Positions 1 to 56,350 of a stretch of 56,350 bases of DNA are shown in pieces (the first letter of the stretch is position 1; every line of letters begins with the position of its first letter). Below the pieces are notes generated by a model. The model was not told where the DNA came from. It searched no databases and worked only from the letters and a program-made list of their open reading frames with translations. The position numbers were made by a program, and so were the translations under genes. Origin of the DNA: Peptococcaceae bacterium BRH_c8a (GTDB lineage: Bacteria > Bacillota > Desulfotomaculia > Desulfotomaculales > Desulfallaceae); the NCBI GenBank assembly GCA_000961575.1, contig LADP01000023.1, positions 1 to 56,350 of the forward strand. The letters are read 5' to 3'.

Positions 1-537
1 TGTGAAGCTAGCGGTATCCAGCGTTCTTCCTACTATAAATGGCTCAACAGAAAAGAAAGCAACAATGAGCAATTTAACAAAGAACTGCTTCCCAAGATTA
101 AAGAGGCTTACGAAGAAAGGAATGGAATTCTTGGATATCGCCAGATGACCCTTAAACTCAACCGAGAACATCATCTTAAGGTGAACCATAAACGGATCTA
201 TCGGCTCATGAGTATCTTACATCTGAAATCGTTATGCCGCCGGAAACGAAAGCATTACACCCCATCGACGCCTGAGATTACGGCAGAAAATATCTTAAAT
301 AGAGCATTTGAATCCCCTGAATTCGGCAGGAAATGGCTGACTGACGTGACTGAAATGAAATATGGAACTGAACGTAAAGCCTATTTGAGCGCAATCCTTG
401 ATTTGGCAGATAAAAGTATTGTTTCTTATGTCCTTGGACACTCCAACAACAATGAACTCGTTTTTAGAACCTTTGACCTGGCCCATCTAACTTATCCGGA
501 AGCGAAACCCCTCTTTCATAGTGACCGTGGTTTCCAA
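1..537 (+). pseudogene. IS3-family transposase OrfB, 5' exon (split by group II intron)
   Basis: The frame is open from base 1 and begins outside the window. It carries the HTH_21-type start (EASGIQRSSYYKWL), the NGILGYRQM motif, and then the integrase core with the first catalytic Asp in WLTDVTEMKY and the second in HSDRGFQ, where the exon stops at CAA (535-537). The remaining part of the core, including the catalytic Glu, is at 2663-2938. The DNA reading frame continues only a few codons into the intron before a stop. If the intron splices, codons 535-537 and 2663-2665 join in frame and give an intact DDE transposase. Without splicing the gene is inactive. Confidence 0.85.
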
Positions 538-2662
538 GTGCGACAAGAAGTCGCATGATATATGGCCGAAAGGCTACCCCATCCATTCGGGGTAACTCTA
601 TTGTGACTAGCGTAGATGGTAACGTTTGGGTTAGAAAGCTCACAAGACAATGTGGAAATCCGAGAAGCCTAAATCTGGGATAACTGCTAGAGTAAGAAAG
701 CTATGGAGAACGTAAAGTGAACCACTGTAGGAATCGTTACACTGGAGGAAGCGAAATAGGCTGAAACGCTTCGACCAAAATGGTAAGGAGTCGAGCAAAG
801 GCGAACTGGCTAACCAATGCGAATGGATGAAGAACTCCCGGTTTAAAGGTGGCTCCTAAGGCTTTCACAATTATGTATCACGCGGAACTTGGTAAACCCT
901 ATATGCTCCTCACAAGAATGAGGTATCTAACCGCAAGGGAAAGAAACAGCATAGAGGGCAGAAGAAAAGGATAAAAAGCAAACGCTACTTTTGTAATGAA
1001 AGAAGATAGGGGTTCAAACTTTGCCCTAACTCGAAAGGGTGCTGACTTATCCTATGGTATTTCTTGGCAGGGCGGGTGGTAAACCTATGAATTTTAGTAA
1101 CTCAACGACGGGTAAAACCGAGAGGCTAAAGGACAAAAACACACTAGCTGACCAATGGCAATCCATTGATTGGACGCAGGTGCAAACAGATGTTAATAGG
1201 CTACAAACCAGAATTGCCAAGGCAACAGTGAAGGGCGACAAGAACAAGGTTAAAAGACTACAATACTTACTAACACATTCATTCTATGCCAAAGCCTATG
1301 CGGTAAAGAAAGTAACATCAAAAAAGGGGAAAAACACCTCTGGGGTAGACAAAAAGATATGGTCAACTTCAACTTCAAAGATGAAGGCGCTATTAGCACT
1401 CACCGATAAACACTACAGAGCAAAACCTCTTAGGCGAGTCTTCATTGAAAAGAAAGGCAAAAACAAGAAACGACCGCTGGGGATCCCCACCATGTACGAC
1501 AGAGCCATGCAGACATTGTATGCACTAGCACTTGAACCAATGGCTGAAACTACAGGAGACCACATTTCTTTTGGTTTTCGTAAGGGAAGAAGTGCTAAAG
1601 ATGCCTGTGAACAGATATTTAGTGTACTGGCAAGAAAATGTTCTCCAACATGGGTATTAGAAGGAGACATTAAAGGCTGTTTTGATAACATAAATCATGA
1701 CTGGTTACTAGAAAGCATTCCGACGGACAAGAGAATAATGAAGCAGTTTTTAAAATCAGGGTTCATATATAAGGGCAACTTGTTTCCTACGGACACAGGT
1801 TCACCACAAGGTGGAGCCATCTCAAGCCTATATGCAAACATGACATTGGACGGTCTTGAAAAATTAATTCAAGATAAATACCATCGTAATTCAAAGGGCA
1901 AAATAGAAAATCACTATCGTGCGAAAACCAAAGTAAATCTAGTACGATACGCCGATGACTTCATCATTACCGCTAACACAAAAGAAATAGCGGAAGAACT
2001 CAAAGACATTGTTAGTCAATTCCTTGAAAAGCGAGGGCTAACTCTATCCGAAGAGAAAACAATGATTACGCATATAGATGACGGTTTCGACTTCCTTGGC
2101 TGGACATTTCGAAAGTTCAAAGGAAAATTAATTGTCAAACCATCTAAGAACTCAATAAAAACCCTGATAAGAAAATGCACTACCATCATTCTGAAAGAAG
2201 GAAAAGCAGATAGTCAATCCGAGTTAATCCGAAGACTCAATCAAGTGGTTAAAGGATGGACCAACTATCACAGACATGTTGTGGCCAGTCAAGCCTTCTC
2301 TTATATCAACAACACACTGTATCTATTGTTACAACAATGGGCAAAACATCGGCACCCCAACAAAAACAAATGGTGGAGATTAAACAAGTATTGGCATGAA
2401 AAGAATGGAAAGAGATGGTTGTTCATGACGGATGAACACAGCCTTATAAATCTAAGAAGGATAGAAATCATCCGTCACCCCAAATTACGGATTTCTCAAA
2501 ATCCCTTTATACACAAAGAATATTTTGTGAAGAGAAAAACGAAATTAAAAACACTGTTTGCCGCCAGAAATGGTGAAGAAATGCTTGAGCCGTATGAGCG
2601 GGAAACTCTCACGTACGGTTCTTAGACGAGGGAAAGGGAGCAATCCCTTTTCTTTAGTCGAT
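538..2662 (+). mobile_element. Group II intron (retroelement) inserted in the IS3 transposase
   Basis: The 5' end is GTGCGAC (538), fitting the GUGYG consensus, and the 3' end is ...CGAT (2661-2662), fitting AY. Domain V is recognisable at about 2587-2621 as GAGCCGTATGAG...GTACGGTTC, followed by a domain VI-like stem (2622-2662). Bases 541-1086 are non-coding and would form domains I-III. The intron encodes a reverse transcriptase/maturase (1087-2625). Both boundaries were fixed independently by restoring the transposase frame (...DRGFQ|YTSK...). The total length of 2125 nt is normal for a bacterial group II intron. Confidence 0.9.
1087..2625 (+). CDS. ltrA: Group II intron reverse transcriptase/maturase (LtrA-like)
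   Basis: This protein (512 aa from ATG 1087) promotes splicing and reverse-transcribes the intron into DNA targets. Seen in order: an N-terminal RT0/RT1 region (LQTRIAKA...), fingers and palm with RPLGIPTMYDR, the catalytic YADD motif (LVRYADDFIITA), the SPQGG motif, and a maturase X/thumb region ending with VVKGWTNYH. The frame is open from a GTG at 1039, but ATG 1087 has GGGCGGGTGG just upstream and matches family starts better. The C-terminal HNH endonuclease with its cysteine pairs, usual in chloroplast-like introns, is not seen. The last codons (LEPYERETLTYGS) read through domain V and stop at 2623-2625, so either the endonuclease domain was deleted or this is an En-minus lineage. Confidence 0.88.
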   Translation: MNFSNSTTGKTERLKDKNTLADQWQSIDWTQVQTDVNRLQTRIAKATVKGDKNKVKRLQYLLTHSFYAKAYAVKKVTSKKGKNTSGVDKKIWSTSTSKMKALLALTDKHYRAKPLRRVFIEKKGKNKKRPLGIPTMYDRAMQTLYALALEPMAETTGDHISFGFRKGRSAKDACEQIFSVLARKCSPTWVLEGDIKGCFDNINHDWLLESIPTDKRIMKQFLKSGFIYKGNLFPTDTGSPQGGAISSLYANMTLDGLEKLIQDKYHRNSKGKIENHYRAKTKVNLVRYADDFIITANTKEIAEELKDIVSQFLEKRGLTLSEEKTMITHIDDGFDFLGWTFRKFKGKLIVKPSKNSIKTLIRKCTTIILKEGKADSQSELIRRLNQVVKGWTNYHRHVVASQAFSYINNTLYLLLQQWAKHRHPNKNKWWRLNKYWHEKNGKRWLFMTDEHSLINLRRIEIIRHPKLRISQNPFIHKEYFVKRKTKLKTLFAARNGEEMLEPYERETLTYGS

Positions 2663-2938
2663 TATACAAGTAAGCTGTTTAAGAAGAAACTAGACGAGGC
2701 AGGTATGACCCAAAGCATGTCTAGGGTAGCCCGTTGCATTGATAATGGGCCGATGGAGTCATTCTGGGGAATGATAAAATCGGAAATGTATTATCTCCAT
2801 AAATTCGCCACCTATGAAGAGCTGGAAGCAGCCGTCATAGAGTACATAAATTATTACAATTGTCATCGCTATCAGAAGAGATTAAATGGTATGACCCCAT
2901 TGGAATACAGACAATACCTTAACAGTTCAGCAGCATAA
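2663..2938 (+). pseudogene. IS3-family transposase OrfB, 3' exon
   Basis: The frame starts at TAT 2663 (YTSKLFKKKL), immediately after the intron, and ends at TAA 2936-2938. It holds the last part of the integrase core, with the catalytic Glu in NGPMESFWGMIKSEMYYL and the C-terminal YNCHRYQKRLNGMTPLEY signature of IS3/IS150 transposases. The frame can be read upstream into the intron from 2558, but that part is intron sequence. Together with 1-537 it would give a complete DDE domain after RNA splicing. There is no ribosome site of its own, so independent translation is unlikely. Confidence 0.85.
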
Positions 2939-3080
2939 AAAAGACACCAACCATACGAAAATGATTGATGTCTAGGATTTTTATTATTTCCACTGTCTAC
3001 TTGACAGGGGGCTGTTCAAACAAAAGGCCTACGGGTTTTTGCAGGAAATACTAATCATGAACCTCAATCCAATGGCTGGC

Positions 3081-4217
3081 TTATTTTAATAAGGCTTGAT
3101 AGGCCTCAGCCATCCGCGCTGCGGTGGCCGTCGCACTGATTTGCTTGGCCGACTCTCTGGCCTGGTTACTCAAACGGTCTCTTAGGTCATCATTTTGAAG
3201 AACCATTAAGGATTTTTCCGCCAGGGCGGCTGCCGATGGAGGGGTTAGGAAACCGTCAAATCCTTCATTAACCATTTCCGCAATACCGTTTGCCCCCACC
3301 GCCACAACCGGCAGACCTACCGCTTGGGCTTCACTAACAATAATGCCTTGGGTTTCCGTGGTAGCAGCATAAATAAACAGATCAGCACCAGCATAGTAAT
3401 TAGTTAGAGTTTGACGGGGTAGGCGTCGACCAATGATCGTAACCCGGGAATCCAGTCCCATTTTGGCTGTCATAGCCCGCAGCTCTTCTTCGTAGGGGCC
3501 TATGCCTACCAAAAACAGGCGTGAAGCCGGGCAGGTTTGGTTAATCATGCGGAAGGCTTCCAAAATCATATCCAGGTTTTTTTCTTTGCCGAATCTGGCC
3601 ACACAGAGTAATAGTTTTTCTTCTGGCCCAATCCCGTATTCACGACGCAGCCAGGCGGTATCCGGGTTGGCAAATTCGTCCAGCTTAAGGCCGGTTGGGA
3701 TGGCTTTGATCGGAGCACTAATACCAAGCTTCCGTAGTTGCTCTGCCACCACATTTGTAGGTGTAATTACCAGGTTACATTTATTGCAATACTTGCGCAC
3801 ATAACCTAACACCAGTCGTCGGGCCAGGCCTGGAAATAGTGGTACATAATGCACATAAAGGTGGTACAAGGTGTGATGGGTAAATACCAAGGGCAGGCCG
3901 TGACGCCTGGCCGTTCGCGCGCCCACGTTCCCCAACAAAAACGGGGATTGACAGTGGACAAGATCGATTTTCAGGTCTCGAAGTATTTTACCGGCCCCCG
4001 GTGCAAATGGCAGGGCCAGGGAAAAATCTTTATTGGTAGGGGCAGTTATAGACGGAAATCGGAATACCCCTTCTTCTTCCTTTTGTCGGCGGTAAGCTGG
4101 TGCAAAAATATAAACATTATGCCCTAGTTGCTGAAGCTCATACCTAAATAATTCAATGGAACGGACAACCCCGCTAACGTAGGGATAGTAACTATCGGAA
4201 AACATGGCGATGTTCAC
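3081..4217 (-). CDS. Glycosyltransferase family 4 protein (GT-B fold; diacylglycerol glucosyltransferase-like)
   Basis: This 378-aa protein probably transfers a sugar from a nucleotide donor to a lipid or polysaccharide acceptor at the inner membrane face. The N-terminal acceptor lobe opens with MFSDSYYPYVSGV, with FTHHTLYHLYVHY further in. The C-terminal donor lobe has GRRLPRQTLTNYYAGADLF and the E-x7-E region ATTETQGIIVSEAQAVGLPVVA, typical of GT4 enzymes acting on diacylglycerol. The start is GTG 4217, with GGGAGGG six bases upstream; ATG 4205 lies too far from it. The gene follows the folate genes with 239 bp between, so it probably has its own promoter. The exact acceptor is not determined; a teichoic or phosphatidylinositol mannosyl transferase is an alternative. 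Confidence 0.85.
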   Translation of the reverse strand: MNIAMFSDSYYPYVSGVVRSIELFRYELQQLGHNVYIFAPAYRRQKEEEGVFRFPSITAPTNKDFSLALPFAPGAGKILRDLKIDLVHCQSPFLLGNVGARTARRHGLPLVFTHHTLYHLYVHYVPLFPGLARRLVLGYVRKYCNKCNLVITPTNVVAEQLRKLGISAPIKAIPTGLKLDEFANPDTAWLRREYGIGPEEKLLLCVARFGKEKNLDMILEAFRMINQTCPASRLFLVGIGPYEEELRAMTAKMGLDSRVTIIGRRLPRQTLTNYYAGADLFIYAATTETQGIIVSEAQAVGLPVVAVGANGIAEMVNEGFDGFLTPPSAAALAEKSLMVLQNDDLRDRLSNQARESAKQISATATAARMAEAYQALLK

Positions 4218-4456
4218 CTAAACCCTCCCATATAGTTCGCTAAATTTTATTTATAGTAAAAAAATATACAATAAATATTCAACCTTAGCGTAATAAACAC
4301 CTGTCTGTTTAGGTTGGCAAATCTGCCCGGATAAGAATTAAAGTGATAATAAAATAAAACCCGTCACTCTTTAGATTAAAAGAATTTCGGATTTATTAAC
4401 ATCATAAATATGATAAATTTAATGTTCAGACTAGCGTAACAGGAAGTATTCGGTGA
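4218..4456. other. AT-rich intergenic region between folK and the glycosyltransferase
   Basis: This 239-bp stretch has no credible open frame. It is strongly AT-rich and probably holds the promoter of the downstream minus-strand glycosyltransferase and the end of the folate operon. I see no strong hairpin with a U-tract here. Confidence 0.4.
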
Positions 4457-4951
4457 TCATGACAGCCTCATGTCATCTAGTTTAACTATCCGTTGTTCCC
4501 CGGCTAGGCGTTTGGCGGTAACAGACACCCGTTCTCCAGACAATTCAAGTTCCTTGTTCAAGTCCGCCAGCGGCACCATCACAAAGGCTCGCTGGTGCAT
4601 TCTGGGGTGCGGCACCTGCAACTTAGGTAGGATAATTGTCTCATCGCCATAAAGCAGCAGATCCAGGTCAACAGTACGCGGGCCCCAACGTACCGTGCGT
4701 ACCCGGCCCAGGTCGGTTTCTATTTGCTGTAACGCAGATAGAAGCGCTAAGGGCGACAGGGTAGTATTAATCTCTGCCACCGTGTTGATAAAATCATCCT
4801 GTTCCAGGTACCCCTGGGGCGCAGTACGGTACAACGGCGCCACCCCGGTGACCTCAATGCCTGTAGAACCGTTTAGCTTTTTTAGCACTTCCGCTATAAT
4901 GGATTTACTGTCCCCCTGGTTGGAACCCAGACCGATATAACATCTTAGCAC
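4457..4951 (-). CDS. folK: 2-amino-4-hydroxy-6-hydroxymethyldihydropteridine pyrophosphokinase (HPPK)
   Basis: FolK transfers pyrophosphate from ATP to 6-hydroxymethyl-dihydropterin in cytoplasmic folate synthesis. The 164-aa protein has the family hallmarks: YIGLGSNQGD at the N-terminus, APLYRTAPQG, the RVRTVRWGPRTVDLDLLLYG segment (pterin, ATP and Mg2+ binding, with the DLDLL acidic pair) and the closing VPHPRMHQRAFV. Its start (4951) overlaps the 3' end of folB by 7 bp, so the two are translationally coupled. It is the last gene of the folP-folB-folK group, the same order as in B. subtilis. Confidence 0.95.
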   Translation of the reverse strand: MLRCYIGLGSNQGDSKSIIAEVLKKLNGSTGIEVTGVAPLYRTAPQGYLEQDDFINTVAEINTTLSPLALLSALQQIETDLGRVRTVRWGPRTVDLDLLLYGDETIILPKLQVPHPRMHQRAFVMVPLADLNKELELSGERVSVTAKRLAGEQRIVKLDDMRLS

Positions 4952-5325
4952 AATTCATCCCCCGCCTGCTCCACTGGCCGCCGAATCTCCACCCCCATGT
5001 ATTTGAAGTGGCCGGGAACCGGGGCAGCCGGCTTTTTCACCCGTACCAGCACTTCCCGCATAGGGAATCCGTTTAGCAGCCGAGTGGCGATTGTTTCGGC
5101 CACCGCTTCAATTAGATTGTGCGGCCGACCAGTCACCACCCGGCGCACTACCTCGTATACGTCCGCATAACTTACCGTCATTTCCCGGTCGTCGCTTTCT
5201 CCGGCAGCCCGCAGGTCTAGGTACAGTTCCACATCCACTTCAAAAACCTGCCCTAGATCCCGTTCTTGGGGTAGTACCCCGTGGTAACCGTAAAAGGACA
5301 TCCCGCACATCAAAATTTTATCCAA
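4945..5325 (-). CDS. folB: Dihydroneopterin aldolase
   Basis: FolB converts dihydroneopterin to 6-hydroxymethyl-dihydropterin and glycolaldehyde. The 126-aa protein has the expected MSFYGYHGVLPQER N-terminus (with the conserved Tyr/Glu of the pterin site), the TVSYADVYEVV segment, NLIEAVAE and the catalytic Lys in VRVKKPAAPVPGHFKYMGVEI. Length is normal for the family. It lies 26 bp after folP and overlaps folK by 7 bp, as part of one operon. Confidence 0.95.
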   Translation of the reverse strand: MDKILMCGMSFYGYHGVLPQERDLGQVFEVDVELYLDLRAAGESDDREMTVSYADVYEVVRRVVTGRPHNLIEAVAETIATRLLNGFPMREVLVRVKKPAAPVPGHFKYMGVEIRRPVEQAGDELC

Positions 5326-5351
5326 GTTTAAGCACCCCCTTAATTGGGCGG

Positions 5352-6536
5352 TCAGTTGCGCACCATGGCATCGGTCATCCTGGCCACCCTAACCATTTCC
5401 TTCACATCATGGACGCGTACAATGTCCGCTCCGTTAACAATACCCAGGGCTACTGTGGCGCCTGTTCCCTCAATTCGTTGTTCGGAAGGCAGGTTCAGAG
5501 TTTTGCCAATTAAGGACTTGCGGGAGGTACCCAGCAACACAGGTAGACCTAGACATGCCAATTCGCGCATCCGGCGCATTACTTCAATATTTTGCTCCAC
5601 TGTTTTCCCGAACCCGATACCCGGATCGATAATTATATTGTATCGGGGGACGCCGGCAGACACTGCAACTTCAATACTTTCTTCAAAGTAGCGCACCATA
5701 TCACCCATTAAATCTCGGTATTCGGTACCCCGCTGGTTATGCATCATCACCAGGGGTACGCCGTATTCAGCACACAGGGGGGCCAATGCCGGATCCGCGC
5801 GCAGTGCCCACTGATCGTTGACTATATGAACGCCCTCTTCAAGGGCCCGGCGGGCCACTTCGGCTTTGGTAGTGTCGATGCTCACCGGTACGTTTACCTC
5901 GCGTAATAGTGCCCGCAGCACCGGCAGCACCCGGTCAAGTTCTTCCTCCATACCCACCGGAGCGTAACCCGGGCGGGTGGACTCGCCGCCCACGTCGATA
6001 ATATCGACTCCTTCCGCCTCCATGCGCCGGGCGTGGGCCAAGGCGGTTTCGGTATTACCATATTTGCCCCCGTCCGAAAAAGAATCGGGGGTAAGGTTTA
6101 GGATACCCATTACCAGGGTCCTCTCGCCCAGAATTATTTTTTTACCCTGGCATTCCAGGGTGCGCGGTTTACGGCCTCGCAGATTGCTTAGCATTTCCTC
6201 CAACTGACCGGCCAACCGAGCCAGGCCGAAGGGTTGCATGCGTAGCTTTTTAATAACTGCCCGGTACTGCTTTTCAGTACCCATCATCAGCACGTCCGTC
6301 CTTTCCACCGAAGAATCCACGGTGCCCCGGGTAACGGCGGCATCTCCACCCTTGCCCAGCATCTCCTGCTTGATAATGTTGGCCTGCTTGGGTGAGAGGT
6401 CATATATCTTAATCAGACGGTGCAGCGCCTTGGTTTCCATCAGAGCAGCACCGGCACTATCAGCACCTATTTTGGCCAGTTCTTCCCGCACGCCGGCCGG
6501 GTCGGCCGCCGACAAGTTGTGAATATTGAAACGCAA
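5352..6536 (-). CDS. folP: Dihydropteroate synthase with an N-terminal extension
   Basis: FolP condenses hydroxymethyl-dihydropterin pyrophosphate with p-aminobenzoate and is the sulfonamide target. The catalytic TIM barrel covers residues ~135-394, with MGILNLTPDSFSDGG, VDIIDVGGESTRPG, IVNDQWA, IIDPGIGFGKT and LPVLLGTSRKS. At 394 aa the protein is ~115 residues longer than the B. subtilis enzyme. The extra N-terminus (MRFNIHNLSAADPAGVREEL... to about 130) is a predicted mixed alpha/beta region with no motif I recognise. Extended versions are, to my knowledge, found in other Clostridia, so this is likely lineage-typical rather than a fusion artefact. A RBS (AAGGAGGAATT) precedes ATG 6536. Confidence 0.93.
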   Translation of the reverse strand: MRFNIHNLSAADPAGVREELAKIGADSAGAALMETKALHRLIKIYDLSPKQANIIKQEMLGKGGDAAVTRGTVDSSVERTDVLMMGTEKQYRAVIKKLRMQPFGLARLAGQLEEMLSNLRGRKPRTLECQGKKIILGERTLVMGILNLTPDSFSDGGKYGNTETALAHARRMEAEGVDIIDVGGESTRPGYAPVGMEEELDRVLPVLRALLREVNVPVSIDTTKAEVARRALEEGVHIVNDQWALRADPALAPLCAEYGVPLVMMHNQRGTEYRDLMGDMVRYFEESIEVAVSAGVPRYNIIIDPGIGFGKTVEQNIEVMRRMRELACLGLPVLLGTSRKSLIGKTLNLPSEQRIEGTGATVALGIVNGADIVRVHDVKEMVRVARMTDAMVRN

Positions 6537-6544
6537 CCGGAATT

Positions 6545-6676
6545 CCTCCTTGGTTAGTGGTTAGTTGGTTAGTAGTTAGTGGCTAATATTAGAGTGCCCG
6601 GGTTTGCTTTCGGTAATTAATAACTGCTTGCCATATAAAAGTTCAAAGTTATTTAATTAGGACAGGCCTGACCCCC
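6545..6676. repeat. Low-complexity TTAGTGGTTAGT tract plus partial GGACAGGCCTGACCCCC repeat
   Basis: Bases 6553-6590 are an imperfect tandem of TTAGT/GGTTAGT units, and 6660-6676 (GGACAGGCCTGACCCCC) is an isolated half of the palindromic repeat family seen in full at 10697-10772 and 51630-51665. The sequence sits between the HD gene and folP, with the second part at the 3' end of the HD gene. Confidence 0.5.
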
Positions 6677-7201
6677 TTAGTAAAGGAGGTGGTTGGCGGT
6701 GGCCATGCGGTGGATTTTGTGACAATCGGAACGGGCGTCGCACCTGTTACATGGGCGGGAGAGGTCATCAGCTTTACAAAGATACTGCCCCAGTGGGCTG
6801 GCTTCCCGGCCGCCGGAACGGTGTTCCCGAATGGCGGTGATGATAATCTCCTTTTCGGCAGCGTCATACCCGGCCCGCTCCAGCACTGAACCGGCCATCA
6901 GGGACCCGGCAACGGCATGATCCTCTCCTGTTTCGTATTCCTTCCACCTGGCCATATCATGCAACAGTCCGGCAGCGTAAACCACTTCCTTGCCAGTTAT
7001 CGTCTTTACTGCACCTTCACCCGCTGCCGCCGCTTCGCCATTGCTTAGGCCTTCCAGCACCAGCATGTAGGCTATCCGGGCCACGTCCAGCATATGTTGC
7101 AGGTCATGCCTGCAAAACCGCCTTTGTTCTTCCAGGGCGGCGTTTTGTGCCAGACATTTTTTATACCAGGAATCTTTTAAAATTCTGTCCACCCGGTACA
7201 A
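6677..7201 (-). CDS. HD-domain phosphohydrolase-like protein
   Basis: This 174-aa protein carries an HD metal-dependent phosphohydrolase domain: the first His in CRHDLQHMLDVARIAY, the HD pair in AAGLLHDMARW, a later His in AIREHRSGG, and the final Asp in YLCKADDLS. It ends with a small cysteine group (CNRCDARSDCHK) that may bind metal. It starts at TTG 7201, with AAGGA six bases upstream. It is encoded directly upstream of folP, 140 bp apart. The substrate is unknown; nucleotides or pterin phosphates are plausible given the neighbours, but that is inference. Confidence 0.75.
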   Translation of the reverse strand: MYRVDRILKDSWYKKCLAQNAALEEQRRFCRHDLQHMLDVARIAYMLVLEGLSNGEAAAAGEGAVKTITGKEVVYAAGLLHDMARWKEYETGEDHAVAGSLMAGSVLERAGYDAAEKEIIITAIREHRSGGREASPLGQYLCKADDLSRPCNRCDARSDCHKIHRMATANHLLY

Positions 7202-7253
7202 AAAAATCCTTCCTTTCCAGTTGCCAAAAATTATTCGTTGGTAGCCGATTATT

Positions 7254-7286
7254 TAAAAAAAATAAGGGAGTTTTACCCCCTTATTT
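7254..7286 (-). terminator. Rho-independent terminator after the DUF134 gene
   Basis: On the minus strand AATAAGGG...CCCTTATT forms a stem followed by a run of eight U residues, 13 bp after the stop codon of the DUF134 gene. Confidence 0.8.
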
Positions 7287-7298
7287 CGATTTATCTAT

Positions 7299-7769
7299 TT
7301 AGTTTTCCTTCTCCTTCTGTTTCTTTTGCCAGCGGCAGCCCATTGGTCGACCGTCTTCGCTCAGCCGGAACACTTCACTGCCGTCGCATTCGGGGCAGTT
7401 AATCTCTGAGCCTCGCGGGCCAACACCGCATGGCAGTTGCCAATCATTACCGCAGTCGAAACACTTGAAGCGGCGCATGACCACCTCGAAATTTCCGCCC
7501 TCTACCCGAATGGCCTTGCCTTCTACCAAAGCCTCAGCCACCTTGGAACGGGCTGCGGACAGGATACGGTGGTACGTGGGGCGGGAAACACCCATTTTTT
7601 CAGCACAGGCCTCTTGCTCCAGGCCTAATAAATCTTTTAACCTTATAGCTTCTAATTCTTCCACCGACATTAGCACTTCTTCCAGTTCACTTGCCGGTAC
7701 ACCGGCAGGTTTAAAAAACGTCTTGGCGGGCATAAATTCAACACGGCGGCACTTAGGCGGCCTGGACAT
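7299..7769 (-). CDS. DUF134 (UPF0251) family DNA-binding protein
   Basis: This 156-aa protein belongs to the DUF134 family of putative HTH regulators. It opens with MSRPPKCRRVEFMP and has a sigma-70 region-4-like helix-turn-helix at residues ~45-85 (MSVEELEAIRLKDLLGLEQ, then EKMGVSRPTYHRIL). The C-terminus has a zinc-ribbon-like FKCFDCGNDWQLPCG ... INCPECDGSEVFR. ATG 7769 is preferred because GGAG lies 10 bases upstream; an in-frame TTG at 7775 is possible. It has its own terminator and a long upstream region, so it is probably monocistronic. The target is unknown. Confidence 0.85.
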   Translation of the reverse strand: MSRPPKCRRVEFMPAKTFFKPAGVPASELEEVLMSVEELEAIRLKDLLGLEQEACAEKMGVSRPTYHRILSAARSKVAEALVEGKAIRVEGGNFEVVMRRFKCFDCGNDWQLPCGVGPRGSEINCPECDGSEVFRLSEDGRPMGCRWQKKQKEKEN

Positions 7770-7775
7770 ATGCAA

Positions 7776-8214
7776 TGCACTCCATTTCAGTTGTATTTAG
7801 ATTTGAAAACAATTACAAAAGAGGGGGTTTAAAAAGACCGCGAAGTGAAGCATAAAATAACAGTAATTTCGTGTTTCTTTTTAAACACTCGCTTTAAAGT
7901 TTTCACTAGTTACAGTTTAACTATATATGTATTATAGTTCTATTGCAAACATAGTTTTTCCTGCCGAAGTTTATATAATCTTCAAGCAATATTGATAACC
8001 AGCTAGTGTTTCCTAGAGAAGTTTTGTTAAGGGGTTTGGTGTTATCTCCAGGATGCCACTTGCTCCCAAGCCACCCGTCCGATAACACCATGCCCCGCCG
8101 TACCTGTCCGGTCAAATACAGGGAGTTGCCCCGTCTTCTGAATGAAACAAGTAAAATGTTAGTTTTAGACAATCATTGGGAAAACCGGCTAAATTAAGGC
8201 TTTTAAAGCAGGAC
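7776..8214. other. Intergenic region with a short inverted-repeat element
   Basis: This ~440-bp gap between the DUF134 gene and fhs is AT-rich. It contains the promoter region of the DUF134 gene near 7780-7900 and a 67-bp copy of the GGGGTTTGGT inverted-repeat family (8030-8096). No open frame in it has family-like sequence or a ribosome site. Confidence 0.5.
8030..8096. repeat. Short inverted-repeat element, family GGGGTTTGGT (copy 1)
   Basis: The arm AGGGGTTTGGTGTTATC (8030-8046) is matched by GATAACACCATGCCCC (8081-8096) in inverse orientation with two mismatches. The arm and the adjacent CTCCAGGATGCCACT are shared with the 261-bp copy at 28596-28856. Confidence 0.7.
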
Positions 8215-8241
8215 AAAAAGGGACTCCCGAAGGAGCCCCTT
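8215..8241 (-). terminator. Rho-independent terminator after fhs
   Basis: On the minus strand GGGGCTCC-TTC-GGGAGTCCC is followed by five U residues about 20 bp after the fhs stop codon. Confidence 0.85.
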
Positions 8242-8261
8242 TGCTATCCAGTAGATTTCTT

Positions 8262-10022
8262 TTAGAATAATCCCAACACTTTGCCTGTTTCGGTATCGAC
8301 ATCGATACGCCGATAGGCGGGGTCGGAACTGGTACCGGGCATCAGGCTGATGCTTCCTGTCATGGGGCACAGGAACTTGGCGCCGGCGAAGATAAGAACG
8401 TCGCGCACCGGCAGCACCCAACCCTTGGGCACGCCCTTTTTGACAGGGTCGGCTGACAGGCTGAGGTGAGTCTTCACCATCATGGTGGCGAAATCTTTAT
8501 ACGCAGGGTTGGATTCGAACATTTTGGCCTTGGCTTCGGCTTCGGGGGTCCAGGTTACGCCGTCAGCGCCGTAAACTTCTTTGGCGATGATTTCAACCCT
8601 CTGGCGCAGGGGTGTTTCAATCGGATACAGGAACTTGAAGTTGACTTCGTCGTTGCAGGCATCGATAACGGCATCGGCCAGTTCCAGTGCGCCGTCGCCG
8701 CCCTTGGCCCAGTGTTCGGACAAAGCGCAGCGTGCACCGGCAGCCTCGGCAGCCCGGCGAACAGCGGCAATTTCGTCCTTGGTGTCGGTATGGAAAGCGT
8801 TAATGCAGACCACCGGGTTGATGCCGGCTTTACGGATGGTGTTAATGTGGTGCACCATGTTCTCGCAGCCTTTTTCAACCAGCCCGACGTTCTCCTTGAT
8901 GTACTCTTCAGGCAGGGGACGACCGGCCACAACGGCAGGGCCACCGCCGTGCATCTTGAGGGCCCGGATGGTGGTGGTGAGCACAGACACGTTCGGGGTC
9001 AGTCCACTGAAGCGGCACTTGACGTTCCAGAATTTCTCAAAGCCGATATCAGCAGCGAATCCGCTCTCGGTGATGTTGTAATCGAACATCTTGAGGGCAA
9101 TCCGGTCGGCGATAATGGAGGATTGGCCGATGGCGATATTGGCGAACGGACCGGCGTGTACCAGCACGGGCTGGTATTCGGCGGTGCTCATCAGGGTGGG
9201 GTTAATGGCATTACGCATGAAGGCGGTCATGGCGCCGGCCACTTCCAGGTCTTCAGCGGTTACAGGGTTACCCTTCTTATCGTAAGCCACAATAATCTTG
9301 CCGATACGCTCCCGCATATCCTTAAGGTCGGTGGCTACGGCCAGAATGGCCATGATTTCCGAACTCACGGCAATACTAAACTTGGACTGCATCATATAGC
9401 CGTCCATTTTGCCGCCAATGCCGATGATAATGTTGCGCAGGGCTTGGGCGCAGAAGTCTATAATCCAGTTAAACTGTACATTGGTGGGGTCAATTCCCAG
9501 ACGGCGCAGGTTACGCTTGGCCAGTTCGGCGTCGTCGTAATTGCGCTCGTGCTGCATCCGGGCGGTCAGAGCCACCATGCCCAGGTTATGAGCATTCATA
9601 ATGTCGTTCAGGTCACCGGTAAGACCAAGCGAGAACTCGGTCATGGGGATAGCCAGCGCGTTGCCGCCGCCGGCAGCAGTGCCCTTAATATTCATAGTGG
9701 GGCCACCGGATGGCTGGCGAATGGCTGCGCCCGCGTTCATGCCACGCTTGCCCATACCTTCTGCCAAACCCATGGTGGTGGTGGTTTTGCCTTCACCCAG
9801 CGGGGTGGGGGTAATAGCCGTAACGTTAATATATTTGCCGTCCGGCTTGTCCTTGAGACGATCGATAATCTTCATGAAATCCAGCTTGCAAATTCTCCCC
9901 ATGGGAATAATCTCGTCTTTTTGCAGGCCTAACTTCTCTGCCCATTCATAGGGCAGCGGCATATTCTTTTCCGCCTGTTCAGCTATTTCAAAGTCCTTCA
10001 TCTTAGTTGCATCGTATGACAT
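8262..10022 (-). CDS. fhs: Formate--tetrahydrofolate ligase
   Basis: Fhs makes 10-formyl-tetrahydrofolate from formate, ATP and tetrahydrofolate. In acetogens and syntrophs it is a methyl-branch enzyme of the Wood-Ljungdahl pathway; elsewhere it feeds purine synthesis. The 586-aa protein is slightly longer than the usual ~555 aa. It has the P-loop [14 protein letters not shown] at ~72-85, [19 protein letters not shown], the [12 protein letters not shown] segment, and the C-terminal [23 protein letters not shown] precedes ATG 10022. It is flanked by a terminator and a 175-bp upstream region, so it is likely transcribed alone. A long antisense open frame over it is a shadow of its GC-biased codons. 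Confidence 0.97.
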
Positions 10023-10197
10023 TTAAAAATATCCTCTCCTCTCGATATACTAAAAATTACTCTTTTTAAAAAACGCCCCCGTTTATCCCCTACCTCCAAA
10101 CCCCCTTTACTTCTTGTTAGTATTCGTGTTTTACCAAAATATATATTCTCCTTTAAATGTGTATTTTTCCTGCCTGTTTCTGCATGTTTCAGAAAAT

Positions 10198-10605
10198 TTA
10201 CGAGCGTTTGGATTTTTCCGCCACCCGTTGTAAAAATTTTTCTGCCGGTACAATAAACCGTTCGTGGGTACCTCTCCCCACTTGTTCACGGTCATCAAAG
10301 GCCTCTACTGTAAACACCAAGCGCCGCCCGTCAATTTCTCGTAATTCAGACCGGGCCTCAATGGTACCGTCTACCGGTGTTGCGGCAATATGTTCGACGT
10401 CCACTCTGATACCCACCGTGGTATAACCTTCCGGTAACAGGGGGTCAACGGAACTAAGGGCCGCTTTTTCCATTAAACCAATCATGGCCGGCGTGGCAAA
10501 TACACTTACCGAACCGCTGCCGTAAGCCATGGCGGTATTGCTGTCGTCCACCGTAACCCCGGCCGAACCGCGCAAACCTGTTTTGATATTAGCGGTCATG
10601 GACAT
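10198..10605 (-). CDS. Thioesterase, hotdog fold (fluoroacetyl-CoA thioesterase FlK-like)
   Basis: This 135-aa protein has the single hotdog domain of acyl-CoA thioesterases of the FlK-like group: GSGSVSVFATPAMIGLMEKAA forms the central helix, followed by TTVGIRVDVEHIAATPVD and GRGTHERFIV. It probably hydrolyses a small acyl-CoA; the natural substrate cannot be read from sequence. Of three close ATG codons, 10605 is chosen because GGAGG lies seven bases before it; ATG 10611 is too close. It stands alone between fhs and a strong hairpin repeat upstream. Confidence 0.75.
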   Translation of the reverse strand: MSMTANIKTGLRGSAGVTVDDSNTAMAYGSGSVSVFATPAMIGLMEKAALSSVDPLLPEGYTTVGIRVDVEHIAATPVDGTIEARSELREIDGRRLVFTVEAFDDREQVGRGTHERFIVPAEKFLQRVAEKSKRS

Positions 10606-10696
10606 GGCCATACCTCCAGTAAAAAATTAAAAATTCATTTAATTTAAATTTCTACGTAGTGTTTATTTTTTCCTGCTCATGAAGATATTAAATTTA

Positions 10697-10772
10697 GGGG
10701 TCAGGCCCTGCATAACTGCGTAACGATAATATAATTTGATTATCGTTACGCAGTTATGCAGGGCCTGACCCC
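10697..10772. repeat. Perfect 34-bp inverted repeat (GGGGTCAGGCC family)
   Basis: Left arm 10697-10730 begins GGGGTCAGGCCCTGCATAA and is exactly complementary to 10739-10772, with an 8-base loop. A further CCTGACCCCTAA at 10780-10791 pairs with the outer TTAGGGGTCAGG, giving nested ends. There is no U-tract on either strand. It lies between ndk and the thioesterase gene. Confidence 0.9.
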
Positions 10773-10797
10773 TTGGTTTACCTGACCCCTAAGCTTT

Positions 10798-11247
10798 TTA
10801 CTCGTACAGCCAGCTATCCACTTCTTTATTGTAGTCAATAATTTCTTCCGGAGCAAAGAACAGGCCAATTTCCCTGGCCGCACTTTCCGGTGAGTCGGAG
10901 CCGTGCACTACGTTGCGGCCAACGTCCATGCCAAAACTGCCTCTAATGGTTCCGGTTGCTGCTTTTAGCGGGTTGGTGGCGCCCATCATATCCCGCGCTG
11001 TGCTCACCACATCTTTGCCTTCCAGCACCATAGCCACCACCGGCCCCGAGGTGATAAAATCCACCAGTGGCTCAAAGAAAGGTTTACCCTTATGTTCTCC
11101 GTAGTGTTTTTCGGCCAGTTCCCTGGATATACGCAACATTTTAAGGGCTACAATTTTGATACCCCTTTTTTCAAATCGGGCGATGATTTCTCCCACTAGG
11201 TTTCTCTGTACCCCGTCGGGCTTGACCATTACATATGTTCTGTCCAA
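10798..11247 (-). CDS. ndk: Nucleoside-diphosphate kinase
   Basis: Ndk equilibrates nucleoside tri- and diphosphates through a phosphohistidine. The 149-aa protein has the usual length, with the N-terminal [22 protein letters not shown], and the active-site His in the [12 protein letters not shown] motif (residues ~116-127). The start is TTG 11247, with AAGGAGG 11 bases upstream, which agrees with family N-termini. It follows ftsH by 15 bp and is probably in the same transcript. Confidence 0.96.
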
Positions 11248-11262
11248 AAAAATGCATCCTCC

Positions 11263-13089
11263 TTACGATTTATCCAAATTTATGCCTGTTTCCCGCATCA
11301 GTTCGCCCAGTTCGTTAGCTTCAATGGTTTCCTTTTCCATCAGCTGGTGGGCTAACTTGTGCAGTGCGTCCATGTGGTTATTTAGCAGGTCTCTCGCCCG
11401 GTTGTAGTTCCTCTCCACGATGTTCTTAACTTCCCGGTCAACGGAGGCAGCTACTTCCTCACCATAGTTGCGATCTCGGGAGATATCCCGGCCCAAGAAC
11501 ACTTGCTCCTGTTTGTGACCCAAGGTCATGGGGCCAATTTCATCGCTCATGCCGAACTCCATGATCATCTTGCGCACCAGTTCAGTGGAGCGCTCCAGGT
11601 CGTTTTGAGCGCCGGTGCTGATTTCTTTTAACACCAGGGCCTCGGCTACCCGTCCGCCCAGTAACATGGTCACCTGGTCCAGCAACTGAGAGCGGGTGGC
11701 AAAACGACGGTCTTCCTTGGGCAGCAGCAATGTATAACCACCGGCCCGCCCGCGGGGAATAATGGACACCTTATGCACCGGGTCAGTATTAGGCAGCAGG
11801 TATCCCACCACTGCGTGCCCGGCTTCGTGATAGGAAACCAACTTTTTCTCCACTTCACTGATCACCCGGGATTTCTTTTCCGGTCCCGCAATGACCCGTT
11901 CGACAGAATCCTCCAGTTCAGCCTGACTAATCTCCTTCATGTTTCGTCTGGCGGCCAACAGCGCCGCTTCGTTAACCAGATTGGCCAGGTCAGCACCGGT
12001 AAAACCGGGGGTACGGCGAGCTAATACATCCAAGTCAACGCTACCCGCCAGGGGCTTGCCCCGGGAGTGTACCTTCAAAATTTCCTTACGGCCCAACACA
12101 TCAGGAATGTCCACCACCACTTCCCGGTCGAACCGGCCCGGTCTTAGCAACGCCGGGTCTAGAATATCGGGTCGGTTAGTGGCGGCGATGATGATAATCC
12201 CTTCATTGGATTCAAAGCCGTCCATTTCCACCAGTAGCTGGTTTAAGGTCTGTTCCCGTTCATCGTGTCCGCCGCCCAGCCCCGCTCCGCGCTGTCGGCC
12301 AACGGCATCAATTTCGTCTACAAACACTATGCAGGGCGCATTTTTCTTGGCCTGTTCAAAAAGGTCACGCACCCGGGAGGCCCCTACACCTACAAACATC
12401 TCCACGAAATCAGAGCCGCTGATACTGAAAAAAGGCACGCCCGCCTCTCCGGCTACAGCCCGAGCCAGCAGCGTTTTACCAGTACCCGGCGAACCGAATA
12501 ACAGCACCCCTTTGGGGATGCGGGCCCCTAATTCGGTAAACTTTTTAGGACTCTTGAGGAACTCAACGATTTCCTCCAGTTCTTCCTTGACCTCATCGGC
12601 CCCGGCAACGTCGGCAAAAGTTACTTTTTTCTTATCATCGGTATGCAGCCTGGCCTTGCTTTTACCAAAAGACATCACCCGGTTGCCCCCGCCCTGGGTC
12701 TGCTGCATTAGGAAGAAAAACAGCAACACAAAAAGCATAATTGGCAGCAGGGTGGTTAACAAACCTACCCACCAACCCGGCTGGGGTGGATCTTCCACCT
12801 CGTAGGGCACATTTTTGTCCAGGAGTTGGTTCTCCAAACGCTCAATGCTCGGAACTGTGCTGCGCAGTTGGAACTCGGTTCCATCCGGGCTCGTGCCGGT
12901 AATTAGGGTGGTAAATTCATTGGGCTGAAGCGTTACTCCCTGGATTTGACCCTGGTTTAAGGCCGAATAAAACCGATTAAACGACCATTCTTCGGGCTCC
13001 TCGGTCTTGGGGGAAGTGTACTTAATCAGGGCTATGGTAATAAGAACGATGAGCAGGTAAATGCTCAGGTTCTTGACAACCTTGTTCAA
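11263..13089 (-). CDS. ftsH: ATP-dependent zinc metalloprotease FtsH
   Basis: FtsH is the membrane-anchored AAA+ protease that degrades unneeded membrane and regulatory proteins. The 608-aa protein has two transmembrane helices ([31 protein letters not shown]) around an extracytoplasmic domain, Walker A GSPGTGKT, Walker [10 protein letters not shown], the SRH region [18 protein letters not shown], and the zinc site HEAGH with a downstream acidic ligand in the [19 protein letters not shown] region. The TTG at 13089 is preferred as start: AGGAG lies ten bases upstream and the protein then begins MNKVVKNLS like its homologues. ATG 13122 has no ribosome site. It lies after tilS, as in B. subtilis, but without hprT between them. 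Confidence 0.96.
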
Positions 13090-13160
13090 ACAAAGCCAAC
13101 TCCTCTCAAAATGACGGTTCATTAAGTATGAATGTTATTATAACAAAAAAGTTCGCGATA

Positions 13161-14618
13161 TCAATGCTCATTTTCGGACGGATTGTATCCTCGTATTAGC
13201 TTATCACAAAAACTTTCCCGGTAATCGTAAATAAATAAGTGCAGGCAGGTAGTTGTATCTTCGGTTACTTTGAATTTTTGGCCTGGCCGTATACCCGTTA
13301 CCCAAGCTATATCATCCCCGGAAACCACCAACGGCAGATAGTCGCGCAGGCGCCGGGGTACCTTGTGGTCTATGAGAAATTTCTTTAATTTCATACTTCC
13401 TTTAAGACCCAGCGGTGCGAATCGGTCACCCTGCATCCGGCGTCGTACCACAAGGGGCATGGCCAGACGATCATAATCCAACAGCGTCTCATCAGAACCC
13501 AGAGCAGACGGGTCACCTGCCTCAGCTGCCGGTAGGATATGTGCTCCAATGGACAGGCCGGCTTCTTGAACAGTCGTTATCCCAGGGACCTTAATGCGAT
13601 GTTGGTAAAAAGGAACTTCCTTTTCTTTTCCATCCAGGGTAAATTCCAACAAATCATAATTCTTTTTACAGGTTATTCCTCTTGGGAGATCAATTTGTTG
13701 GTAACCTCCTCCACCCTTTATTATTTCCAAAATCTGTTCAATATGACCAAATCCGAGATCATCGTTACTGCCACATATTTCAAACCATGCCCGGCGTATT
13801 ACCCGGCGCAGTATGGCACTCGGCTGGGCCAGCAATTTATCTCGATCCAGGGCGATGCTGTTGCCGGTTGTATGGGTTCTGACCCGGTAAAATATCGCAT
13901 CGGACTGTTTTTCCAGGTATTCGTCTTCCTCACGGCATATTCCACCCAACCTGTTCAATGCATCAGCTAAATTAGGGTTATATTTTTTTTCCAGCGTGGG
14001 AATTAATTCCAACCTAATCCGGTTGCGCAGGTACTTAACCTGAAGGTTACTGGAGTCCAGTCTAGTGGCAAGATTATGTTGGTGGCAGTAAGCTTCAATT
14101 TCCCATCGTCTAATGTTGAGCAGCGGGCGGATATAAAACCTGTCCCGCACCGGTTGCATACCGGCCAGGCCACCGGGACCGGCACCACGTAGCAAATGAA
14201 GTAGTATTGTTTCGGCCTGGTCGTCGGCATGATGTCCCAAAGCTATCCGGGCAGCACCGGTTTTCAAGGCCACCTCACTCAGGAAACTATACCTTATTTC
14301 GCGGGCGCCTGCCTGTGCAGAAAGGCCCATCCGGGCACTGTATGCAGGTGCATTTCTAGTTTCAATATATGATTCAAGGTTCAGGCGGCGGGCAAACTCT
14401 TCAACAAACTTGGCGTCAGATTCTGCTTCAACACCCCTGAACCCATGGTTCAAGTGTGCCACCACCAACTTATAGCCAAATTGTTCACGCAGTCGACAAA
14501 GTACATGCAGCAGCGCTACCGAGTCCGGCCCGCCGGACACACCGACCACCACTGTCTCACCACCGCTGACCATGTCATATCTTTTAATTTGTTTAGCCAC
14601 CCGTTTAGCCAAAGGCAT
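13161..14618 (-). CDS. tilS: tRNA(Ile)-lysidine synthase
   Basis: TilS modifies C34 of the tRNA-Ile anticodon to lysidine, so that it reads AUA codons. The 485-aa protein (from ATG 14618) has the ATP-PPase loop VVGVSGGPDSVALLHVL, HLNHGFRGVEAESD, the LGHHADDQAETILLHLLRG segment, and a C-terminal TilS domain (RRMQGDRFAPLGLKGSMKLKKF). The frame stays open upstream to 14723, but those residues are not family-like. An alternative is GTG 14630, with AGGA at a good distance. It follows spoIIE, as in B. subtilis. Confidence 0.94.
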   Translation of the reverse strand: MPLAKRVAKQIKRYDMVSGGETVVVGVSGGPDSVALLHVLCRLREQFGYKLVVAHLNHGFRGVEAESDAKFVEEFARRLNLESYIETRNAPAYSARMGLSAQAGAREIRYSFLSEVALKTGAARIALGHHADDQAETILLHLLRGAGPGGLAGMQPVRDRFYIRPLLNIRRWEIEAYCHQHNLATRLDSSNLQVKYLRNRIRLELIPTLEKKYNPNLADALNRLGGICREEDEYLEKQSDAIFYRVRTHTTGNSIALDRDKLLAQPSAILRRVIRRAWFEICGSNDDLGFGHIEQILEIIKGGGGYQQIDLPRGITCKKNYDLLEFTLDGKEKEVPFYQHRIKVPGITTVQEAGLSIGAHILPAAEAGDPSALGSDETLLDYDRLAMPLVVRRRMQGDRFAPLGLKGSMKLKKFLIDHKVPRRLRDYLPLVVSGDDIAWVTGIRPGQKFKVTEDTTTCLHLFIYDYRESFCDKLIRGYNPSENEH

Positions 14619-14773
14619 GGCTTCACCCACATTATTCCTGTTTTTTTTTACTTCAACACGAGAAAGAAAATATCCTTCTATCATTATGTAGCCAAACAAG
14701 GAAAAATGGCCCGGTGTGGCCATTTTAGTTTTAATTAAGCATTGGGCGGTATCATTTTACCATAAACACCCTA

Positions 14774-17137
14774 TCAAGCACTCGCAAGGGGCGCCCCTAC
14801 ACGTATGGCCAGAACCGTCATATCATCCAACACATGCCCGTTCCCACCACTGCGGGCAAGCTTAACCAATAGTTCAGCAACTTCCCCGGGAGGCAGGTCA
14901 ATTATTTCGCCCAATACGCCGGCCACCCAATCTTCATCTTCATCTGTTTCCCGATGGGCATCAATTACCCCGTCAGTAACCATAACCAGCAAATCACCAA
15001 CAGCCAGTTTTTCATGCCGAGAAAAGGTGCTTATTTCATTTACAATCCCCACCGGTAACGAATGGGATCTAATAATCTCCACCTTATCCCCACGAACCAA
15101 AAAACCCGGGGCAGCCCCGATTTTAATTAATTCAGCCTGACCTAAATAAAGGTTAAGCTCCAGGATATCCAGGGTGGCGAAACTGTCTTCAGGCTCTCGC
15201 CGCATCATCACCGAATTAACTGTACGGATAGCAGGTTCCCCACCATACCCGGCCTGGAGTAACTGTTTAAGTAATTTAAGGGTTGCAACGCTTTCGGCAG
15301 CTGCTGATGGCCCGGAGCCCATACCGTCACTAAGCATGATTACCAGACGTCCACCCGAAAGCTGCACCACAGCATGCGTATCCCCCGAAACGGTATTATC
15401 TCTCGCGGCCAGCCGGGAAAGGCCTAAAGATATGCCGTGTTGTAAATCCGGGTAGAGCCGAAAACGGCAAAAGTTTTCTCCACCATCACATATACAGTCC
15501 ATAAAAGCCGGCGCCAAATTCTGACCGGTCAAACGACTTAAAAGCGGCGCCACGTCATAACGGCATTTCTTCAAGCCCTTACAGGCGACCATGGTCACTT
15601 CCACTTCGCACCCTCTGGAGACGGGATATAGAACCAGTTCGGAGACCGGCAAGTCTGCCTGTTTCAGTTCTTTTTTCAAATATTCGGCCCGCCTGATCCA
15701 GTTATCCTTTTCGGCTTCGGCTTCTAGAACCAACTGCCCTACCACGCCATTCATCCCGCGCAGGTGGCCGGAAACCAGTTCTCTGCCATCCCGCAGGCAG
15801 CTTTCCCAACATTGTTTCACCCTGTGTAACCGATGCAGGCAGTTCATGCCCACAATCATTTCGCCGGAACGAGAGCACCGTTCGGCAAAGCTCTGGTCTA
15901 TATCAGATGGTTTTAATTTTTCATTGCGTTTAACGGTCTCCCTCAAATACTCCAGGGTGTTTTTGGTAAGTTCGGATTCTTTGCCCCAGCATACCCGCTG
16001 TAGTGGACAGCCGGCACAGACCATTTCCTTTAGCTCCGCCACCAGGTCCCGCCGGCTGGTTTTATGATCCTCTGTTTCCCGAGACCCGCCGACATGTTCG
16101 TAAGTGCGAGAAATTTCTTCAAACATCCCGGTCCAGCGTCTTAACCGGCCTGACAGGTTTGTTTCTTTCGCTGCTTCATCGTCACCACCGGCCAAGTCCC
16201 ATGGTTGGACCGTTGGCAGGTAGTTTCGCAATCCGTTCAAGAACACTCCCGGCAGCAGAAAAAATACCAGTACCGCCACTGCAGATTCACCCAACACCCC
16301 CAGGATATCCCTACCGCTGCCCAGATAAACCGTGAGTAGAATGCTGCCCATTAAGAAGCCGGCCACCACCCCCGTCCGGCCCATGACCCGACAAATCCCG
16401 CCCAATAAACCGGCAAAGGCGGCCGCCCCGGCAGCCGCCGGTGAAATGGTATATACCAACCCGGGCAGCACCCCCATAACCGCACCGGCGGAAGCCCCCA
16501 GACCGCCTCCCCCGATATAACCGGCCACCAGCACTACCAGTCCCGCCAGTATGCCGCCCGGACTGATATAATTCCATTGCAGTTGCCCCGCTGCTGCCAC
16601 CAGGCAGGAAAGCATTAAAACCATGCAAAACATGTCACCGGCAGCCACTTGTTCCCGCCGGGCCACCTGCCCTAGACCCGTAAGGGCTTTTAAAAAAGCT
16701 ACCGCCAAAAGAGCACCAAAAATTGAATCAAACAAAACCCGAATATATTCGTAATTGCTTGGGGTGGTAAGAGCTACGTACCCGGTGCCCATTACAACCA
16801 GCACCGCAAACACCGCCCCCCCCAGCAAAAACCGTAAACCAGTGGTCTTTAAGGACAAAGAAAGAGCAGCCATACCTACTAATGCCAGTGTAGTCAACCT
16901 CATTACGAGTTCCCAACCATCGTTTATCAGGTATAACCCCATTGCCGCTCCCAAAAAAACCGGCCATGCCCTTCCACGATAAGCAGCGATTCCAGCTGCC
17001 ACGAAAGCGGGTCCAAAGGGAAACAACTCGCCCAATAGTACAGCGCGACCCAATAGGAAACCGGCTAACAACATAACTGCCATCCCAACTAAATCTTTAA
17101 GCCCAAATCGCAAAACACCTTTATAATTTGGGGACAT
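14774..17137 (-). CDS. spoIIE: Stage II sporulation protein E (SpoIIE phosphatase)
   Basis: SpoIIE is the membrane PP2C phosphatase at the sporulation septum that dephosphorylates SpoIIAA and so activates sigma-F. Residues ~10-330 hold about ten hydrophobic membrane segments. A middle FtsZ-interaction region follows (CAGCPLQRVCWGKE and other Cys), and the C-terminal phosphatase has VQLSGGRLVIMLSDGMGSG and LLVMVTDGVIDAH with the metal-binding Asp residues. From ATG 17137 the length is 787 aa, close to the B. subtilis protein. The start is uncertain: the frame is open to 17323, and a GGGGACATTC repeat covers 17130-17207, placing GGAGG 18 bases before ATG. Flanked by tilS and a ppx/gppA gene. 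Confidence 0.93.
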   Translation of the reverse strand: MSPNYKGVLRFGLKDLVGMAVMLLAGFLLGRAVLLGELFPFGPAFVAAGIAAYRGRAWPVFLGAAMGLYLINDGWELVMRLTTLALVGMAALSLSLKTTGLRFLLGGAVFAVLVVMGTGYVALTTPSNYEYIRVLFDSIFGALLAVAFLKALTGLGQVARREQVAAGDMFCMVLMLSCLVAAAGQLQWNYISPGGILAGLVVLVAGYIGGGGLGASAGAVMGVLPGLVYTISPAAAGAAAFAGLLGGICRVMGRTGVVAGFLMGSILLTVYLGSGRDILGVLGESAVAVLVFFLLPGVFLNGLRNYLPTVQPWDLAGGDDEAAKETNLSGRLRRWTGMFEEISRTYEHVGGSRETEDHKTSRRDLVAELKEMVCAGCPLQRVCWGKESELTKNTLEYLRETVKRNEKLKPSDIDQSFAERCSRSGEMIVGMNCLHRLHRVKQCWESCLRDGRELVSGHLRGMNGVVGQLVLEAEAEKDNWIRRAEYLKKELKQADLPVSELVLYPVSRGCEVEVTMVACKGLKKCRYDVAPLLSRLTGQNLAPAFMDCICDGGENFCRFRLYPDLQHGISLGLSRLAARDNTVSGDTHAVVQLSGGRLVIMLSDGMGSGPSAAAESVATLKLLKQLLQAGYGGEPAIRTVNSVMMRREPEDSFATLDILELNLYLGQAELIKIGAAPGFLVRGDKVEIIRSHSLPVGIVNEISTFSRHEKLAVGDLLVMVTDGVIDAHRETDEDEDWVAGVLGEIIDLPPGEVAELLVKLARSGGNGHVLDDMTVLAIRVGAPLASA

Positions 17138-17207
17138 TCTATAGTTGGGGACATTCCTCCAAAGGAGGTGTGTCCCCTTTCCGTTGCCGGAGGTGTGTCC
17201 CCTTTCC
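17130..17207. repeat. GGGGACA/TGTCCCC repeat cluster at the start of spoIIE
   Basis: GGGGACATTC occurs twice in direct repeat (17130-17139, 17147-17156), and GGAGGTGTGTCCCCTTTCC twice (17164-17182, 17189-17207). The two types are partly complementary, so the stretch can fold into alternative hairpins. It covers the region where the spoIIE ribosome site should be. Confidence 0.75.
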
Positions 17208-17441
17208 TCTTTCCGACTATCCCCCCACCCGGCAGTTGGAAAATTAAATTTCACCGACGGTTCAGCCTTATTTTTTTCTCTTCGGTATTGGTAGGTGTCT
17301 ACCCCGTCAAACAAAAATTCCACCCCTTTGACCTAGTGCAGCGACACAAAAGACCTTTCAGCCTTGCACTAGTGCTACCACACATTATAGTACAAAAGAA
17401 TGGAAATGTATTAACTTATTTGGTATTTTATTACAATTTAA
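17138..17441. other. Upstream region of spoIIE with two kinds of repeat
   Basis: Besides the GGGGACA cluster, this 304-bp gap contains CTAGTGCAGCGACACAAAA at 17333-17351 (also found at 34631 and 34725), whose CTAGTGCA is repeated inversely as TGCACTAG at 17364-17371. The rest, AT-rich, probably contains the spoIIE promoter. No TTCGACA-type Spo0A box was recognised by eye. Confidence 0.45.
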
Positions 17442-18320
17442 TTACGACAACCTTCTCGCCTCAGTGGCAAGCCCATATAATATATCCGCTTCGCTTACCA
17501 TTACCGATTCTGCGCCCAGACCCTGCAACACCCGGTTAAGTATCCGTGCGCCGGCCGGGATAATGTCGGCCCGCTCCGGTTGCAAGCCTGGCAGAACTTT
17601 TCTCTCTTCCAGGGTTAATTCATGCAGTTGTTGATCAAGCCTTAACACCGTGTCCCGGGCCAGGCGAAAACCATGTACCCGCAGGGGATCATAAACGCGC
17701 AAACCCAAAGACATGGCCGCCATGGTGGTTACCGTTCCGCCCACACCTACTACCTCACCATACCCATCCCGGCGTACTGCCAGCACCGCTTCTTCAATCA
17801 CCATCCTAATCTGGCCGCTACCGTATCCGCCTTCGGTCATACGCACCGCGCCGGCATTAACACTAATACAAACAACATGCCCATCCCTGGGCCAAGTAAA
17901 TTCCGTGCTACCGCCGCCAATATCAACCACCACAGCGTTTTGCACATCGTTTAACCCACCCATGACCCCCAGGTAGCTTAACCTGGCTTCATCCTCACCG
18001 GACAACACCCGTAATGATCGGCCCGTGGCAGTGCGCACCAACTGAGTAAATTCTTCACGGTTAGCGGCATCCCTTACCGCACTGGTGGCCGCCAGAATTA
18101 TTTTTTGCGCCCCCAACTCGCCCGCCCGGCTTATGTACTGTTCCAAAACTGCCAGGGTTTTTTCCATAGTCCCGGGTATAAGCCGGCCTTCCGTAATCCC
18201 CTGTCCCAGTCGGGTGGTCTTTAATTCCGTATGCAGTGGCATAACCTTTCCCTGATCATCTACTTCTGCCACCAGCAATCGAACGGAATTGCTGCCCACA
18301 TCTACAGCGGCGACGATCAT
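17442..18320 (-). CDS. Ppx/GppA phosphatase family protein
   Basis: This 292-aa protein is a short Ppx/GppA-type exopolyphosphatase or pppGpp phosphohydrolase with the actin-like ATPase fold. It has AAVDVGSNSVRLLVAEV at the N-terminus, TSAVRDAANREEF, VVVDIGGGSTEFTW, the GVGGTVTTMAAM loop and the RADIIPAGARIL segment. It lacks the C-terminal HD-like domain of the E. coli enzymes, as is common in Clostridia. ATG 18320 has GGGGTGGG just upstream. It lies between yabR and spoIIE, a position occupied by other genes in B. subtilis. Confidence 0.9.
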   Translation of the reverse strand: MIVAAVDVGSNSVRLLVAEVDDQGKVMPLHTELKTTRLGQGITEGRLIPGTMEKTLAVLEQYISRAGELGAQKIILAATSAVRDAANREEFTQLVRTATGRSLRVLSGEDEARLSYLGVMGGLNDVQNAVVVDIGGGSTEFTWPRDGHVVCISVNAGAVRMTEGGYGSGQIRMVIEEAVLAVRRDGYGEVVGVGGTVTTMAAMSLGLRVYDPLRVHGFRLARDTVLRLDQQLHELTLEERKVLPGLQPERADIIPAGARILNRVLQGLGAESVMVSEADILYGLATEARRLS

Positions 18321-18352
18321 ACGCCCACCCCTTTCTCAAAAAGACTTTTAAA

Positions 18353-18381
18353 AAACAAAAAGCATTCCAATAGGAATGCTT
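18353..18381 (-). terminator. Rho-independent terminator after yabR
   Basis: On the minus strand AAGCATTCC-TATT-GGAATGCTT is followed by UUUUUG and a second U-rich run, about 20 bp after the yabR stop codon. Confidence 0.75.
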
Positions 18382-18401
18382 AATAAGCGTTTTAATTACC
18401 T

Positions 18402-18779
18402 CTAACTACGTTTCCCGGCTCCCCGGCCACCGCGCTTGGACTCAGTGTTCCGGCGTAGGCTTGTCAGCCGTTCGTCGCTGTCTTTCATAAAACGGTTAAT
18501 TTTTTCTTCAAATGAAATTTCCGGTTTTCTGCTGCGACGAGGTTTTTCAAGGGCTTGTTTAATGGACAGCCCTATTTTTCCCCGGGGGTCAACGGTAATT
18601 ACTTTAACTTTGACCCGGTCACTGACTTTAAAAAAGTCGTGAATATCTTTTACATATTCTTCAGCAATCTCAGAAATATGCACCAGCCCGGTTACCCCGC
18701 CCGGCAATTCAATGAAAGCACCGAAATTAGTGATTCCGGTGACTTTACCTTCCAAAACTTCCCCCGCTTGCACTGACAT
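18402..18779 (-). CDS. yabR: S1 RNA-binding domain protein (YabR-like)
   Basis: This 125-aa protein consists of one S1 domain, residues 1-75 (GEVLEGKVTGITNFGAFIEL; GLVHISEIAEEYVKDIHDFF; VKVKVITVDPRGKIGLSIKQA). A basic, arginine-rich tail (RRNTESKRGGRGAGKR) follows. It most likely binds RNA or ribosomes in the cytoplasm; in B. subtilis the yabR gene is also next to divIC. Its own role is not established. Start ATG 18779 has GGGGGG 12 bases upstream. Confidence 0.9.
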   Translation of the reverse strand: MSVQAGEVLEGKVTGITNFGAFIELPGGVTGLVHISEIAEEYVKDIHDFFKVSDRVKVKVITVDPRGKIGLSIKQALEKPRRSRKPEISFEEKINRFMKDSDERLTSLRRNTESKRGGRGAGKRS

Positions 18780-18861
18780 TCTACAAAATTTCCCCCCGCC
18801 GGACTTAAAAGACCTTGATTAATTATATCAAAGCCACGGCTTGTGTCAAGCATGTCGTTTT

Positions 18862-19269
18862 TTAATCGCCAACTTCCACATCAGATGCGGGCGCTCCTGC
18901 AGCTCCGGCGGCCATTGGTACTATCCGGGTCTCCCCGGGTTTAACCAGGCCAAGTTTCTCCCGGGCCACTTGCTCTACGTATGCATCTGAGCGTAGTAAC
19001 TCCAACTGTTTGCTCAAATCCCGGTTCACCACACGCAGTTCTTCCACCTCGGTCTGAATGGCCTGCAGATCCCTCTGCATCGTGTAAAGTGAGTCAAACC
19101 GGCTGCCTAAAGATATGGTGACATACAGCAATAATAGCGCCACCACCAGCAATGGCAGCCTACTGCGGGAAAGCTGAAATGTCTTGCGGCGCTTTTGCCT
19201 GGCCGTCGGGTGATCCACTACATTATCAGTGGCTCTGTTCTGCCATGTGCCGGTTGTCACGTCCTTCAC
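18862..19269 (-). CDS. divIC: Septum formation initiator DivIC
   Basis: DivIC is a bitopic division protein that works with FtsL and DivIB at the septum. The 135-aa protein has a basic cytoplasmic N-terminus, one transmembrane helix (LPLLVVALLLLYVTISLG, ~38-55), then a coiled coil (MQRDLQAIQTEVEELRVVNRDLSKQLELL) and the conserved end AYVEQVAREKLGLVKPGETRIV. The start is GTG 19269, overlapping the TGA of the upstream small HTH gene (GTGA), so translation is coupled. The position between yabQ and yabR is the same as in B. subtilis. Confidence 0.93.
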   Translation of the reverse strand: MKDVTTGTWQNRATDNVVDHPTARQKRRKTFQLSRSRLPLLVVALLLLYVTISLGSRFDSLYTMQRDLQAIQTEVEELRVVNRDLSKQLELLRSDAYVEQVAREKLGLVKPGETRIVPMAAGAAGAPASDVEVGD

Positions 19270-19493
19270 TCTCCTTCATCATCCGGTCCGAATAGCCCTA
19301 AACTATGCCCGGGGATAATAATAACCACTGCGTAACCTTTTGTTCTGGCTCTGCCAAATAACGTAGCCACGGTGCTGGTGCTAATCCCCAACCGGCCCGC
19401 CACCTGGTCGTTGGAAAAACCCATTTCCTTAAGGGTTACCACTTGTCGTTCGCGAAAACTGAGTTTTTCCGCACCCCTGATCTCAATTTGCAT
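19266..19493 (-). CDS. Small HTH protein (LuxR/sigma-region-4-like)
   Basis: This 75-aa protein is essentially one helix-turn-helix: LSFRERQVVTLKEMGFSNDQVAGRLGISTSTVATLFGRARTKG in two blocks resembles the GerE/LuxR or sigma-70 region 4 type. The C-terminal ~20 residues (VVIIIPGHSLGLFG) are hydrophobic. It lacks a receiver or other sensor domain. Its stop codon overlaps the divIC start, so it is co-translated with a division gene. No counterpart occupies this place in B. subtilis. The target is unknown; it could act as a small sporulation or division regulator. Confidence 0.75.
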   Translation of the reverse strand: MQIEIRGAEKLSFRERQVVTLKEMGFSNDQVAGRLGISTSTVATLFGRARTKGYAVVIIIPGHSLGLFGPDDEGE

Positions 19494-19668
19494 TCAGGCC
19501 ACCCCACCTGCCCGGTACAACTGCTTAAAAAACTATATAGTTAAATAACTATATTATTACAATTTGACTACAAATTTTCTACACTTGTAAGACATCTCCT
19601 GCCAATTAGAATTTTTTTTTAAAAAATAGTTTACTAGTACATGTTCTAGAACATCTTCCATCAAACAG
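19494..19668. promoter_or_regulatory. Intergenic region with a 14-bp perfect palindrome ATGTTCTAGAACAT
   Basis: The palindrome at 19641-19654 lies upstream of the minus-strand HTH-divIC pair and downstream of the winged-helix gene. It looks like a dimeric operator; the binding protein is unknown. The rest of the region is AT-rich, with A/T tracts. Confidence 0.35.
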
Positions 19669-19695
19669 AAAAAGCCGGTTATTAACCGGCTTTTT
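19669..19695 (-). terminator. Rho-independent terminator overlapping the stop of the winged-helix gene
   Basis: AAAAAGCCGGTT-ATT-AACCGGCTTTTT is a perfect inverted repeat with U-tracts on both strands. On the minus strand it includes the TAA stop of the 19682-19966 gene. Confidence 0.8.
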
Positions 19696-19966
19696 CTTCT
19701 TCCACAAGGGCGAGGTATTCATCACCCAACCTGGTTAGGCTGCATATTTTACTTTTGCCCTCAGTGGAAACATCCACCAGACCTAAAGCGTAAAGCTGCA
19801 TAATCACGTGGTCCAGTACTGCCCTTTTTACCCTTGACAGCAGGGAAAGGTCTTCTTTATTCATACTGCCCTCGGCTACCAGTGTTTCCAGCACCCGGGT
19901 AGCCTCATCGGGTAATCGATCCCCCGCCTTGACCAAATAGTCCGCCAGTGGCGTTGTGCTTATCAT
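19682..19966 (-). CDS. Small winged-helix-like protein of unknown function
   Basis: This 94-aa soluble protein has a pattern typical of a winged-helix fold: LETLVAEGSMNKEDLSLLSRV as recognition-helix region, then LGLVDVSTEGKSKICSLTRLGDEYLALVEE as wing and last helix. It resembles MarR/PadR-like or archaeal-type transcriptional regulators, but I cannot assign a family. AGGAGGGATGCCCAT precedes ATG 19966. It is transcribed divergently from spoIIR. Confidence 0.65.
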   Translation of the reverse strand: MISTTPLADYLVKAGDRLPDEATRVLETLVAEGSMNKEDLSLLSRVKRAVLDHVIMQLYALGLVDVSTEGKSKICSLTRLGDEYLALVEEEKAG

Positions 19967-20040
19967 ATGGGCATCCCTCCTATATCTATATTTTTACCTT
20001 TTTTCCTAATTAATAAGCCACTAAATAATTTTTTTTACAT

Positions 20041-20069
20041 GTTTGCCAAAATAAATTATGGCAACACTA
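20041..20069 (+). promoter_or_regulatory. Possible sigma-F-type promoter of spoIIR
   Basis: GTTTG (20041-20045), 14 bases, then GGCAACACTA (20060-20069). The -10 fully fits the sigma-F/G consensus GGNRANANTW; the -35 fits four of five positions of GYWTA. spoIIR is sigma-F-dependent in B. subtilis. The match is suggestive only. Confidence 0.35.
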
Positions 20070-20168
20070 TTACTAATTGACTAGCGACAAATTCTTAACT
20101 TATTTATCACTCAGGTTTTTACAATTGAGTCAAACGGTATTGGCAATACTAGATATGAGGTGTAGATA

Positions 20169-20801
20169 ATGAGCAAAAAATCAGGATTAATAGTTATTCT
20201 TCTACTAATAGCCTGTACAGGGGTTTTTCACGCCTGGAAACAGTACGGCGTCCAACCCCCGGGGCTGATACGCCTGCATGTGGTGGCCAACAGTAATACC
20301 TTTTACGACCAGGATTTAAAGTATCTGGTCAAGGATCGCATCGTTGGAGAAACGTCAGCCTCCTTTAAAAATGTAACCAGTGCCGAGGAAGCTAGGGTTC
20401 TTTCCAGTGCAGAGAGCGCGCGAATTGAAAATATCGCCCGGGAGGAAATCCGGCGCCAGGGATATGATTATCCGGTGCGGGTGGAACTAGGTACCTATTA
20501 TTTTCCGGTTAAGACCTACACCTTGCAGGATACTAATGGCATTTCCCGTCTGACCTTGTCCCCGGGCCGCTACGAGGCGGTACGGGTGGTTATTGGTAAC
20601 GGCCGGGGAGCCAATTGGTGGTGCGTACTGTATCCGCCGTTGTGTTTTGCCGATACCAACCGAGCTCTGCCCCCCGTTGCAATGCCTTCGGCTTTGGCAG
20701 TAGAAAAAACCGACGCCCCAACCGGCGAAGAAAACCTGGGGCAACCACGGATCGAATACCGTTTTCGCACCATTGAGCTATGGAAAAAAATATTTCGTTA
20801 A
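20169..20801 (+). CDS. spoIIR: Stage II sporulation protein R (SpoIIR)
   Basis: SpoIIR is secreted from the forespore into the intermembrane space, where it triggers SpoIIGA to process pro-sigma-E. The 210-aa protein has an N-terminal signal/anchor (GLIVILLLIACTGVFHAW) and the family core RLHVVANSNTFYDQDLKYLVKDRIV, then YPVRVELGTYYFPVKTY, LSPGRYEAVRVVIGNGRGANWWCVLYPPLCF. It starts at ATG 20169 with GAGGTG upstream. It is on the plus strand, divergent from the winged-helix gene and inside an otherwise minus-strand block. In B. subtilis spoIIR is elsewhere on the chromosome, so the gene has been moved into this cluster here, or lost from it there. Confidence 0.93.
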   Translation: MSKKSGLIVILLLIACTGVFHAWKQYGVQPPGLIRLHVVANSNTFYDQDLKYLVKDRIVGETSASFKNVTSAEEARVLSSAESARIENIAREEIRRQGYDYPVRVELGTYYFPVKTYTLQDTNGISRLTLSPGRYEAVRVVIGNGRGANWWCVLYPPLCFADTNRALPPVAMPSALAVEKTDAPTGEENLGQPRIEYRFRTIELWKKIFR

Positions 20802-20964
20802 TTGCCAATCGCAGTCCGCCATTTATATTTTTATTAGGACTACTACGTAGTAACGGTTTAAATTAACTATCAAACTTGTATCCGAGCTGGTAAATGTGTT
20901 GGGCATGGGCTTGCATGTTTTTAAAAACCAGTGTATCTTGATAAGAAAATATTGGAGGTTTAAG

Positions 20965-21219
20965 ATGCAACACACCACTAACACCAGAGTCATTTTTGCT
21001 GACTCTGAAGAAGAGGCCCGTCAAAAATATCTTGCCGAAGACATTAAGACCGAGGATCCCCAGGCCGTTTTAGAATGTTTTAAGGCGACCGAAGACGAAG
21101 AATTTGATCTATCCGCAGATTTTAACTTTATTGGGGAAATATCAGTTTCGCCGTCGGTTATGGAAGTTATCCGCCAAGATCCTGAACGTGCTTATGTCTT
21201 GTACTACCTGGAAAAATAA
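20965..21219 (+). CDS. Small acidic protein of unknown function
   Basis: This 84-aa soluble protein is strongly acidic (FADSEEEARQKYLAEDIKTE; FKATEDEEFDLSADFNFIGE) and ends with DPERAYVLYYLEK. I do not recognise a family. ATG 20965 has a strong TTGGAGG six bases upstream. It lies 163 bp after spoIIR on the same strand and is followed by a terminator shared with yabQ. Its position suggests, but does not prove, a sporulation role. Confidence 0.65.
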   Translation: MQHTTNTRVIFADSEEEARQKYLAEDIKTEDPQAVLECFKATEDEEFDLSADFNFIGEISVSPSVMEVIRQDPERAYVLYYLEK

Positions 21220-21259
21220 TATTTTTTAAGATGAAAACAAAAAATTAAACGCAAAAGAC

Positions 21260-21297
21260 AAGGCCCTCTCTTAGTTATAGAGAGAGCCTTATTTTTT
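21260..21297. terminator. Bidirectional terminator between convergent genes
   Basis: AAGGCCCTCTCT-TAGTTAT-AGAGAGAGCCTT (one mismatch) with ATTTTTT on the plus strand. It ends the 20965-21219 gene, overlaps the last codons of yabQ, and on the minus strand has a weaker U-tract. Confidence 0.75.
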
Positions 21298-21852
21298 GCG
21301 TTTCAGAACCGCCTTTATTTCCCGCCAGCGGGCCGCCTGCTGCCGGTAAAATGCCTTTATGGGTGCCGGTGTCATTCTCTTAACCACTACCACTACAAGT
21401 CCGCCCGTTTTGCCAAGGCCCCTTCCTAATAATCGAAAGGGGAATATTAACACCAGAAAAAGCATTCGGAACGGGAAAAACAACACTACCAACAGCCATG
21501 TTAACACCCACCGTACCCAGCGCAGCAGTCGAATTACCTGTTCCAGGCCTAAAATAATTATTTTTCTCACCGCTTGGCGACACAAGCGGTGGTATAACCC
21601 GGCCCCAATACCCAAACCCAAAAGCACGAAAAAACGAACCTCACCCTGATTATAATACCAGAGTAAGGCATAAACCACCACGGTCAACACCAGCCAGAAT
21701 AAGGTGTCACCCACGTGTACAGCTATTTTCCTTAGTCGCCAAACATAACCGATCCCGGCGTAGAAGTCATAGATAATTCCCGCTAGCACACCGGTTAATA
21801 TAGTGTAAAAAAACAATAAAAACTGGCTAGCTACCGGTTCCGCCACCACCAT
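21289..21852 (-). CDS. yabQ: Spore cortex biosynthesis protein YabQ
   Basis: YabQ is a mother-cell membrane protein needed for cortex formation in B. subtilis. This 187-aa homologue has hydrophobic helices SQFLLFFYTILTGVLAGIIYDFY (the conserved N-terminal block), GDTLFWLVLTVVVYALLWYY and VRFFVLLGLGIGAGLYHRL, then an amphipathic basic C-terminus (WVLTWLLVVLFFPFRML..., ending REIKAVLKRKK). Start ATG 21852 follows GGGGG; TTG 21861 and GTG 21849 are alternatives. It follows yabP by 28 bp. Confidence 0.88.
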   Translation of the reverse strand: MVVAEPVASQFLLFFYTILTGVLAGIIYDFYAGIGYVWRLRKIAVHVGDTLFWLVLTVVVYALLWYYNQGEVRFFVLLGLGIGAGLYHRLCRQAVRKIIILGLEQVIRLLRWVRWVLTWLLVVLFFPFRMLFLVLIFPFRLLGRGLGKTGGLVVVVVKRMTPAPIKAFYRQQAARWREIKAVLKRKK

Positions 21853-21880
21853 TACCCCCAAGGATTTGGTGTCATCACAC

Positions 21881-22165
21881 CTATTTAAAAATCCTGTCCA
21901 TTAGACCTTTACTCTTGGCGCCCCCGGTTGTTGTACCTGCACTGTAAATCAGGTGGTCAATTCTGCCTTCCACCACCAGGTTGCCTTCTTCCAGGTTCAA
22001 CAGGGTGATATGCAGCCCATCACCCCGGATAGTAAGTTGCCCCAGGTTTGTATCCAGGTTGATTTCCCTCTCATTAAATTTATCTACATGCTCCACTCCG
22101 TCGACTACCAGGTGCTTACGATCCGTAAGGAGAAGCCGGTTGTTTGAGACTCGTTTTTGTTCCAT
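21881..22165 (-). CDS. yabP: Spore protein YabP (sporulation, cortex-related)
   Basis: YabP is a small sporulation protein of the YabP/YqfC family, required in the mother cell for cortex formation. The 94-aa sequence shows the family core LLLTDRKHLVVDGVEHVDKFNEREINLDTNLGQLTIRGDGLHIT in consecutive pieces. It continues LNLEEGNLVVEGRIDHLIYS. ATG 22165 is chosen because GGAGGTG lies eight bases before it; the frame is open to 22195. Expression is probably from a sigma-E promoter, but no convincing match was found. Confidence 0.92.
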   Translation of the reverse strand: MEQKRVSNNRLLLTDRKHLVVDGVEHVDKFNEREINLDTNLGQLTIRGDGLHITLLNLEEGNLVVEGRIDHLIYSAGTTTGGAKSKGLMDRIFK

Positions 22166-22178
22166 TACCCATTCACCT

Positions 22179-22220
22179 CCCGGGCCCGGGAACACGGGTT
22201 AACGGGTTAACCGGTTAACC
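22179..22220. repeat. Palindrome CCCGGGCCCGGG and tandem GGTTAAC units upstream of yabP
   Basis: A 12-bp perfect palindrome (22179-22190) overlaps the yabP ribosome site, and GGGTTAACGGGTTAACCGGTTAACC (three GTTAAC units; 22196-22220) follows. The arrangement could be an operator or simple-sequence expansion. Confidence 0.45.
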
Positions 22221-22379
22221 GACTGACCAGTATTGAAAAGGAACTGAATAGCCGGCAACCCGGGGGATAAAACATTTCAGTCTATATCTATGCCCCAGAC
22301 CCATAATTATGCAAAACATTAAAGGTGAAACCAAACTATCCGCACTTAGTTTGTTTTCCCTGAAAAACTAAGCATAACT

Positions 22380-22463
22380 GGGGTTTGGTGTTAATCGGAG
22401 GGTTACGAACGAGCTCGTTCAAGCATAACGGCGAGTAGTAACCAAGAGATTAACACCAAACCC
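22380..22463. repeat. Short inverted-repeat element, family GGGGTTTGGT (copy 2)
   Basis: GGGGTTTGGTGTTAATC (22380-22396) pairs with GATTAACACCAAACCC (22448-22463). Inside are GGTTAC/GTAACC arms and the palindrome GAACGAGCTCGTTC. The 84-bp unit can fold into one long imperfect hairpin. Confidence 0.75.
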
Positions 22464-22533
22464 TTACCAGGACCTTTTCAGGAGACACTAGTTACAAGCA
22501 ACACGGGTGATTAATAACAAGGCTAAAACGCAA

Positions 22534-22564
22534 GAAAAAAGACGGCCCTGCGAAAGGACCGCCT
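22534..22564 (-). terminator. Rho-independent terminator after spoIID
   Basis: On the minus strand GGCGGTCC-TTTCGCA-GGGCCGTC (with G-U pairs) is followed by six U residues. Confidence 0.7.
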
Positions 22565-22641
22565 TAAATAATACCGTTCAGCCACAGCCGGTTTCCGAAG
22601 CCGGGCTGTGACCGAAACCGTCAACCTTAACAGAGTGCGTT

Positions 22642-23589
22642 TTAATCCCAAAGTTTTTGGATATCCACGTCCCGGTAATAAAACCTGATAATATCCTCGG
22701 GGTTTTTACCGTCTTGGGCCATCTTATTTGCTCCCCATTGGCATAATCCTACCCCGTGCCCGAACCCCTTACCTTCTAGTACCAGGTTACCTCCCTCGAC
22801 TGTTGCCCGGGAAATCAACATGGACCGCACTTCTTCACTGCCTAGTGCCAGCCTAAGTTGGGGACCGCTAACCGTGGCGGAACCAATCTGTATTTTGTTC
22901 GCCCTGCCGGAAGGCCCCCTTTCTGCTATATTTACTTCGCTAATACTTCCCGGATCGGTTCCGCTAATCTCCTGTACCGCCGTTTTTACCCGTGACAGTG
23001 GTATTTGGGCCCGCCAATGTTTGTTTTCCGGTACCGTGACATCCAGGCAACCGTCCCGCGCTCCGGCTTTGATATAGTTTGTGGGCTCTTTAAAATACGC
23101 CAGCCCCTCCTGAGCCGAGGCAGAAATGCCGCCGTCGCACGCCGAAAACCAACCTTTTACATAATCGCCGCGGTTGGTAATCACTTTCCCACGGGTAGAT
23201 TCTACGGCCTTACGTACATTATCATTTATTCTAGCAGGGTTATATGCTTGAAATTCCTGTACATCCGTGGATGCGTCCGTTCCGTGCAATTCCTTAACCC
23301 GCCCGGTCTGTATGTTTTCCATGGTAAAGGTGCGGGCCACTATTGCCTGTGCCGCCAAGGCGTTAATGGGCCAGGTGGGCTCCATTTCCGCCGCCACCAC
23401 CCCGGCCAGGTATTCTTCCAGTTTGATGTCCTTTTTTACACCCTGTTCCTTTACAAACAGACTAATGGTGGGCTCCTGATCGGGCGCTCCCGGAACGGGT
23501 TCCACGGGTTTTCGCTGTGGTGCCCTGGTGCAACCCCAGACCAGCAACAGCACAATAAGCAAAACTATTATTTTTTTTAAAAGTTTCAA
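22642..23589 (-). CDS. spoIID: SpoIID/LytB-domain lipoprotein (stage II sporulation protein D-like)
   Basis: SpoIID is a peptidoglycan lytic transglycosylase that removes stem-less glycan during engulfment. The 315-aa protein has a lipoprotein signal (IIVLLIVLLLVWGC, Cys20), then the SpoIID domain with LEEYLAGVVAAEMEPTWPIN (catalytic Glu region), ALAAQAIVARTF, KGWFSACDGG (conserved Cys) and near the C-terminus GKGFGHGVGLCQWGA. A predicted lipid anchor instead of a transmembrane helix suggests it may be a SpoIID paralogue; the B. subtilis gene lies elsewhere. The start is TTG 23589 with GGGAGGGG six bases upstream. It has its own terminator. Confidence 0.88.
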   Translation of the reverse strand: MKLLKKIIVLLIVLLLVWGCTRAPQRKPVEPVPGAPDQEPTISLFVKEQGVKKDIKLEEYLAGVVAAEMEPTWPINALAAQAIVARTFTMENIQTGRVKELHGTDASTDVQEFQAYNPARINDNVRKAVESTRGKVITNRGDYVKGWFSACDGGISASAQEGLAYFKEPTNYIKAGARDGCLDVTVPENKHWRAQIPLSRVKTAVQEISGTDPGSISEVNIAERGPSGRANKIQIGSATVSGPQLRLALGSEEVRSMLISRATVEGGNLVLEGKGFGHGVGLCQWGANKMAQDGKNPEDIIRFYYRDVDIQKLWD

Positions 23590-23633
23590 AAACTACCCCT
23601 CCCGCACTTTTTTTTATTTTTTGTGCGGAAGGA

Positions 23634-23927
23634 CTAAAATATGCCGTCGGGCCCCCTGGTAAAGTAATGAAGTACCCCGTTTAACCGCGCAGCACCGCAA
23701 GGACGTAAACCCCCGGCAAAGGTAGTAGCGCCCGGCCAGGTTTTTCCGGTCGACCCGGCAACCAACGCCTCGCATCTGGATGAAATTACCGCATAAATCG
23801 CTTCCAGGCAACCGTTTTTGCCTATTAACCAACCGGTCAGCTTTCTTTTCCCGGCCCGGGCCCAGCGAAGAGGCGCAATGATATATATTTTAATTGGTTT
23901 TCCTCGCACCCATGGCATCCAGTGCAT
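23634..23927 (-). CDS. Hypothetical basic protein
   Basis: A 97-aa open frame starts at ATG 23927 with GGGAGG seven bases upstream, which supports translation. It is basic and tryptophan-rich at the N-terminus (MHWMPWVRGKPIKIYIIAP) and then has LTGWLIGKNGCLEAIYAVIS. I do not recognise a family, and a second minus-strand frame overlaps at 23614-23832. It may be a diverged or decaying gene next to spoIID. Confidence 0.35.
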   Translation of the reverse strand: MHWMPWVRGKPIKIYIIAPLRWARAGKRKLTGWLIGKNGCLEAIYAVISSRCEALVAGSTGKTWPGATTFAGGLRPCGAARLNGVLHYFTRGPDGIF

Positions 23928-24069
23928 GTCCATACCTCCCATCCATTTATTGTAAATGTTACCATATTGATGCAAGTGCCATATGGGGCTGTTATAGCCG
24001 AAGTATGTAAATTAGGTTCTTGCTTCTTAAAAATACTTCCATTTAAACCAAAATGGGTAACAAAGCAAA

Positions 24070-24118
24070 AAGGACAGGCATTTTTTCATTCATAAAATGA
24101 AAAAGTAGCCTGTCCACA
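24070..24118. repeat. GGACAGGC...GCCTGTCC hairpin
   Basis: AGGACAGGC (24070-24078) and GCCTGTCC (24110-24117) enclose a second inverted pair TCATT/AATGA. The ends resemble the GGGGTCAGGCC family. It lies between spoIID/hypothetical and rqcP. Confidence 0.6.
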
Positions 24119-24147
24119 AACTTTTTTCCCATTCTGACTCCTCAAAT

Positions 24148-24169
24148 AAAAAGGCCCCTCCTAGGGACC
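24148..24169 (-). terminator. Rho-independent terminator after rqcP
   Basis: On the minus strand GGTCCC-TAGGA-GGGGCC is followed by UUUUU, directly after the rqcP stop codon. Confidence 0.65.
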
Positions 24170-24170
24170 A

Positions 24171-24437
24171 CTAGTCATCAATTTCCACCTTATTACTTTC
24201 AAGCAATTCATATAATTCCGCCGCCTGCTTGGCCGGCACGGCTTCCCTTAATTCAGTTATCCTGAATTTTAACAACCGCTGCCCTAGCGAAATTTCCAAC
24301 ACGTCTCCAGGCTGGACAATTGTTCCAGCTTTAGCAATACGGTCGTTAATCTTAACCTGGTGCCGGTCACAAACTTCCTTGGCCAGCGTACGCCTTTTAA
24401 TAATTCGGGAAACCTTAAGAAATTTATCTAGTCTCAA
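24171..24437 (-). CDS. rqcP: S4-domain RNA-binding protein RqcP (YabO)
   Basis: RqcP binds 23S rRNA/tRNA on obstructed 50S subunits and supports RqcH-driven alanine tailing. The 88-aa protein is almost entirely an S4 domain: MRLDKFLKVSRIIKRRTLAKEVCDRHQVKINDR, then AKAGTIVQPGDVLEI. Its place after hup and before yabP is the B. subtilis position of yabO. Spacing to hup is 29 bp, so the mazG-hup-rqcP genes may be co-transcribed. Confidence 0.93.
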   Translation of the reverse strand: MRLDKFLKVSRIIKRRTLAKEVCDRHQVKINDRIAKAGTIVQPGDVLEISLGQRLLKFRITELREAVPAKQAAELYELLESNKVEIDD

Positions 24438-24466
24438 TATATACTATCTCTCTTTACAGACCAATG

Positions 24467-24739
24467 CTAGGAAACCGCATCCCGCAAAGCCTTACCGGCT
24501 TTGAAAACGGGAACTTTAGCTGCGGCGATATTAATTTCTTCGCCGGTTTGTGGATTGCGTCCCTTGCGGGCTGCCCTTTCCCGAATTTCAAAGGTTCCGA
24601 AACCAACCAATTGGACTTTGTCACTATTGGCGAGAGCTTCCTCTACCGTTGTTAACAGCGCCGCTACGGCTTTTTCCGCATCTTTCTTGGTTAATTCGGC
24701 TTTCTCAGCCACACTGGCAATAAGTTCTGCCTTGTTCAT
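24467..24739 (-). CDS. hup: DNA-binding protein HU
   Basis: HU is a dimeric nucleoid protein that bends DNA. The 90-aa sequence shows [45 protein letters not shown] (DNA-embracing arm) and [18 protein letters not shown] 24739 is preferred, with GAGGGGGG just upstream. In B. subtilis the main HU gene (hbs) is elsewhere; here it sits between mazG and rqcP. Confidence 0.96.
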
Positions 24740-24840
24740 AAGTACCCCCCTCAATAAAGTTTACAGGTAACATAGACTTTACTATTCGCTGTTTCTCTAG
24801 GAGTTCCTTCTTTAAAGGAAATTTTTTCTGCATTTTTTCT

Positions 24841-26316
24841 TCATTTTTCTTCCTTTTTAGCCTGCTCCCAGAAAAAGTCCATCTCATTCAGGGTCATGTC
24901 ATTTAATTCCTGCCCTTTTTCAGCAGCTTTATTCTCTATATACCTGAATCGGCGGTGAAACTTGCCGTTAGTTGCAGTCAGGGCGAGTTCGGGATCAATC
25001 TTTAACTGCCGGGCCACGTTTACCGCAGCAAACAGGATATCCCCCGTTTCTTGTTTTAACTGATCCAGGTTTCCACTCTCCAGCGCCTCTTTCCATTCAG
25101 TAAGTTCTTCTTCAAGCTTCCGCAGAGCCCCTTTATAATCAGGCCAGTCGAAACCGGTGCGTGCAGCCCTGGCCTGTATTTTATATGCGTGCAGTAAGGC
25201 CGGCAATCCACGGGGCACACCGTCTAATATCGACCCGTTTTGCCCGGCATCATCGCCTCTTTCGGTTTGTTTGATTTTTTCCCAGGTAGCCCGAACCTCA
25301 TCGCTGCTTTCTAATTGTAGGTCACCAAAAACGTGGGGGTGGCGGCGTACCATTTTGCGACTTACCCCGTCAACCACATCGTTAATGTCAAAATACCCGC
25401 GCTCCCTTGCTATCTGGGCATGGAACACGATTTGTAGTAATAAGTCTCCCAATTCTTCACATAATTTATACATATCTTCCTGTTGTATGGTTTCCAGTAC
25501 CTCGTATGTCTCTTCCACCAGGTAGCGGGTAAGAGTGTGGTGGTTCTGTTCCCGATCCCAGGGACACCCGTTCTCGCTCCGCAGCCTGACCAGGATATTA
25601 ACCAGTTCGTCCATGGGAAATCGGCATTCTTTTCGAGCTCCGGCCACCGGGGGCAGGTACAGGCTGGTGAGGTGGTCAATCCAATTAACTCGGTCTATGT
25701 TGTACAGGGGCATAGTCTCGAATCTTTCCTCGCCTGGCACGCCGGCACCCCTTACCAGGGTCACCTGATGCTCGGCCGGATACAATTCGAGCAATGCAAG
25801 CTTTATGTCCCCGGCCACCAACCGGCTGTATACCTGAACCACCACTGCCCCCACCGCTGGGTTGGTTGGTTGGGTATCCAGACGCAATCCATCAACTACT
25901 TGCATCCCTTTGACCGGGTCAATGCGCAGCACGGCATAGACTGCATCCAAAAAGCTCATCGCCGGTACAATTTTTATGTTTATGCCCAGCCTGTCGGCTT
26001 CCCGTAGAATTATTTCCACGGCTGTTTCTGCCACCAGCGGGTGGCCCGGTACTGCATATACCACCGGCCCGGTAGCTGCAGCCTCAAGCACCTTGCCCGC
26101 CATAGCCTCGTAGATTTGGTTGAAGTCTGCACCGGATTCGTAATACAAATCAAAAGAGTCAAAACCTATTTGTTGATTTTTGATCCATTCCACCACCGGA
26201 TGTACGGTGGTGCGCAGGAACAGTTTGTCCGCTCCCCGAAGAATATCCAGGTTTACCGGCGGTAAGGAGTCCTTCCCACCCGGTCCCAATCCAACAATGG
26301 TTATCCCCGCCGTCAA
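24841..26316 (-). CDS. mazG: YabN: tetrapyrrole-methylase domain fused to MazG pyrophosphohydrolase
   Basis: This 491-aa protein has an N-terminal SAM-dependent tetrapyrrole methylase-like domain (residues 1-225; ITIVGLGPGG, VYAVPGHPLVAETAVEII). Two MazG modules follow (VRLRSENGCPWDREQNHHTL; EETYEVLETIQ; EELGDLLLQIVFHAQIA; second: LEEELTEWKEAL...ETGDILFAAVN). MazG hydrolyses NTPs to NMPs and PPi, removing aberrant nucleotides. The fusion is typical of B. subtilis YabN. The start is TTG 26316 with AGGAGGGG upstream. It is in the conserved position between spoVT and rqcP. Confidence 0.95.
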   Translation of the reverse strand: MTAGITIVGLGPGGKDSLPPVNLDILRGADKLFLRTTVHPVVEWIKNQQIGFDSFDLYYESGADFNQIYEAMAGKVLEAAATGPVVYAVPGHPLVAETAVEIILREADRLGINIKIVPAMSFLDAVYAVLRIDPVKGMQVVDGLRLDTQPTNPAVGAVVVQVYSRLVAGDIKLALLELYPAEHQVTLVRGAGVPGEERFETMPLYNIDRVNWIDHLTSLYLPPVAGARKECRFPMDELVNILVRLRSENGCPWDREQNHHTLTRYLVEETYEVLETIQQEDMYKLCEELGDLLLQIVFHAQIARERGYFDINDVVDGVSRKMVRRHPHVFGDLQLESSDEVRATWEKIKQTERGDDAGQNGSILDGVPRGLPALLHAYKIQARAARTGFDWPDYKGALRKLEEELTEWKEALESGNLDQLKQETGDILFAAVNVARQLKIDPELALTATNGKFHRRFRYIENKAAEKGQELNDMTLNEMDFFWEQAKKEEK

Positions 26317-26562
26317 AAAAACCCCTCCTGTGCAATTTGCAGTGACCTAACGAATTATTTATGTTATAACTACGATTATTTGATTCCATCCTATATCCTG
26401 TACCCCACCGTAGGGGCACCCCTTGCGGGTGCCCGGGTTAACCCATACACCCGGCATCTAACCCGGCACCCGAAAAGGGGTGCCCCTACCATGTTAGGGT
26501 AATTATACAACAATAGGGCATTTCCTTCAGTTATTTTTACCCGTGTCCTGGTATCTTAACAT
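26317..26562. other. Promoter region of mazG containing a palindromic repeat
   Basis: The region between the mazG start and the structured segment at 26563 contains only the GTAGGGGCACCCC repeat and AT-rich flanks. No coding potential is seen. Confidence 0.4.
26410..26489. repeat. GTAGGGGCACCCC inverted repeat (copy A)
   Basis: GTAGGGGCACCCCTTGCGGG (26410-26429) continues with TGCCCGGGT and is complementary to 26461-26489 apart from small gaps. A second copy is at 45136-45204. No U-tract follows. Confidence 0.8.
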
Positions 26563-26632
26563 AAAAAAAGCGCCCTGTAACCTGTTCCTCTTAGAAGGTA
26601 TACCCGCTGGCGGGCCCAGGTAGTCAGTGCGC
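26563..26632 (-). other. Candidate structured RNA or complex terminator between spoVT and mazG
   Basis: On the minus strand GCGCACTGACTACCTG pairs with CAGGTTACAGGGCGC around an inner CCCGCCAGCGGG hairpin, and the structure ends in seven U residues. It is 90 nt after the spoVT terminator, so it may be a small RNA or an attenuator of mazG. No known riboswitch motif was recognised. Confidence 0.3.
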
Positions 26633-26694
26633 CTGCTAAAGTTTTTTAATTCTTGTCTCTAAAAGTCTTGGTTAACGGTTTGGTATAAGCGGAC

Positions 26695-26723
26695 AAAAAA
26701 AGCGGCCCATGATTATAGGCCGC
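26695..26723 (-). terminator. Rho-independent terminator after spoVT
   Basis: On the minus strand GCGGCC-TATAATCATG-GGCCGC is followed by seven U residues, overlapping the final codons/stop region of spoVT. Confidence 0.8.
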
Positions 26724-27284
26724 CTATTGTTCCATTTGTTTTGCCAGAAAGCCCGCCGCTGTTTCGGCCAGCTTCAATTCAAGTTCGCCCATGCGCACGT
26801 CCGGTTCCCTGGAAGCAAGAACTACTGCCCCGATGGGATCACCTTCTGATATGATAGGCGCAATCACTTCGGACGAATACCGACACTCATCTTCATCGGC
26901 GGTCAGGCACTCTTTGCACAGCGGGTCAATACCCGGGTTGCTTATAACAACTGCCTTTCTTTCTTCCATAACCTTTTCTATTGCAGCTCCAACAGGTTTA
27001 TTTAAAAATTCTTTTTTGGATGCTCCGGAAACAGCAATGATGGTGTCCCGGTCGGTGATACAGGCGATATGGCCCAGGGCTTCGTGCAAGGAATCAGCAT
27101 ATTCCTTGGCAAAGTCGCCTAATTCGCCGATGGGGGAATACTTCTTTAAGATGACCTCACCTTCGCGATCAACGAAAATCTCCAGGGGATCGCCTTCGCG
27201 AATCCTGAGCGTTCTTCTTATCTCTTTGGGAATAACCACTCTGCCGAGATCATCTATACGACGCACTATACCAGTAGCTTTCAT
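26724..27284 (-). CDS. spoVT: Stage V sporulation protein T (AbrB-like regulator)
   Basis: SpoVT regulates sigma-G-dependent genes in the forespore. The 186-aa protein has the AbrB swapped-hairpin DNA-binding domain (MKATGIVRRIDDLGRVVIPK, EIRRTLRIREGDPLEIFVDREG) and a C-terminal GAF domain (ADSLHEALGHIACITDRDT, PIISEGDPIGAVVLASRE). Length is as in B. subtilis (178 aa). ATG 27284 has AGGGG six bases upstream. A sigma-G-like promoter lies at 27339-27369. Confidence 0.96.
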   Translation of the reverse strand: MKATGIVRRIDDLGRVVIPKEIRRTLRIREGDPLEIFVDREGEVILKKYSPIGELGDFAKEYADSLHEALGHIACITDRDTIIAVSGASKKEFLNKPVGAAIEKVMEERKAVVISNPGIDPLCKECLTADEDECRYSSEVIAPIISEGDPIGAVVLASREPDVRMGELELKLAETAAGFLAKQMEQ

Positions 27285-27338
27285 GGGCCGCCCCTTTCCC
27301 TCCTTTGCAAGAAGATAATCGCGGTTAAACTTTCATTT

Positions 27339-27369
27339 TATTATATAACCGAAGGAAGGGAATTATTCA
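27339..27369 (-). promoter_or_regulatory. Sigma-G-like promoter of spoVT
   Basis: On the minus strand TGAATA (27369-27364), 18 bases, TATAATA (27345-27339), compared with the sigma-G consensus TGMATA-N17/18-CATAMTA (one mismatch in the -10). The predicted transcript starts about 48 nt before spoVT ATG. spoVT is sigma-G-dependent in B. subtilis. A sigma-A reading of TATAAT has a poor -35. Confidence 0.5.
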
Positions 27370-27451
27370 TTTTTTTCCAATCATAAGGCAAATAAATTCA
27401 GGTAGACACTAAATATTTCAACCTGGTTCAAAACCGTCCCCGACAGAAATC

Positions 27452-28474
27452 TTAGTTGGCAGGCTCTTTTTCTTCGCTGTTTTCCTCGGCTTGTTCTGCC
27501 AGTTTGTTCACTATATCAGCCTTTTCCCGGAGTTCTTCCATGTAAGAGGTCATTTTATCCATGATTGTTTTCTCCATCAGGCTGGCGGATATACTGTCTT
27601 TAACCTCGTCAAGGCTCATTTGGGTGGCCGGAATTAGATCGTCCAACCGAACAATGTGATAACCGAACTCGGTTCTTACGGGTTCTGTGGTGAGGTCGCC
27701 TTTACTTAAAGCAAAAGCAGCGTCTTCAAACTCGGTGGCAAAACCACTGCCCCGGCTAAAAGGCGGGTACTGGCCGCCGTTATCCTTGCTACCCGGGTCG
27801 TCGCTGTACTCTTTGGCCAGTTCCCCAAAGTCAGCTCCCGAATTCAGCTTGTCCACAACCTGAAGAGCCAGCACTTTGGCGTCGGCCTCGGAGCGGTTTT
27901 TACCATTTGAATAATCGGCGGCGCCAATTAATATATGGCTGACCTGCCGCTGTTCCGGTTGGCTGAACTGCTCCTTATTGCTTTCATAATAGTCCTTAAT
28001 TTCTTCTTCAGTTGGTTCAGGAGCTTCAGCGGTTATTTTTTCCTGCACTTTAGCCCACGCTTGTTGCTGGTTAATCATGTCCTTCAGCTTGGGCTCGTTT
28101 ACCCCGTTGGCAGCCAAAAACTTTTTGTATTCGCCCTCGGAACCCAATTGTTCCTTAATGCCCGCTAGTTCTTCCTCAATTTCTTTGTCGGTAGGCATAA
28201 GTTTCAGGCGTTCTGCCTCTTGCATCACCAGTTCTTGGTCAATCATCTGCTCCAGCACATTCTGCTGCAGCATGTCCTCGAACTCTTTACCCTGGTCACC
28301 TTCAAAACTGAATCCCTGCTGTTCCAGGTTCTTTTTAACGGTAGCCACTTCTTCATCCAGTTGCTGGGTGGTAATATTCTTACCGTTCACCGAGGCCAGC
28401 ATACCGGAACTGCAGCCCCAAAGTAAAACGGAGCTTAACAAAAGTGCCAATGTTAATATAATTTTTTTACGCAA
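27452..28474 (-). CDS. prsA: PrsA-type peptidyl-prolyl cis-trans isomerase lipoprotein
   Basis: PrsA is an extracytoplasmic foldase for secreted proteins. The 340-aa precursor has a lipoprotein signal (KKIILTLALLLSSVLLWGC, Cys21), a SurA-like helical N-region (VNGKNITTQQLDEEVATVKK) and a parvulin rotamase domain (QRQVSHILIGAADYSN; FGELAKEYSDDPGSKDNGGQ; ALSKGDLTTEPVRTEFGYHIVRL). It ends with a charged, helical tail. TTG 28474 is the start, with GGAGGAG just upstream; the frame before it has no RBS. In B. subtilis prsA is elsewhere, so it is an insertion between mfd and spoVT. Confidence 0.92.
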   Translation of the reverse strand: MRKKIILTLALLLSSVLLWGCSSGMLASVNGKNITTQQLDEEVATVKKNLEQQGFSFEGDQGKEFEDMLQQNVLEQMIDQELVMQEAERLKLMPTDKEIEEELAGIKEQLGSEGEYKKFLAANGVNEPKLKDMINQQQAWAKVQEKITAEAPEPTEEEIKDYYESNKEQFSQPEQRQVSHILIGAADYSNGKNRSEADAKVLALQVVDKLNSGADFGELAKEYSDDPGSKDNGGQYPPFSRGSGFATEFEDAAFALSKGDLTTEPVRTEFGYHIVRLDDLIPATQMSLDEVKDSISASLMEKTIMDKMTSYMEELREKADIVNKLAEQAEENSEEKEPAN

Positions 28475-28882
28475 AATATCTCCTCCTCCCCAATAATAAT
28501 GCCACCCATTAGGCGGCACCAATTCATTCAATTATATAGCAAACGGTATTCGGCGGCAACCGGTTTAATTAGGTTGTTTCCTTGTAAGTCTAGGTGAGGG
28601 GTTTGGTATTATCTACAGGATGCTACTCGCTTTTATAATTGAGCGAGCTCATTCGCCGAAGGGCGCCGGAGAACTCGCGCCCTTCGGGCACTCAGACATG
28701 CACCGGCGCTTTTCCGCAAGTTCTCTCGCTCTTAAAAGGCACATCATCATAATCAAGACTTTCACCGCAACGGCTAAAAAAAGTTGGCTAATAAGCAGGC
28801 TATTTCATAGCCGTTGCCGTACTCCTACGCATCCTTCCGATAATACCAAACCCCTCCGATAGCTTGTTTTTTATTTAAAGGG
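28475..28882. other. Intergenic region mfd-prsA with a MITE-like element
   Basis: The 408-bp gap is mostly the 261-bp inverted-repeat element at 28596-28856. Its rest is the prsA leader. Short frames within it lack family resemblance. Confidence 0.6.
28596..28856. mobile_element. MITE-like element, family GGGGTTTGGT (copy 3, 261 bp)
   Basis: GAGGGGTTTGGTATTATC (28596-28613) and its exact reverse complement (28839-28856) bound 225 bp. The inner flanks share AGGATGC in inverted orientation. The interior has several small palindromes (CGCCGAAGGGCGCCGG) and no open frame. The 67- and 84-bp copies elsewhere carry only the ends. Non-autonomous mobility is an inference; no target duplication was clear. 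Confidence 0.65.
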
Positions 28883-31800
28883 TCACTCCGCCAGGCTTTG
28901 CAGAAAACGTTCCAGTTCCCTTAGTTGCTCATCCGGGTTGCGCCCGGCTTCCCGAAACCTGAACCGGATTTCAAAGTCGTTGTCCGAGTAGCTGAATTTA
29001 ACGCGGTGGCGGTAACGTTCACCAACCGCCACCAGCCTTTCCCCGGTAAGATTGTGACTACCGGCAAATAACAACCTGTAAAAACCGCTTTGTCTGTTGA
29101 CGGACTTGATTTTTAGGCGTCCGGCCACAACCCTAATCCGGGCCACCCGCAGCAGGTTAAGCACCGGGGAAGGCAGGTCACCGAAACGATCCACCAATTC
29201 TTCTTCCAACTCGGGTATGTCATCTTCTACCCGTAGGGAGGCAATACGCCGGTAAAGCTCAACTTTTTGGTTGGAATCAGGAATGTAATCAACGGGAATG
29301 TATGCTTCCACCGGTAATTCCACCACGGTGTCTACCAGTTGTTCGACATTCTGGCCCCGGGCCTCCTGCACTGCTTCCTCGAGCAGTCGGCAGTATAAAT
29401 CAAAACCGACGGCGGCAATATGGCCGTGTTGCTCGGCACCCAGCAGATTGCCGGCACCTCTAATTTCCAGATCCCGCATGGCAATTTTATAACCTGAGCC
29501 AAATTCGGTGAACTCTCGTATCGCAGCCATTCTTTTTTCCGCTACCTCGTTAAGAACTCTATCCTTACGGAAAGTAAGGTAAGCGTAAGCCAGGCGGTTT
29601 GCCCGACCCACCCGGCCACGCAACTGGTAAAGCTGGGCCAGTCCGAAGTTGTTAGCTTCCTTAACAATTAGTGTATTAACGTTGGGAATATCCAACCCGC
29701 TTTCAATGATGGTGGTGCAAACCAGTATATCGTAAGCGCCATCAATAAAGTCCAGCATAATTTGCTCCAGTTCGTCCTCCCGCATTTGCCCGTGGGCTGT
29801 TATTATGCGGGCTTCCGGTACCAGAGATTTAATCCAGTGGGCTACGCGATCCAGGTCGACCACCCGGTTGTGTACGAAGTACACCTGCCCGTCCCGGTTC
29901 ATTTCCCGACGAATGGCCTCCCTGATTAAAACCGGATCCTCTTCCAGCACGTAAGTCTGCACCGGGAAACGGTTCTCCGGCGGGGTTTCCAGCAAACTGG
30001 TGTCCCGCACACCCACCAAGGACATGTGCAGGGTGCGTGGAATAGGCGTGGCGGTTAAAGTCAATACATCTACTGTATTACGCATTTGTTTTAATTTTTC
30101 CTTATGTGATACACCAAAACGCTGTTCTTCGTCAACTACCACCAGGCCCAGGTCTTTAAAGGCGATATCATCCTGCACCAACCGGTGGGTGCCGATAACA
30201 ATGTCGACCCGTCCCTCTTTTAAATTGAGCACTATTTGGCGCTGTTCGCGGTGGGTGCGGAACCGACTGAGCATCTCCACCTGCACCGGGTAACGGGAAA
30301 AACGTTCCCTAAAGGTATTATAATGCTGCTGAGCCAGAATGGTAGTGGGCACCAGTACGGCCACCTGCTTGCCTTCCATCACCGTTTTGAAGGCCGCCCT
30401 AAGTGCCACCTCGGTTTTTCCATAGCCAACGTCTCCGCACAGCAGGCGGTCCATTGTACGCCTGCTCTCCATATCCCGCTTAACATCACTGATGGCTTTA
30501 GTCTGATCCATTGTTTCCTCGTAGGGGAAATTGTCTTCGAATTCCCGCTGCCATACTGTGTCCGGGCCAAAAGCGTATCCCTGGACGGTTTCCCGGGCAG
30601 CGTACAGCTTCAATAAATCCTGGGCTATGTCCCTTACCGCTTCCCTTACCCGGCTCTTAACCCTGGCCCACTCGGCACCGCCCAGTTTAGATAATTTTGG
30701 TGCATCAGCCTCGGCACCCAGGTACTTTTGCAGCATGCCCACTTGGTCGGTGGGCACGTATAATTTATCCTCACCCGCATATTTGATCAGCAAATATTCC
30801 TTGCGGATATCGCCGATATCCAGCGGCACAATACCCTGGTAACGGCCGATACCGTGGTTAACGTGGACAACATGATCCCCGGTTTTTAAATCTGTAAAAG
30901 GCTCAAGACGGCTGCCGCTCTCCCGCTGCTGTTCTCGTCGCTTGCGTTTACGCTGGCCGAAGATTTCACCCTCGGTAATCACCACCAACCGGGCGTTCAC
31001 CAGCTCAAAGCCACCGGATAGTTGCCCGTGGGCGATGACTACGTTCCCGGCCTGCACTTCTTGATCCAGAGACGAAATGTAATATACATCCACCTTTTCG
31101 TCCCGCAGTGTGTCTAGCAGGTGACTGCCCCGGTCGCTGCCGGTTACCAAAAGCACCACTGCATTTCCATTACGCCGCCAGTTTTTAATTTCCCCGGCCA
31201 GCATATCAGTGCGCCCCATAAAACTATGCATGGACTTGGCCGAAAAATTAATTATGTTTTGCGGCCGGATAAAGGTTGCCTGGCGGGGCATGAAGGAAAA
31301 GTACACCGCCCGCTTAGAGGTTACCCCGTTAATAAATTCATCCCATTCCAGGTAGCCTTTGACCTGTCCGGGCAGCACCTTACCCCTAATAAGGAGGTCG
31401 GAATAAGTTTCGGCCCGCTCCCTTTGAATACTATGGACAATTTCACGTATCTTACCGGGTTCGTAAAGAAAAACCGGCGCCGCCAAGGGCAGGTAATCAA
31501 ACAGACTGACAGTTCGAGGGTAAAAGTAAGGCAGGAACAGCTCCAGTCCCTGGAAATAGAACCCATCGTTCAGCATGTCAGTCAGCCGGCCGAAATGTTC
31601 TTCAAAAAAACGCAGTGCAGCCGGGTCACCGGCTCTGGAAAGTTTACGTTGCTGGATCCGGTATTCCGCCCTGACTGCTCCCCGCCCCAATGGCCACATT
31701 TCCTCGGAGACCACAAATTCTCGGGCCGGAAATATGACTAATTGGTTTAGTTTATCACCTGAACGCTGAGAGCCCACTTCAAAATTACGGATTGAGTCTA

Positions 31801-32413
31801 CTTCATCGTCAAAAAATTCCATCCGTACAGGCATGTTCCTGGTTGGCGGGAACACGTCAACAATACCGCCCCTGGTGCTAAAGTGCCCGGGGCTTTCCAC
31901 CAGATCCACCCGTTCAAATCCCATGGCTACCAAACGCCTGGCCAACTCGCCAGGGTCAAGCCGATCCCCCACACTCAGTTTCAACTGCTTGGCGGCAAAA
32001 ACGTCAGGCGGGCTGAGCCTGCGCATCAGCGCTTCCACAGGCGCCACCACAATAATTGTTTCCTCTGTTGAAGTGGCGTTGCAGAGACTTTCCAGCACCC
32101 GTAAGCGGCCGGATAGGACTTCTTTACCGTGGGCCAGCACGTGGTACGGCAGAAGTTCGTAGACGGGGAACTGCTCAACCTGTACCCCTGGCAGCAGCGA
32201 CGAAAGGTCATCACAGACCTGACCGGCCTCTGCCTCGCCTGCTGTGATTACCAGCGCTGCCGGACAACGATTTTCCGCCAGTGCGGCAACCAACAAGTTA
32301 CGCTGAGACCCAGTTAACCCAAAAACCTGTTGCTGGCGACAGCCGGCATCAAAGGCCTTTACCAGGCTGGAATATTCAGCTGTATTGATTATGTTTGTCA
32401 ATAAACCCTTCAT
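28883..32413 (-). CDS. mfd: Transcription-repair coupling factor Mfd
   Basis: Mfd removes RNA polymerase stalled at lesions and recruits UvrA. The 1176-aa protein shows a UvrB-like N-terminus (residues ~1-350), an RNA-polymerase-interaction domain with FTDLKTGDHVVHVNHGIGRYQG, the ATPase with Walker A CGDVGYGKTEVALRAAF and DEEQRFG box, motif TATPIPRTL, translocation motif (TTIIESGLDIPNVNT, QLRGRVGR) and the TRCF C-terminus. Length matches B. subtilis Mfd. It lies directly after fin, as in B. subtilis. A long, well-conserved gene with no sign of damage. Confidence 0.97.
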   Translation of the reverse strand: MKGLLTNIINTAEYSSLVKAFDAGCRQQQVFGLTGSQRNLLVAALAENRCPAALVITAGEAEAGQVCDDLSSLLPGVQVEQFPVYELLPYHVLAHGKEVLSGRLRVLESLCNATSTEETIIVVAPVEALMRRLSPPDVFAAKQLKLSVGDRLDPGELARRLVAMGFERVDLVESPGHFSTRGGIVDVFPPTRNMPVRMEFFDDEVDSIRNFEVGSQRSGDKLNQLVIFPAREFVVSEEMWPLGRGAVRAEYRIQQRKLSRAGDPAALRFFEEHFGRLTDMLNDGFYFQGLELFLPYFYPRTVSLFDYLPLAAPVFLYEPGKIREIVHSIQRERAETYSDLLIRGKVLPGQVKGYLEWDEFINGVTSKRAVYFSFMPRQATFIRPQNIINFSAKSMHSFMGRTDMLAGEIKNWRRNGNAVVLLVTGSDRGSHLLDTLRDEKVDVYYISSLDQEVQAGNVVIAHGQLSGGFELVNARLVVITEGEIFGQRKRKRREQQRESGSRLEPFTDLKTGDHVVHVNHGIGRYQGIVPLDIGDIRKEYLLIKYAGEDKLYVPTDQVGMLQKYLGAEADAPKLSKLGGAEWARVKSRVREAVRDIAQDLLKLYAARETVQGYAFGPDTVWQREFEDNFPYEETMDQTKAISDVKRDMESRRTMDRLLCGDVGYGKTEVALRAAFKTVMEGKQVAVLVPTTILAQQHYNTFRERFSRYPVQVEMLSRFRTHREQRQIVLNLKEGRVDIVIGTHRLVQDDIAFKDLGLVVVDEEQRFGVSHKEKLKQMRNTVDVLTLTATPIPRTLHMSLVGVRDTSLLETPPENRFPVQTYVLEEDPVLIREAIRREMNRDGQVYFVHNRVVDLDRVAHWIKSLVPEARIITAHGQMREDELEQIMLDFIDGAYDILVCTTIIESGLDIPNVNTLIVKEANNFGLAQLYQLRGRVGRANRLAYAYLTFRKDRVLNEVAEKRMAAIREFTEFGSGYKIAMRDLEIRGAGNLLGAEQHGHIAAVGFDLYCRLLEEAVQEARGQNVEQLVDTVVELPVEAYIPVDYIPDSNQKVELYRRIASLRVEDDIPELEEELVDRFGDLPSPVLNLLRVARIRVVAGRLKIKSVNRQSGFYRLLFAGSHNLTGERLVAVGERYRHRVKFSYSDNDFEIRFRFREAGRNPDEQLRELERFLQSLAE

Positions 32414-32453
32414 TTATCTTGCCGCCCCCAGCATAAAAAGACGTTACTATTTT

Positions 32454-32530
32454 AGTATTCAGCATTCAGGATCACAATTCTGAATGCTTCATTACGATAG
32501 ACCGTTCTCTAATCCTGACTTCTGACTTAA
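32454..32530. repeat. TCAGAATTC/TCCTGACT repeat (copy 1)
   Basis: The segment has AGTATTCAGCATTCAGGATC...ATTCTGAATGCTTC at one end, then GTTCTCTAATCCTGACTTCTGACTT. The related copies are at 38053-38140 and 40040-40198. Confidence 0.6.
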
Positions 32531-32551
32531 GTAGTTATAAAAAGACATCAC

Positions 32552-32586
32552 AAAAAGAGCCTTAGCTTGTAACAGGCTAAAGCTCT
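32552..32586 (-). terminator. Rho-independent terminator after fin
   Basis: On the minus strand AGAGCTTTAGC...GCTAAGGCTCT is followed by five U residues, downstream of the fin stop codon. Confidence 0.8.
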
Positions 32587-32602
32587 GCTTTAGAAAGTCA
32601 GT

Positions 32603-32827
32603 CTAATGTAACCTGTATGGTAGCACGATTCCTCCAACGGAACCGTACATTTCATCCCGGCATTCATCACAGATACCGGCGGCATAAGCATTTCCATTTT
32701 CAGGCTCATTGTTCATTATATCTCCAGCTGCATTTCCCGTCAAGTCCGTGTCTTTAGTCCCGTAAGCGGTCGTTTCAGTAACTTTATATATGGTGTCGCA
32801 GCAATCACAAATATGGTAGATTTTCAA
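32603..32827 (-). CDS. fin: Anti-sigma-F factor Fin (YabK)
   Basis: Fin inhibits sigma-F and helps the switch to sigma-G in the forespore. This 74-aa protein starts, from TTG 32827, MKIYHICDCCDTIYKV and later has GICDECRDEMYG, giving two CxxC pairs spaced as in a zinc-binding Fin protein. B. subtilis Fin (76 aa) has CRHCG and CEDCQ at the same places. The gene lies exactly between pth and mfd, the locus of yabK. Upstream, within the end of pth, is a sigma-F-like promoter. Sequence identity is modest, so assignment rests on length, cysteines and position together. Confidence 0.82.
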   Translation of the reverse strand: MKIYHICDCCDTIYKVTETTAYGTKDTDLTGNAAGDIMNNEPENGNAYAAGICDECRDEMYGSVGGIVLPYRLH

Positions 32828-32874
32828 CTGCTCAAAACCACCGCCTTTCAACGACCATTTCCATCACCCGGTAA

Positions 32875-32904
32875 TATTATTGACAGCCGGCGGCGGTGTT
32901 ATAC
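32875..32904 (-). promoter_or_regulatory. Sigma-F-like promoter of fin
   Basis: On the minus strand GTATA (32904-32900), 15 bases, GTCAATAATA (32884-32875): nine of ten -10 positions and all -35 positions agree with the sigma-F consensus GYWTA-N15-GGNRANANTW. The leader to TTG 32827 is about 40 nt. fin is sigma-F-dependent in B. subtilis. Confidence 0.6.
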
Positions 32905-33474
32905 CGGGTCAACGCCATTATACTTATTCATGGCGGATTCAGGACCCTTTTCAACAATCTCCCACAGCACTTCGGGCACCATAGTCAGAGTCCGATTGAT
33001 GGCTTCCTCTTCACCGGGCGCAGGTCGGGATAACACCCAGTCCGACACATCGGGCCCAATAGAAGGTGGGCGACCGATACCCAGGCGTATCCGGGCAAAA
33101 TCACCTGTACCCAGGATGCCGATAATTGATGATAACCCACGGTGCCCCCCGGTGCCGCCCCGGGCACGGATCCTTAGCCGGCCCGGCTCAAGATCCAGAT
33201 CGTCATAAATTACCGTCAGGTCGGCTGGCGCCAGCTTGTACCACCGTAGCAGGCGGGAAACCGCCTCACCGCTAAGGTTCATGTATGTCTGTGGCTTGGC
33301 CAGTAACAATTTTCGGCCCCGGTGGTTGCCCTGGCCCACCAGGGCACGTTGAAAAGAGCGGTCAACCCGCATCTGCAGCTGCTCCGCCACTAAATCCACC
33401 GCCCTAAAACCTACGTTATGTCTGGTGGCCGCATATTGCTGGCCGGGATTGCCCAGACCCACCACCAGTTTCAT
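32899..33474 (-). CDS. pth: Peptidyl-tRNA hydrolase
   Basis: Pth recycles peptidyl-tRNA (spoVC in B. subtilis). The 191-aa protein has MKLVVGLGNPGQQYAATRHNVGF (with the catalytic His), KPQTYMNLSGEAV and IYDDLDLEPGRLRIRARGG (catalytic Asp), then GTGGHRGLSSIIGILGTGDFARIRLGIGRP in the C-terminal half. ATG 33474 is the start, with GGAGG eight bases upstream; the frame is open to 33522. It is followed by fin, as in B. subtilis. Confidence 0.96.
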   Translation of the reverse strand: MKLVVGLGNPGQQYAATRHNVGFRAVDLVAEQLQMRVDRSFQRALVGQGNHRGRKLLLAKPQTYMNLSGEAVSRLLRWYKLAPADLTVIYDDLDLEPGRLRIRARGGTGGHRGLSSIIGILGTGDFARIRLGIGRPPSIGPDVSDWVLSRPAPGEEEAINRTLTMVPEVLWEIVEKGPESAMNKYNGVDPV

Positions 33475-33556
33475 TTCCCCAACCTCCGCCTTTGGCGTCT
33501 TTCTCCAAAATAATATGCTCATTCACCTCTCCCTGTCAGCATAGAGAGTAACAGCC

Positions 33557-33581
33557 AACCCCCTCCTTTGCGGAGGGGGTT
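33557..33581 (-). repeat. GC-rich hairpin (AACCCCCTCC/GGAGGGGGTT)
   Basis: A perfect 10-bp stem lies between the 33602 gene and pth. There is no good U-tract, so it is at best a weak terminator for the 33602-33886 gene. Confidence 0.45.
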
Positions 33582-33601
33582 AAGTGTTATTTCAATGTCA
33601 A

Positions 33602-33886
33602 TTATGGGTGTTTCGGTGCACCTGATATAGGAGCAACAACTGAACTGATATATTGCATGGGGATAAGCACAGCTTCCAGCACACCCGCAGCTCCCGGGCG
33701 ATGCACTTCCACATAGTTAGCTCCTACGTTATGCAATACACCGGTGACTTCAGTAAATTCTTCTCCCACATATAAAGTAACGGTCTGCCCCTGATAAGTA
33801 CGCAGTCGCTCGCCTAGAGTGGCACCGTATCCGGGAGTTGGATATCCCGGGCCATATTCATAACCGGTTGTTTTGGCTTCAGACAT
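33602..33886 (-). CDS. Small protein of unknown function with a beta-rich domain
   Basis: This 94-aa protein has a glycine/tyrosine/proline-rich start (EYGPGYPTPGYGATLGERL) and a beta-strand pattern (YQGQTVTLYVGEEFTEVTGV; LHNVGANYVEVHRP; ALIPMQYISSVV). The second part resembles small Sm-like or DUF2642-type spore proteins, but the match is weak. ATG 33886 has GAGGAGGG upstream. It lies between rplY and pth, where B. subtilis has no gene. A role in the spore is a guess from neighbours. Confidence 0.7.
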   Translation of the reverse strand: MSEAKTTGYEYGPGYPTPGYGATLGERLRTYQGQTVTLYVGEEFTEVTGVLHNVGANYVEVHRPGAAGVLEAVLIPMQYISSVVAPISGAPKHP

Positions 33887-33957
33887 AATAACCCTCCTCA
33901 ACTGCATAATTTATCACCAGTTTATGCTAGTTAAGGAAATATTGTTACATTTTTAAT

Positions 33958-34593
33958 TTATGCGTTTTCTCCCTCGGGTTGAGCGCCACCCGCAGTTTCA
34001 GCGCCTTCTTCACCCGCTTCTTCATCGCCCGGTTCGGCGGCCTCAACCCGTTGTGCTACTACCGTCGCCACCATGGCGTCAGGTTCATCCAATACGGTAA
34101 TATTTTCAGGCAGCGGCAGGTCCCGAATCGTAATCGTATCGCCCACGGTCATCCCGTCCAGATTGGCAGTAACACCTCTGGGTATATCTCCTGGTAGACA
34201 TGAAACCTGCACTTCTCTCAGACCGTGTTGCAGTATGCCCCCCTTAACCTGACCGGTTAGCTCGATAGGCACCCCAACCTGAATAGCATAGTCCAGGGAA
34301 ATCTGGTGAAAATCGATATTCAGATAAACCCGCTTGATGGGGTCAACTTGAACATCCTTAACCAACACTTTTAAATTCCTGGTTTCTCCCTGGTCGGGAC
34401 CCAGGACTGTCAGGTCAATAACAGCATTTTGACCCAATATATTTCTTAGGGGTTTGTACTCCATTTCCACCGGAATGCTGCCAACAGCTTTACCGTAGAC
34501 CACTCCCGGTACCATATCTTTGTTGGCCAGTTCCTTGCGGTAGCTTTTACCAGTCTTGGCGCGATAATTAACTTGCAAATTAAATTCTGCCAT
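33958..34593 (-). CDS. rplY: 50S ribosomal protein L25 (general stress protein Ctc)
   Basis: L25/Ctc binds 5S rRNA. The 211-aa long form has the 5S-binding domain (FNLQVNYRAKTGKSYRKELANKDMVPGVVYG) and the C-terminal TL5 beta domain (GVPIELTGQVKGGILQHGLREVQVSCLPGDIP). A strongly acidic tail (AAEPGDEEAGEEGAET) follows. The gene order prs-ctc-pth matches B. subtilis, though here a divergent PRC-barrel gene separates it from prs. RBS AGGAGG precedes ATG 34593. Confidence 0.95.
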   Translation of the reverse strand: MAEFNLQVNYRAKTGKSYRKELANKDMVPGVVYGKAVGSIPVEMEYKPLRNILGQNAVIDLTVLGPDQGETRNLKVLVKDVQVDPIKRVYLNIDFHQISLDYAIQVGVPIELTGQVKGGILQHGLREVQVSCLPGDIPRGVTANLDGMTVGDTITIRDLPLPENITVLDEPDAMVATVVAQRVEAAEPGDEEAGEEGAETAGGAQPEGENA

Positions 34594-34944
34594 ATTTTTT
34601 TAACCTCCTCTGGGATAATATTCCCTTATTCTAGTGCAGCGATACAAAAAGTCCTTTGCACAAATAATAGTATCAATGATATAAAAAATCTAACCATTAA
34701 TTTCAATATTTAATATTTAAGGCATTAGTGCAGCGACACAAAAGTCCTTATACAAAAACAAAGCCTATGAGTACAAACTTATATAAAAGTGATAGTATAA
34801 CTGGCATCTAAATCCTAGCCCCAAATTTTGTAACCAAGCTACACATCTATTGGGGGTGTGCCAATATTTACCATTTAAGGCACTAGTTATATCAAACTTC
34901 CCCCCGGCATAACATTAATCAAGTTATATGGGCATAAGGGGGGA
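34594..34944. other. Divergent promoter region with two copies of a CTAGTGCAGCGA repeat
   Basis: The 351-bp, AT-rich gap holds CTAGTGCAGCGATACAAAAA (34631-34650) and TTAGTGCAGCGACACAAAAG (34725-34744), in the same orientation 94 bp apart. They share their sequence with 17333-17351. The promoters of rplY and of the PRC-barrel gene must be here. No gene is seen. Confidence 0.6.
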
Positions 34945-35661
34945 ATGGCTGTGCGCAAGAGCAAACAATTTATTTCCATGCCCGTTGTTAGTTTGGAAGA
35001 GGGCCAGCAAATGGGCAATGTCAAAGAATTGGTGGTAAATCCCACCGAAAAAAAAGTGGTCGCCTTGGCCGTAGAGCAAAAGGGCCTGTTTAGAGAACAC
35101 AAATATATACCCTACAGCAAGGTGCGCAGCGTCGGTGGTGACGCCGTGACAGTCAACCGGGGCGCCTCAGCGCAAAAAAGCGGCAGCCTGCCGGAAATCA
35201 TTACCCTGGTCAGGGAAAAAAACAACATCAACGGTGCCCGCATCGTCACTGAAAACGGCACCCTGCTTGGTATAGTGGACGATTACTACGTTAACCTGGC
35301 CAGCGGCGAACTTGTGGGCATGGAATTTAGCGGTAACTACCTAAACTCGGTATTTAACGGTAAGGCTTTTTTAGACATTGACCATGTCCGTACCATCGGC
35401 AAAGACATGATTGTATGTTCCGACGAAGCCCTGGAAAAAGCGGTCAAACTCGACGGCGGGCTACAGGAAAAACTACGCGGCGTTAAAGAGTCTACGGAGC
35501 ATATTTGGGAATCAACCAAAAAAAGAACCAAAGAACTAGGCTCAACGGTTAATAAGCCTCTCGCCCGTATCAAACGTACCAAAAAAGATGAGCCGGATCC
35601 GCCGGACGTGAATAAACCCGGTAATATCCCGCCTCGAGATAACCCGCCCAAAGAGGAATAA
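34945..35661 (+). CDS. PRC-barrel domain protein
   Basis: This 238-aa soluble protein has two PRC-barrel units (MPVVSLEEGQQMGNVKELVV at 12-31; RIVTENGTLLGIVDDYYVNLASGELVG at ~98-125), then a hydrophilic, lysine/proline-rich tail (KKDEPDPPDVNKPGNIPPRD). PRC-barrels are found in RNA-processing proteins and in sporulation proteins such as YlmC/YmxH, so function is not fixed. GGGGGG lies just before ATG 34945; the GTG at 34951 is an alternative. It is the only plus-strand gene between 22 and 43 kb, and is convergent to prs. Confidence 0.8.
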   Translation: MAVRKSKQFISMPVVSLEEGQQMGNVKELVVNPTEKKVVALAVEQKGLFREHKYIPYSKVRSVGGDAVTVNRGASAQKSGSLPEIITLVREKNNINGARIVTENGTLLGIVDDYYVNLASGELVGMEFSGNYLNSVFNGKAFLDIDHVRTIGKDMIVCSDEALEKAVKLDGGLQEKLRGVKESTEHIWESTKKRTKELGSTVNKPLARIKRTKKDEPDPPDVNKPGNIPPRDNPPKEE

Positions 35662-35677
35662 TAATCGATAAAATAAT

Positions 35678-36622
35678 CTAATCAAAGAGTTTACTTACTG
35701 AAAGATCCTCGTGAATCCTTATGATGGCCTCACCCAACAGGGGTGCCACCGATAGTATTTTAATCTTGTCAATTCTTTTATGTTTGGGCAGCGGTATAGT
35801 GTTGGTTACCAACACCTCCTTGATGGGCGCTTTGGCCAACCTTTCAACTGCCGGGCCGCTTAATACCGGATGGGTGCAGCCTACATATATATCCACAGCG
35901 CCCCACTTCTTCAGGGCTTCAGCGCCATGGGTAATGGTTCCGGCGGTATCAATAATGTCGTCAATCATCAAAACTCTTTTGCCATGGATGTCGCCGATGA
36001 TGTTCATTACCTCGGATACGTTGGGTTCCGGGCGTCTTTTGTCTATAATGGCCAGAGGGGCGCCAATTCTTTCTGCCAGGTCCCTGGCCCGCTGAACGCT
36101 ACCTAGATCCGGGCTCACCACCACCACATCATCATGCTGTTGCTGCATGAAGTACTGGGCCAAAAGGGGCACCCCGGGGAGGTGATCCACCGGGATGTCA
36201 AAGAAACCTTGGATCTGGCCGGCATGCAGATCCATGGTAATTACCCGCCTGGCTCCGCTGGCATACAGCAGGTTGGACACCAGTTTAGCCGTAATCGGAT
36301 CTCGGGCCCGAGTCTTGCGGTCCTGCCGGGCGTACCCGTAATAAGGGATTACGGCGGTTATCCGACGGGCTGACGCCCGGCGTACCGCATCTACCATCAC
36401 CAGCAATTCCATCAAGTGTTCGTTTACGGGTTCACTGGTGGGCTGGATAATAAAAACGTCGGCCCCGCGGACGCTTTCGTTTATCTTAACCTGAATTTCT
36501 CCGTCGCTAAAACGGGAAACCCGGGCCGCGCCTACCGAAACGCCCAGGTATTGGGCTATCTCTTCCGCCAGAGCTGGGTTCGCATTACCGGTAAAAATCT
36601 TTAGCCGTTGTCGGGATGACAT
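35678..36622 (-). CDS. prs: Ribose-phosphate pyrophosphokinase
   Basis: Prs makes PRPP from ribose-5-phosphate and ATP for nucleotides, His and Trp. The 314-aa protein has [55 protein letters not shown], the metal-binding [15 protein letters not shown] and PRPP-binding [17 protein letters not shown] 36622 follows GGAGG by ten bases. It follows glmU by 43 bp, as in B. subtilis. Confidence 0.97.
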
Positions 36623-36665
36623 CAAAGGTGTACCTCCAAGAAATTATTCAGTATTGTTGTGCGCG

Positions 36666-38033
36666 CTAGGGCCGCTTTTTCCTGGCGCTCCAGTCAGCGA
36701 TATTTTTTTGCTTATCCCGGGCTACGCCTAACGCGCCTGGCGGCACATCTCTGGTTATGGTGGAACCGGCCCCGGTAAACGCCCCGGCACCCACTTCCAA
36801 AGGAGCTACCAGGTTGGTATTGCTGCCGATAAAAGCGCCGTCACCAATACGGGTGACAGATTTTTTTTCCCCGTCATAATTGCAGGTGATGGTACCGGCG
36901 CCAATATTTACCGACTTGCCCACATCCGAGTCGCCAACATAACTGAGATGAGGCACCTTCGTACCGTCACCTAGAAAAGTTTTTTTCAACTCTACAAAGT
37001 CGCCAACTTTAACTTCCCTGCCCAACACACAGCCGGGCCTGACATAAGCAAAGGGGCCGATATTGCAACCGTCACCCACAGAACTGCCCATTACAACTGA
37101 GTTTTGTACTGTAACATGACTGCCCAGGTTGGTATTAAGCAACCTGGAAGAAGGTCCTATAATACAATTCTCGCCAATTTTCGATTTTCCTTCAACAAAA
37201 GTGAACGGATAAATTACCGTATCCATACCAATCTCAACGGTACTGTCTATATAGGTGTTTTCCGGGTCTAGCACTGTCACACCAGATAGCATCACCCGCT
37301 CCAATACCCGGCGACGCAATATCTTTTCCGCCGTAGCAAGCTGGCACCGATCGTTGACTCCCGCTATCTCCGTGGGGTCATTCACTGCCACCGCCCCCAC
37401 CGGTTCCCCTCGGTCGGCGTAATACCCTATGATATCCGTAAGGTAGTATTCTCCCTGGGCGTTATCAGTGCGCAATGCCGCCAAAGCCTCAAATAAACCC
37501 ACACCCCTAAAACAATAGACTCCGGCATTAATTTCCTGTACCGCCAATTCATCAGGGGCGGCATCTTTTTGTTCTACAATTTTTTGCACCATGCCACCGG
37601 TGCTGCGAATAACACGCCCATAACCTGCAGGGTCATCCAGAATTGCGGTTAGTACAGTGGCTGCGTTATTACTGGTTCTGTGCCGGTGGCAAAGCTCGGA
37701 GAGCGTTTGGGGACGTAACAGCGGGGTGTCACCACAAACCACCAATACATCGCCTTTAAATCCTTCTAAAACAGGGCGGGCCTGCATCAAGGCGTGAGCA
37801 GTACCCAACTGTTCATCTTGCCGGGTATACTCAGCCATGCCCCCAAGTAATTCCATCACTTGTTCGCCCTGTTGACCAACAACCAACACGATTTTTTGCA
37901 CCCCGGCATCCTGCACCGCCGTAAGGACATGTTCAACCATAGCCTTTCCACAAACTTGGTGCAGTACTTTTACTGTGGTCGATTTCATACGGGTGCCTTT
38001 ACCCGCCGCCAGCACCACCGCTGCTAACTGCAT
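36666..38033 (-). CDS. glmU: Bifunctional UDP-GlcNAc pyrophosphorylase/glucosamine-1-P acetyltransferase
   Basis: GlmU acetylates glucosamine-1-phosphate and then makes UDP-GlcNAc for the cell wall. The 455-aa protein has the uridyltransferase start LAAVVLAAGKGTRMKS, VVCGDTPLLRP, a linker, and a left-handed beta-helix of hexapeptide repeats (VEIGMDTVIYPFTFVEG onward) with YVRPGCVLG, VGDFVELKK, SYVGDSDVG, ITCNYDGEKKSVTRIGDGAFIGS in the acetyltransferase half. Length is normal. AGGAGG precedes ATG 38033. It forms spoVG-glmU-prs as in B. subtilis. Confidence 0.97.
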   Translation of the reverse strand: MQLAAVVLAAGKGTRMKSTTVKVLHQVCGKAMVEHVLTAVQDAGVQKIVLVVGQQGEQVMELLGGMAEYTRQDEQLGTAHALMQARPVLEGFKGDVLVVCGDTPLLRPQTLSELCHRHRTSNNAATVLTAILDDPAGYGRVIRSTGGMVQKIVEQKDAAPDELAVQEINAGVYCFRGVGLFEALAALRTDNAQGEYYLTDIIGYYADRGEPVGAVAVNDPTEIAGVNDRCQLATAEKILRRRVLERVMLSGVTVLDPENTYIDSTVEIGMDTVIYPFTFVEGKSKIGENCIIGPSSRLLNTNLGSHVTVQNSVVMGSSVGDGCNIGPFAYVRPGCVLGREVKVGDFVELKKTFLGDGTKVPHLSYVGDSDVGKSVNIGAGTITCNYDGEKKSVTRIGDGAFIGSNTNLVAPLEVGAGAFTGAGSTITRDVPPGALGVARDKQKNIADWSARKKRP

Positions 38034-38384
38034 GTCTTTACCTCCTGGGGCAGATATTCAGAATTCGTAGTCAGAATACAATAAGACCATAAACCGAAAA
38101 CGTTCTCTTACTTGGACTCCTGTCTCCTGACTCCTGATTTATTATGTATACCATATATTTTATTCAATAAAAAAACAATATTACCTTTACCGTACGGTTT
38201 AATCTAAACGCTTTACCCCGTTCCCGTACCGTAGGTGCAGGGTCTGCATTCCTATATGTGAAGGACAAAAAGGGACGTCTCTGCATGGAACAATCGCAAA
38301 TTCCAACAGGGCAGTCCCCTTATTTATATCATACATATCATGATAGTAAAAATGAGTTCCATCAGCCGAAAAAATTAACCATGC
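38034..38384. other. Intergenic region glmU-spoVG with a short repeat
   Basis: The 351-bp gap holds the TCAGAATTC/TCCTGACT repeat copy 2 (38053-38140) and, at 38265-38320, a GGGACGTCTCTGC sequence with a distal GGGCAGTCCCC, which may be another palindromic repeat. No gene is supported. Confidence 0.5.
38053..38140. repeat. TCAGAATTC/TCCTGACT repeat (copy 2)
   Basis: It begins ATTCAGAATTCGTAGTCAGA and ends GTCTCCTGACTCCTGA, with GTTCTCTTACT in the middle shared with copy 1. Confidence 0.65.
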
Positions 38385-38639
38385 TCACAATGCTTCGGTA
38401 TAAGCATCAAGTACCGCACTTTGTATTATTTCTCGGGCAGAAGAATTAATCGGGTGAGCTATATCCCTAAATTCACCGCTGGGCGTTTTTCGGCTGGGCA
38501 TAGCCACAAAAAGCCCGTTCTGCCCCTCAACCACTTTAACATCGTGAATTACAAACATGTCGTCCAGTGTTACCGAAACTATTGCTTTCATCTTCCCTTC
38601 CGCAAGCACCTTACGTACCCTTACATCGGTAACGTTCAC
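38385..38639 (-). CDS. spoVG: Septation/RNA-binding regulator SpoVG
   Basis: SpoVG is a small nucleic-acid-binding protein that affects septation and stage V of sporulation. The 84-aa protein has [40 protein letters not shown] and [20 protein letters not shown], all family signatures. GGAAGGTGGTGA precedes ATG 38639, and a classical sigma-H promoter match lies upstream. Confidence 0.97.
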
Positions 38640-38691
38640 ACATTCACCACCTTCCGTAATTCTTTTATGCCAGAATTAATTAAGTATAATT

Positions 38692-38719
38692 TTTCTCTGT
38701 TGAGGATAAATATTCCTGC
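38692..38719 (-). promoter_or_regulatory. Sigma-H-type promoter of spoVG
   Basis: On the minus strand GCAGGAATA (38719-38711), 12 bases, AGAGAAA (38698-38692), against the sigma-H consensus RNAGGAWWW-N11/12-RNNGAAT: the -35 fits fully, the -10 misses the last T. The leader is about 45 nt. spoVG is a standard sigma-H gene in B. subtilis. Confidence 0.65.
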
Positions 38720-38757
38720 AGGATATTATATAATTTTAGAAAAAAATTCCTAAAATT

Positions 38758-39996
38758 TTAATTTTTCCACACTTCATACCCCTTTTTTACCAATTCCTTC
38801 ACTATACACCTCACATGTTCTCTATTCCGCGTTTCCAGAAGCAGCTCTACCCGAGCCTTTTTTAGCGGCACTTGGGGATCCACCCGGTTATGGGAGATTG
38901 ATATGATATTCGACTGCATGGAAGCAATAGTCTCCAGCATATGTTGCAGCACACCGGGTTGATCGTCCAGTAAAGCCTGCAAATAAACCCGACGCCCGGA
39001 GCGGAGCAAACCGCGCTCGATCAAGATAGAAACGGTGTTAATGTCAATGTTACCACCACTGAGCACCACTGCCACGTTGGAACCGGGTAATGAAATTTGC
39101 CCCTGCATTAAAGCTGCCAAGCCCGCAGCGCCGGCTCCTTCCACCACCATTTTGGACCGCTCCAACAGCATGGTGATGGCCCTGGCAATCTCCTCGTCAT
39201 CTACCGTAACCATCTCGTCCACGTAACGGCTAATCAGCTCAAAAGTTAGCCTGCCCGGACGGCAAACCGCAATACCGTCAGCCAGGGTACAGGCAGGTCC
39301 GGATTCCTGCCAACAGTGCTGCCGGCAGCTCATGTACATAGCGGGCGCACCGGCGGACTGCACACCAAAAACTTTCACTTCCGGACGACGGGTTTTAACT
39401 GCCAGTGCCGTACCGGCTAAAAGTCCGCCACCCCCGACAGGCACTACCACGGCTTCAAGCTGCGGCAACTGTTCCAGCAGTTCCAAACCCACCGTGCCCT
39501 GCCCGGTAATAATTTCCGGATCGTCAAACCCGTGTATAAAAGTAGCCCCGGTTTTAATTTGCAGTTCCTGGGCCTTGGCAAAAGCTTCATCGTACCCCCG
39601 ACCAGCTAACACTACAATGGCACCGTATTCCCGGGTGGCTTCCACCTTGGCTATTGGTGCCGTTACCGGCATTACCACCGTGGCGCCAATCCCGGCCCGG
39701 GTGGCGGCATAAGCCACTCCCTGGGCATGGTTGCCGGCCGATGCAGTCACCACACCCCGTTCCCGCTGCTCACCAGTGAGCCGGGTGATTTTGTAGTATG
39801 CGCCCCTTATTTTAAACGAGCCGGTTTTTTGCAAGTTTTCAGTTTTAAAAAATACTTTACTGCCAATCAGCTCGCTAAATGTGCTGGAATAGTCCACCGG
39901 GGTCCGGTGGATCACTCCCTTCAGCACTTCTGCAGCGTCCTCAATTCCTGCTAAGGTCAGGGGCACGGGATACATCTCTCCACATTTGTTTGCCAC
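38758..39996 (-). CDS. ilvA: Threonine ammonia-lyase (threonine dehydratase), ACT-domain type
   Basis: This enzyme deaminates threonine to 2-oxobutanoate, for isoleucine synthesis or catabolism. The 412-aa protein has the PLP-binding Lys in TGSFKIRGAYYK (residues ~52-63), TASAGNHAQGVAYAAT, PVGGGGLLAGTALAVK and ACT-like SGRRVYLQALLDDQPGVLQ at the C-terminus (~325-412). A short, one-ACT form. GTG 39996 with GGGGG six bases upstream is preferred to ATG 40029, which has no RBS. No T-box leader was recognised upstream. Confidence 0.93.
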   Translation of the reverse strand: MANKCGEMYPVPLTLAGIEDAAEVLKGVIHRTPVDYSSTFSELIGSKVFFKTENLQKTGSFKIRGAYYKITRLTGEQRERGVVTASAGNHAQGVAYAATRAGIGATVVMPVTAPIAKVEATREYGAIVVLAGRGYDEAFAKAQELQIKTGATFIHGFDDPEIITGQGTVGLELLEQLPQLEAVVVPVGGGGLLAGTALAVKTRRPEVKVFGVQSAGAPAMYMSCRQHCWQESGPACTLADGIAVCRPGRLTFELISRYVDEMVTVDDEEIARAITMLLERSKMVVEGAGAAGLAALMQGQISLPGSNVAVVLSGGNIDINTVSILIERGLLRSGRRVYLQALLDDQPGVLQHMLETIASMQSNIISISHNRVDPQVPLKKARVELLLETRNREHVRCIVKELVKKGYEVWKN

Positions 39997-40039
39997 TATT
40001 TTCCCCCACCTTTTCTTGGTAATATACATTTAATTAAGC

Positions 40040-40198
40040 AGTAGTCAGAATTCAGTAGTCAGAATGAGCCCCTAAATACAATTATCATTAAAATTTTCAA
40101 CATATTGCAAAATAAGTTTGGTTTTAAAAATATCACCGTACCCAAGATCAAGATCCTGTTCTTCTATCCTGACTCCTGAGTACTGACTACTGACTACT
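40040..40198. repeat. TCAGAATTC/TCCTGACT repeat (copy 3)
   Basis: AGTAGTCAGAATTCAGTAGT at one end (from 40047), TCCTGACTCCTGAGTACTGA at the other, with GTTCTTCTA in the middle; the ends are inverted relative to each other (AGTAGTCAG/CTGACTACT). The interval probably includes the ilvA promoter. Confidence 0.7.
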
Positions 40199-40200
40199 AA

Positions 40201-40243
40201 AAAAAGGCAACCCCGGCTTGTTTCTGCCGGGGTTGCCTTTTTT
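40201..40243. terminator. Bidirectional Rho-independent terminator
   Basis: GGCAACCCCGGC-TTGTTTCT-GCCGGGGTTGCC, a perfect 12-bp stem with AAAAA before and TTTTTT after. On the minus strand it ends the nucleotidyltransferase transcript. Confidence 0.92.
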
Positions 40244-40245
40244 AG

Positions 40246-41004
40246 TCAGGCCAATTCCAACTGATTGCACACCAGTTCCAAGTCGCTGGGCTTATCCACG
40301 TCAACGCCCACCTCGGGGTACTGACTAATCACTACCCGGCCCTTCAGGCCCAATAAACGGGAGACCGTAAGCTGGGCTTCTTCTAGCGTAATATTCTTCA
40401 TTAGAAACTTAATCAGAAATATAAAACCAACCAGGCGGCACATCTGTAAAGGATTTTTCCTGGCGTCTACCAACTTCTGCCCTCGAGGCATACACTCCTC
40501 AACAACATTTGGATTGAGCAGGAATATGTTGCCTCCGGTGTAGACACCTTCTTTGAGCTGTACGTAAGTGCGTTGGGAGGCCGTAAAACGCCTTTCCACC
40601 ACTTCCCGTGGGACGATAGGATAATATAAATCAGCGTCAGCCTTATCACACAGGACGAGAAAATTTTCAATGGCCTTTGGGGTAATCAGTGGAATATCCG
40701 AGGTAAGCAGCAACACACGTCTTGCCCCAGGCAGCTGTTTCAAGCCCAGCAGCACGTTTTCGGTTAGCCCCCGACCGTGTTCCACCAGCACTAGCTGACT
40801 ACTTTTATTAAAATGACGGGCCAGTTCCTCACGGGGTCCCACAATGGCAATCCGGCCTACCTGGCTGCACTGTCGCAACGCTTCCACCACATAATCCACC
40901 ATCAGTTTACCCCTGATGGGTATCAGTGCTTCGTAGCTGACCGGGCTACACGGGCGCAGGGCACCGTCGTTAGGACTACCGGCCAGCACCAGCGCGTCAA
41001 TCAT
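40246..41004 (-). CDS. MobA-like NTP transferase domain protein
   Basis: This 252-aa protein has the Rossmann-type nucleotidyltransferase fold of the MobA/GlmU N-terminal family: DALVLAGSPNDG at the start, LIPIRGKLMVDYVVEALR, VLLLTSDIPLITPKAIENFL (metal-binding Asp) and VYTGGNIFLLNP. The usual GxGxRxG loop is changed to GSPNDGALRP, so activity is uncertain. Its start overlaps the 3' end of the GntR gene by 8 bp, so the two are coupled. The substrate is unknown. Confidence 0.8.
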   Translation of the reverse strand: MIDALVLAGSPNDGALRPCSPVSYEALIPIRGKLMVDYVVEALRQCSQVGRIAIVGPREELARHFNKSSQLVLVEHGRGLTENVLLGLKQLPGARRVLLLTSDIPLITPKAIENFLVLCDKADADLYYPIVPREVVERRFTASQRTYVQLKEGVYTGGNIFLLNPNVVEECMPRGQKLVDARKNPLQMCRLVGFIFLIKFLMKNITLEEAQLTVSRLLGLKGRVVISQYPEVGVDVDKPSDLELVCNQLELA

Positions 41005-41689
41005 GCTTTTCTTTTTCCTCCCCCATCGCCGACAAAAGTAACTGCTCGGCGTTTTCTATGTGTTCACGGGCCAAACTGGCCGCCAATTCTATATTGCGAT
41101 CGCTGATGGCTTCGATAATGCTTTTGTGTTCTTCAACAGCGTGCTTGCCCCGACCGGGCACCGCCAGCGATGTAGTACGGAAACGTTGGATTTGCTCCTT
41201 TAAATGAGTTACAATCTGTACCAACCGCTGGTTCCGACTGGCCTTATATATTAAATCATGAAAATCAGTATCCTTTGCCACCAGTATATCCAGGTTATGG
41301 CCATGACTGACTTCGTAGATCTGTAGTACCGCCCGCTCCATTTCCTCTAATTCCTCGGCAGTAACCCTTTCAGCCGCCAGCCCGGCCGCCAAACCCTCTA
41401 GCGCGGCACGCACCTCAAAAACGTCAACTATATCTTTAACAGAATAGCTGGCCACGTATGCACCTTTTCGGGGGATCATCACCACAAAGCCTTCCAATTC
41501 CAGTTTCCGGATGGCTTCCCTTACCGGGGTACGGCTGACACCCATTTCCTCCGCCAGTTGAACTTCCATTAAACGCTCGCCTGGTTTAAGCCTGCCTTGA
41601 ATGATTGCTTCCCTAAGGCTTTCAAACACAATCTCTCGCAACGGCTTATAACTATCAAGTTTAATCGGCACCAACCTGGGCTGTTCCAA
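40997..41689 (-). CDS. GntR-family transcriptional regulator (FadR/FCD subfamily)
   Basis: This 230-aa protein has an N-terminal winged helix (REIVFESLREAIIQGRLKPG; LAEEMGVSRTPVREAIRKLELEG) and an FCD ligand-binding domain (VFEVRAALEGLAAGLAAERV; KDTDFHDLIYKASRNQRLV; EEHKSIIEAISDRN) with the Asp/His residues that bind metal. It starts at TTG 41689 with GGGGGGCGGGG upstream. It probably senses an organic acid and regulates local genes, perhaps its own operon. Co-translated with the nucleotidyltransferase. Confidence 0.92.
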   Translation of the reverse strand: MEQPRLVPIKLDSYKPLREIVFESLREAIIQGRLKPGERLMEVQLAEEMGVSRTPVREAIRKLELEGFVVMIPRKGAYVASYSVKDIVDVFEVRAALEGLAAGLAAERVTAEELEEMERAVLQIYEVSHGHNLDILVAKDTDFHDLIYKASRNQRLVQIVTHLKEQIQRFRTTSLAVPGRGKHAVEEHKSIIEAISDRNIELAASLAREHIENAEQLLLSAMGEEKEKHD

Positions 41690-42206
41690 TTTCCCCGCCC
41701 CCCTTATTTGCTAAACTTTATTTTACCACTGACAGGTTATATTTAGCAAGAAAGGTGCACCCTCTCAATGCCATATTTATGCGCATTTCGCTACTTTATA
41801 CACCCTAGCTATGGCCATAGAATACCACAGGAGCGCCATACGATTAATTTTTAAAAGTTTTATTCGGGTAGACCACCATGCCGCTCGCGGCACCATCCGA
41901 ATGATGAAAAACCAGCTTTCGCGGCGATCCGGTGATATCCGGAGCGAACGGTGCACCTGGGTGCGTTGAATCGTGAAGCAACGCAAAAGCAAGTAATAAC
42001 CTAATGTCGGATGTAAAAAATTTGATGATTTTGCGTTAAAGCTGCACGCTCTAATAATGGCATGCGCCGCAGGCGCTTGCCTCGTCATAGCCCCGAATTC
42101 ATGGCTACTTAGGGCGTAGCCAAACGGTTAAGCAGTTTATGCCATGCGGTGTCATTAACCCGTTCCGAGCACAACAATAAGAATTGCAAGAGAGAGCGGA
42201 GCGATA
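41690..42206. other. 517-bp non-coding region rich in small inverted repeats
   Basis: GGCGATCCGGTGATATC (41923-41939) and its near-exact reverse complement (42203-42219, one mismatch) bound 297 bp. Between and around them are CCGCTCGCGG, CTATGGCCATAG (41809-41820), GCATGCGCCGCAGGCGCTTGC-type and GGCTAC...GTAGCC palindromes. No frame here has family-like sequence. The right arm covers the last codons and stop of ispE, so the element may have reached into that gene. The GntR promoter is expected near 41700-41770. Confidence 0.5.
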
Positions 42207-43091
42207 TCACCGGATCACCGCACCACTACAACCAACTTTTTGATTATTTTCAGGGTAAAAAGCGGTGGCCTGCACCCAACGGTTTTCTTTTTTAACTATA
42301 CCGGCCGCTCGTACAGCCGACGGCGGGTCTGCGTATATACCAAACACAGTGGGGCCGCTGCCGCTCATCAGCACCCCAGTGGCACCGGTAGTGGCAATTT
42401 CATCTTTAAGCAGCTGAAGTTCCGGATGCAGGGCTAACGTGACCTGCTCCAGACTATTGCCCAACTTTTTCACCACACCTGACATATCAGCATTTTTTAC
42501 CACTGTCAGCATCTCTTGAATATCCGGATGGTTGGGGCTGGCCAGCGTATCATAGCGCTGGTAAACATCCGCAGTGCTCACACCGAAATGTGGCTTAACC
42601 AACAACACCCCGGCAGATGGAAGTGCCGGTAACGGGGTGACTACTTCACCTCGCCCCTGACACAGGGCTGTACCGCCCCACAGGCAAAACGAAACATCTG
42701 AACCTAATTCCGCACCTAAAAAGGACAACTCATCTATCCCAAGGCCCAGGTGCCACATTTTATTAAGACCGCACAACACCGCAGCTGCGTCTGCTGACCC
42801 GCCTGCCAATCCTGCCGCTAATGGAATCCTTTTGATTAGCCTGACAGCCGCACCACCCCTGTATCCGGTTCGCTTCCGTAGTAAGTCCGCTGCCCGGTAG
42901 GCCAGGTTTTCAGGCCCGGCAGTCAGGTTAGCCCCAGCTACCGCCAGACTTATTGCCGGGGCCGGTTCAAGTATCACATCATCGCATAATGACAGGGTCT
43001 GCATCACTGTTTTTAGTTCATGGTATCCGTCCGCCCTTGTACCCAAAACATCCAGTAACAGGTTGATCTTGGCATGAGCTTTTACCAGCAT
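42207..43091 (-). CDS. ispE: 4-diphosphocytidyl-2-C-methyl-D-erythritol kinase
   Basis: IspE is a GHMP kinase of the MEP isoprenoid pathway. The 294-aa protein has VKAHAKINLLLDVLGTRADGYHELKTVMQ at the N-terminus, the ATP-binding IPLAAGLAGGSADAAAVL, and LMSGSGPTVFGIY near the end. ATG 43091 is chosen (AGGTGG nine bases before). The final ten residues fall in a repeat arm (42203-42219), so the natural C-terminus may have been replaced. First gene of the B. subtilis-like block. Confidence 0.95.
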   Translation of the reverse strand: MLVKAHAKINLLLDVLGTRADGYHELKTVMQTLSLCDDVILEPAPAISLAVAGANLTAGPENLAYRAADLLRKRTGYRGGAAVRLIKRIPLAAGLAGGSADAAAVLCGLNKMWHLGLGIDELSFLGAELGSDVSFCLWGGTALCQGRGEVVTPLPALPSAGVLLVKPHFGVSTADVYQRYDTLASPNHPDIQEMLTVVKNADMSGVVKKLGNSLEQVTLALHPELQLLKDEIATTGATGVLMSGSGPTVFGIYADPPSAVRAAGIVKKENRWVQATAFYPENNQKVGCSGAVIR

Positions 43092-43263
43092 ATTATGAAT
43101 CCACCTCATCTAGATGCAGCACAAGTTGTAAAAATATATGTAACGCACTTAGTATATACAACATCCCCGTGGCAAACAAGTACGCTTAAGTCATTCCCAC
43201 CCCAATAGATTTCATTTTTAACCATACCTGCACATATATTTAGCTAGTGAAAGGAGTGAAACC

Positions 43264-43833
43264 ATGACCTCGAAAAACAATGGTGTCACTGGCAGACGCC
43301 TGGAAATTAACACAGTTACACGCAAACTGTCTCATTACGAGGGTGGACGCCTGAACAAAGAATATCCCGTGGCGGTAGGTAAGCCGTCTACCCCCACACC
43401 GCCCGGAAACTTCAAGATAGTTAACAAGATCTTGCACCCCGGCGGCATTTTAGGCACCCGGTGGATGGGACTTTCTATACCCGGCGGGAATTACGGTATT
43501 CACGGCACCAGCAACCCTTCTTCAATTGGGACAGCTGCATCCTTGGGCTGCATCCGCATGTATAACCATCACGTGGAGGAGCTGTTTGGGCAAATCTCCA
43601 TTGGCACAGCGGTGCATATTTATAACCGGTCCGTTCAAACTACAAACCCCGGTTCGTTTACCCCTGCTCCGGGGCCGCCGTTAAACGGCGGAAAAACTTA
43701 TATCGTTAAGCCCGGCGATACTCTCTGGAACATATCCCGCAAGTTTAATGTATCGCTGGATGAACTGATAGCCGCCAACAACTTGACCGACCCTAATCAG
43801 CTAAACCCGGGACAGGTGTTGGTGATACCCTGA
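43264..43833 (+). CDS. L,D-transpeptidase (YkuD) with C-terminal LysM
   Basis: This 189-aa protein has a YkuD catalytic domain (residues ~10-122) with IHGTSNPSSIGTAASLGCIRM, holding the catalytic His and Cys, and a LysM peptidoglycan-binding domain at ~143-189 (YIVKPGDTLWNISRKFNVSL, NPGQVLVIP). The order YkuD-LysM is the reverse of B. subtilis YkuD. No signal peptide is seen, as in YkuD itself, a spore protein; it may act in the spore wall. GAAAGGAG precedes ATG 43264. Confidence 0.92.
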   Translation: MTSKNNGVTGRRLEINTVTRKLSHYEGGRLNKEYPVAVGKPSTPTPPGNFKIVNKILHPGGILGTRWMGLSIPGGNYGIHGTSNPSSIGTAASLGCIRMYNHHVEELFGQISIGTAVHIYNRSVQTTNPGSFTPAPGPPLNGGKTYIVKPGDTLWNISRKFNVSLDELIAANNLTDPNQLNPGQVLVIP

Positions 43834-43852
43834 ACATTCGGAGGTTGGTCGA

Positions 43853-44572
43853 TTGACTGAAATATTATTGCAGGCCCTAATTGCCGGGTTAGGCACCTGC
43901 CTGGGAGCTGCAGTAGTGGTTTTTTTCGGCCGTATGAACGGCCGCACTCTTTCACTGCTGCTGGGTTTTGCTTCTGGTATCATGGTGGCCGTAGTAATTA
44001 TGGATCTGCTGCCTGCATCACTGTACCACGGCGGCCCGGCCACCTGCCTGGCCGGTTTTATCGGCGGATTTTTGGTGGTCAAAATAATGGATCTTACTCT
44101 ACACCTCATCATACCCGGCGGAAACACGCACCGGCTCTACCTGCGCATGGGCTACTTAATCGCCCTGGGTATTGCGCTGCACGATCTGCCTGAAGGGATT
44201 GCCATTGCCGCCGGCTATTCGGCCTCGCCGGTATTGGGCCCGGCTTTGGCCCTGGCCATCGGTCTGCACAATATACCCGAGGGTATGGCTACCGCCGCAC
44301 CACTGCGGGCGGGTGGCATGAGCAGCACCAGAGTGGTAGCCGTTAACGCTCTGGTCAGCCTGGTGACTCCGCTGGGTACCCTGCTCGGACTGTTCATCCT
44401 GCACGCCTCGCCGGGGTTTAACGCGCTGCTTCTGGCACTAGCTGCCGGTGCAATGATTTACATTGTCACGGGAAAACTGATCCCCGTGTCGCTGAACAGT
44501 CATCGCGTACCTGCGGTACTGGGTATGATAGCGGGCTTTTTAATGATGCTGCATTTAAAACTGTTTTTTTAA
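43853..44572 (+). CDS. ZIP-family metal transporter
   Basis: This 239-aa membrane protein has about eight transmembrane helices and the ZIP metal-site motifs ALHDLPEGIAIAAGY (helix 4) and IGLHNIPEGMATAAPL (helix 5). It probably imports zinc, iron or another divalent metal. TTG 43853 is the start, with GGAGG eight bases before. It follows the YkuD gene by 19 bp and may share a transcript. It is convergent with, and overlaps by 18 bp, the DMT gene. Confidence 0.92.
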   Translation: MTEILLQALIAGLGTCLGAAVVVFFGRMNGRTLSLLLGFASGIMVAVVIMDLLPASLYHGGPATCLAGFIGGFLVVKIMDLTLHLIIPGGNTHRLYLRMGYLIALGIALHDLPEGIAIAAGYSASPVLGPALALAIGLHNIPEGMATAAPLRAGGMSSTRVVAVNALVSLVTPLGTLLGLFILHASPGFNALLLALAAGAMIYIVTGKLIPVSLNSHRVPAVLGMIAGFLMMLHLKLFF

Positions 44573-45007
44573 CAGCAACCAGGCCCCCCCGGACATTAAA
44601 GCCGCACCTGCGACCCGATGCCAACTGAAAGGGATGCGTTCCAAGCCGAATAACCCCAGGTGATCCACCATAGCCGCTGTTAATAACTGACCTACAATGA
44701 TGGCAGTGGTGGCTGCCGCCACGCCAACGCTAGCCATGCTCCTAACCACCCCGTAAATTATGGCCACCCCCAACATACCGCCCAAGTAAAAATACCAGGG
44801 CACGCCCGAGTACCGCTGCCAGTCCCCGCTACCCAGACGAAGCACAAAAATCAGCACTCCAGCCAGTAGCAGTCCCACCAGGTGGACTACAAAAGTGGTC
44901 TCCAAAAGGCCAATTACTTTGCCCAAAGCTGTGTTCAGGGATCCCTGCAAAGCCATGGTCACACCGGCCAAGGCGGCTATAAAAAGGGCCAGCATTTTTA
45001 CGCTCAT
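44555..45007 (-). CDS. DMT-superfamily transporter, DUF606/YdcZ type
   Basis: This 150-aa protein has four or five predicted transmembrane helices (LALFIAALAGVTMALQGSLN; TTFVVHLVGLLLAGVLIFVL; WYFYLGGMLGVAIIYGV; AATTAIIVGQLLTAAMVDHLG; VAGAALMSGGAWLLL), the pattern of the YdcZ/DUF606 half-size drug/metabolite transporters, which act as dimers. The substrate is unknown. GGGAGGAG precedes ATG 45007. The 3' ends of this gene and the ZIP gene overlap by 18 bp in convergent orientation. Confidence 0.85.
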   Translation of the reverse strand: MSVKMLALFIAALAGVTMALQGSLNTALGKVIGLLETTFVVHLVGLLLAGVLIFVLRLGSGDWQRYSGVPWYFYLGGMLGVAIIYGVVRSMASVGVAAATTAIIVGQLLTAAMVDHLGLFGLERIPFSWHRVAGAALMSGGAWLLLKKQF

Positions 45008-45135
45008 ATAACTCCTCCCAGTGCCTGATACTGCTTTTATTATTTGCAGTCCACCCCAAAATAAACAGCCCCACCGGGGGCCATATTGAATTACCTTTTA
45101 GATTTGTCATCCTGTGCGTAAGCGAAGGATTTTGT

Positions 45136-45204
45136 CGTAGGGGGGTGCGGGTGCCCGTTTTAATGGTGCGGTGTGAATCGGGCACCCGCGAGGGGTGCCC
45201 CTAC
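45136..45204. repeat. GTAGGGGCACCCC inverted repeat (copy B)
   Basis: CGTAGGGGGGTGCGGGTGCC and CGGGCACCCGCGAGGGGTGC...CTACG form an inverted repeat; the left arm lacks a CACCC block present in copy A (26410-26489). Confidence 0.75.
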
Positions 45205-45208
45205 GGGG

Positions 45209-45436
45209 TTATATGTGTGGGGAATAGCCTAGTGAATCTAACGTGCGCCGGATATATTCTCCGCTAATCACTGCCGGGTCATAATCAACAGTAACCGCTC
45301 TTTGCTCAAGAGAAACAACCACTTCCCTGACCCCGTCCACCTGGATCAAGTTGTGTTCAATTTCCTTCCCGCCTTCAACACCTCGTAAACCGCCCACCCG
45401 GATGGTTTCCCGGGCCCCGTTATATTCACCGCTCAC
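45209..45436 (-). CDS. HMA-like domain protein lacking the CxxC metal site
   Basis: This 75-aa protein has the HMA (heavy-metal-associated) beta-alpha-beta-beta-alpha-beta pattern: ETIRVGGLRGVEGGKEIEHNL, IQVDGVREVVVSLEQRAVTVDYDP, IRRTLDSLGYSPHI. The position of the usual GMxCxxC is GGLRGVE, so no Cys is present and metal binding by the classical site is excluded. The start is GTG 45436, with GGAGG seven bases upstream. It follows the 45462-46049 gene by 25 bp and is probably its operon partner. Confidence 0.75.
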   Translation of the reverse strand: MSGEYNGARETIRVGGLRGVEGGKEIEHNLIQVDGVREVVVSLEQRAVTVDYDPAVISGEYIRRTLDSLGYSPHI

Positions 45437-45461
45437 ATGTGCACCTCCGGGGTTTTTTTTG

Positions 45462-46049
45462 TTATCCTCCCCCGAATTTCCATTCCAATACTCCGCCATC
45501 ACTAGAGAAACGTTCCTGAACTTCGTTTTTGTCCTTAACCACATCCTCATTCTTTTTACCTTTGGCGTTTTTAATATCAGCCGGTTTGTTTTTGTAGTCC
45601 AAGTTAATTTCCCGCTGTACAGGCTTCGGTGATGGAACGGTATTTTCACCTGCTCCGGGCGGCCTGACCGGAGCCGCTTGACCCTGAGTGCCCATGCCCA
45701 TAAGTGGGCCCAGAAGACTTAAGATACCGGTCAGGTCGTTTTGACCTCCACCTTGCATTCCACCCAGCAGCCCAAGCAGCGCGGCTGGATTAATCTGCCC
45801 ACCCGGCTTACCACCGGGCCCGCCGCCCATGCCGGCCGCTGCTATAGCCAGCAGGGGTAACAGTGATTGTAAATTGCTGCTGCCTGTAGACGATGCACTG
45901 GTGCCGCCCCGGTTAAGTGCGTTAACCAGGCCCATCAAATTCAACAGGCTGAGCATAATCAACAGCGAATCATTGTCAACATCGTGCTCGGCCCGGTAGT
46001 CCAGCAGGCGAAAAAGGGTCTGTTCAATCCTTTCACGCTCGTTTTCCAT
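45462..46049 (-). CDS. Unknown protein with H..DND..NLMG N-terminal domain and Gly-rich middle
   Basis: This 195-aa protein begins with a helical module (residues ~5-50: TLFRLLDYRAEHDVDNDSLL, MLSLLNLMGLVNAL) shared with the 46619-46882 product. A low-complexity Gly/Leu/Met region follows (AAAGMGGGPGGKPGGQINP; LLGLLGGMQGGGQND), then a charged tail (KNAKGKKNEDVVKDKNE). I do not recognise the family. AAAGGAG precedes ATG 46049. It is probably cotranscribed with the HMA-like gene. Repeated LLxLLG units suggest self-assembly, which is inference. Confidence 0.75.
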   Translation of the reverse strand: MENERERIEQTLFRLLDYRAEHDVDNDSLLIMLSLLNLMGLVNALNRGGTSASSTGSSNLQSLLPLLAIAAAGMGGGPGGKPGGQINPAALLGLLGGMQGGGQNDLTGILSLLGPLMGMGTQGQAAPVRPPGAGENTVPSPKPVQREINLDYKNKPADIKNAKGKKNEDVVKDKNEVQERFSSDGGVLEWKFGGG

Positions 46050-46176
46050 ATGGACACTCCTTTAGAGAGAATATAACTTTTTCCATAATGTAACAGTCTT
46101 TGCTCTGTGCACATAAGATGTTGTAGAGTTGAAAATTGGTAAATGCCTGATTATGTGATTAGAAGGAGGTTTAAAT

Positions 46177-46596
46177 TTGCGTTCTTCAACGAGGTACCCT
46201 AATGACCCGTTCAATATTTTTTTGGTGCTGGTTTTATTAATCCTGGGGACAGGGTTTCGAGGGGCAGGCGTGGTTAGTTTTACCAATCAACCGGCCCAAG
46301 ACCCCGCACCGCAACCCCCGGCGTTAGAACCAGACGTTCAAGAACACCATAATGACCCACAGGATGATGCACTTGAGCATTCCGAAATACCCCAGATCTC
46401 AAGCGACGGCCTGGAGGCAAACCAAGATGAGCAGGAAAGCATAAGCCCAGATTCAGATGATGATGCAGTTACCGAAAAAGGAGAAACACCGGCGAGCCTT
46501 ATAATTACCGACACGACCAAAGAAAATCCGCCGATGACACTCCCGGCTGACAAGTTAATTAAAGAATGGCGCTGCTGGCCGGAGGGTAAAAAATAA
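46177..46596 (+). CDS. Small membrane-anchored acidic protein of unknown function
   Basis: This 139-aa protein is the only plus-strand gene in the 45-50 kb cluster and lies between the two paralogues. It starts at TTG 46177, with a perfect AGAAGGAGG seven bases upstream. After a short basic start (RSSTRYPNDPFN) it has one hydrophobic helix (IFLVLVLLILGTGF), then a long acidic, Gln/Glu/Asp-rich region (residues 35-110; no Cys until near the end) and TLPADKLIKEWRCWPEGKK. The N-terminal helix resembles small sporulation membrane proteins (YjcZ-like), but this is weak. Confidence 0.65.
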   Translation: MRSSTRYPNDPFNIFLVLVLLILGTGFRGAGVVSFTNQPAQDPAPQPPALEPDVQEHHNDPQDDALEHSEIPQISSDGLEANQDEQESISPDSDDDAVTEKGETPASLIITDTTKENPPMTLPADKLIKEWRCWPEGKK

Positions 46597-46618
46597 CCTG
46601 CAACTATTACACTTTGGT

Positions 46619-46882
46619 TTATTTACCCTCTTCTTCTGACTGATGCCCACCGCCCCGCGGGCCGGCGAACATATTCATAAAGGGTACTTTTTCAGGCGCG
46701 GCCCGCCGGGCGCCGCTTTCTTTTTTGCCCAACGCAGCCCTGTCCTCCATCAGGTTAATAATACCCATTAGATTAATCAGGCCAAGCAGCACCATGAAAC
46801 CGTCATTGTCCAGGTTATGTTTGTTTTTTACGTCCAACAGATCCACCAGCATCCGCTCAAGGTTTTTATTTTCTCCTGGCAT
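46619..46882 (-). CDS. Unknown protein, paralogue of the 45462-46049 N-terminal domain
   Basis: This 87-aa protein has LERMLVDLLDVKNKHNLDND, then MVLLGLINLMGIINLMEDRA, which aligns with the N-terminus of the 45462-46049 product (LLD...H..DND...L.L.NLMG..N). The C-terminus is charged and Gly-rich (FAGPRGGGHQSEEEGK). ATG 46882 is 11 bases after GGAG; GTG 46894 is possible. It follows the YbaB-like gene by 18 bp. Function is unknown; the domain may be a short helical hairpin for oligomerisation. Confidence 0.75.
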   Translation of the reverse strand: MPGENKNLERMLVDLLDVKNKHNLDNDGFMVLLGLINLMGIINLMEDRAALGKKESGARRAAPEKVPFMNMFAGPRGGGHQSEEEGK

Positions 46883-46900
46883 AGGCGTCACCACTCCGCG

Positions 46901-47197
46901 CTACAACAGCCCCGGCACGAAAGGAATGTTCATCCCGCCGGTCATTTTAGACAGTTCTTCCCGCACCATCTTCTTAGATTCCCGCATCCCCTCGTTAAAA
47001 GCATCGGCTGCCAGCCGGGCCAGTTCCGCCGGGTTTTGTATCAGTTCTGGTTTAAAGAATATCTGCACTACCTCCTGGTTGCCGTTCATGGTCAGCTGTA
47101 CCGCCCCTTCCCCGGCACTAACTTTTACGGTCATTACTTTTAACTGCTCTTGCAACTGTTTAACCATGTTGAACATGTTGTCCATATTTTCCATCAT
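46901..47197 (-). CDS. YbaB/EbfC-like protein (divergent)
   Basis: This 98-aa protein has the size and pattern of the YbaB/EbfC nucleoid-associated family: an N-terminal amphipathic helix (MVKQLQEQLKVMTVKVSAGE), central strands (GAVQLTMNGNQEVVQIFFKP), a C-terminal helix (ADAFNEGMRESKKMVREEL) and the closing SKMTGGMNIPFVPGLL. It is a second, diverged member; the canonical ybaB usually sits next to dnaX and recR, which are absent here. RBS GGGGGG precedes ATG 47197. It is the first gene of an apparent operon with the 46619 gene. Confidence 0.75.
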   Translation of the reverse strand: MMENMDNMFNMVKQLQEQLKVMTVKVSAGEGAVQLTMNGNQEVVQIFFKPELIQNPAELARLAADAFNEGMRESKKMVREELSKMTGGMNIPFVPGLL

Positions 47198-47284
47198 TTA
47201 GGCTTCCCCCCAAATTTTAATTCACGCTCTAAAACAAATATATGTGCCTAAAAAGTTTGCTAAACCCAAAACGTTATCGGTTAT

Positions 47285-47313
47285 AAAAAAAGAGATGGCA
47301 TTTAAACCATCTC
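47285..47313 (-). terminator. Rho-independent terminator after the coat-protein operon
   Basis: On the minus strand GAGATGG-TTTAAATG-CCATCTC is followed by seven U residues, downstream of the 47344 gene. Confidence 0.85.
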
Positions 47314-47343
47314 CTGCCATTCCCCAAACAACAATTTTAATTT

Positions 47344-48438
47344 TTAACCGTAATACTCGTCATAATAATCTTCCCTGGCCCTGATGCATTCCAGCATTAC
47401 ATTATCGATAATCACTGCACTGGTGTTCAGCAAATTGGGATCAAAGGTGAAACGAACCAAAACTTCCCGGGCTTCCGGAGGAGCCGCGGCGTTGATGCAC
47501 AGCCTGGTTGTGTTATCAGGAATCTGGGCCGCTGTGTAAGACTGGGCCGTGTATTCTATCTGGTTACCGAACCGGTCAAAGAAAATCAACTCGGCCGTTA
47601 GGGTGAATGATGCCGTTCCGCCCACTATGGTGGTCACATCGGGAACCTCCGTGACGTCAAAGCACAGGCGGTAAGTACCGGTGGGCGCTATGTTTTCCCT
47701 GACGGTTTGGAACAGGGAGGCTGTTTCATTGGGGATAACCCCCAGCTGAGCGCCGCCGTTGGCCCGGACTACGTTGCTGGCACCCCAATAAATGGGGGTG
47801 AAATCTGTGGCCCACGATTCAAGATTACCGTCTCTGAGGATATTAACCCCTCTTACGCATCTGCGGTCAAGCCGCGGGCAAACCTGGACAAAGACTTGCC
47901 TTTCTTCAACAACTTTAATGCTGAAGATTAATACACCGGTTTGCTGCAACCTGGAACCTCTCCTGAGTTCCCAACGCATGTCGATTTTTTTGTTGTGCAG
48001 TTGGACGAACACGTCTTCTTCGTTGACTACAGGCTGAGCTTCAGACAGGGTTATATCTTTACTGAAGGGTATATCCTCACCGACATGTTTTACGTGATCG
48101 TTCTTGTCAACATAGTAAATTTGCTTGTGCAAAACACCATCAACCAAAACTTTTTTGACTACCGGCTGGCGGCGGTCATTATAATTCCAACCAAACCTTT
48201 CCCAGCCTTCTTGTTCAATAACACTGATCCAACGGTCGCCGTTTTCGTGAACGAAGACAGGCCTGGCGTCAAATTCATCCAAACGGGCGTCGATATGATC
48301 AACTTTTTGCGCCAGCTCGGGTAAAGTGGCGACATTGTCTATAACGACCTGGACCTCCTCTTCAGCCAGAACCACCGGAACCTTAATCTTAACACACAAG
48401 ACATTGTCCGGCTCGCTGTAAAAATATTGGATTGGCAT
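47344..48438 (-). CDS. SPOCS-domain (DUF3794) protein with C-terminal beta-sandwich region
   Basis: This 364-aa protein has an SPOCS/DUF3794 domain at residues ~85-190 (VVKKVLVDGVLHKQIYYVDKN; VGEDIPFSKDITL; VFVQLHNKKIDMRWEL), the type found in coat and cortex proteins such as SpoVID. Residues ~205-350 (GNLESWATDFTPIYWG; TYRLCFDVTEV; VLVRFTFDPNL; AVIIDNVMLECI) look like a carbohydrate-binding-type beta-sandwich. It ends with an acidic, Tyr-rich tail (REDYYDEYYG). AGGAGG precedes ATG 48438, 24 bp after the three-SPOCS gene, so one transcript is likely. Probable spore surface protein. Confidence 0.75.
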   Translation of the reverse strand: MPIQYFYSEPDNVLCVKIKVPVVLAEEEVQVVIDNVATLPELAQKVDHIDARLDEFDARPVFVHENGDRWISVIEQEGWERFGWNYNDRRQPVVKKVLVDGVLHKQIYYVDKNDHVKHVGEDIPFSKDITLSEAQPVVNEEDVFVQLHNKKIDMRWELRRGSRLQQTGVLIFSIKVVEERQVFVQVCPRLDRRCVRGVNILRDGNLESWATDFTPIYWGASNVVRANGGAQLGVIPNETASLFQTVRENIAPTGTYRLCFDVTEVPDVTTIVGGTASFTLTAELIFFDRFGNQIEYTAQSYTAAQIPDNTTRLCINAAAPPEAREVLVRFTFDPNLLNTSAVIIDNVMLECIRAREDYYDEYYG

Positions 48439-48462
48439 TCAATAAACCTCCTATCCGATTAA

Positions 48463-50004
48463 TTAACCTTTGGCACCGCACTGTATTCTAATAACCTGAC
48501 CAACCTGCAAGTTGTTTGGGTTTAACCCGGGATTAAGCTGCAGGATTCTATTAACGGTGGTGCTGTAGCGCTGAGCCAACTCAAATAAGGTATCTCCTGA
48601 TTTAATTGTGTAGTTAATGATCTCACCGGGAGTGCAAACTTCGTCTTCGTCTTCGTCCGGTTCGGTTACCACGTCAACGCAAACTTCACGCCGCATTGCC
48701 TCAGTAACCCGGGCCCTGACTTTTATCACAGCCTCAACATTAACATCGCAATTGTCGGGCTCGGCATTGATGTATTCCACTACGGGTTTAACATCTACAT
48801 CCATGCCATTTGTGGCTCCTCTAATCTCCACAAAGGTGCGGAAATTTAATTGTTGGTGCATGGCGTGTACCGCCTGGTCCTTTTCTGCGGACACGTAAAC
48901 TATCTTGACATCCACCTGACCGCGGATAATGACCTTGTTTTGAATTACCTTAACATCGGTAACCTCGATTTCCTCGACCGAAACATTAACTATTTTTTCG
49001 GGACACGGTTTGGCCTGCGGGGTTTCAAAGGTTTCCCTAACTACCACTTGAGAGCTATCTTCACCAATGAGCTGCTCAACGTTTAACTCCACAGTTTCCA
49101 TTGTGGCACCGGCGCAGTTGGTGACCACCCTAACTTCCCGGGGCTCGGTAACCATAGCGTCCAGCTTGAGTACGCAGGTCGCCTCAAAGAAGGGGTCGCC
49201 TTTAATCTCAACATCGCAGTTTTCTACCATCGCCTTCACGTTGACATCCATCTCCGGCTCAGCGCCGTCCACTTCGATAAAATCCGTAAACTTGATGGTG
49301 TGGTGCATGTCATGGACAGATTGTTCGGGAACCGCCCCCACGTACATTATCTGCAGCGTGAGTTCGCCATCCACAATCACCTTATTGGCTACAATACGGG
49401 CCTCAGTGATGGTGACAGTGGAGTCCACATCCAGTATTTTCTCCGGTTCCGGTTTTTCCATCGGCTCTTCAAACTCTTCGCTAACGATTACCTGGGAAGT
49501 CCCCCGCCCCACTACATCATTGATGTGAATGGTGTCATACTCTGCCTGCATGTTGTCATCAACAGCAGTCAGCACTTCCACTTCCCGGGCCTCGGTAACC
49601 TTGGCGCTCACTTGAAGCACCGCTGTGACATCGAATTTCCTGGGATCCCTGGCGCTGGGAGTGATTTTAATATCCTCCACCAGCACATCCACTTCGACGT
49701 CCATGTCAGGCAGCGCCCCAGGTAAATCAACGAATCCGGTAAAGGGAATCTGGCCGTGAAAATGATGCACAGACTGAGACGGTTCAAAGGCCACATATAC
49801 AACCTGCACCGTGAGCATTCCTTCAATAACCGCCTTGTCCGGCAGAAGTCTCGTATCTTTTATACTGGCCGTCTTCTCTGTGGATATAATTTGTTCTAAG
49901 TCGGGCTTAGGATCGGGTACGGTGATAGTGCCGCGAACTACGACTTGCCGGGTGTCTTCGCTGACGACCTGGTTAACGGTGATTCTTTGCTTGGCATTGG
50001 CCAC
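48463..50004 (-). CDS. Triple SPOCS (DUF3794) protein with C-terminal LysM
   Basis: This 513-aa protein has three SPOCS repeats of about 145 residues. Each shows VSEDTRQVVVRGTI-type strands, VVYVAFEPSQSVHHFHGQIPF-type centres and a EAREVEV/EPREVRV motif (about 1-140, 150-290, 300-440). A LysM follows (~462-509: YTIKSGDTLFELAQRYSTTV; NPNNLQVGQVIRI). SPOCS-LysM proteins such as SpoVID and related coat-morphogenesis proteins attach to the cortex/coat. The start is GTG 50004 with AAAGGAGG seven bases upstream; the frame is open to 50163 without support. A sigma-K-like promoter lies at 50036-50064. Confidence 0.88.
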   Translation of the reverse strand: MANAKQRITVNQVVSEDTRQVVVRGTITVPDPKPDLEQIISTEKTASIKDTRLLPDKAVIEGMLTVQVVYVAFEPSQSVHHFHGQIPFTGFVDLPGALPDMDVEVDVLVEDIKITPSARDPRKFDVTAVLQVSAKVTEAREVEVLTAVDDNMQAEYDTIHINDVVGRGTSQVIVSEEFEEPMEKPEPEKILDVDSTVTITEARIVANKVIVDGELTLQIMYVGAVPEQSVHDMHHTIKFTDFIEVDGAEPEMDVNVKAMVENCDVEIKGDPFFEATCVLKLDAMVTEPREVRVVTNCAGATMETVELNVEQLIGEDSSQVVVRETFETPQAKPCPEKIVNVSVEEIEVTDVKVIQNKVIIRGQVDVKIVYVSAEKDQAVHAMHQQLNFRTFVEIRGATNGMDVDVKPVVEYINAEPDNCDVNVEAVIKVRARVTEAMRREVCVDVVTEPDEDEDEVCTPGEIINYTIKSGDTLFELAQRYSTTVNRILQLNPGLNPNNLQVGQVIRIQCGAKG

Positions 50005-50035
50005 GCGATTTCCTCCTTTCAACAGATTTCTATAA

Positions 50036-50064
50036 TAATATATGAGGGACTGTCTAAAATGTGC
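50036..50064 (-). promoter_or_regulatory. Sigma-K-like promoter of the SPOCS coat genes
   Basis: On the minus strand AC (50062-50061), 16 bases, CATATATTA (50044-50036): agrees fully with the sigma-K consensus AC-N16-CATANNNTA. It lies about 30 nt upstream of the GTG start, which would give a short leader containing AAAGGAGG. Late mother-cell expression of a coat protein is expected. Confidence 0.55.
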
Positions 50065-50089
50065 AGGAGGTGTGTAAGGTGAAATAAAG

Positions 50090-50136
50090 AAAGGCGCGGC
50101 TACAATTGGTACCTTTAACCCACGCCTTTTTATTTT
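50090..50136. terminator. Bidirectional hairpin terminator
   Basis: GGCGCGG (50093-50099) and CCACGCC (50120-50126) pair with a G-U; TTTTTATTTT follows on the plus strand and a U-rich run on the minus strand. It separates the SPOCS promoter from the 50404-50796 gene. Confidence 0.55.
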
Positions 50137-50403
50137 AGAGTTTATGGCCCAGGACTTGGACATATTTACAGAAAGGCGTTGGGGGCCAATACCCTTGCCT
50201 GTCCACAGCCTAACAAACAGGGTACTTAATGGTTAACTTTTACCATATTTATGTCGATTCCACAGATATTCTTGTTTCCAATACCAAGTGACCCCAATAG
50301 CCATTACCGATATTAACCCTTTTCCCTGCCTGGCAAGCCTATGTAAATTTATTGCTTGGAAAAGTGTTTATTGCCTCAAAATTTGTTTCTAACTTTTAAT
50401 TTG
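50137..50403. other. Intergenic region without recognised gene
   Basis: The 267-bp stretch has a TGGACAGGCAAGGGTATTGG-like segment on the minus strand near 50180-50205 that resembles the GGACAGGC repeats. Otherwise I see no repeat, promoter or reading frame of note. Confidence 0.4.
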
Positions 50404-50796
50404 TTAGCCCGGAGAGTACAAAACCGCTCCCATGCCTTCCGCTAATGCCAGGCAGGCCAGGGTTCCATCTGGTTCGTTAAAAAAACTGGTAAGAATAAAC
50501 ATGTTCCCTTTAAGTCCCCGCTTAAATCTTTGCAGCATCAATTCATCCAGGTTGCTCAAAGTTTCGATGGCCATTCCCGGACCCCGTACCACCAGGGTAA
50601 ATCGGCCGTCTTTCTGTTTGATAAAACGCAGGCTGCACCGCTGGTGGTCCTTCTTTTCCCTGGCTAGTTTATCAATCAACCGGAGATAACTCCTGGTCAC
50701 CTTTAAAGCGTCTTCTTTACAGGGCAGCAGGGGTCCAATGGCCGGTATATCGTTAAGAAAAGTTAAGGCCACATCATCAGTATGGTATGATTTCAC
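50404..50796 (-). CDS. Unknown soluble protein
   Basis: This 130-aa protein has no family I recognise. It is an alpha/beta protein with a basic middle (YLRLIDKLAREKKDHQRCSL), then LVVRGPGMAIETLSNLDELM and GNMFILTSFFNEPDGTLACL. ATG does not occur at the right place: GTG 50796 is 10 bases after GGAGG, and TTG 50805 would be one base after it. The start codon lies inside a parS-like palindrome (50789-50804). It lacks signal peptide and membrane segments. Confidence 0.6.
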   Translation of the reverse strand: MKSYHTDDVALTFLNDIPAIGPLLPCKEDALKVTRSYLRLIDKLAREKKDHQRCSLRFIKQKDGRFTLVVRGPGMAIETLSNLDELMLQRFKRGLKGNMFILTSFFNEPDGTLACLALAEGMGAVLYSPG

Positions 50797-50804
50797 GTGA
50801 AACA
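50789..50804. promoter_or_regulatory. parS-like site (Spo0J/ParB binding)
   Basis: GATTTCACGTGAAACA agrees at 14 of 16 positions with the Firmicute parS consensus TGTTTCACGTGAAACA and contains the perfect 12-bp palindrome TTTCACGTGAAA. parS sites cluster near oriC, in agreement with the B. subtilis-like origin-proximal gene order of this window. It overlaps the start of the 50404-50796 gene. Confidence 0.65.
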
Positions 50805-50820
50805 AACCTCCCCTGGTTGT

Positions 50821-50860
50821 AAAAAAGCGCGCTTTAATCAGTTACCCTAAGGCGCGCTTT
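50821..50860. terminator. GCGCGC-stem hairpin with A/T-tracts
   Basis: AAAAAAGCGCGC...GCGCGCTTT pairs over ten or more bases, upstream of the 50404-50796 gene. On the minus strand it has six U residues. A similar hairpin lies at 50950-50990. Confidence 0.6.
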
Positions 50861-50949
50861 CTAATACTTCATATTAAGCCTTTGCCCCAAATTCTAATAT
50901 CTAATTTCTAACTTCTAAGCTGGGACAGGGTTATAATTTGGTGCAGTGT

Positions 50950-50990
50950 AAAAAAGCGCGCCTAATCAATTCTTTTAGCGCGCGTTTTTT
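50950..50990. terminator. GCGCGC-stem terminator after the protease remnant
   Basis: AAAAAAGCGCGCC...TTAGCGCGCGTTTTTT with U-tracts on both strands, downstream of the minus-strand protease remnant. Confidence 0.7.
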
Positions 50991-51039
50991 GTATGCCAAA
51001 GCTTCGCCAGCCCAAGCTATTTCAGGCATGGTTATTTTT

Positions 51040-51626
51040 TTAAAACTCAATATCCAACAAATCCATAACATTTTGGATGCGATTAATAATACAATGCGTA
51101 TCTGAGCCGGCAAATAAAAGCCCTACCACATTATTATTTTCATCTACAACCAACGACCCACTATCACCGGGCTTGCACAGCACATCAGCCACCACCTGGT
51201 CGCTGAACCAACCCGATTCCTCGTCGGACAGATCAACTTTTACGGTCACTCCGGTGGCAGATACGTCCCCTGAAGTAAGCCCGCTGGTCCGGCCACTCTT
51301 GCGCACCGTCATGCCATCCCGCAGTTCCCCGACACCCGACAGTTTGCCGATCTCGATAATATCATCATTGATTAAATTTGGGCTTACCGGTCTGGCCACT
51401 GCGCAATCAACAATGTTATATTGGTTTAGATTTTTATAAAAACGCAATTCGTAAGCCGGTTTGATTATTTTGAGCAAACGGTTGGTCAGGCCGGCCACTC
51501 CCGCAGCCACCGGACAATCAGCTTGCTGAGTACCCCGGTGTAGAGGAATAAATCGTTCCAGTTCTGCAACTTTATCTGCACTTGTTCCGCCGTCGTAAGG
51601 GCCGGGTTGTGACCCTTTATTGAAAA
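51040..51626 (-). pseudogene. 5'-truncated trypsin-like serine protease
   Basis: The frame encodes the C-terminal ~195 residues of a trypsin-like peptidase: QPGPYDGGTSADKVAELERFIPLHRG, then VDCAVARPVSP, SGRTSGLTSG, and the catalytic Ser in CKPGDSGSLVVDENNNVVGLL. The N-terminal half with the catalytic His and Asp is missing. The coding sequence begins at NKGSQPGP, immediately beside a palindromic repeat (51630-51665) containing an in-frame TGA. There is no ribosome site at the break; an internal GTG (51510) could start a shorter product. I judge it a remnant left by a deletion or repeat insertion. Confidence 0.8.
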
Positions 51627-51673
51627 AAAGGAGTCAGGCCATGCAAAATTGCAAGGCCTGACTCCTTTTTTTT
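51623..51673. repeat. GGAGTCAGGCC hairpin with A/T-tracts
   Basis: GGAGTCAGGCC (51630-51640) and GGCCTGACTCC (51655-51665) enclose TGCAA-AA-TTGCA; A7 and T8 flank the palindrome. It would also work as a bidirectional terminator, for the minus-strand nitroreductase transcript. The ends match the 10697-10772 repeat except for GGAG/GGGG. Confidence 0.85.
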
Positions 51674-51689
51674 GAATAGTTCTTATTCC

Positions 51690-52256
51690 TTAAAGAGCAA
51701 GGATTATTTCTTCTAGCGAACGCTTAGGTACATGGTGTACCCCATCCTGATCGCGCCAGTACTTGATATCTCCTTGCATCTTTTCAACTACCACTTCCTC
51801 TACTGGTTTACCCAAGGCGATAACGGCCAGTATCTCGCACTGTTCAGGAATACCCAGTTTTTTTCTTAAACGATCCCTGTTAACCGAAGCTAATATGCAA
51901 CCGCCCAGGCCCATGTGCACGGCACCTAGCAGCATGCTCTGGCAGGCTATACCTAAATCCACATGGCAGTAAGCACTGCCTATCCCTGTATCATTCAGCA
52001 CAACAATATATGCCGCCGGTCTTTCCCCCTCGGCAGGACCTTTCCAGTCCTTTAGGTAAGCGGCCCAGGCCAGGGTTTCAAATATAACGGCGTTTTTTTG
52101 CGTTTCGCAGGATAGTATGTACTTTAGTGGTTGCTTATTGGCAGCGGAAGCCGATAAGCGGGCCAGATTAACCAGACCTTCCAGAGTTTTTCGTTCTATT
52201 GAATGACTCTGTGCAAATCTACGGTAGCTGCGGTTTTTCAAAACCAGTTCCAGCAT
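51690..52256 (-). CDS. Nitroreductase-family protein
   Basis: This 188-aa protein is an FMN-dependent nitroreductase-like flavoprotein: NRSYRRFAQSHSIERKTLEGL with the FMN-binding Arg pair, LARLSASAANKQPLKYIL, DLGIACQSMLLGAVHMGLGGC and ILAVIALGKPVEEVV. It likely reduces nitro or quinone compounds with NAD(P)H; the substrate is not defined. It is 25 bp after the FAH-family gene and probably in its operon. Its 3' end is followed by a palindromic terminator. Confidence 0.92.
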   Translation of the reverse strand: MLELVLKNRSYRRFAQSHSIERKTLEGLVNLARLSASAANKQPLKYILSCETQKNAVIFETLAWAAYLKDWKGPAEGERPAAYIVVLNDTGIGSAYCHVDLGIACQSMLLGAVHMGLGGCILASVNRDRLRKKLGIPEQCEILAVIALGKPVEEVVVEKMQGDIKYWRDQDGVHHVPKRSLEEIILAL

Positions 52257-52281
52257 TTCATCAACCCCCGTTTATTTATTT

Positions 52282-53163
52282 TTATACGTTGCACTTACAA
52301 TCTTCAACCGGGTTAACAAGTGCTTCAAACCCATCAATAACGCACTCCACCACATCGCCATGTTTTATCACTGCAGCACCCGGTGTACCTGTGGAAATAA
52401 TATCCCCCGGCAACAGGGTCATAACCTTGGAATGAAATGATATAAGAAAATAAGGTGGAAATGTCATATTAGCAATTACATTCTGCCTATGCACCTGCCC
52501 GTTAAGCACAGTTGAAACCTTCAAGGACAACAGATCGCCAATTTCTTCAGGCGTCACCAAGACCGGGCCGAAACTAAAAAAGGTATCAAAACTCTTGGAT
52601 CTGGTAAGGTACCTGGGGTTTTTACGCAGGATGTCTTCGGCAGTCATATCAATAATTGTAGTAAACCCAGCGATATACTCTGGTACATCGTATTCCTCTA
52701 CGTTACGGCAAATTTTGCCTATAACTACGCCCAGTTCCCCTTCCGCTGTAGTCCTGGCCGACTGCAAAGGTATTTTTATCGGGTCTCCGGGACCGATAAT
52801 GGTGGTATCCGGTTTCATAAAGCTGGCGGGTTCGGTCTCGGGTGATTTTTCCGCCAGGTCAGCTGCATGATCTGCGTAATTCAAACCAATACCCCATATT
52901 TTGCGCGGCTGGCGGAATAATGGGCCCAAACGAGCCTCGACCAGAGGGATAGCCTGCGTCCCCAAGTCCTGCAGTTGAACCCTTCCTTCCCGGCGGTACC
53001 AGTGATTCATTTTCTCCAATTGCCCCGATGCAATTATGTCAAAGATATCTACAGGGTAATTTTTACCCCACTGATCATTAATCAGTGACACGGGAAACAG
53101 CTTGTCATCCACCAGCACGGCTGCAGTTTCAACGTTGTCTTGCCATATTGTCGCCAGGCGCAT
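52282..53163 (-). CDS. Fumarylacetoacetate hydrolase (FAH) family protein
   Basis: This 293-aa protein has the FAH-fold catalytic region of acylpyruvases and 2-oxo-hept-3-ene-dioate hydratase/isomerases: WGIGLNYADHAADLAEK, SFMKPDTTIIGPGDPI, AEGELGVVIGKICRN (metal-binding Glu) and TLLPGDIISTGTPGA. The N-terminal ~70 residues are the usual variable domain. It probably cleaves or decarboxylates a beta-dicarbonyl acid. GGGGGTTACTGC precedes ATG 53163. Pairs with the nitroreductase. Confidence 0.93.
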   Translation of the reverse strand: MRLATIWQDNVETAAVLVDDKLFPVSLINDQWGKNYPVDIFDIIASGQLEKMNHWYRREGRVQLQDLGTQAIPLVEARLGPLFRQPRKIWGIGLNYADHAADLAEKSPETEPASFMKPDTTIIGPGDPIKIPLQSARTTAEGELGVVIGKICRNVEEYDVPEYIAGFTTIIDMTAEDILRKNPRYLTRSKSFDTFFSFGPVLVTPEEIGDLLSLKVSTVLNGQVHRQNVIANMTFPPYFLISFHSKVMTLLPGDIISTGTPGAAVIKHGDVVECVIDGFEALVNPVEDCKCNV

Positions 53164-53277
53164 GCAGTAACCCCCAACTAATTTATTTTAAACTATATTT
53201 ATGTTTTAATAACATAAAATTGGACGTCCAAAATTATTGTCCTGCCACCAGAGACAAAAATATCGAACTATTAATGT

Positions 53278-54921
53278 TTATGGTATTATAGGCTCCAGGT
53301 TGTAGACAATTATTAAACTGTGTTCGGCTTCACCCTGTTTCTTTATCTCAAGGTTGCTAAGCATAGGACATAAGTCGTTGTCTTTATTTAGCTGTTCACT
53401 CATAATATCGCCGTGCTCCAAAACAAATATTTTTTTTACGAACATTTCCAGAAATAATCTGTCTATATCAGCATCGTTTAGCAGTTCCAGTGCCAGATGA
53501 TCGATAACTTTTAAACATTGTTGCTGACAGTTGCCTTCTGCAACGGCTAAGGCATTTTCATACTGCTGCATCAGGATGGTTATTTCCCGCTGCAGCGTGA
53601 TTTTTGTTTCCAAAAACAAAGCCTCTGAGATATAACCTCGTATTTTATCCATATAAATTGTCTTTAACTGCCGCTGTCTATTTTCTATTTCCCGGGCCAG
53701 CTTTTCAGGCCGCTTGCTTTCATCCCGGGCGGCCAATTCATTTTCATAACGTTCGTTCAGCTTATCGCGAAACGGTACCCCGGCTCCCATTTCCAGCACA
53801 TCCCGGCGGATCAAGCCAACCAGCTTCGCTTCTGTAACGTGGTGGCTTGAACATCCCGGGCGCCCTTGCCGGTTATACCGACCGCATACGTACCCTCCCG
53901 GTCGGCCGACTTTCCTGCGGTATACATGCCGGGAGCCACAGGCCGCACAGAAAATCAGCCCGGTGAAAAGGTGTGCGCCTGGCGACAGGGCATTTTTACG
54001 ACCGGCACCTACCAACCATCGTTTTCTCCGTACCCGCTGGGCCAGCTCAAAGGTATCCCTATTTACAATGGGTTCGTGTGTTCCGGGCACCACAATCCAC
54101 TTTTCATTAGGCACACGCCTAATCTTGCGCGATTTAAACGAAACTTTTTCTCTCACGCCCTGTACTGTATCACCACAGTAAACCCGGTTAGTGATAATAC
54201 GCCGAATATGCTGCCCTTCCCATTGCCCGGCAGCAGGAGCCCGGGCATAACCCTTGTCCTGGCCGGGAGTGGGTACCCCCAGACGCTGTACGAAACCGGC
54301 CAAGGCCCGGTAGCCCCAACCCTGGATGTAGAGTGTAAACAATTCATTGATAAGCTCCCTGTATCTTTCATCAACCTCCAGTTTATTTTTACAACAGCCG
54401 GATTTACGATATCCAAAGGGCGGCCGGCCCAAATACTCACCATTTTGCATCTTTTTTTTCAAGTTAGCCCGTACCTTTTTGGATATATCACGGGCATAAT
54501 ATTCATTAACCCAGGTTCTAATACCTATCGTATCGTCGTCATCATGAAAACTGTCGTAACCGTCACCAAGTGAAATCAGACGCACATTCTTTTCCTGCAG
54601 GTAATCAAGAAAAGTTAATGTCTCCCCGTTATTACGACCCAGCCTTGATAGATCCTTAACCACCAAGGCATCCACCCGACCACAGTTAATATCGCCGACC
54701 ATGCGCACCAGTCCCGGACGGTCAAAGCAGGTACCTGAGATGTCACTGTCCTCGTAGATTATGGGCTCACCCAGACCCTGTGACTTAACGTATTCCGTAA
54801 GAATGCTGCGTTGAGTATTCAGGCTATCATCCCGCTCACCATGTTCATTAACGCTAAGTCTAGCGTAAACAGCCACTTTTACTACCCCGCAATCAATATC
54901 ACATTCTTTTTTTTCGGCCAT
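53278..54921 (-). CDS. Large serine recombinase
   Basis: This 547-aa protein has an N-terminal resolvase domain (VAVYARLSVNEHGERDDSLN with the catalytic Ser; IYEDSDISGTCFDRPGLVRM; ALVVKDLSRLGRN). A recombinase domain follows (RPPFGYRK; AGQWEGQHIRRIITNRVYCG), a zinc ribbon (FCAACGSRHVYRRK, CGRYNRQGRPGC) and a coiled coil near the C-terminus (ENRQRQLKTIYMDKIRGYIS). Such proteins integrate and excise phages, ICEs or skin-like elements. ATG 54921 with AAGGTG is the start. No att core or cargo is evident in the window. Confidence 0.93.
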   Translation of the reverse strand: MAEKKECDIDCGVVKVAVYARLSVNEHGERDDSLNTQRSILTEYVKSQGLGEPIIYEDSDISGTCFDRPGLVRMVGDINCGRVDALVVKDLSRLGRNNGETLTFLDYLQEKNVRLISLGDGYDSFHDDDDTIGIRTWVNEYYARDISKKVRANLKKKMQNGEYLGRPPFGYRKSGCCKNKLEVDERYRELINELFTLYIQGWGYRALAGFVQRLGVPTPGQDKGYARAPAAGQWEGQHIRRIITNRVYCGDTVQGVREKVSFKSRKIRRVPNEKWIVVPGTHEPIVNRDTFELAQRVRRKRWLVGAGRKNALSPGAHLFTGLIFCAACGSRHVYRRKVGRPGGYVCGRYNRQGRPGCSSHHVTEAKLVGLIRRDVLEMGAGVPFRDKLNERYENELAARDESKRPEKLAREIENRQRQLKTIYMDKIRGYISEALFLETKITLQREITILMQQYENALAVAEGNCQQQCLKVIDHLALELLNDADIDRLFLEMFVKKIFVLEHGDIMSEQLNKDNDLCPMLSNLEIKKQGEAEHSLIIVYNLEPIIP

Positions 54922-54931
54922 TTCAATCACC

Positions 54932-55120
54932 TTAGTCCTTATTTTTACGCTCCGGCGTCTGCAATTGACTTTGCAAACTTTCTGCATCCAGCAAGTTTTT
55001 TAGCTTACGGTACATCAGGAACACTATCATTTCGCTAATCTGTTGCCCTCCGGCCAGCACGGCAATATGTTCTTGTTTTTTACGCACATGATTTGTACCT
55101 GAAGGTTGTCGCAAAATCAA
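54932..55120 (-). CDS. Small protein upstream of the serine recombinase
   Basis: A 62-aa open frame starts at TTG 55120 (or TTG 55114) after AGGGGGTG. It is basic and helical (TNHVRKKQEHIAVLAGGQQI; SEMIVFLMYRKLKNLLDAE) and ends ten bases before the recombinase ATG, so translation may be coupled. No family is recognised. It could be a small regulatory partner, as small genes often sit before recombinases. Confidence 0.45.
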   Translation of the reverse strand: MILRQPSGTNHVRKKQEHIAVLAGGQQISEMIVFLMYRKLKNLLDAESLQSQLQTPERKNKD

Positions 55121-55177
55121 ACACCCCCTGCAACAAGCATATGCCTGACCAGAACGACCTATATTTTGTCCATGGCA

Positions 55178-55216
55178 TAAAAAAAGCGCGCTCATTGGAG
55201 TTCCCTCTGCGCGCGC
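55178..55216. terminator. GCGCGC-stem hairpin
   Basis: AAAAAAAGCGCGC (55178-55190) and GCGCGCGC (55208-55215), as in the two hairpins near 50.8-51.0 kb. On the minus strand it ends the small 55291-55437 gene's transcript. Confidence 0.65.
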
Positions 55217-55290
55217 ATTTGATATTTTAAACCTTATATAATTCTTAAAGTAAAAAATACCCGGATCCACCGGGTTTAATCGCAATGTTT

Positions 55291-55437
55291 TCACCCCAAT
55301 TTGCCCAGTAACAGTAACCGCATGTACTCTGCTTTTTTTAGCCGCCTCTTTAACATCCGCTTTTCTCTGGCGTCCAGACAGCAGTATATCTGCTGCTCCA
55401 AGTAGTGGATTTCCTTTTCCAGCTTATGCACAGGCAT
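55291..55437 (-). CDS. Very small basic helical protein
   Basis: A 48-aa frame starts at ATG 55437 with AGAGGTG eight bases before. It is almost all helical and basic (MPVHKLEKEIHYLEQQIYCC; LDAREKRMLKRRLKKAEYMR). Family unknown; it resembles a short coiled-coil or regulator fragment. It lies between the transglutaminase-like gene and the recombinase. Confidence 0.5.
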   Translation of the reverse strand: MPVHKLEKEIHYLEQQIYCCLDAREKRMLKRRLKKAEYMRLLLLGKLG

Positions 55438-55487
55438 ATTAACACCTCTGTCTTCCAACGGTACACCCCCTGGAACGGTTTTGCAAA

Positions 55488-56350
55488 CTATGTATCCAAC
55501 CAATCGGAACTGCTCTCGTCCACCACCTTGCCATTGCTAAGCACCTTAACTATTAAACGGGTGTGGGTATCATAAGGATATTTTATATTCAAGGTATACT
55601 GCTCCTCACCCCTTACCCCCACGATGCGCGGTTGACTGTAGGCCTGGTCGTAAACCTTACCGTTTCCGGCATCAAACGCCGCATAGACCACAGTATTCTC
55701 CGCAGGCGCAGTACCTTCATTTTTAACCACCACTGTAACTTTATACCACAGACCGGTGCCCTGCCCCTCCCAGTTATGGTTAATTACCGGGCGGGGGATC
55801 AGTGGCAGCACCCTGGCGTGCGCCCCCTTGTATTCTACTGGAATTTTTCCGATCTGCCAGCCTGTACCCGTAGTTTCAACGTAATAATACCTGGAACCTT
55901 CATAATCCCAGTAAGCACCGGGAAGGTTCTCGGTACCCTTGACACCTACCGCCATATGATCCGGCAGAGCCAACAGCACCACCCCATAACCCATTTCGCG
56001 AAGAATAGAAGCCAGCAGAATGCTGGTATCCTCGCAATCACCGCCTCGGTCAACCAACGTTTCTAATGGATATCTGGGATATTCGTCGTACCCTGTATTA
56101 ACATTGTCGGGCACATAGTCTAGGTTTTGCACAAATGAAACCGCAAAATCAACCATTTCGTAATCGGATAAATTGTGTTGCCGCGCAGCTTCCTTAAAAC
56201 GATCCACCAAAGATGTAATATAATAGTCATCCAGTTGGTTGGTAACATAAACTGAATAGTCATCAGTTTGGGGCCTGGGCAGGCTTTGAAAGTATCCATA
56301 ATGATTATTCTGAATGCTAATGGACCACGACCACTCGTAACCACCGTATT
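55488..56350 (-). CDS. Transglutaminase-like cysteine protease domain protein (start outside window)
   Basis: The minus-strand frame is open to the right edge, adding at least 47 residues (SIQNNHYGYFQSLPRPQTDD...) to the segment from 56210. A transglutaminase-like core is seen: VDFAVSFVQNLDYVPD, LVDRGGDCEDTSILLASIL (catalytic Cys), LPDHMAVGV (His) and YYVETTGTGWQIGKIP (Asp-equivalent region). A C-terminal beta domain follows (WYKVTVVVKNEGTAPAENTVV). It is probably an exported or cell-surface protein; the signal would be outside the window. Stop at 55488-55490. Confidence 0.82.
   Translation of the reverse strand, partial: YGGYEWSWSISIQNNHYGYFQSLPRPQTDDYSVYVTNQLDDYYITSLVDRFKEAARQHNLSDYEMVDFAVSFVQNLDYVPDNVNTGYDEYPRYPLETLVDRGGDCEDTSILLASILREMGYGVVLLALPDHMAVGVKGTENLPGAYWDYEGSRYYYVETTGTGWQIGKIPVEYKGAHARVLPLIPRPVINHNWEGQGTGLWYKVTVVVKNEGTAPAENTVVYAAFDAGNGKVYDQAYSQPRIVGVRGEEQYTLNIKYPYDTHTRLIVKVLSNGKVVDESSSDWLDT

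Follow-up and report, generated by a model that had tools for sequence, protein, structure and literature searches.

A locus in Peptococcaceae bacterium BRH_c8a raises the question of what five small genes, three of which fall outside the known families, are doing beside genes for SipL-like proteins. The window analyzed was a stretch of 56,350 nucleotides, and an open reading frame check placed the five genes where a preliminary description of this DNA had put them. On the minus strand two genes with SPOCS domains are followed, in this order, by YbaB2, ModB, ModA and HMA, and the gap between ModB and ModA holds the plus-strand gene AcidM, which is divergent from ModA.

Layout and coding status of the locus

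The SipL-like neighbor (48463-50163, minus strand) matched the SPOCS family PF12673 over three stretches with 221.6 bits and also contained LysM, and the second neighbor (47344-48438, minus strand) contained one SPOCS domain (28 bits, cut-off 23.6). These are the immediate same-strand neighbors of the five-gene set, so that the adjacency to coat-type genes proposed earlier was borne out in the window. A Pfam scan found no SPOCS domain in any of the five proteins themselves. The gap between the SPOCS genes and YbaB2 contained a terminator-like hairpin with a 10-pair stem and a T run (47290-47315, minus strand); the terminator scan returned 4 hairpin sites against 3.2 expected, so that the assignment relies on how long the stem is and on similar hairpins noted by eye in relatives. 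A 133-residue protein (50404-50805, minus strand) was conserved beside the SPOCS-LysM gene in many loci of the order and had no Pfam or NCBIfam match.

All five genes look to be coding, since dN/dS between the window and its nearest relative (L033) was below 1 in each case: 0.07 for both ModB and YbaB2, 0.16 for ModA, 0.21 for HMA and 0.58 for AcidM. Non-synonymous changes were thus fewer than synonymous changes throughout, least clearly for AcidM, which is weakly constrained.

A helical module common to ModA and ModB

When the window's own genome was searched with ModA (45462-46049, minus strand) at E ≤ 10, the query returned itself and ModB (46619-46882, minus strand) only, the latter with E 1.2e-8 and 29% identity. 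The two proteins are therefore homologous and have a module in common, as had been proposed, which spans 45909-46037 in ModA and 46742-46870 in the shorter paralogue ModB (minus strand; rows 1 and 2 of alignment A1). The module was predicted to fold as a helical hairpin (helices at residues 2-22 and 26-47) with mean pLDDT values of 75-89 over the first 40 residues. Beyond the hairpin short helices were predicted with low confidence, which in ModA were hydrophobic and lay within Gly-rich linkers, and with overall means of 60.5 for ModA and 66.5 for a distant homologue (L088) the hairpin was the sole usable part of the models. The preliminary description had taken H..DND...NLMG as the signature of the module; across 42 module sequences the H and DND did not belong to the invariant part, N33 and L34 alone were nearly invariant, and conservation was centered on LSLxNLxGI.

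In homologues of ModA (alignment A2) the module is followed by a Leu/Gly-rich middle and a C-terminal peptide with W. Many C-termini within the order read GEVLKWKFGT, LKWDPRLG or similar, and a W peptide was also seen in two AcidM tails, LKWDF in L037 and LIKEW in the window. It is a guess from these short strings that the peptide may be a docking motif common to ModA and AcidM.

ModA, ModB and AcidM had no curated match in Pfam, NCBIfam or PHROGs other than a sub-cut-off OAD_gamma match for AcidM (E 0.09), and a scan of 28 ModA homologues produced two single weak matches (E 0.026 and 0.051). The three proteins thus lie outside the families of these collections, and the module was not traced to any known family, phage and coat proteins among them, in the same collections or in phage records. 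A relative in the PDB was also sought, and the best match (E 0.73) was disregarded. A phage origin was rejected after no PHROG was found for seven proteins and a tblastn search of phage records, with ModA as the sole query, gave nothing at E ≤ 0.1.

YbaB2, HMA and AcidM

YbaB2 (46901-47197, minus strand) scored above the cut-offs of both PF02575 (74.5 bits, cut-off 25.5) and TIGR00103 (54 bits, cut-off 49.45), and its nearest solved structures were YbaB proteins. The genome carries two YbaB copies, the canonical one lying elsewhere on the same contig, which confirms that YbaB2 is a second, divergent protein of the YbaB/EbfC type. It has the domain and the length of these nucleoid-associated proteins and differs from them in being a second, faster evolving copy in a spore-gene context: the canonical context of YbaB genes is dnaX-recR, whereas YbaB2 adjoins SPOCS genes. 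In a tree of 69 YbaB sequences one branch separated second copies from 21 canonical sequences with support of 79/62, the bootstrap being unsettled, and the second copies had the long branches of faster evolution. The median net charge was -4 for 21 canonical sequences and -1.5 for 48 second copies, a difference that is not decisive on DNA binding. Two YbaB-like genes following ModA were seen in three members of the order (L051, L055, L060), and these could encode a heteromeric YbaB pair.

The 75-residue HMA protein (45209-45436, minus strand) was matched by PF00403 with 34.6 bits (cut-off 24.8), and the CxxC metal ligand was absent from all 23 sequences inspected (window and 22 homologues), in agreement with the earlier reading of an HMA fold lacking CxxC. 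Read from the sequence, its start is more likely the GTG at 45436, which is preceded by GGAGGTG. By sequence profile it has the same fold as the HMA domains of copper chaperones and ATPases, but a VGGL segment and an EIEHNLIQ-like motif take the place of CxxC.

AcidM (46177-46596, plus strand) contained one hydrophobic segment near the N-terminus (Kyte-Doolittle value 2.17) and carried a net charge of -16, consistent with the acidic membrane protein described before on the opposite strand; its membrane location is a prediction, and the segment was marginal in several homologues. By eye, AcidM-like opposite-strand ORFs were present in 17 examined ModB-ModA or ModA-ModA gaps. The survey took in four further loci: L033 and L034 also had such ORFs, and the gaps of L035 and L038 were too short.

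A second unnamed family of small proteins, termed pf here, was noticed at more distant loci (L100-L119 and L146-L185; for example L102:9548-9949, L155:5493-5849 and L161:6745-7095). Its members contain LLxSLKPFLSPKGQ and, when complete, a NPFTLFLILILLILS membrane segment, often with an upstream sigma-K-like site, CACC-N16-CATA. No Pfam or NCBIfam family was found for five scanned members, three of them pf proteins and two from the AcidM position. The pf profile matched two ORFs in the AcidM position (E 0.003 and 0.009); orthology of pf and AcidM is only suggested by this, because the short membrane signature is all that they have in common.

Distribution of the module and its neighbors

Matches to ModA at E ≤ 0.1 were obtained in 37 of 41 genomes, its own included. 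A syntenic module locus was present in 35 of 40 relatives, L068 and L069 being left out as weak tail-only matches with no syntenic match, and 25 of the 35 had two module ORFs. At phylum level the module profile found 90 of 398 genomes (E ≤ 0.01), a count that retains two probably false members, G411 (a 712-residue frame) and G416 (368 residues). Distant loci were counted as 59 of 60, as the module ORF of L101 was partly masked, and some of them were cut by contig ends.

The preliminary description had called for a profile search for co-occurrence of the module with the YbaB-like gene, and such a gene was found near the module in most loci. Within the order it lay no more than 1.5 kb from the module in 30 of 35 loci, and the protease-like gene s4 (31 loci) and the SPOCS-LysM gene (30 loci) lay within 6 kb; HMA homologues were present in 22. 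Of the 59 distant loci, 36 had the YbaB gene within 1.5 kb of the module and 40 had it within 4.5 kb, 40 had the small membrane protein pf within 1.5 kb, and in 56 at least one of the two (YbaB at 4.5 kb, pf at 1.5 kb) accompanied the module. Five of these loci (L102, L105, L111, L112, L114) had supplied the sequences for the pf profile, and with them excluded pf was found in 35 of 54; the YbaB profile was likewise built from members of counted loci. The neighbors are therefore co-conserved with the module across 35 order and 59 distant loci.

At least two YbaB genes were present in 57 of the 90 module genomes vs. 16 of 308 without the module (Fisher 8e-31, ignoring relatedness). A second YbaB was not found in the other 33, which include all 11 module-bearing f31 genomes. 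SpoIVA was present in 87 of the 90, the remaining three genomes being 61-75% complete. Among 356 good genomes, 77 of the 307 that have SpoIVA carried the module, as against 0 of the 49 that lack SpoIVA (Fisher 3e-6). The tallies against SpoIVA and YbaB were counted by hand from genome lists before testing, and since the genomes are related, these p-values, like the motif expectations given below, serve as guides only. At the sensitivity used, most spore-formers were without the module (249 of 336 SpoIVA genomes). Spore genes are frequent among the neighbors, SipL-like SPOCS genes in the window and sleB-ypeB elsewhere, although at 23 of the 59 distant loci the surrounding 6 kb contained no homologue of SleB, YpeB, s4 or SPOCS. 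The link of the set to spore formation is well supported.

Upstream motifs

Motif expectations were derived from 60 rounds of shuffling in which base composition only was kept. In the window AcidM is preceded by a sigma-K-like promoter consisting of AAC, 17 bases and CATAAGATG (46092-46120, plus strand), and in 11 of 14 genomes (1.15 expected) AcidM had the corresponding motif AC-N16/17-CATAnnnT in front of it at the expected distance. This motif was also found upstream of distant pf ORFs (21 of 47, 1.3 expected), s4 (16 of 31, 0.6 expected, and 9 of 26, 0.75 expected) and YbaB-like genes of the order (12 of 33, 0.85 expected) and of distant loci (6 of 41, 1.3 expected). A sigma-E/K-type -10 element, CATATATTT (47236-47244, minus strand), precedes YbaB2 and recurred at the expected distance in 16 of 16 family members; the window has no clear -35. 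Sigma-E-type -10 sites preceded YbaB-like genes in 15 of 33 cases in the order (0.85 expected) and 1 of 41 at distant loci (1.3 expected), and module genes in 13 of 61 distant cases (1.5 expected) and 6 of 60 in the order (1.6 expected). HMA genes had no motif sites upstream, the window showed no promoter for ModA, and a sigma-70 scan was uninformative (4 sites vs. 2.5 expected).

SPOCS-LysM genes, which are expected sigma-E targets, had each of the two motif types in 11 of 31 cases. In C. difficile, according to passages of one study, sigma-E promoters precede sipL and spoIVA, and the sigma-E and sigma-K -10 elements are similar, with ATA or AC in the -35 (PMC3789822). Among the controls, sleB had neither sigma-E nor sigma-K types and had sigma-G-type sites in 5 of 32 cases (0.3 expected), ispE likewise had neither of the former and a sigma-G-type site in 1 of 25 (0.27 expected), and YdcZ had a sigma-E-type site in 1 of 29 (0.6 expected). 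No sigma-G-type match was found upstream of the YbaB-like, module, pf or AcidM genes.

Because these upstream motifs are of sigma-E/sigma-K type, the set appears to be turned on in the mother cell and not in the forespore. Where location is concerned, the earlier suggestion of a forespore- or coat-associated assembly, itself a putative role, is thus supported in its coat part, by the SPOCS/SipL adjacency and the restriction to SpoIVA genomes, but not in its forespore part, given mother-cell-type motifs and no sigma-G-type sites. A YkuD L,D-transpeptidase gene with LysM was also noted in the window (43264-43833, plus strand); it is probably another mother-cell gene, since its homologues in the order had sigma-E-type -10 sites (9 of 26, 1.2 expected).

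An apparent intervening element in s4

The s4 gene encodes a protease-like protein with sub-cut-off trypsin-like matches, and its C-terminal part lies at 51040-51609 of the window. Of 36 sequences, 24 had an s4 gene of nearly full length, 4 gave no s4 match, and the remaining 8 (window, L034, L037, L042, L044, L046, L061 and L064) had only part of the gene or had it split near residue 145. Relatives of a window serine recombinase (53278-54987), 50-59% identical, were present at the same 8 loci, and at three other loci the recombinase matches were only 23-26% identical. At 7 of the 8 split or partial loci no more than 45 bases separated the end of the recombinase gene from the s4 C-terminal part; in the window the distance was 1.7 kb. 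The s4 N-terminal part was found in the window's genome (contig C33, 56925-57434) and in G005, G007 and G008, and not in the stretches examined of G004, G036 and G039; the G002 contig starts close to the recombinase.

The sequence CAACCCGGC was present at both junctions in the window's genome and in G005, and also in an intact relative (L033); G008 had 8 bases of this sequence, and G007 only CCCGGC. An element of about 5.4 kb is thereby outlined, from 51601 to 56350 of the window and on to about 56999 of contig C33 (L208:1601-6999), which encodes a nitroreductase, an FAA-hydrolase, the large serine recombinase and a copper-amine-oxidase-N/transglutaminase-like protein. It resembles the sigK skin element and has the look of an intervening element of that type, putatively excised, in what is probably a sporulation gene.

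Discussion

The reading that we favor, with confidence that is about evenly balanced, is that the products form a complex of the mother cell, located at the outer membrane of the forespore and the base of the coat and working much as the SpoIVA-SipL-SpoVQ interface does. YbaB2 and ModB would be made while sigma-E or sigma-K is active, probably together with ModA and HMA, and AcidM would be made under sigma-K. AcidM would then be a single-pass, acidic-tailed protein of the outer forespore membrane, and AcidM (or pf) the anchor; ModA and ModB may form an oligomeric adaptor, with the YbaB2 dimer and the HMA domain as structural partners built on reused folds. Next to SpoIVA and SipL, the whole would help to hold in place or organize either the coat base or the interface of cortex and coat. 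Coding status, breadth, co-localization, the confinement to SpoIVA genomes and the motif types are computed results, from which membrane location, complex formation and the adaptor role are inferred. Counting against this reading are the distant loci with no spore gene nearby, the 33 module genomes with a single YbaB or none, the scarcity of sigma-E-type sites at module genes of the order, the many SpoIVA genomes without the module and the weak constraint on AcidM. A broader evolutionary reading, which we put forward only tentatively, is that the YbaB and HMA folds gave up their original roles and were recruited, together with a Leu/Gly-rich adaptor and a bitopic anchoring protein, into a spore-envelope complex of the mother cell that many families among the spore-forming relatives now share.

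The retention of the whole PF02575 domain, structural neighbors that are YbaB proteins and the position of the second copies on one side of a tree branch, as in a long-lived specialized paralogue, would also suit a YbaB2 that is still a DNA-binding nucleoid protein, specialized for the mother cell and with ModA and ModB as its adaptors, for example in tethering the mother-cell chromosome to the membrane or tuning late gene expression. We think this unlikely, as the second copies evolve faster and the neighbors are envelope, cortex-lysis and membrane genes and not DNA genes. Those cortex-lysis neighbors suggest in turn that the set might stabilize or position SleB-YpeB in the spore and so act in germination: homologues of both were encoded within 6 kb at 30 of the 59 distant loci, the representative YpeB scoring above its curated cut-off and the representative SleB above that of PF07486 but not TIGR02869. 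They were near none of the 35 order loci, however. Moreover, the motifs of sleB are the reverse of those of the YbaB-like, module and pf genes, and the products would therefore be made in different cells, which leaves a germination role quite improbable. The order locus does belong to a chromosomal block that is conserved in general and includes ispE, glmU and prs, and unrelated small genes with no common function could be carried along in it by chance. Against this, the pairing of YbaB with the module recurs in other neighborhoods and the second YbaB tracks the module across 398 genomes, and we regard chance clustering as very unlikely.

The mother-cell complex that we favor has its closest counterpart in C. 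difficile, where SpoVQ (CD3457) is described, in passages of PMC8265636, as a sporulation-induced bitopic protein that binds SipL and SpoIVA, links coat and cortex and is specific to Peptostreptococcaceae. AcidM is likened to it by description, being predicted to be bitopic, encoded beside SipL-like genes and preceded by a mother-cell-type promoter; the family restriction of SpoVQ is a point of difference. For Moorella spores, a passage of PMC8745062 reports SpoIVA and no equivalent of SipL, SafA or CotE. No title or abstract on a sporulation YbaB or on this gene set was found in a literature search whose scope left out most subscription journals.

Outside Bacillus and C. difficile little is known of coat and cortex-coat assembly, and the co-conserved, unnamed genes with mother-cell-type motifs described here are direct targets for deletion and localization. 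The set also suggests what the second YbaB of many spore-formers, so far unexplained, may do.
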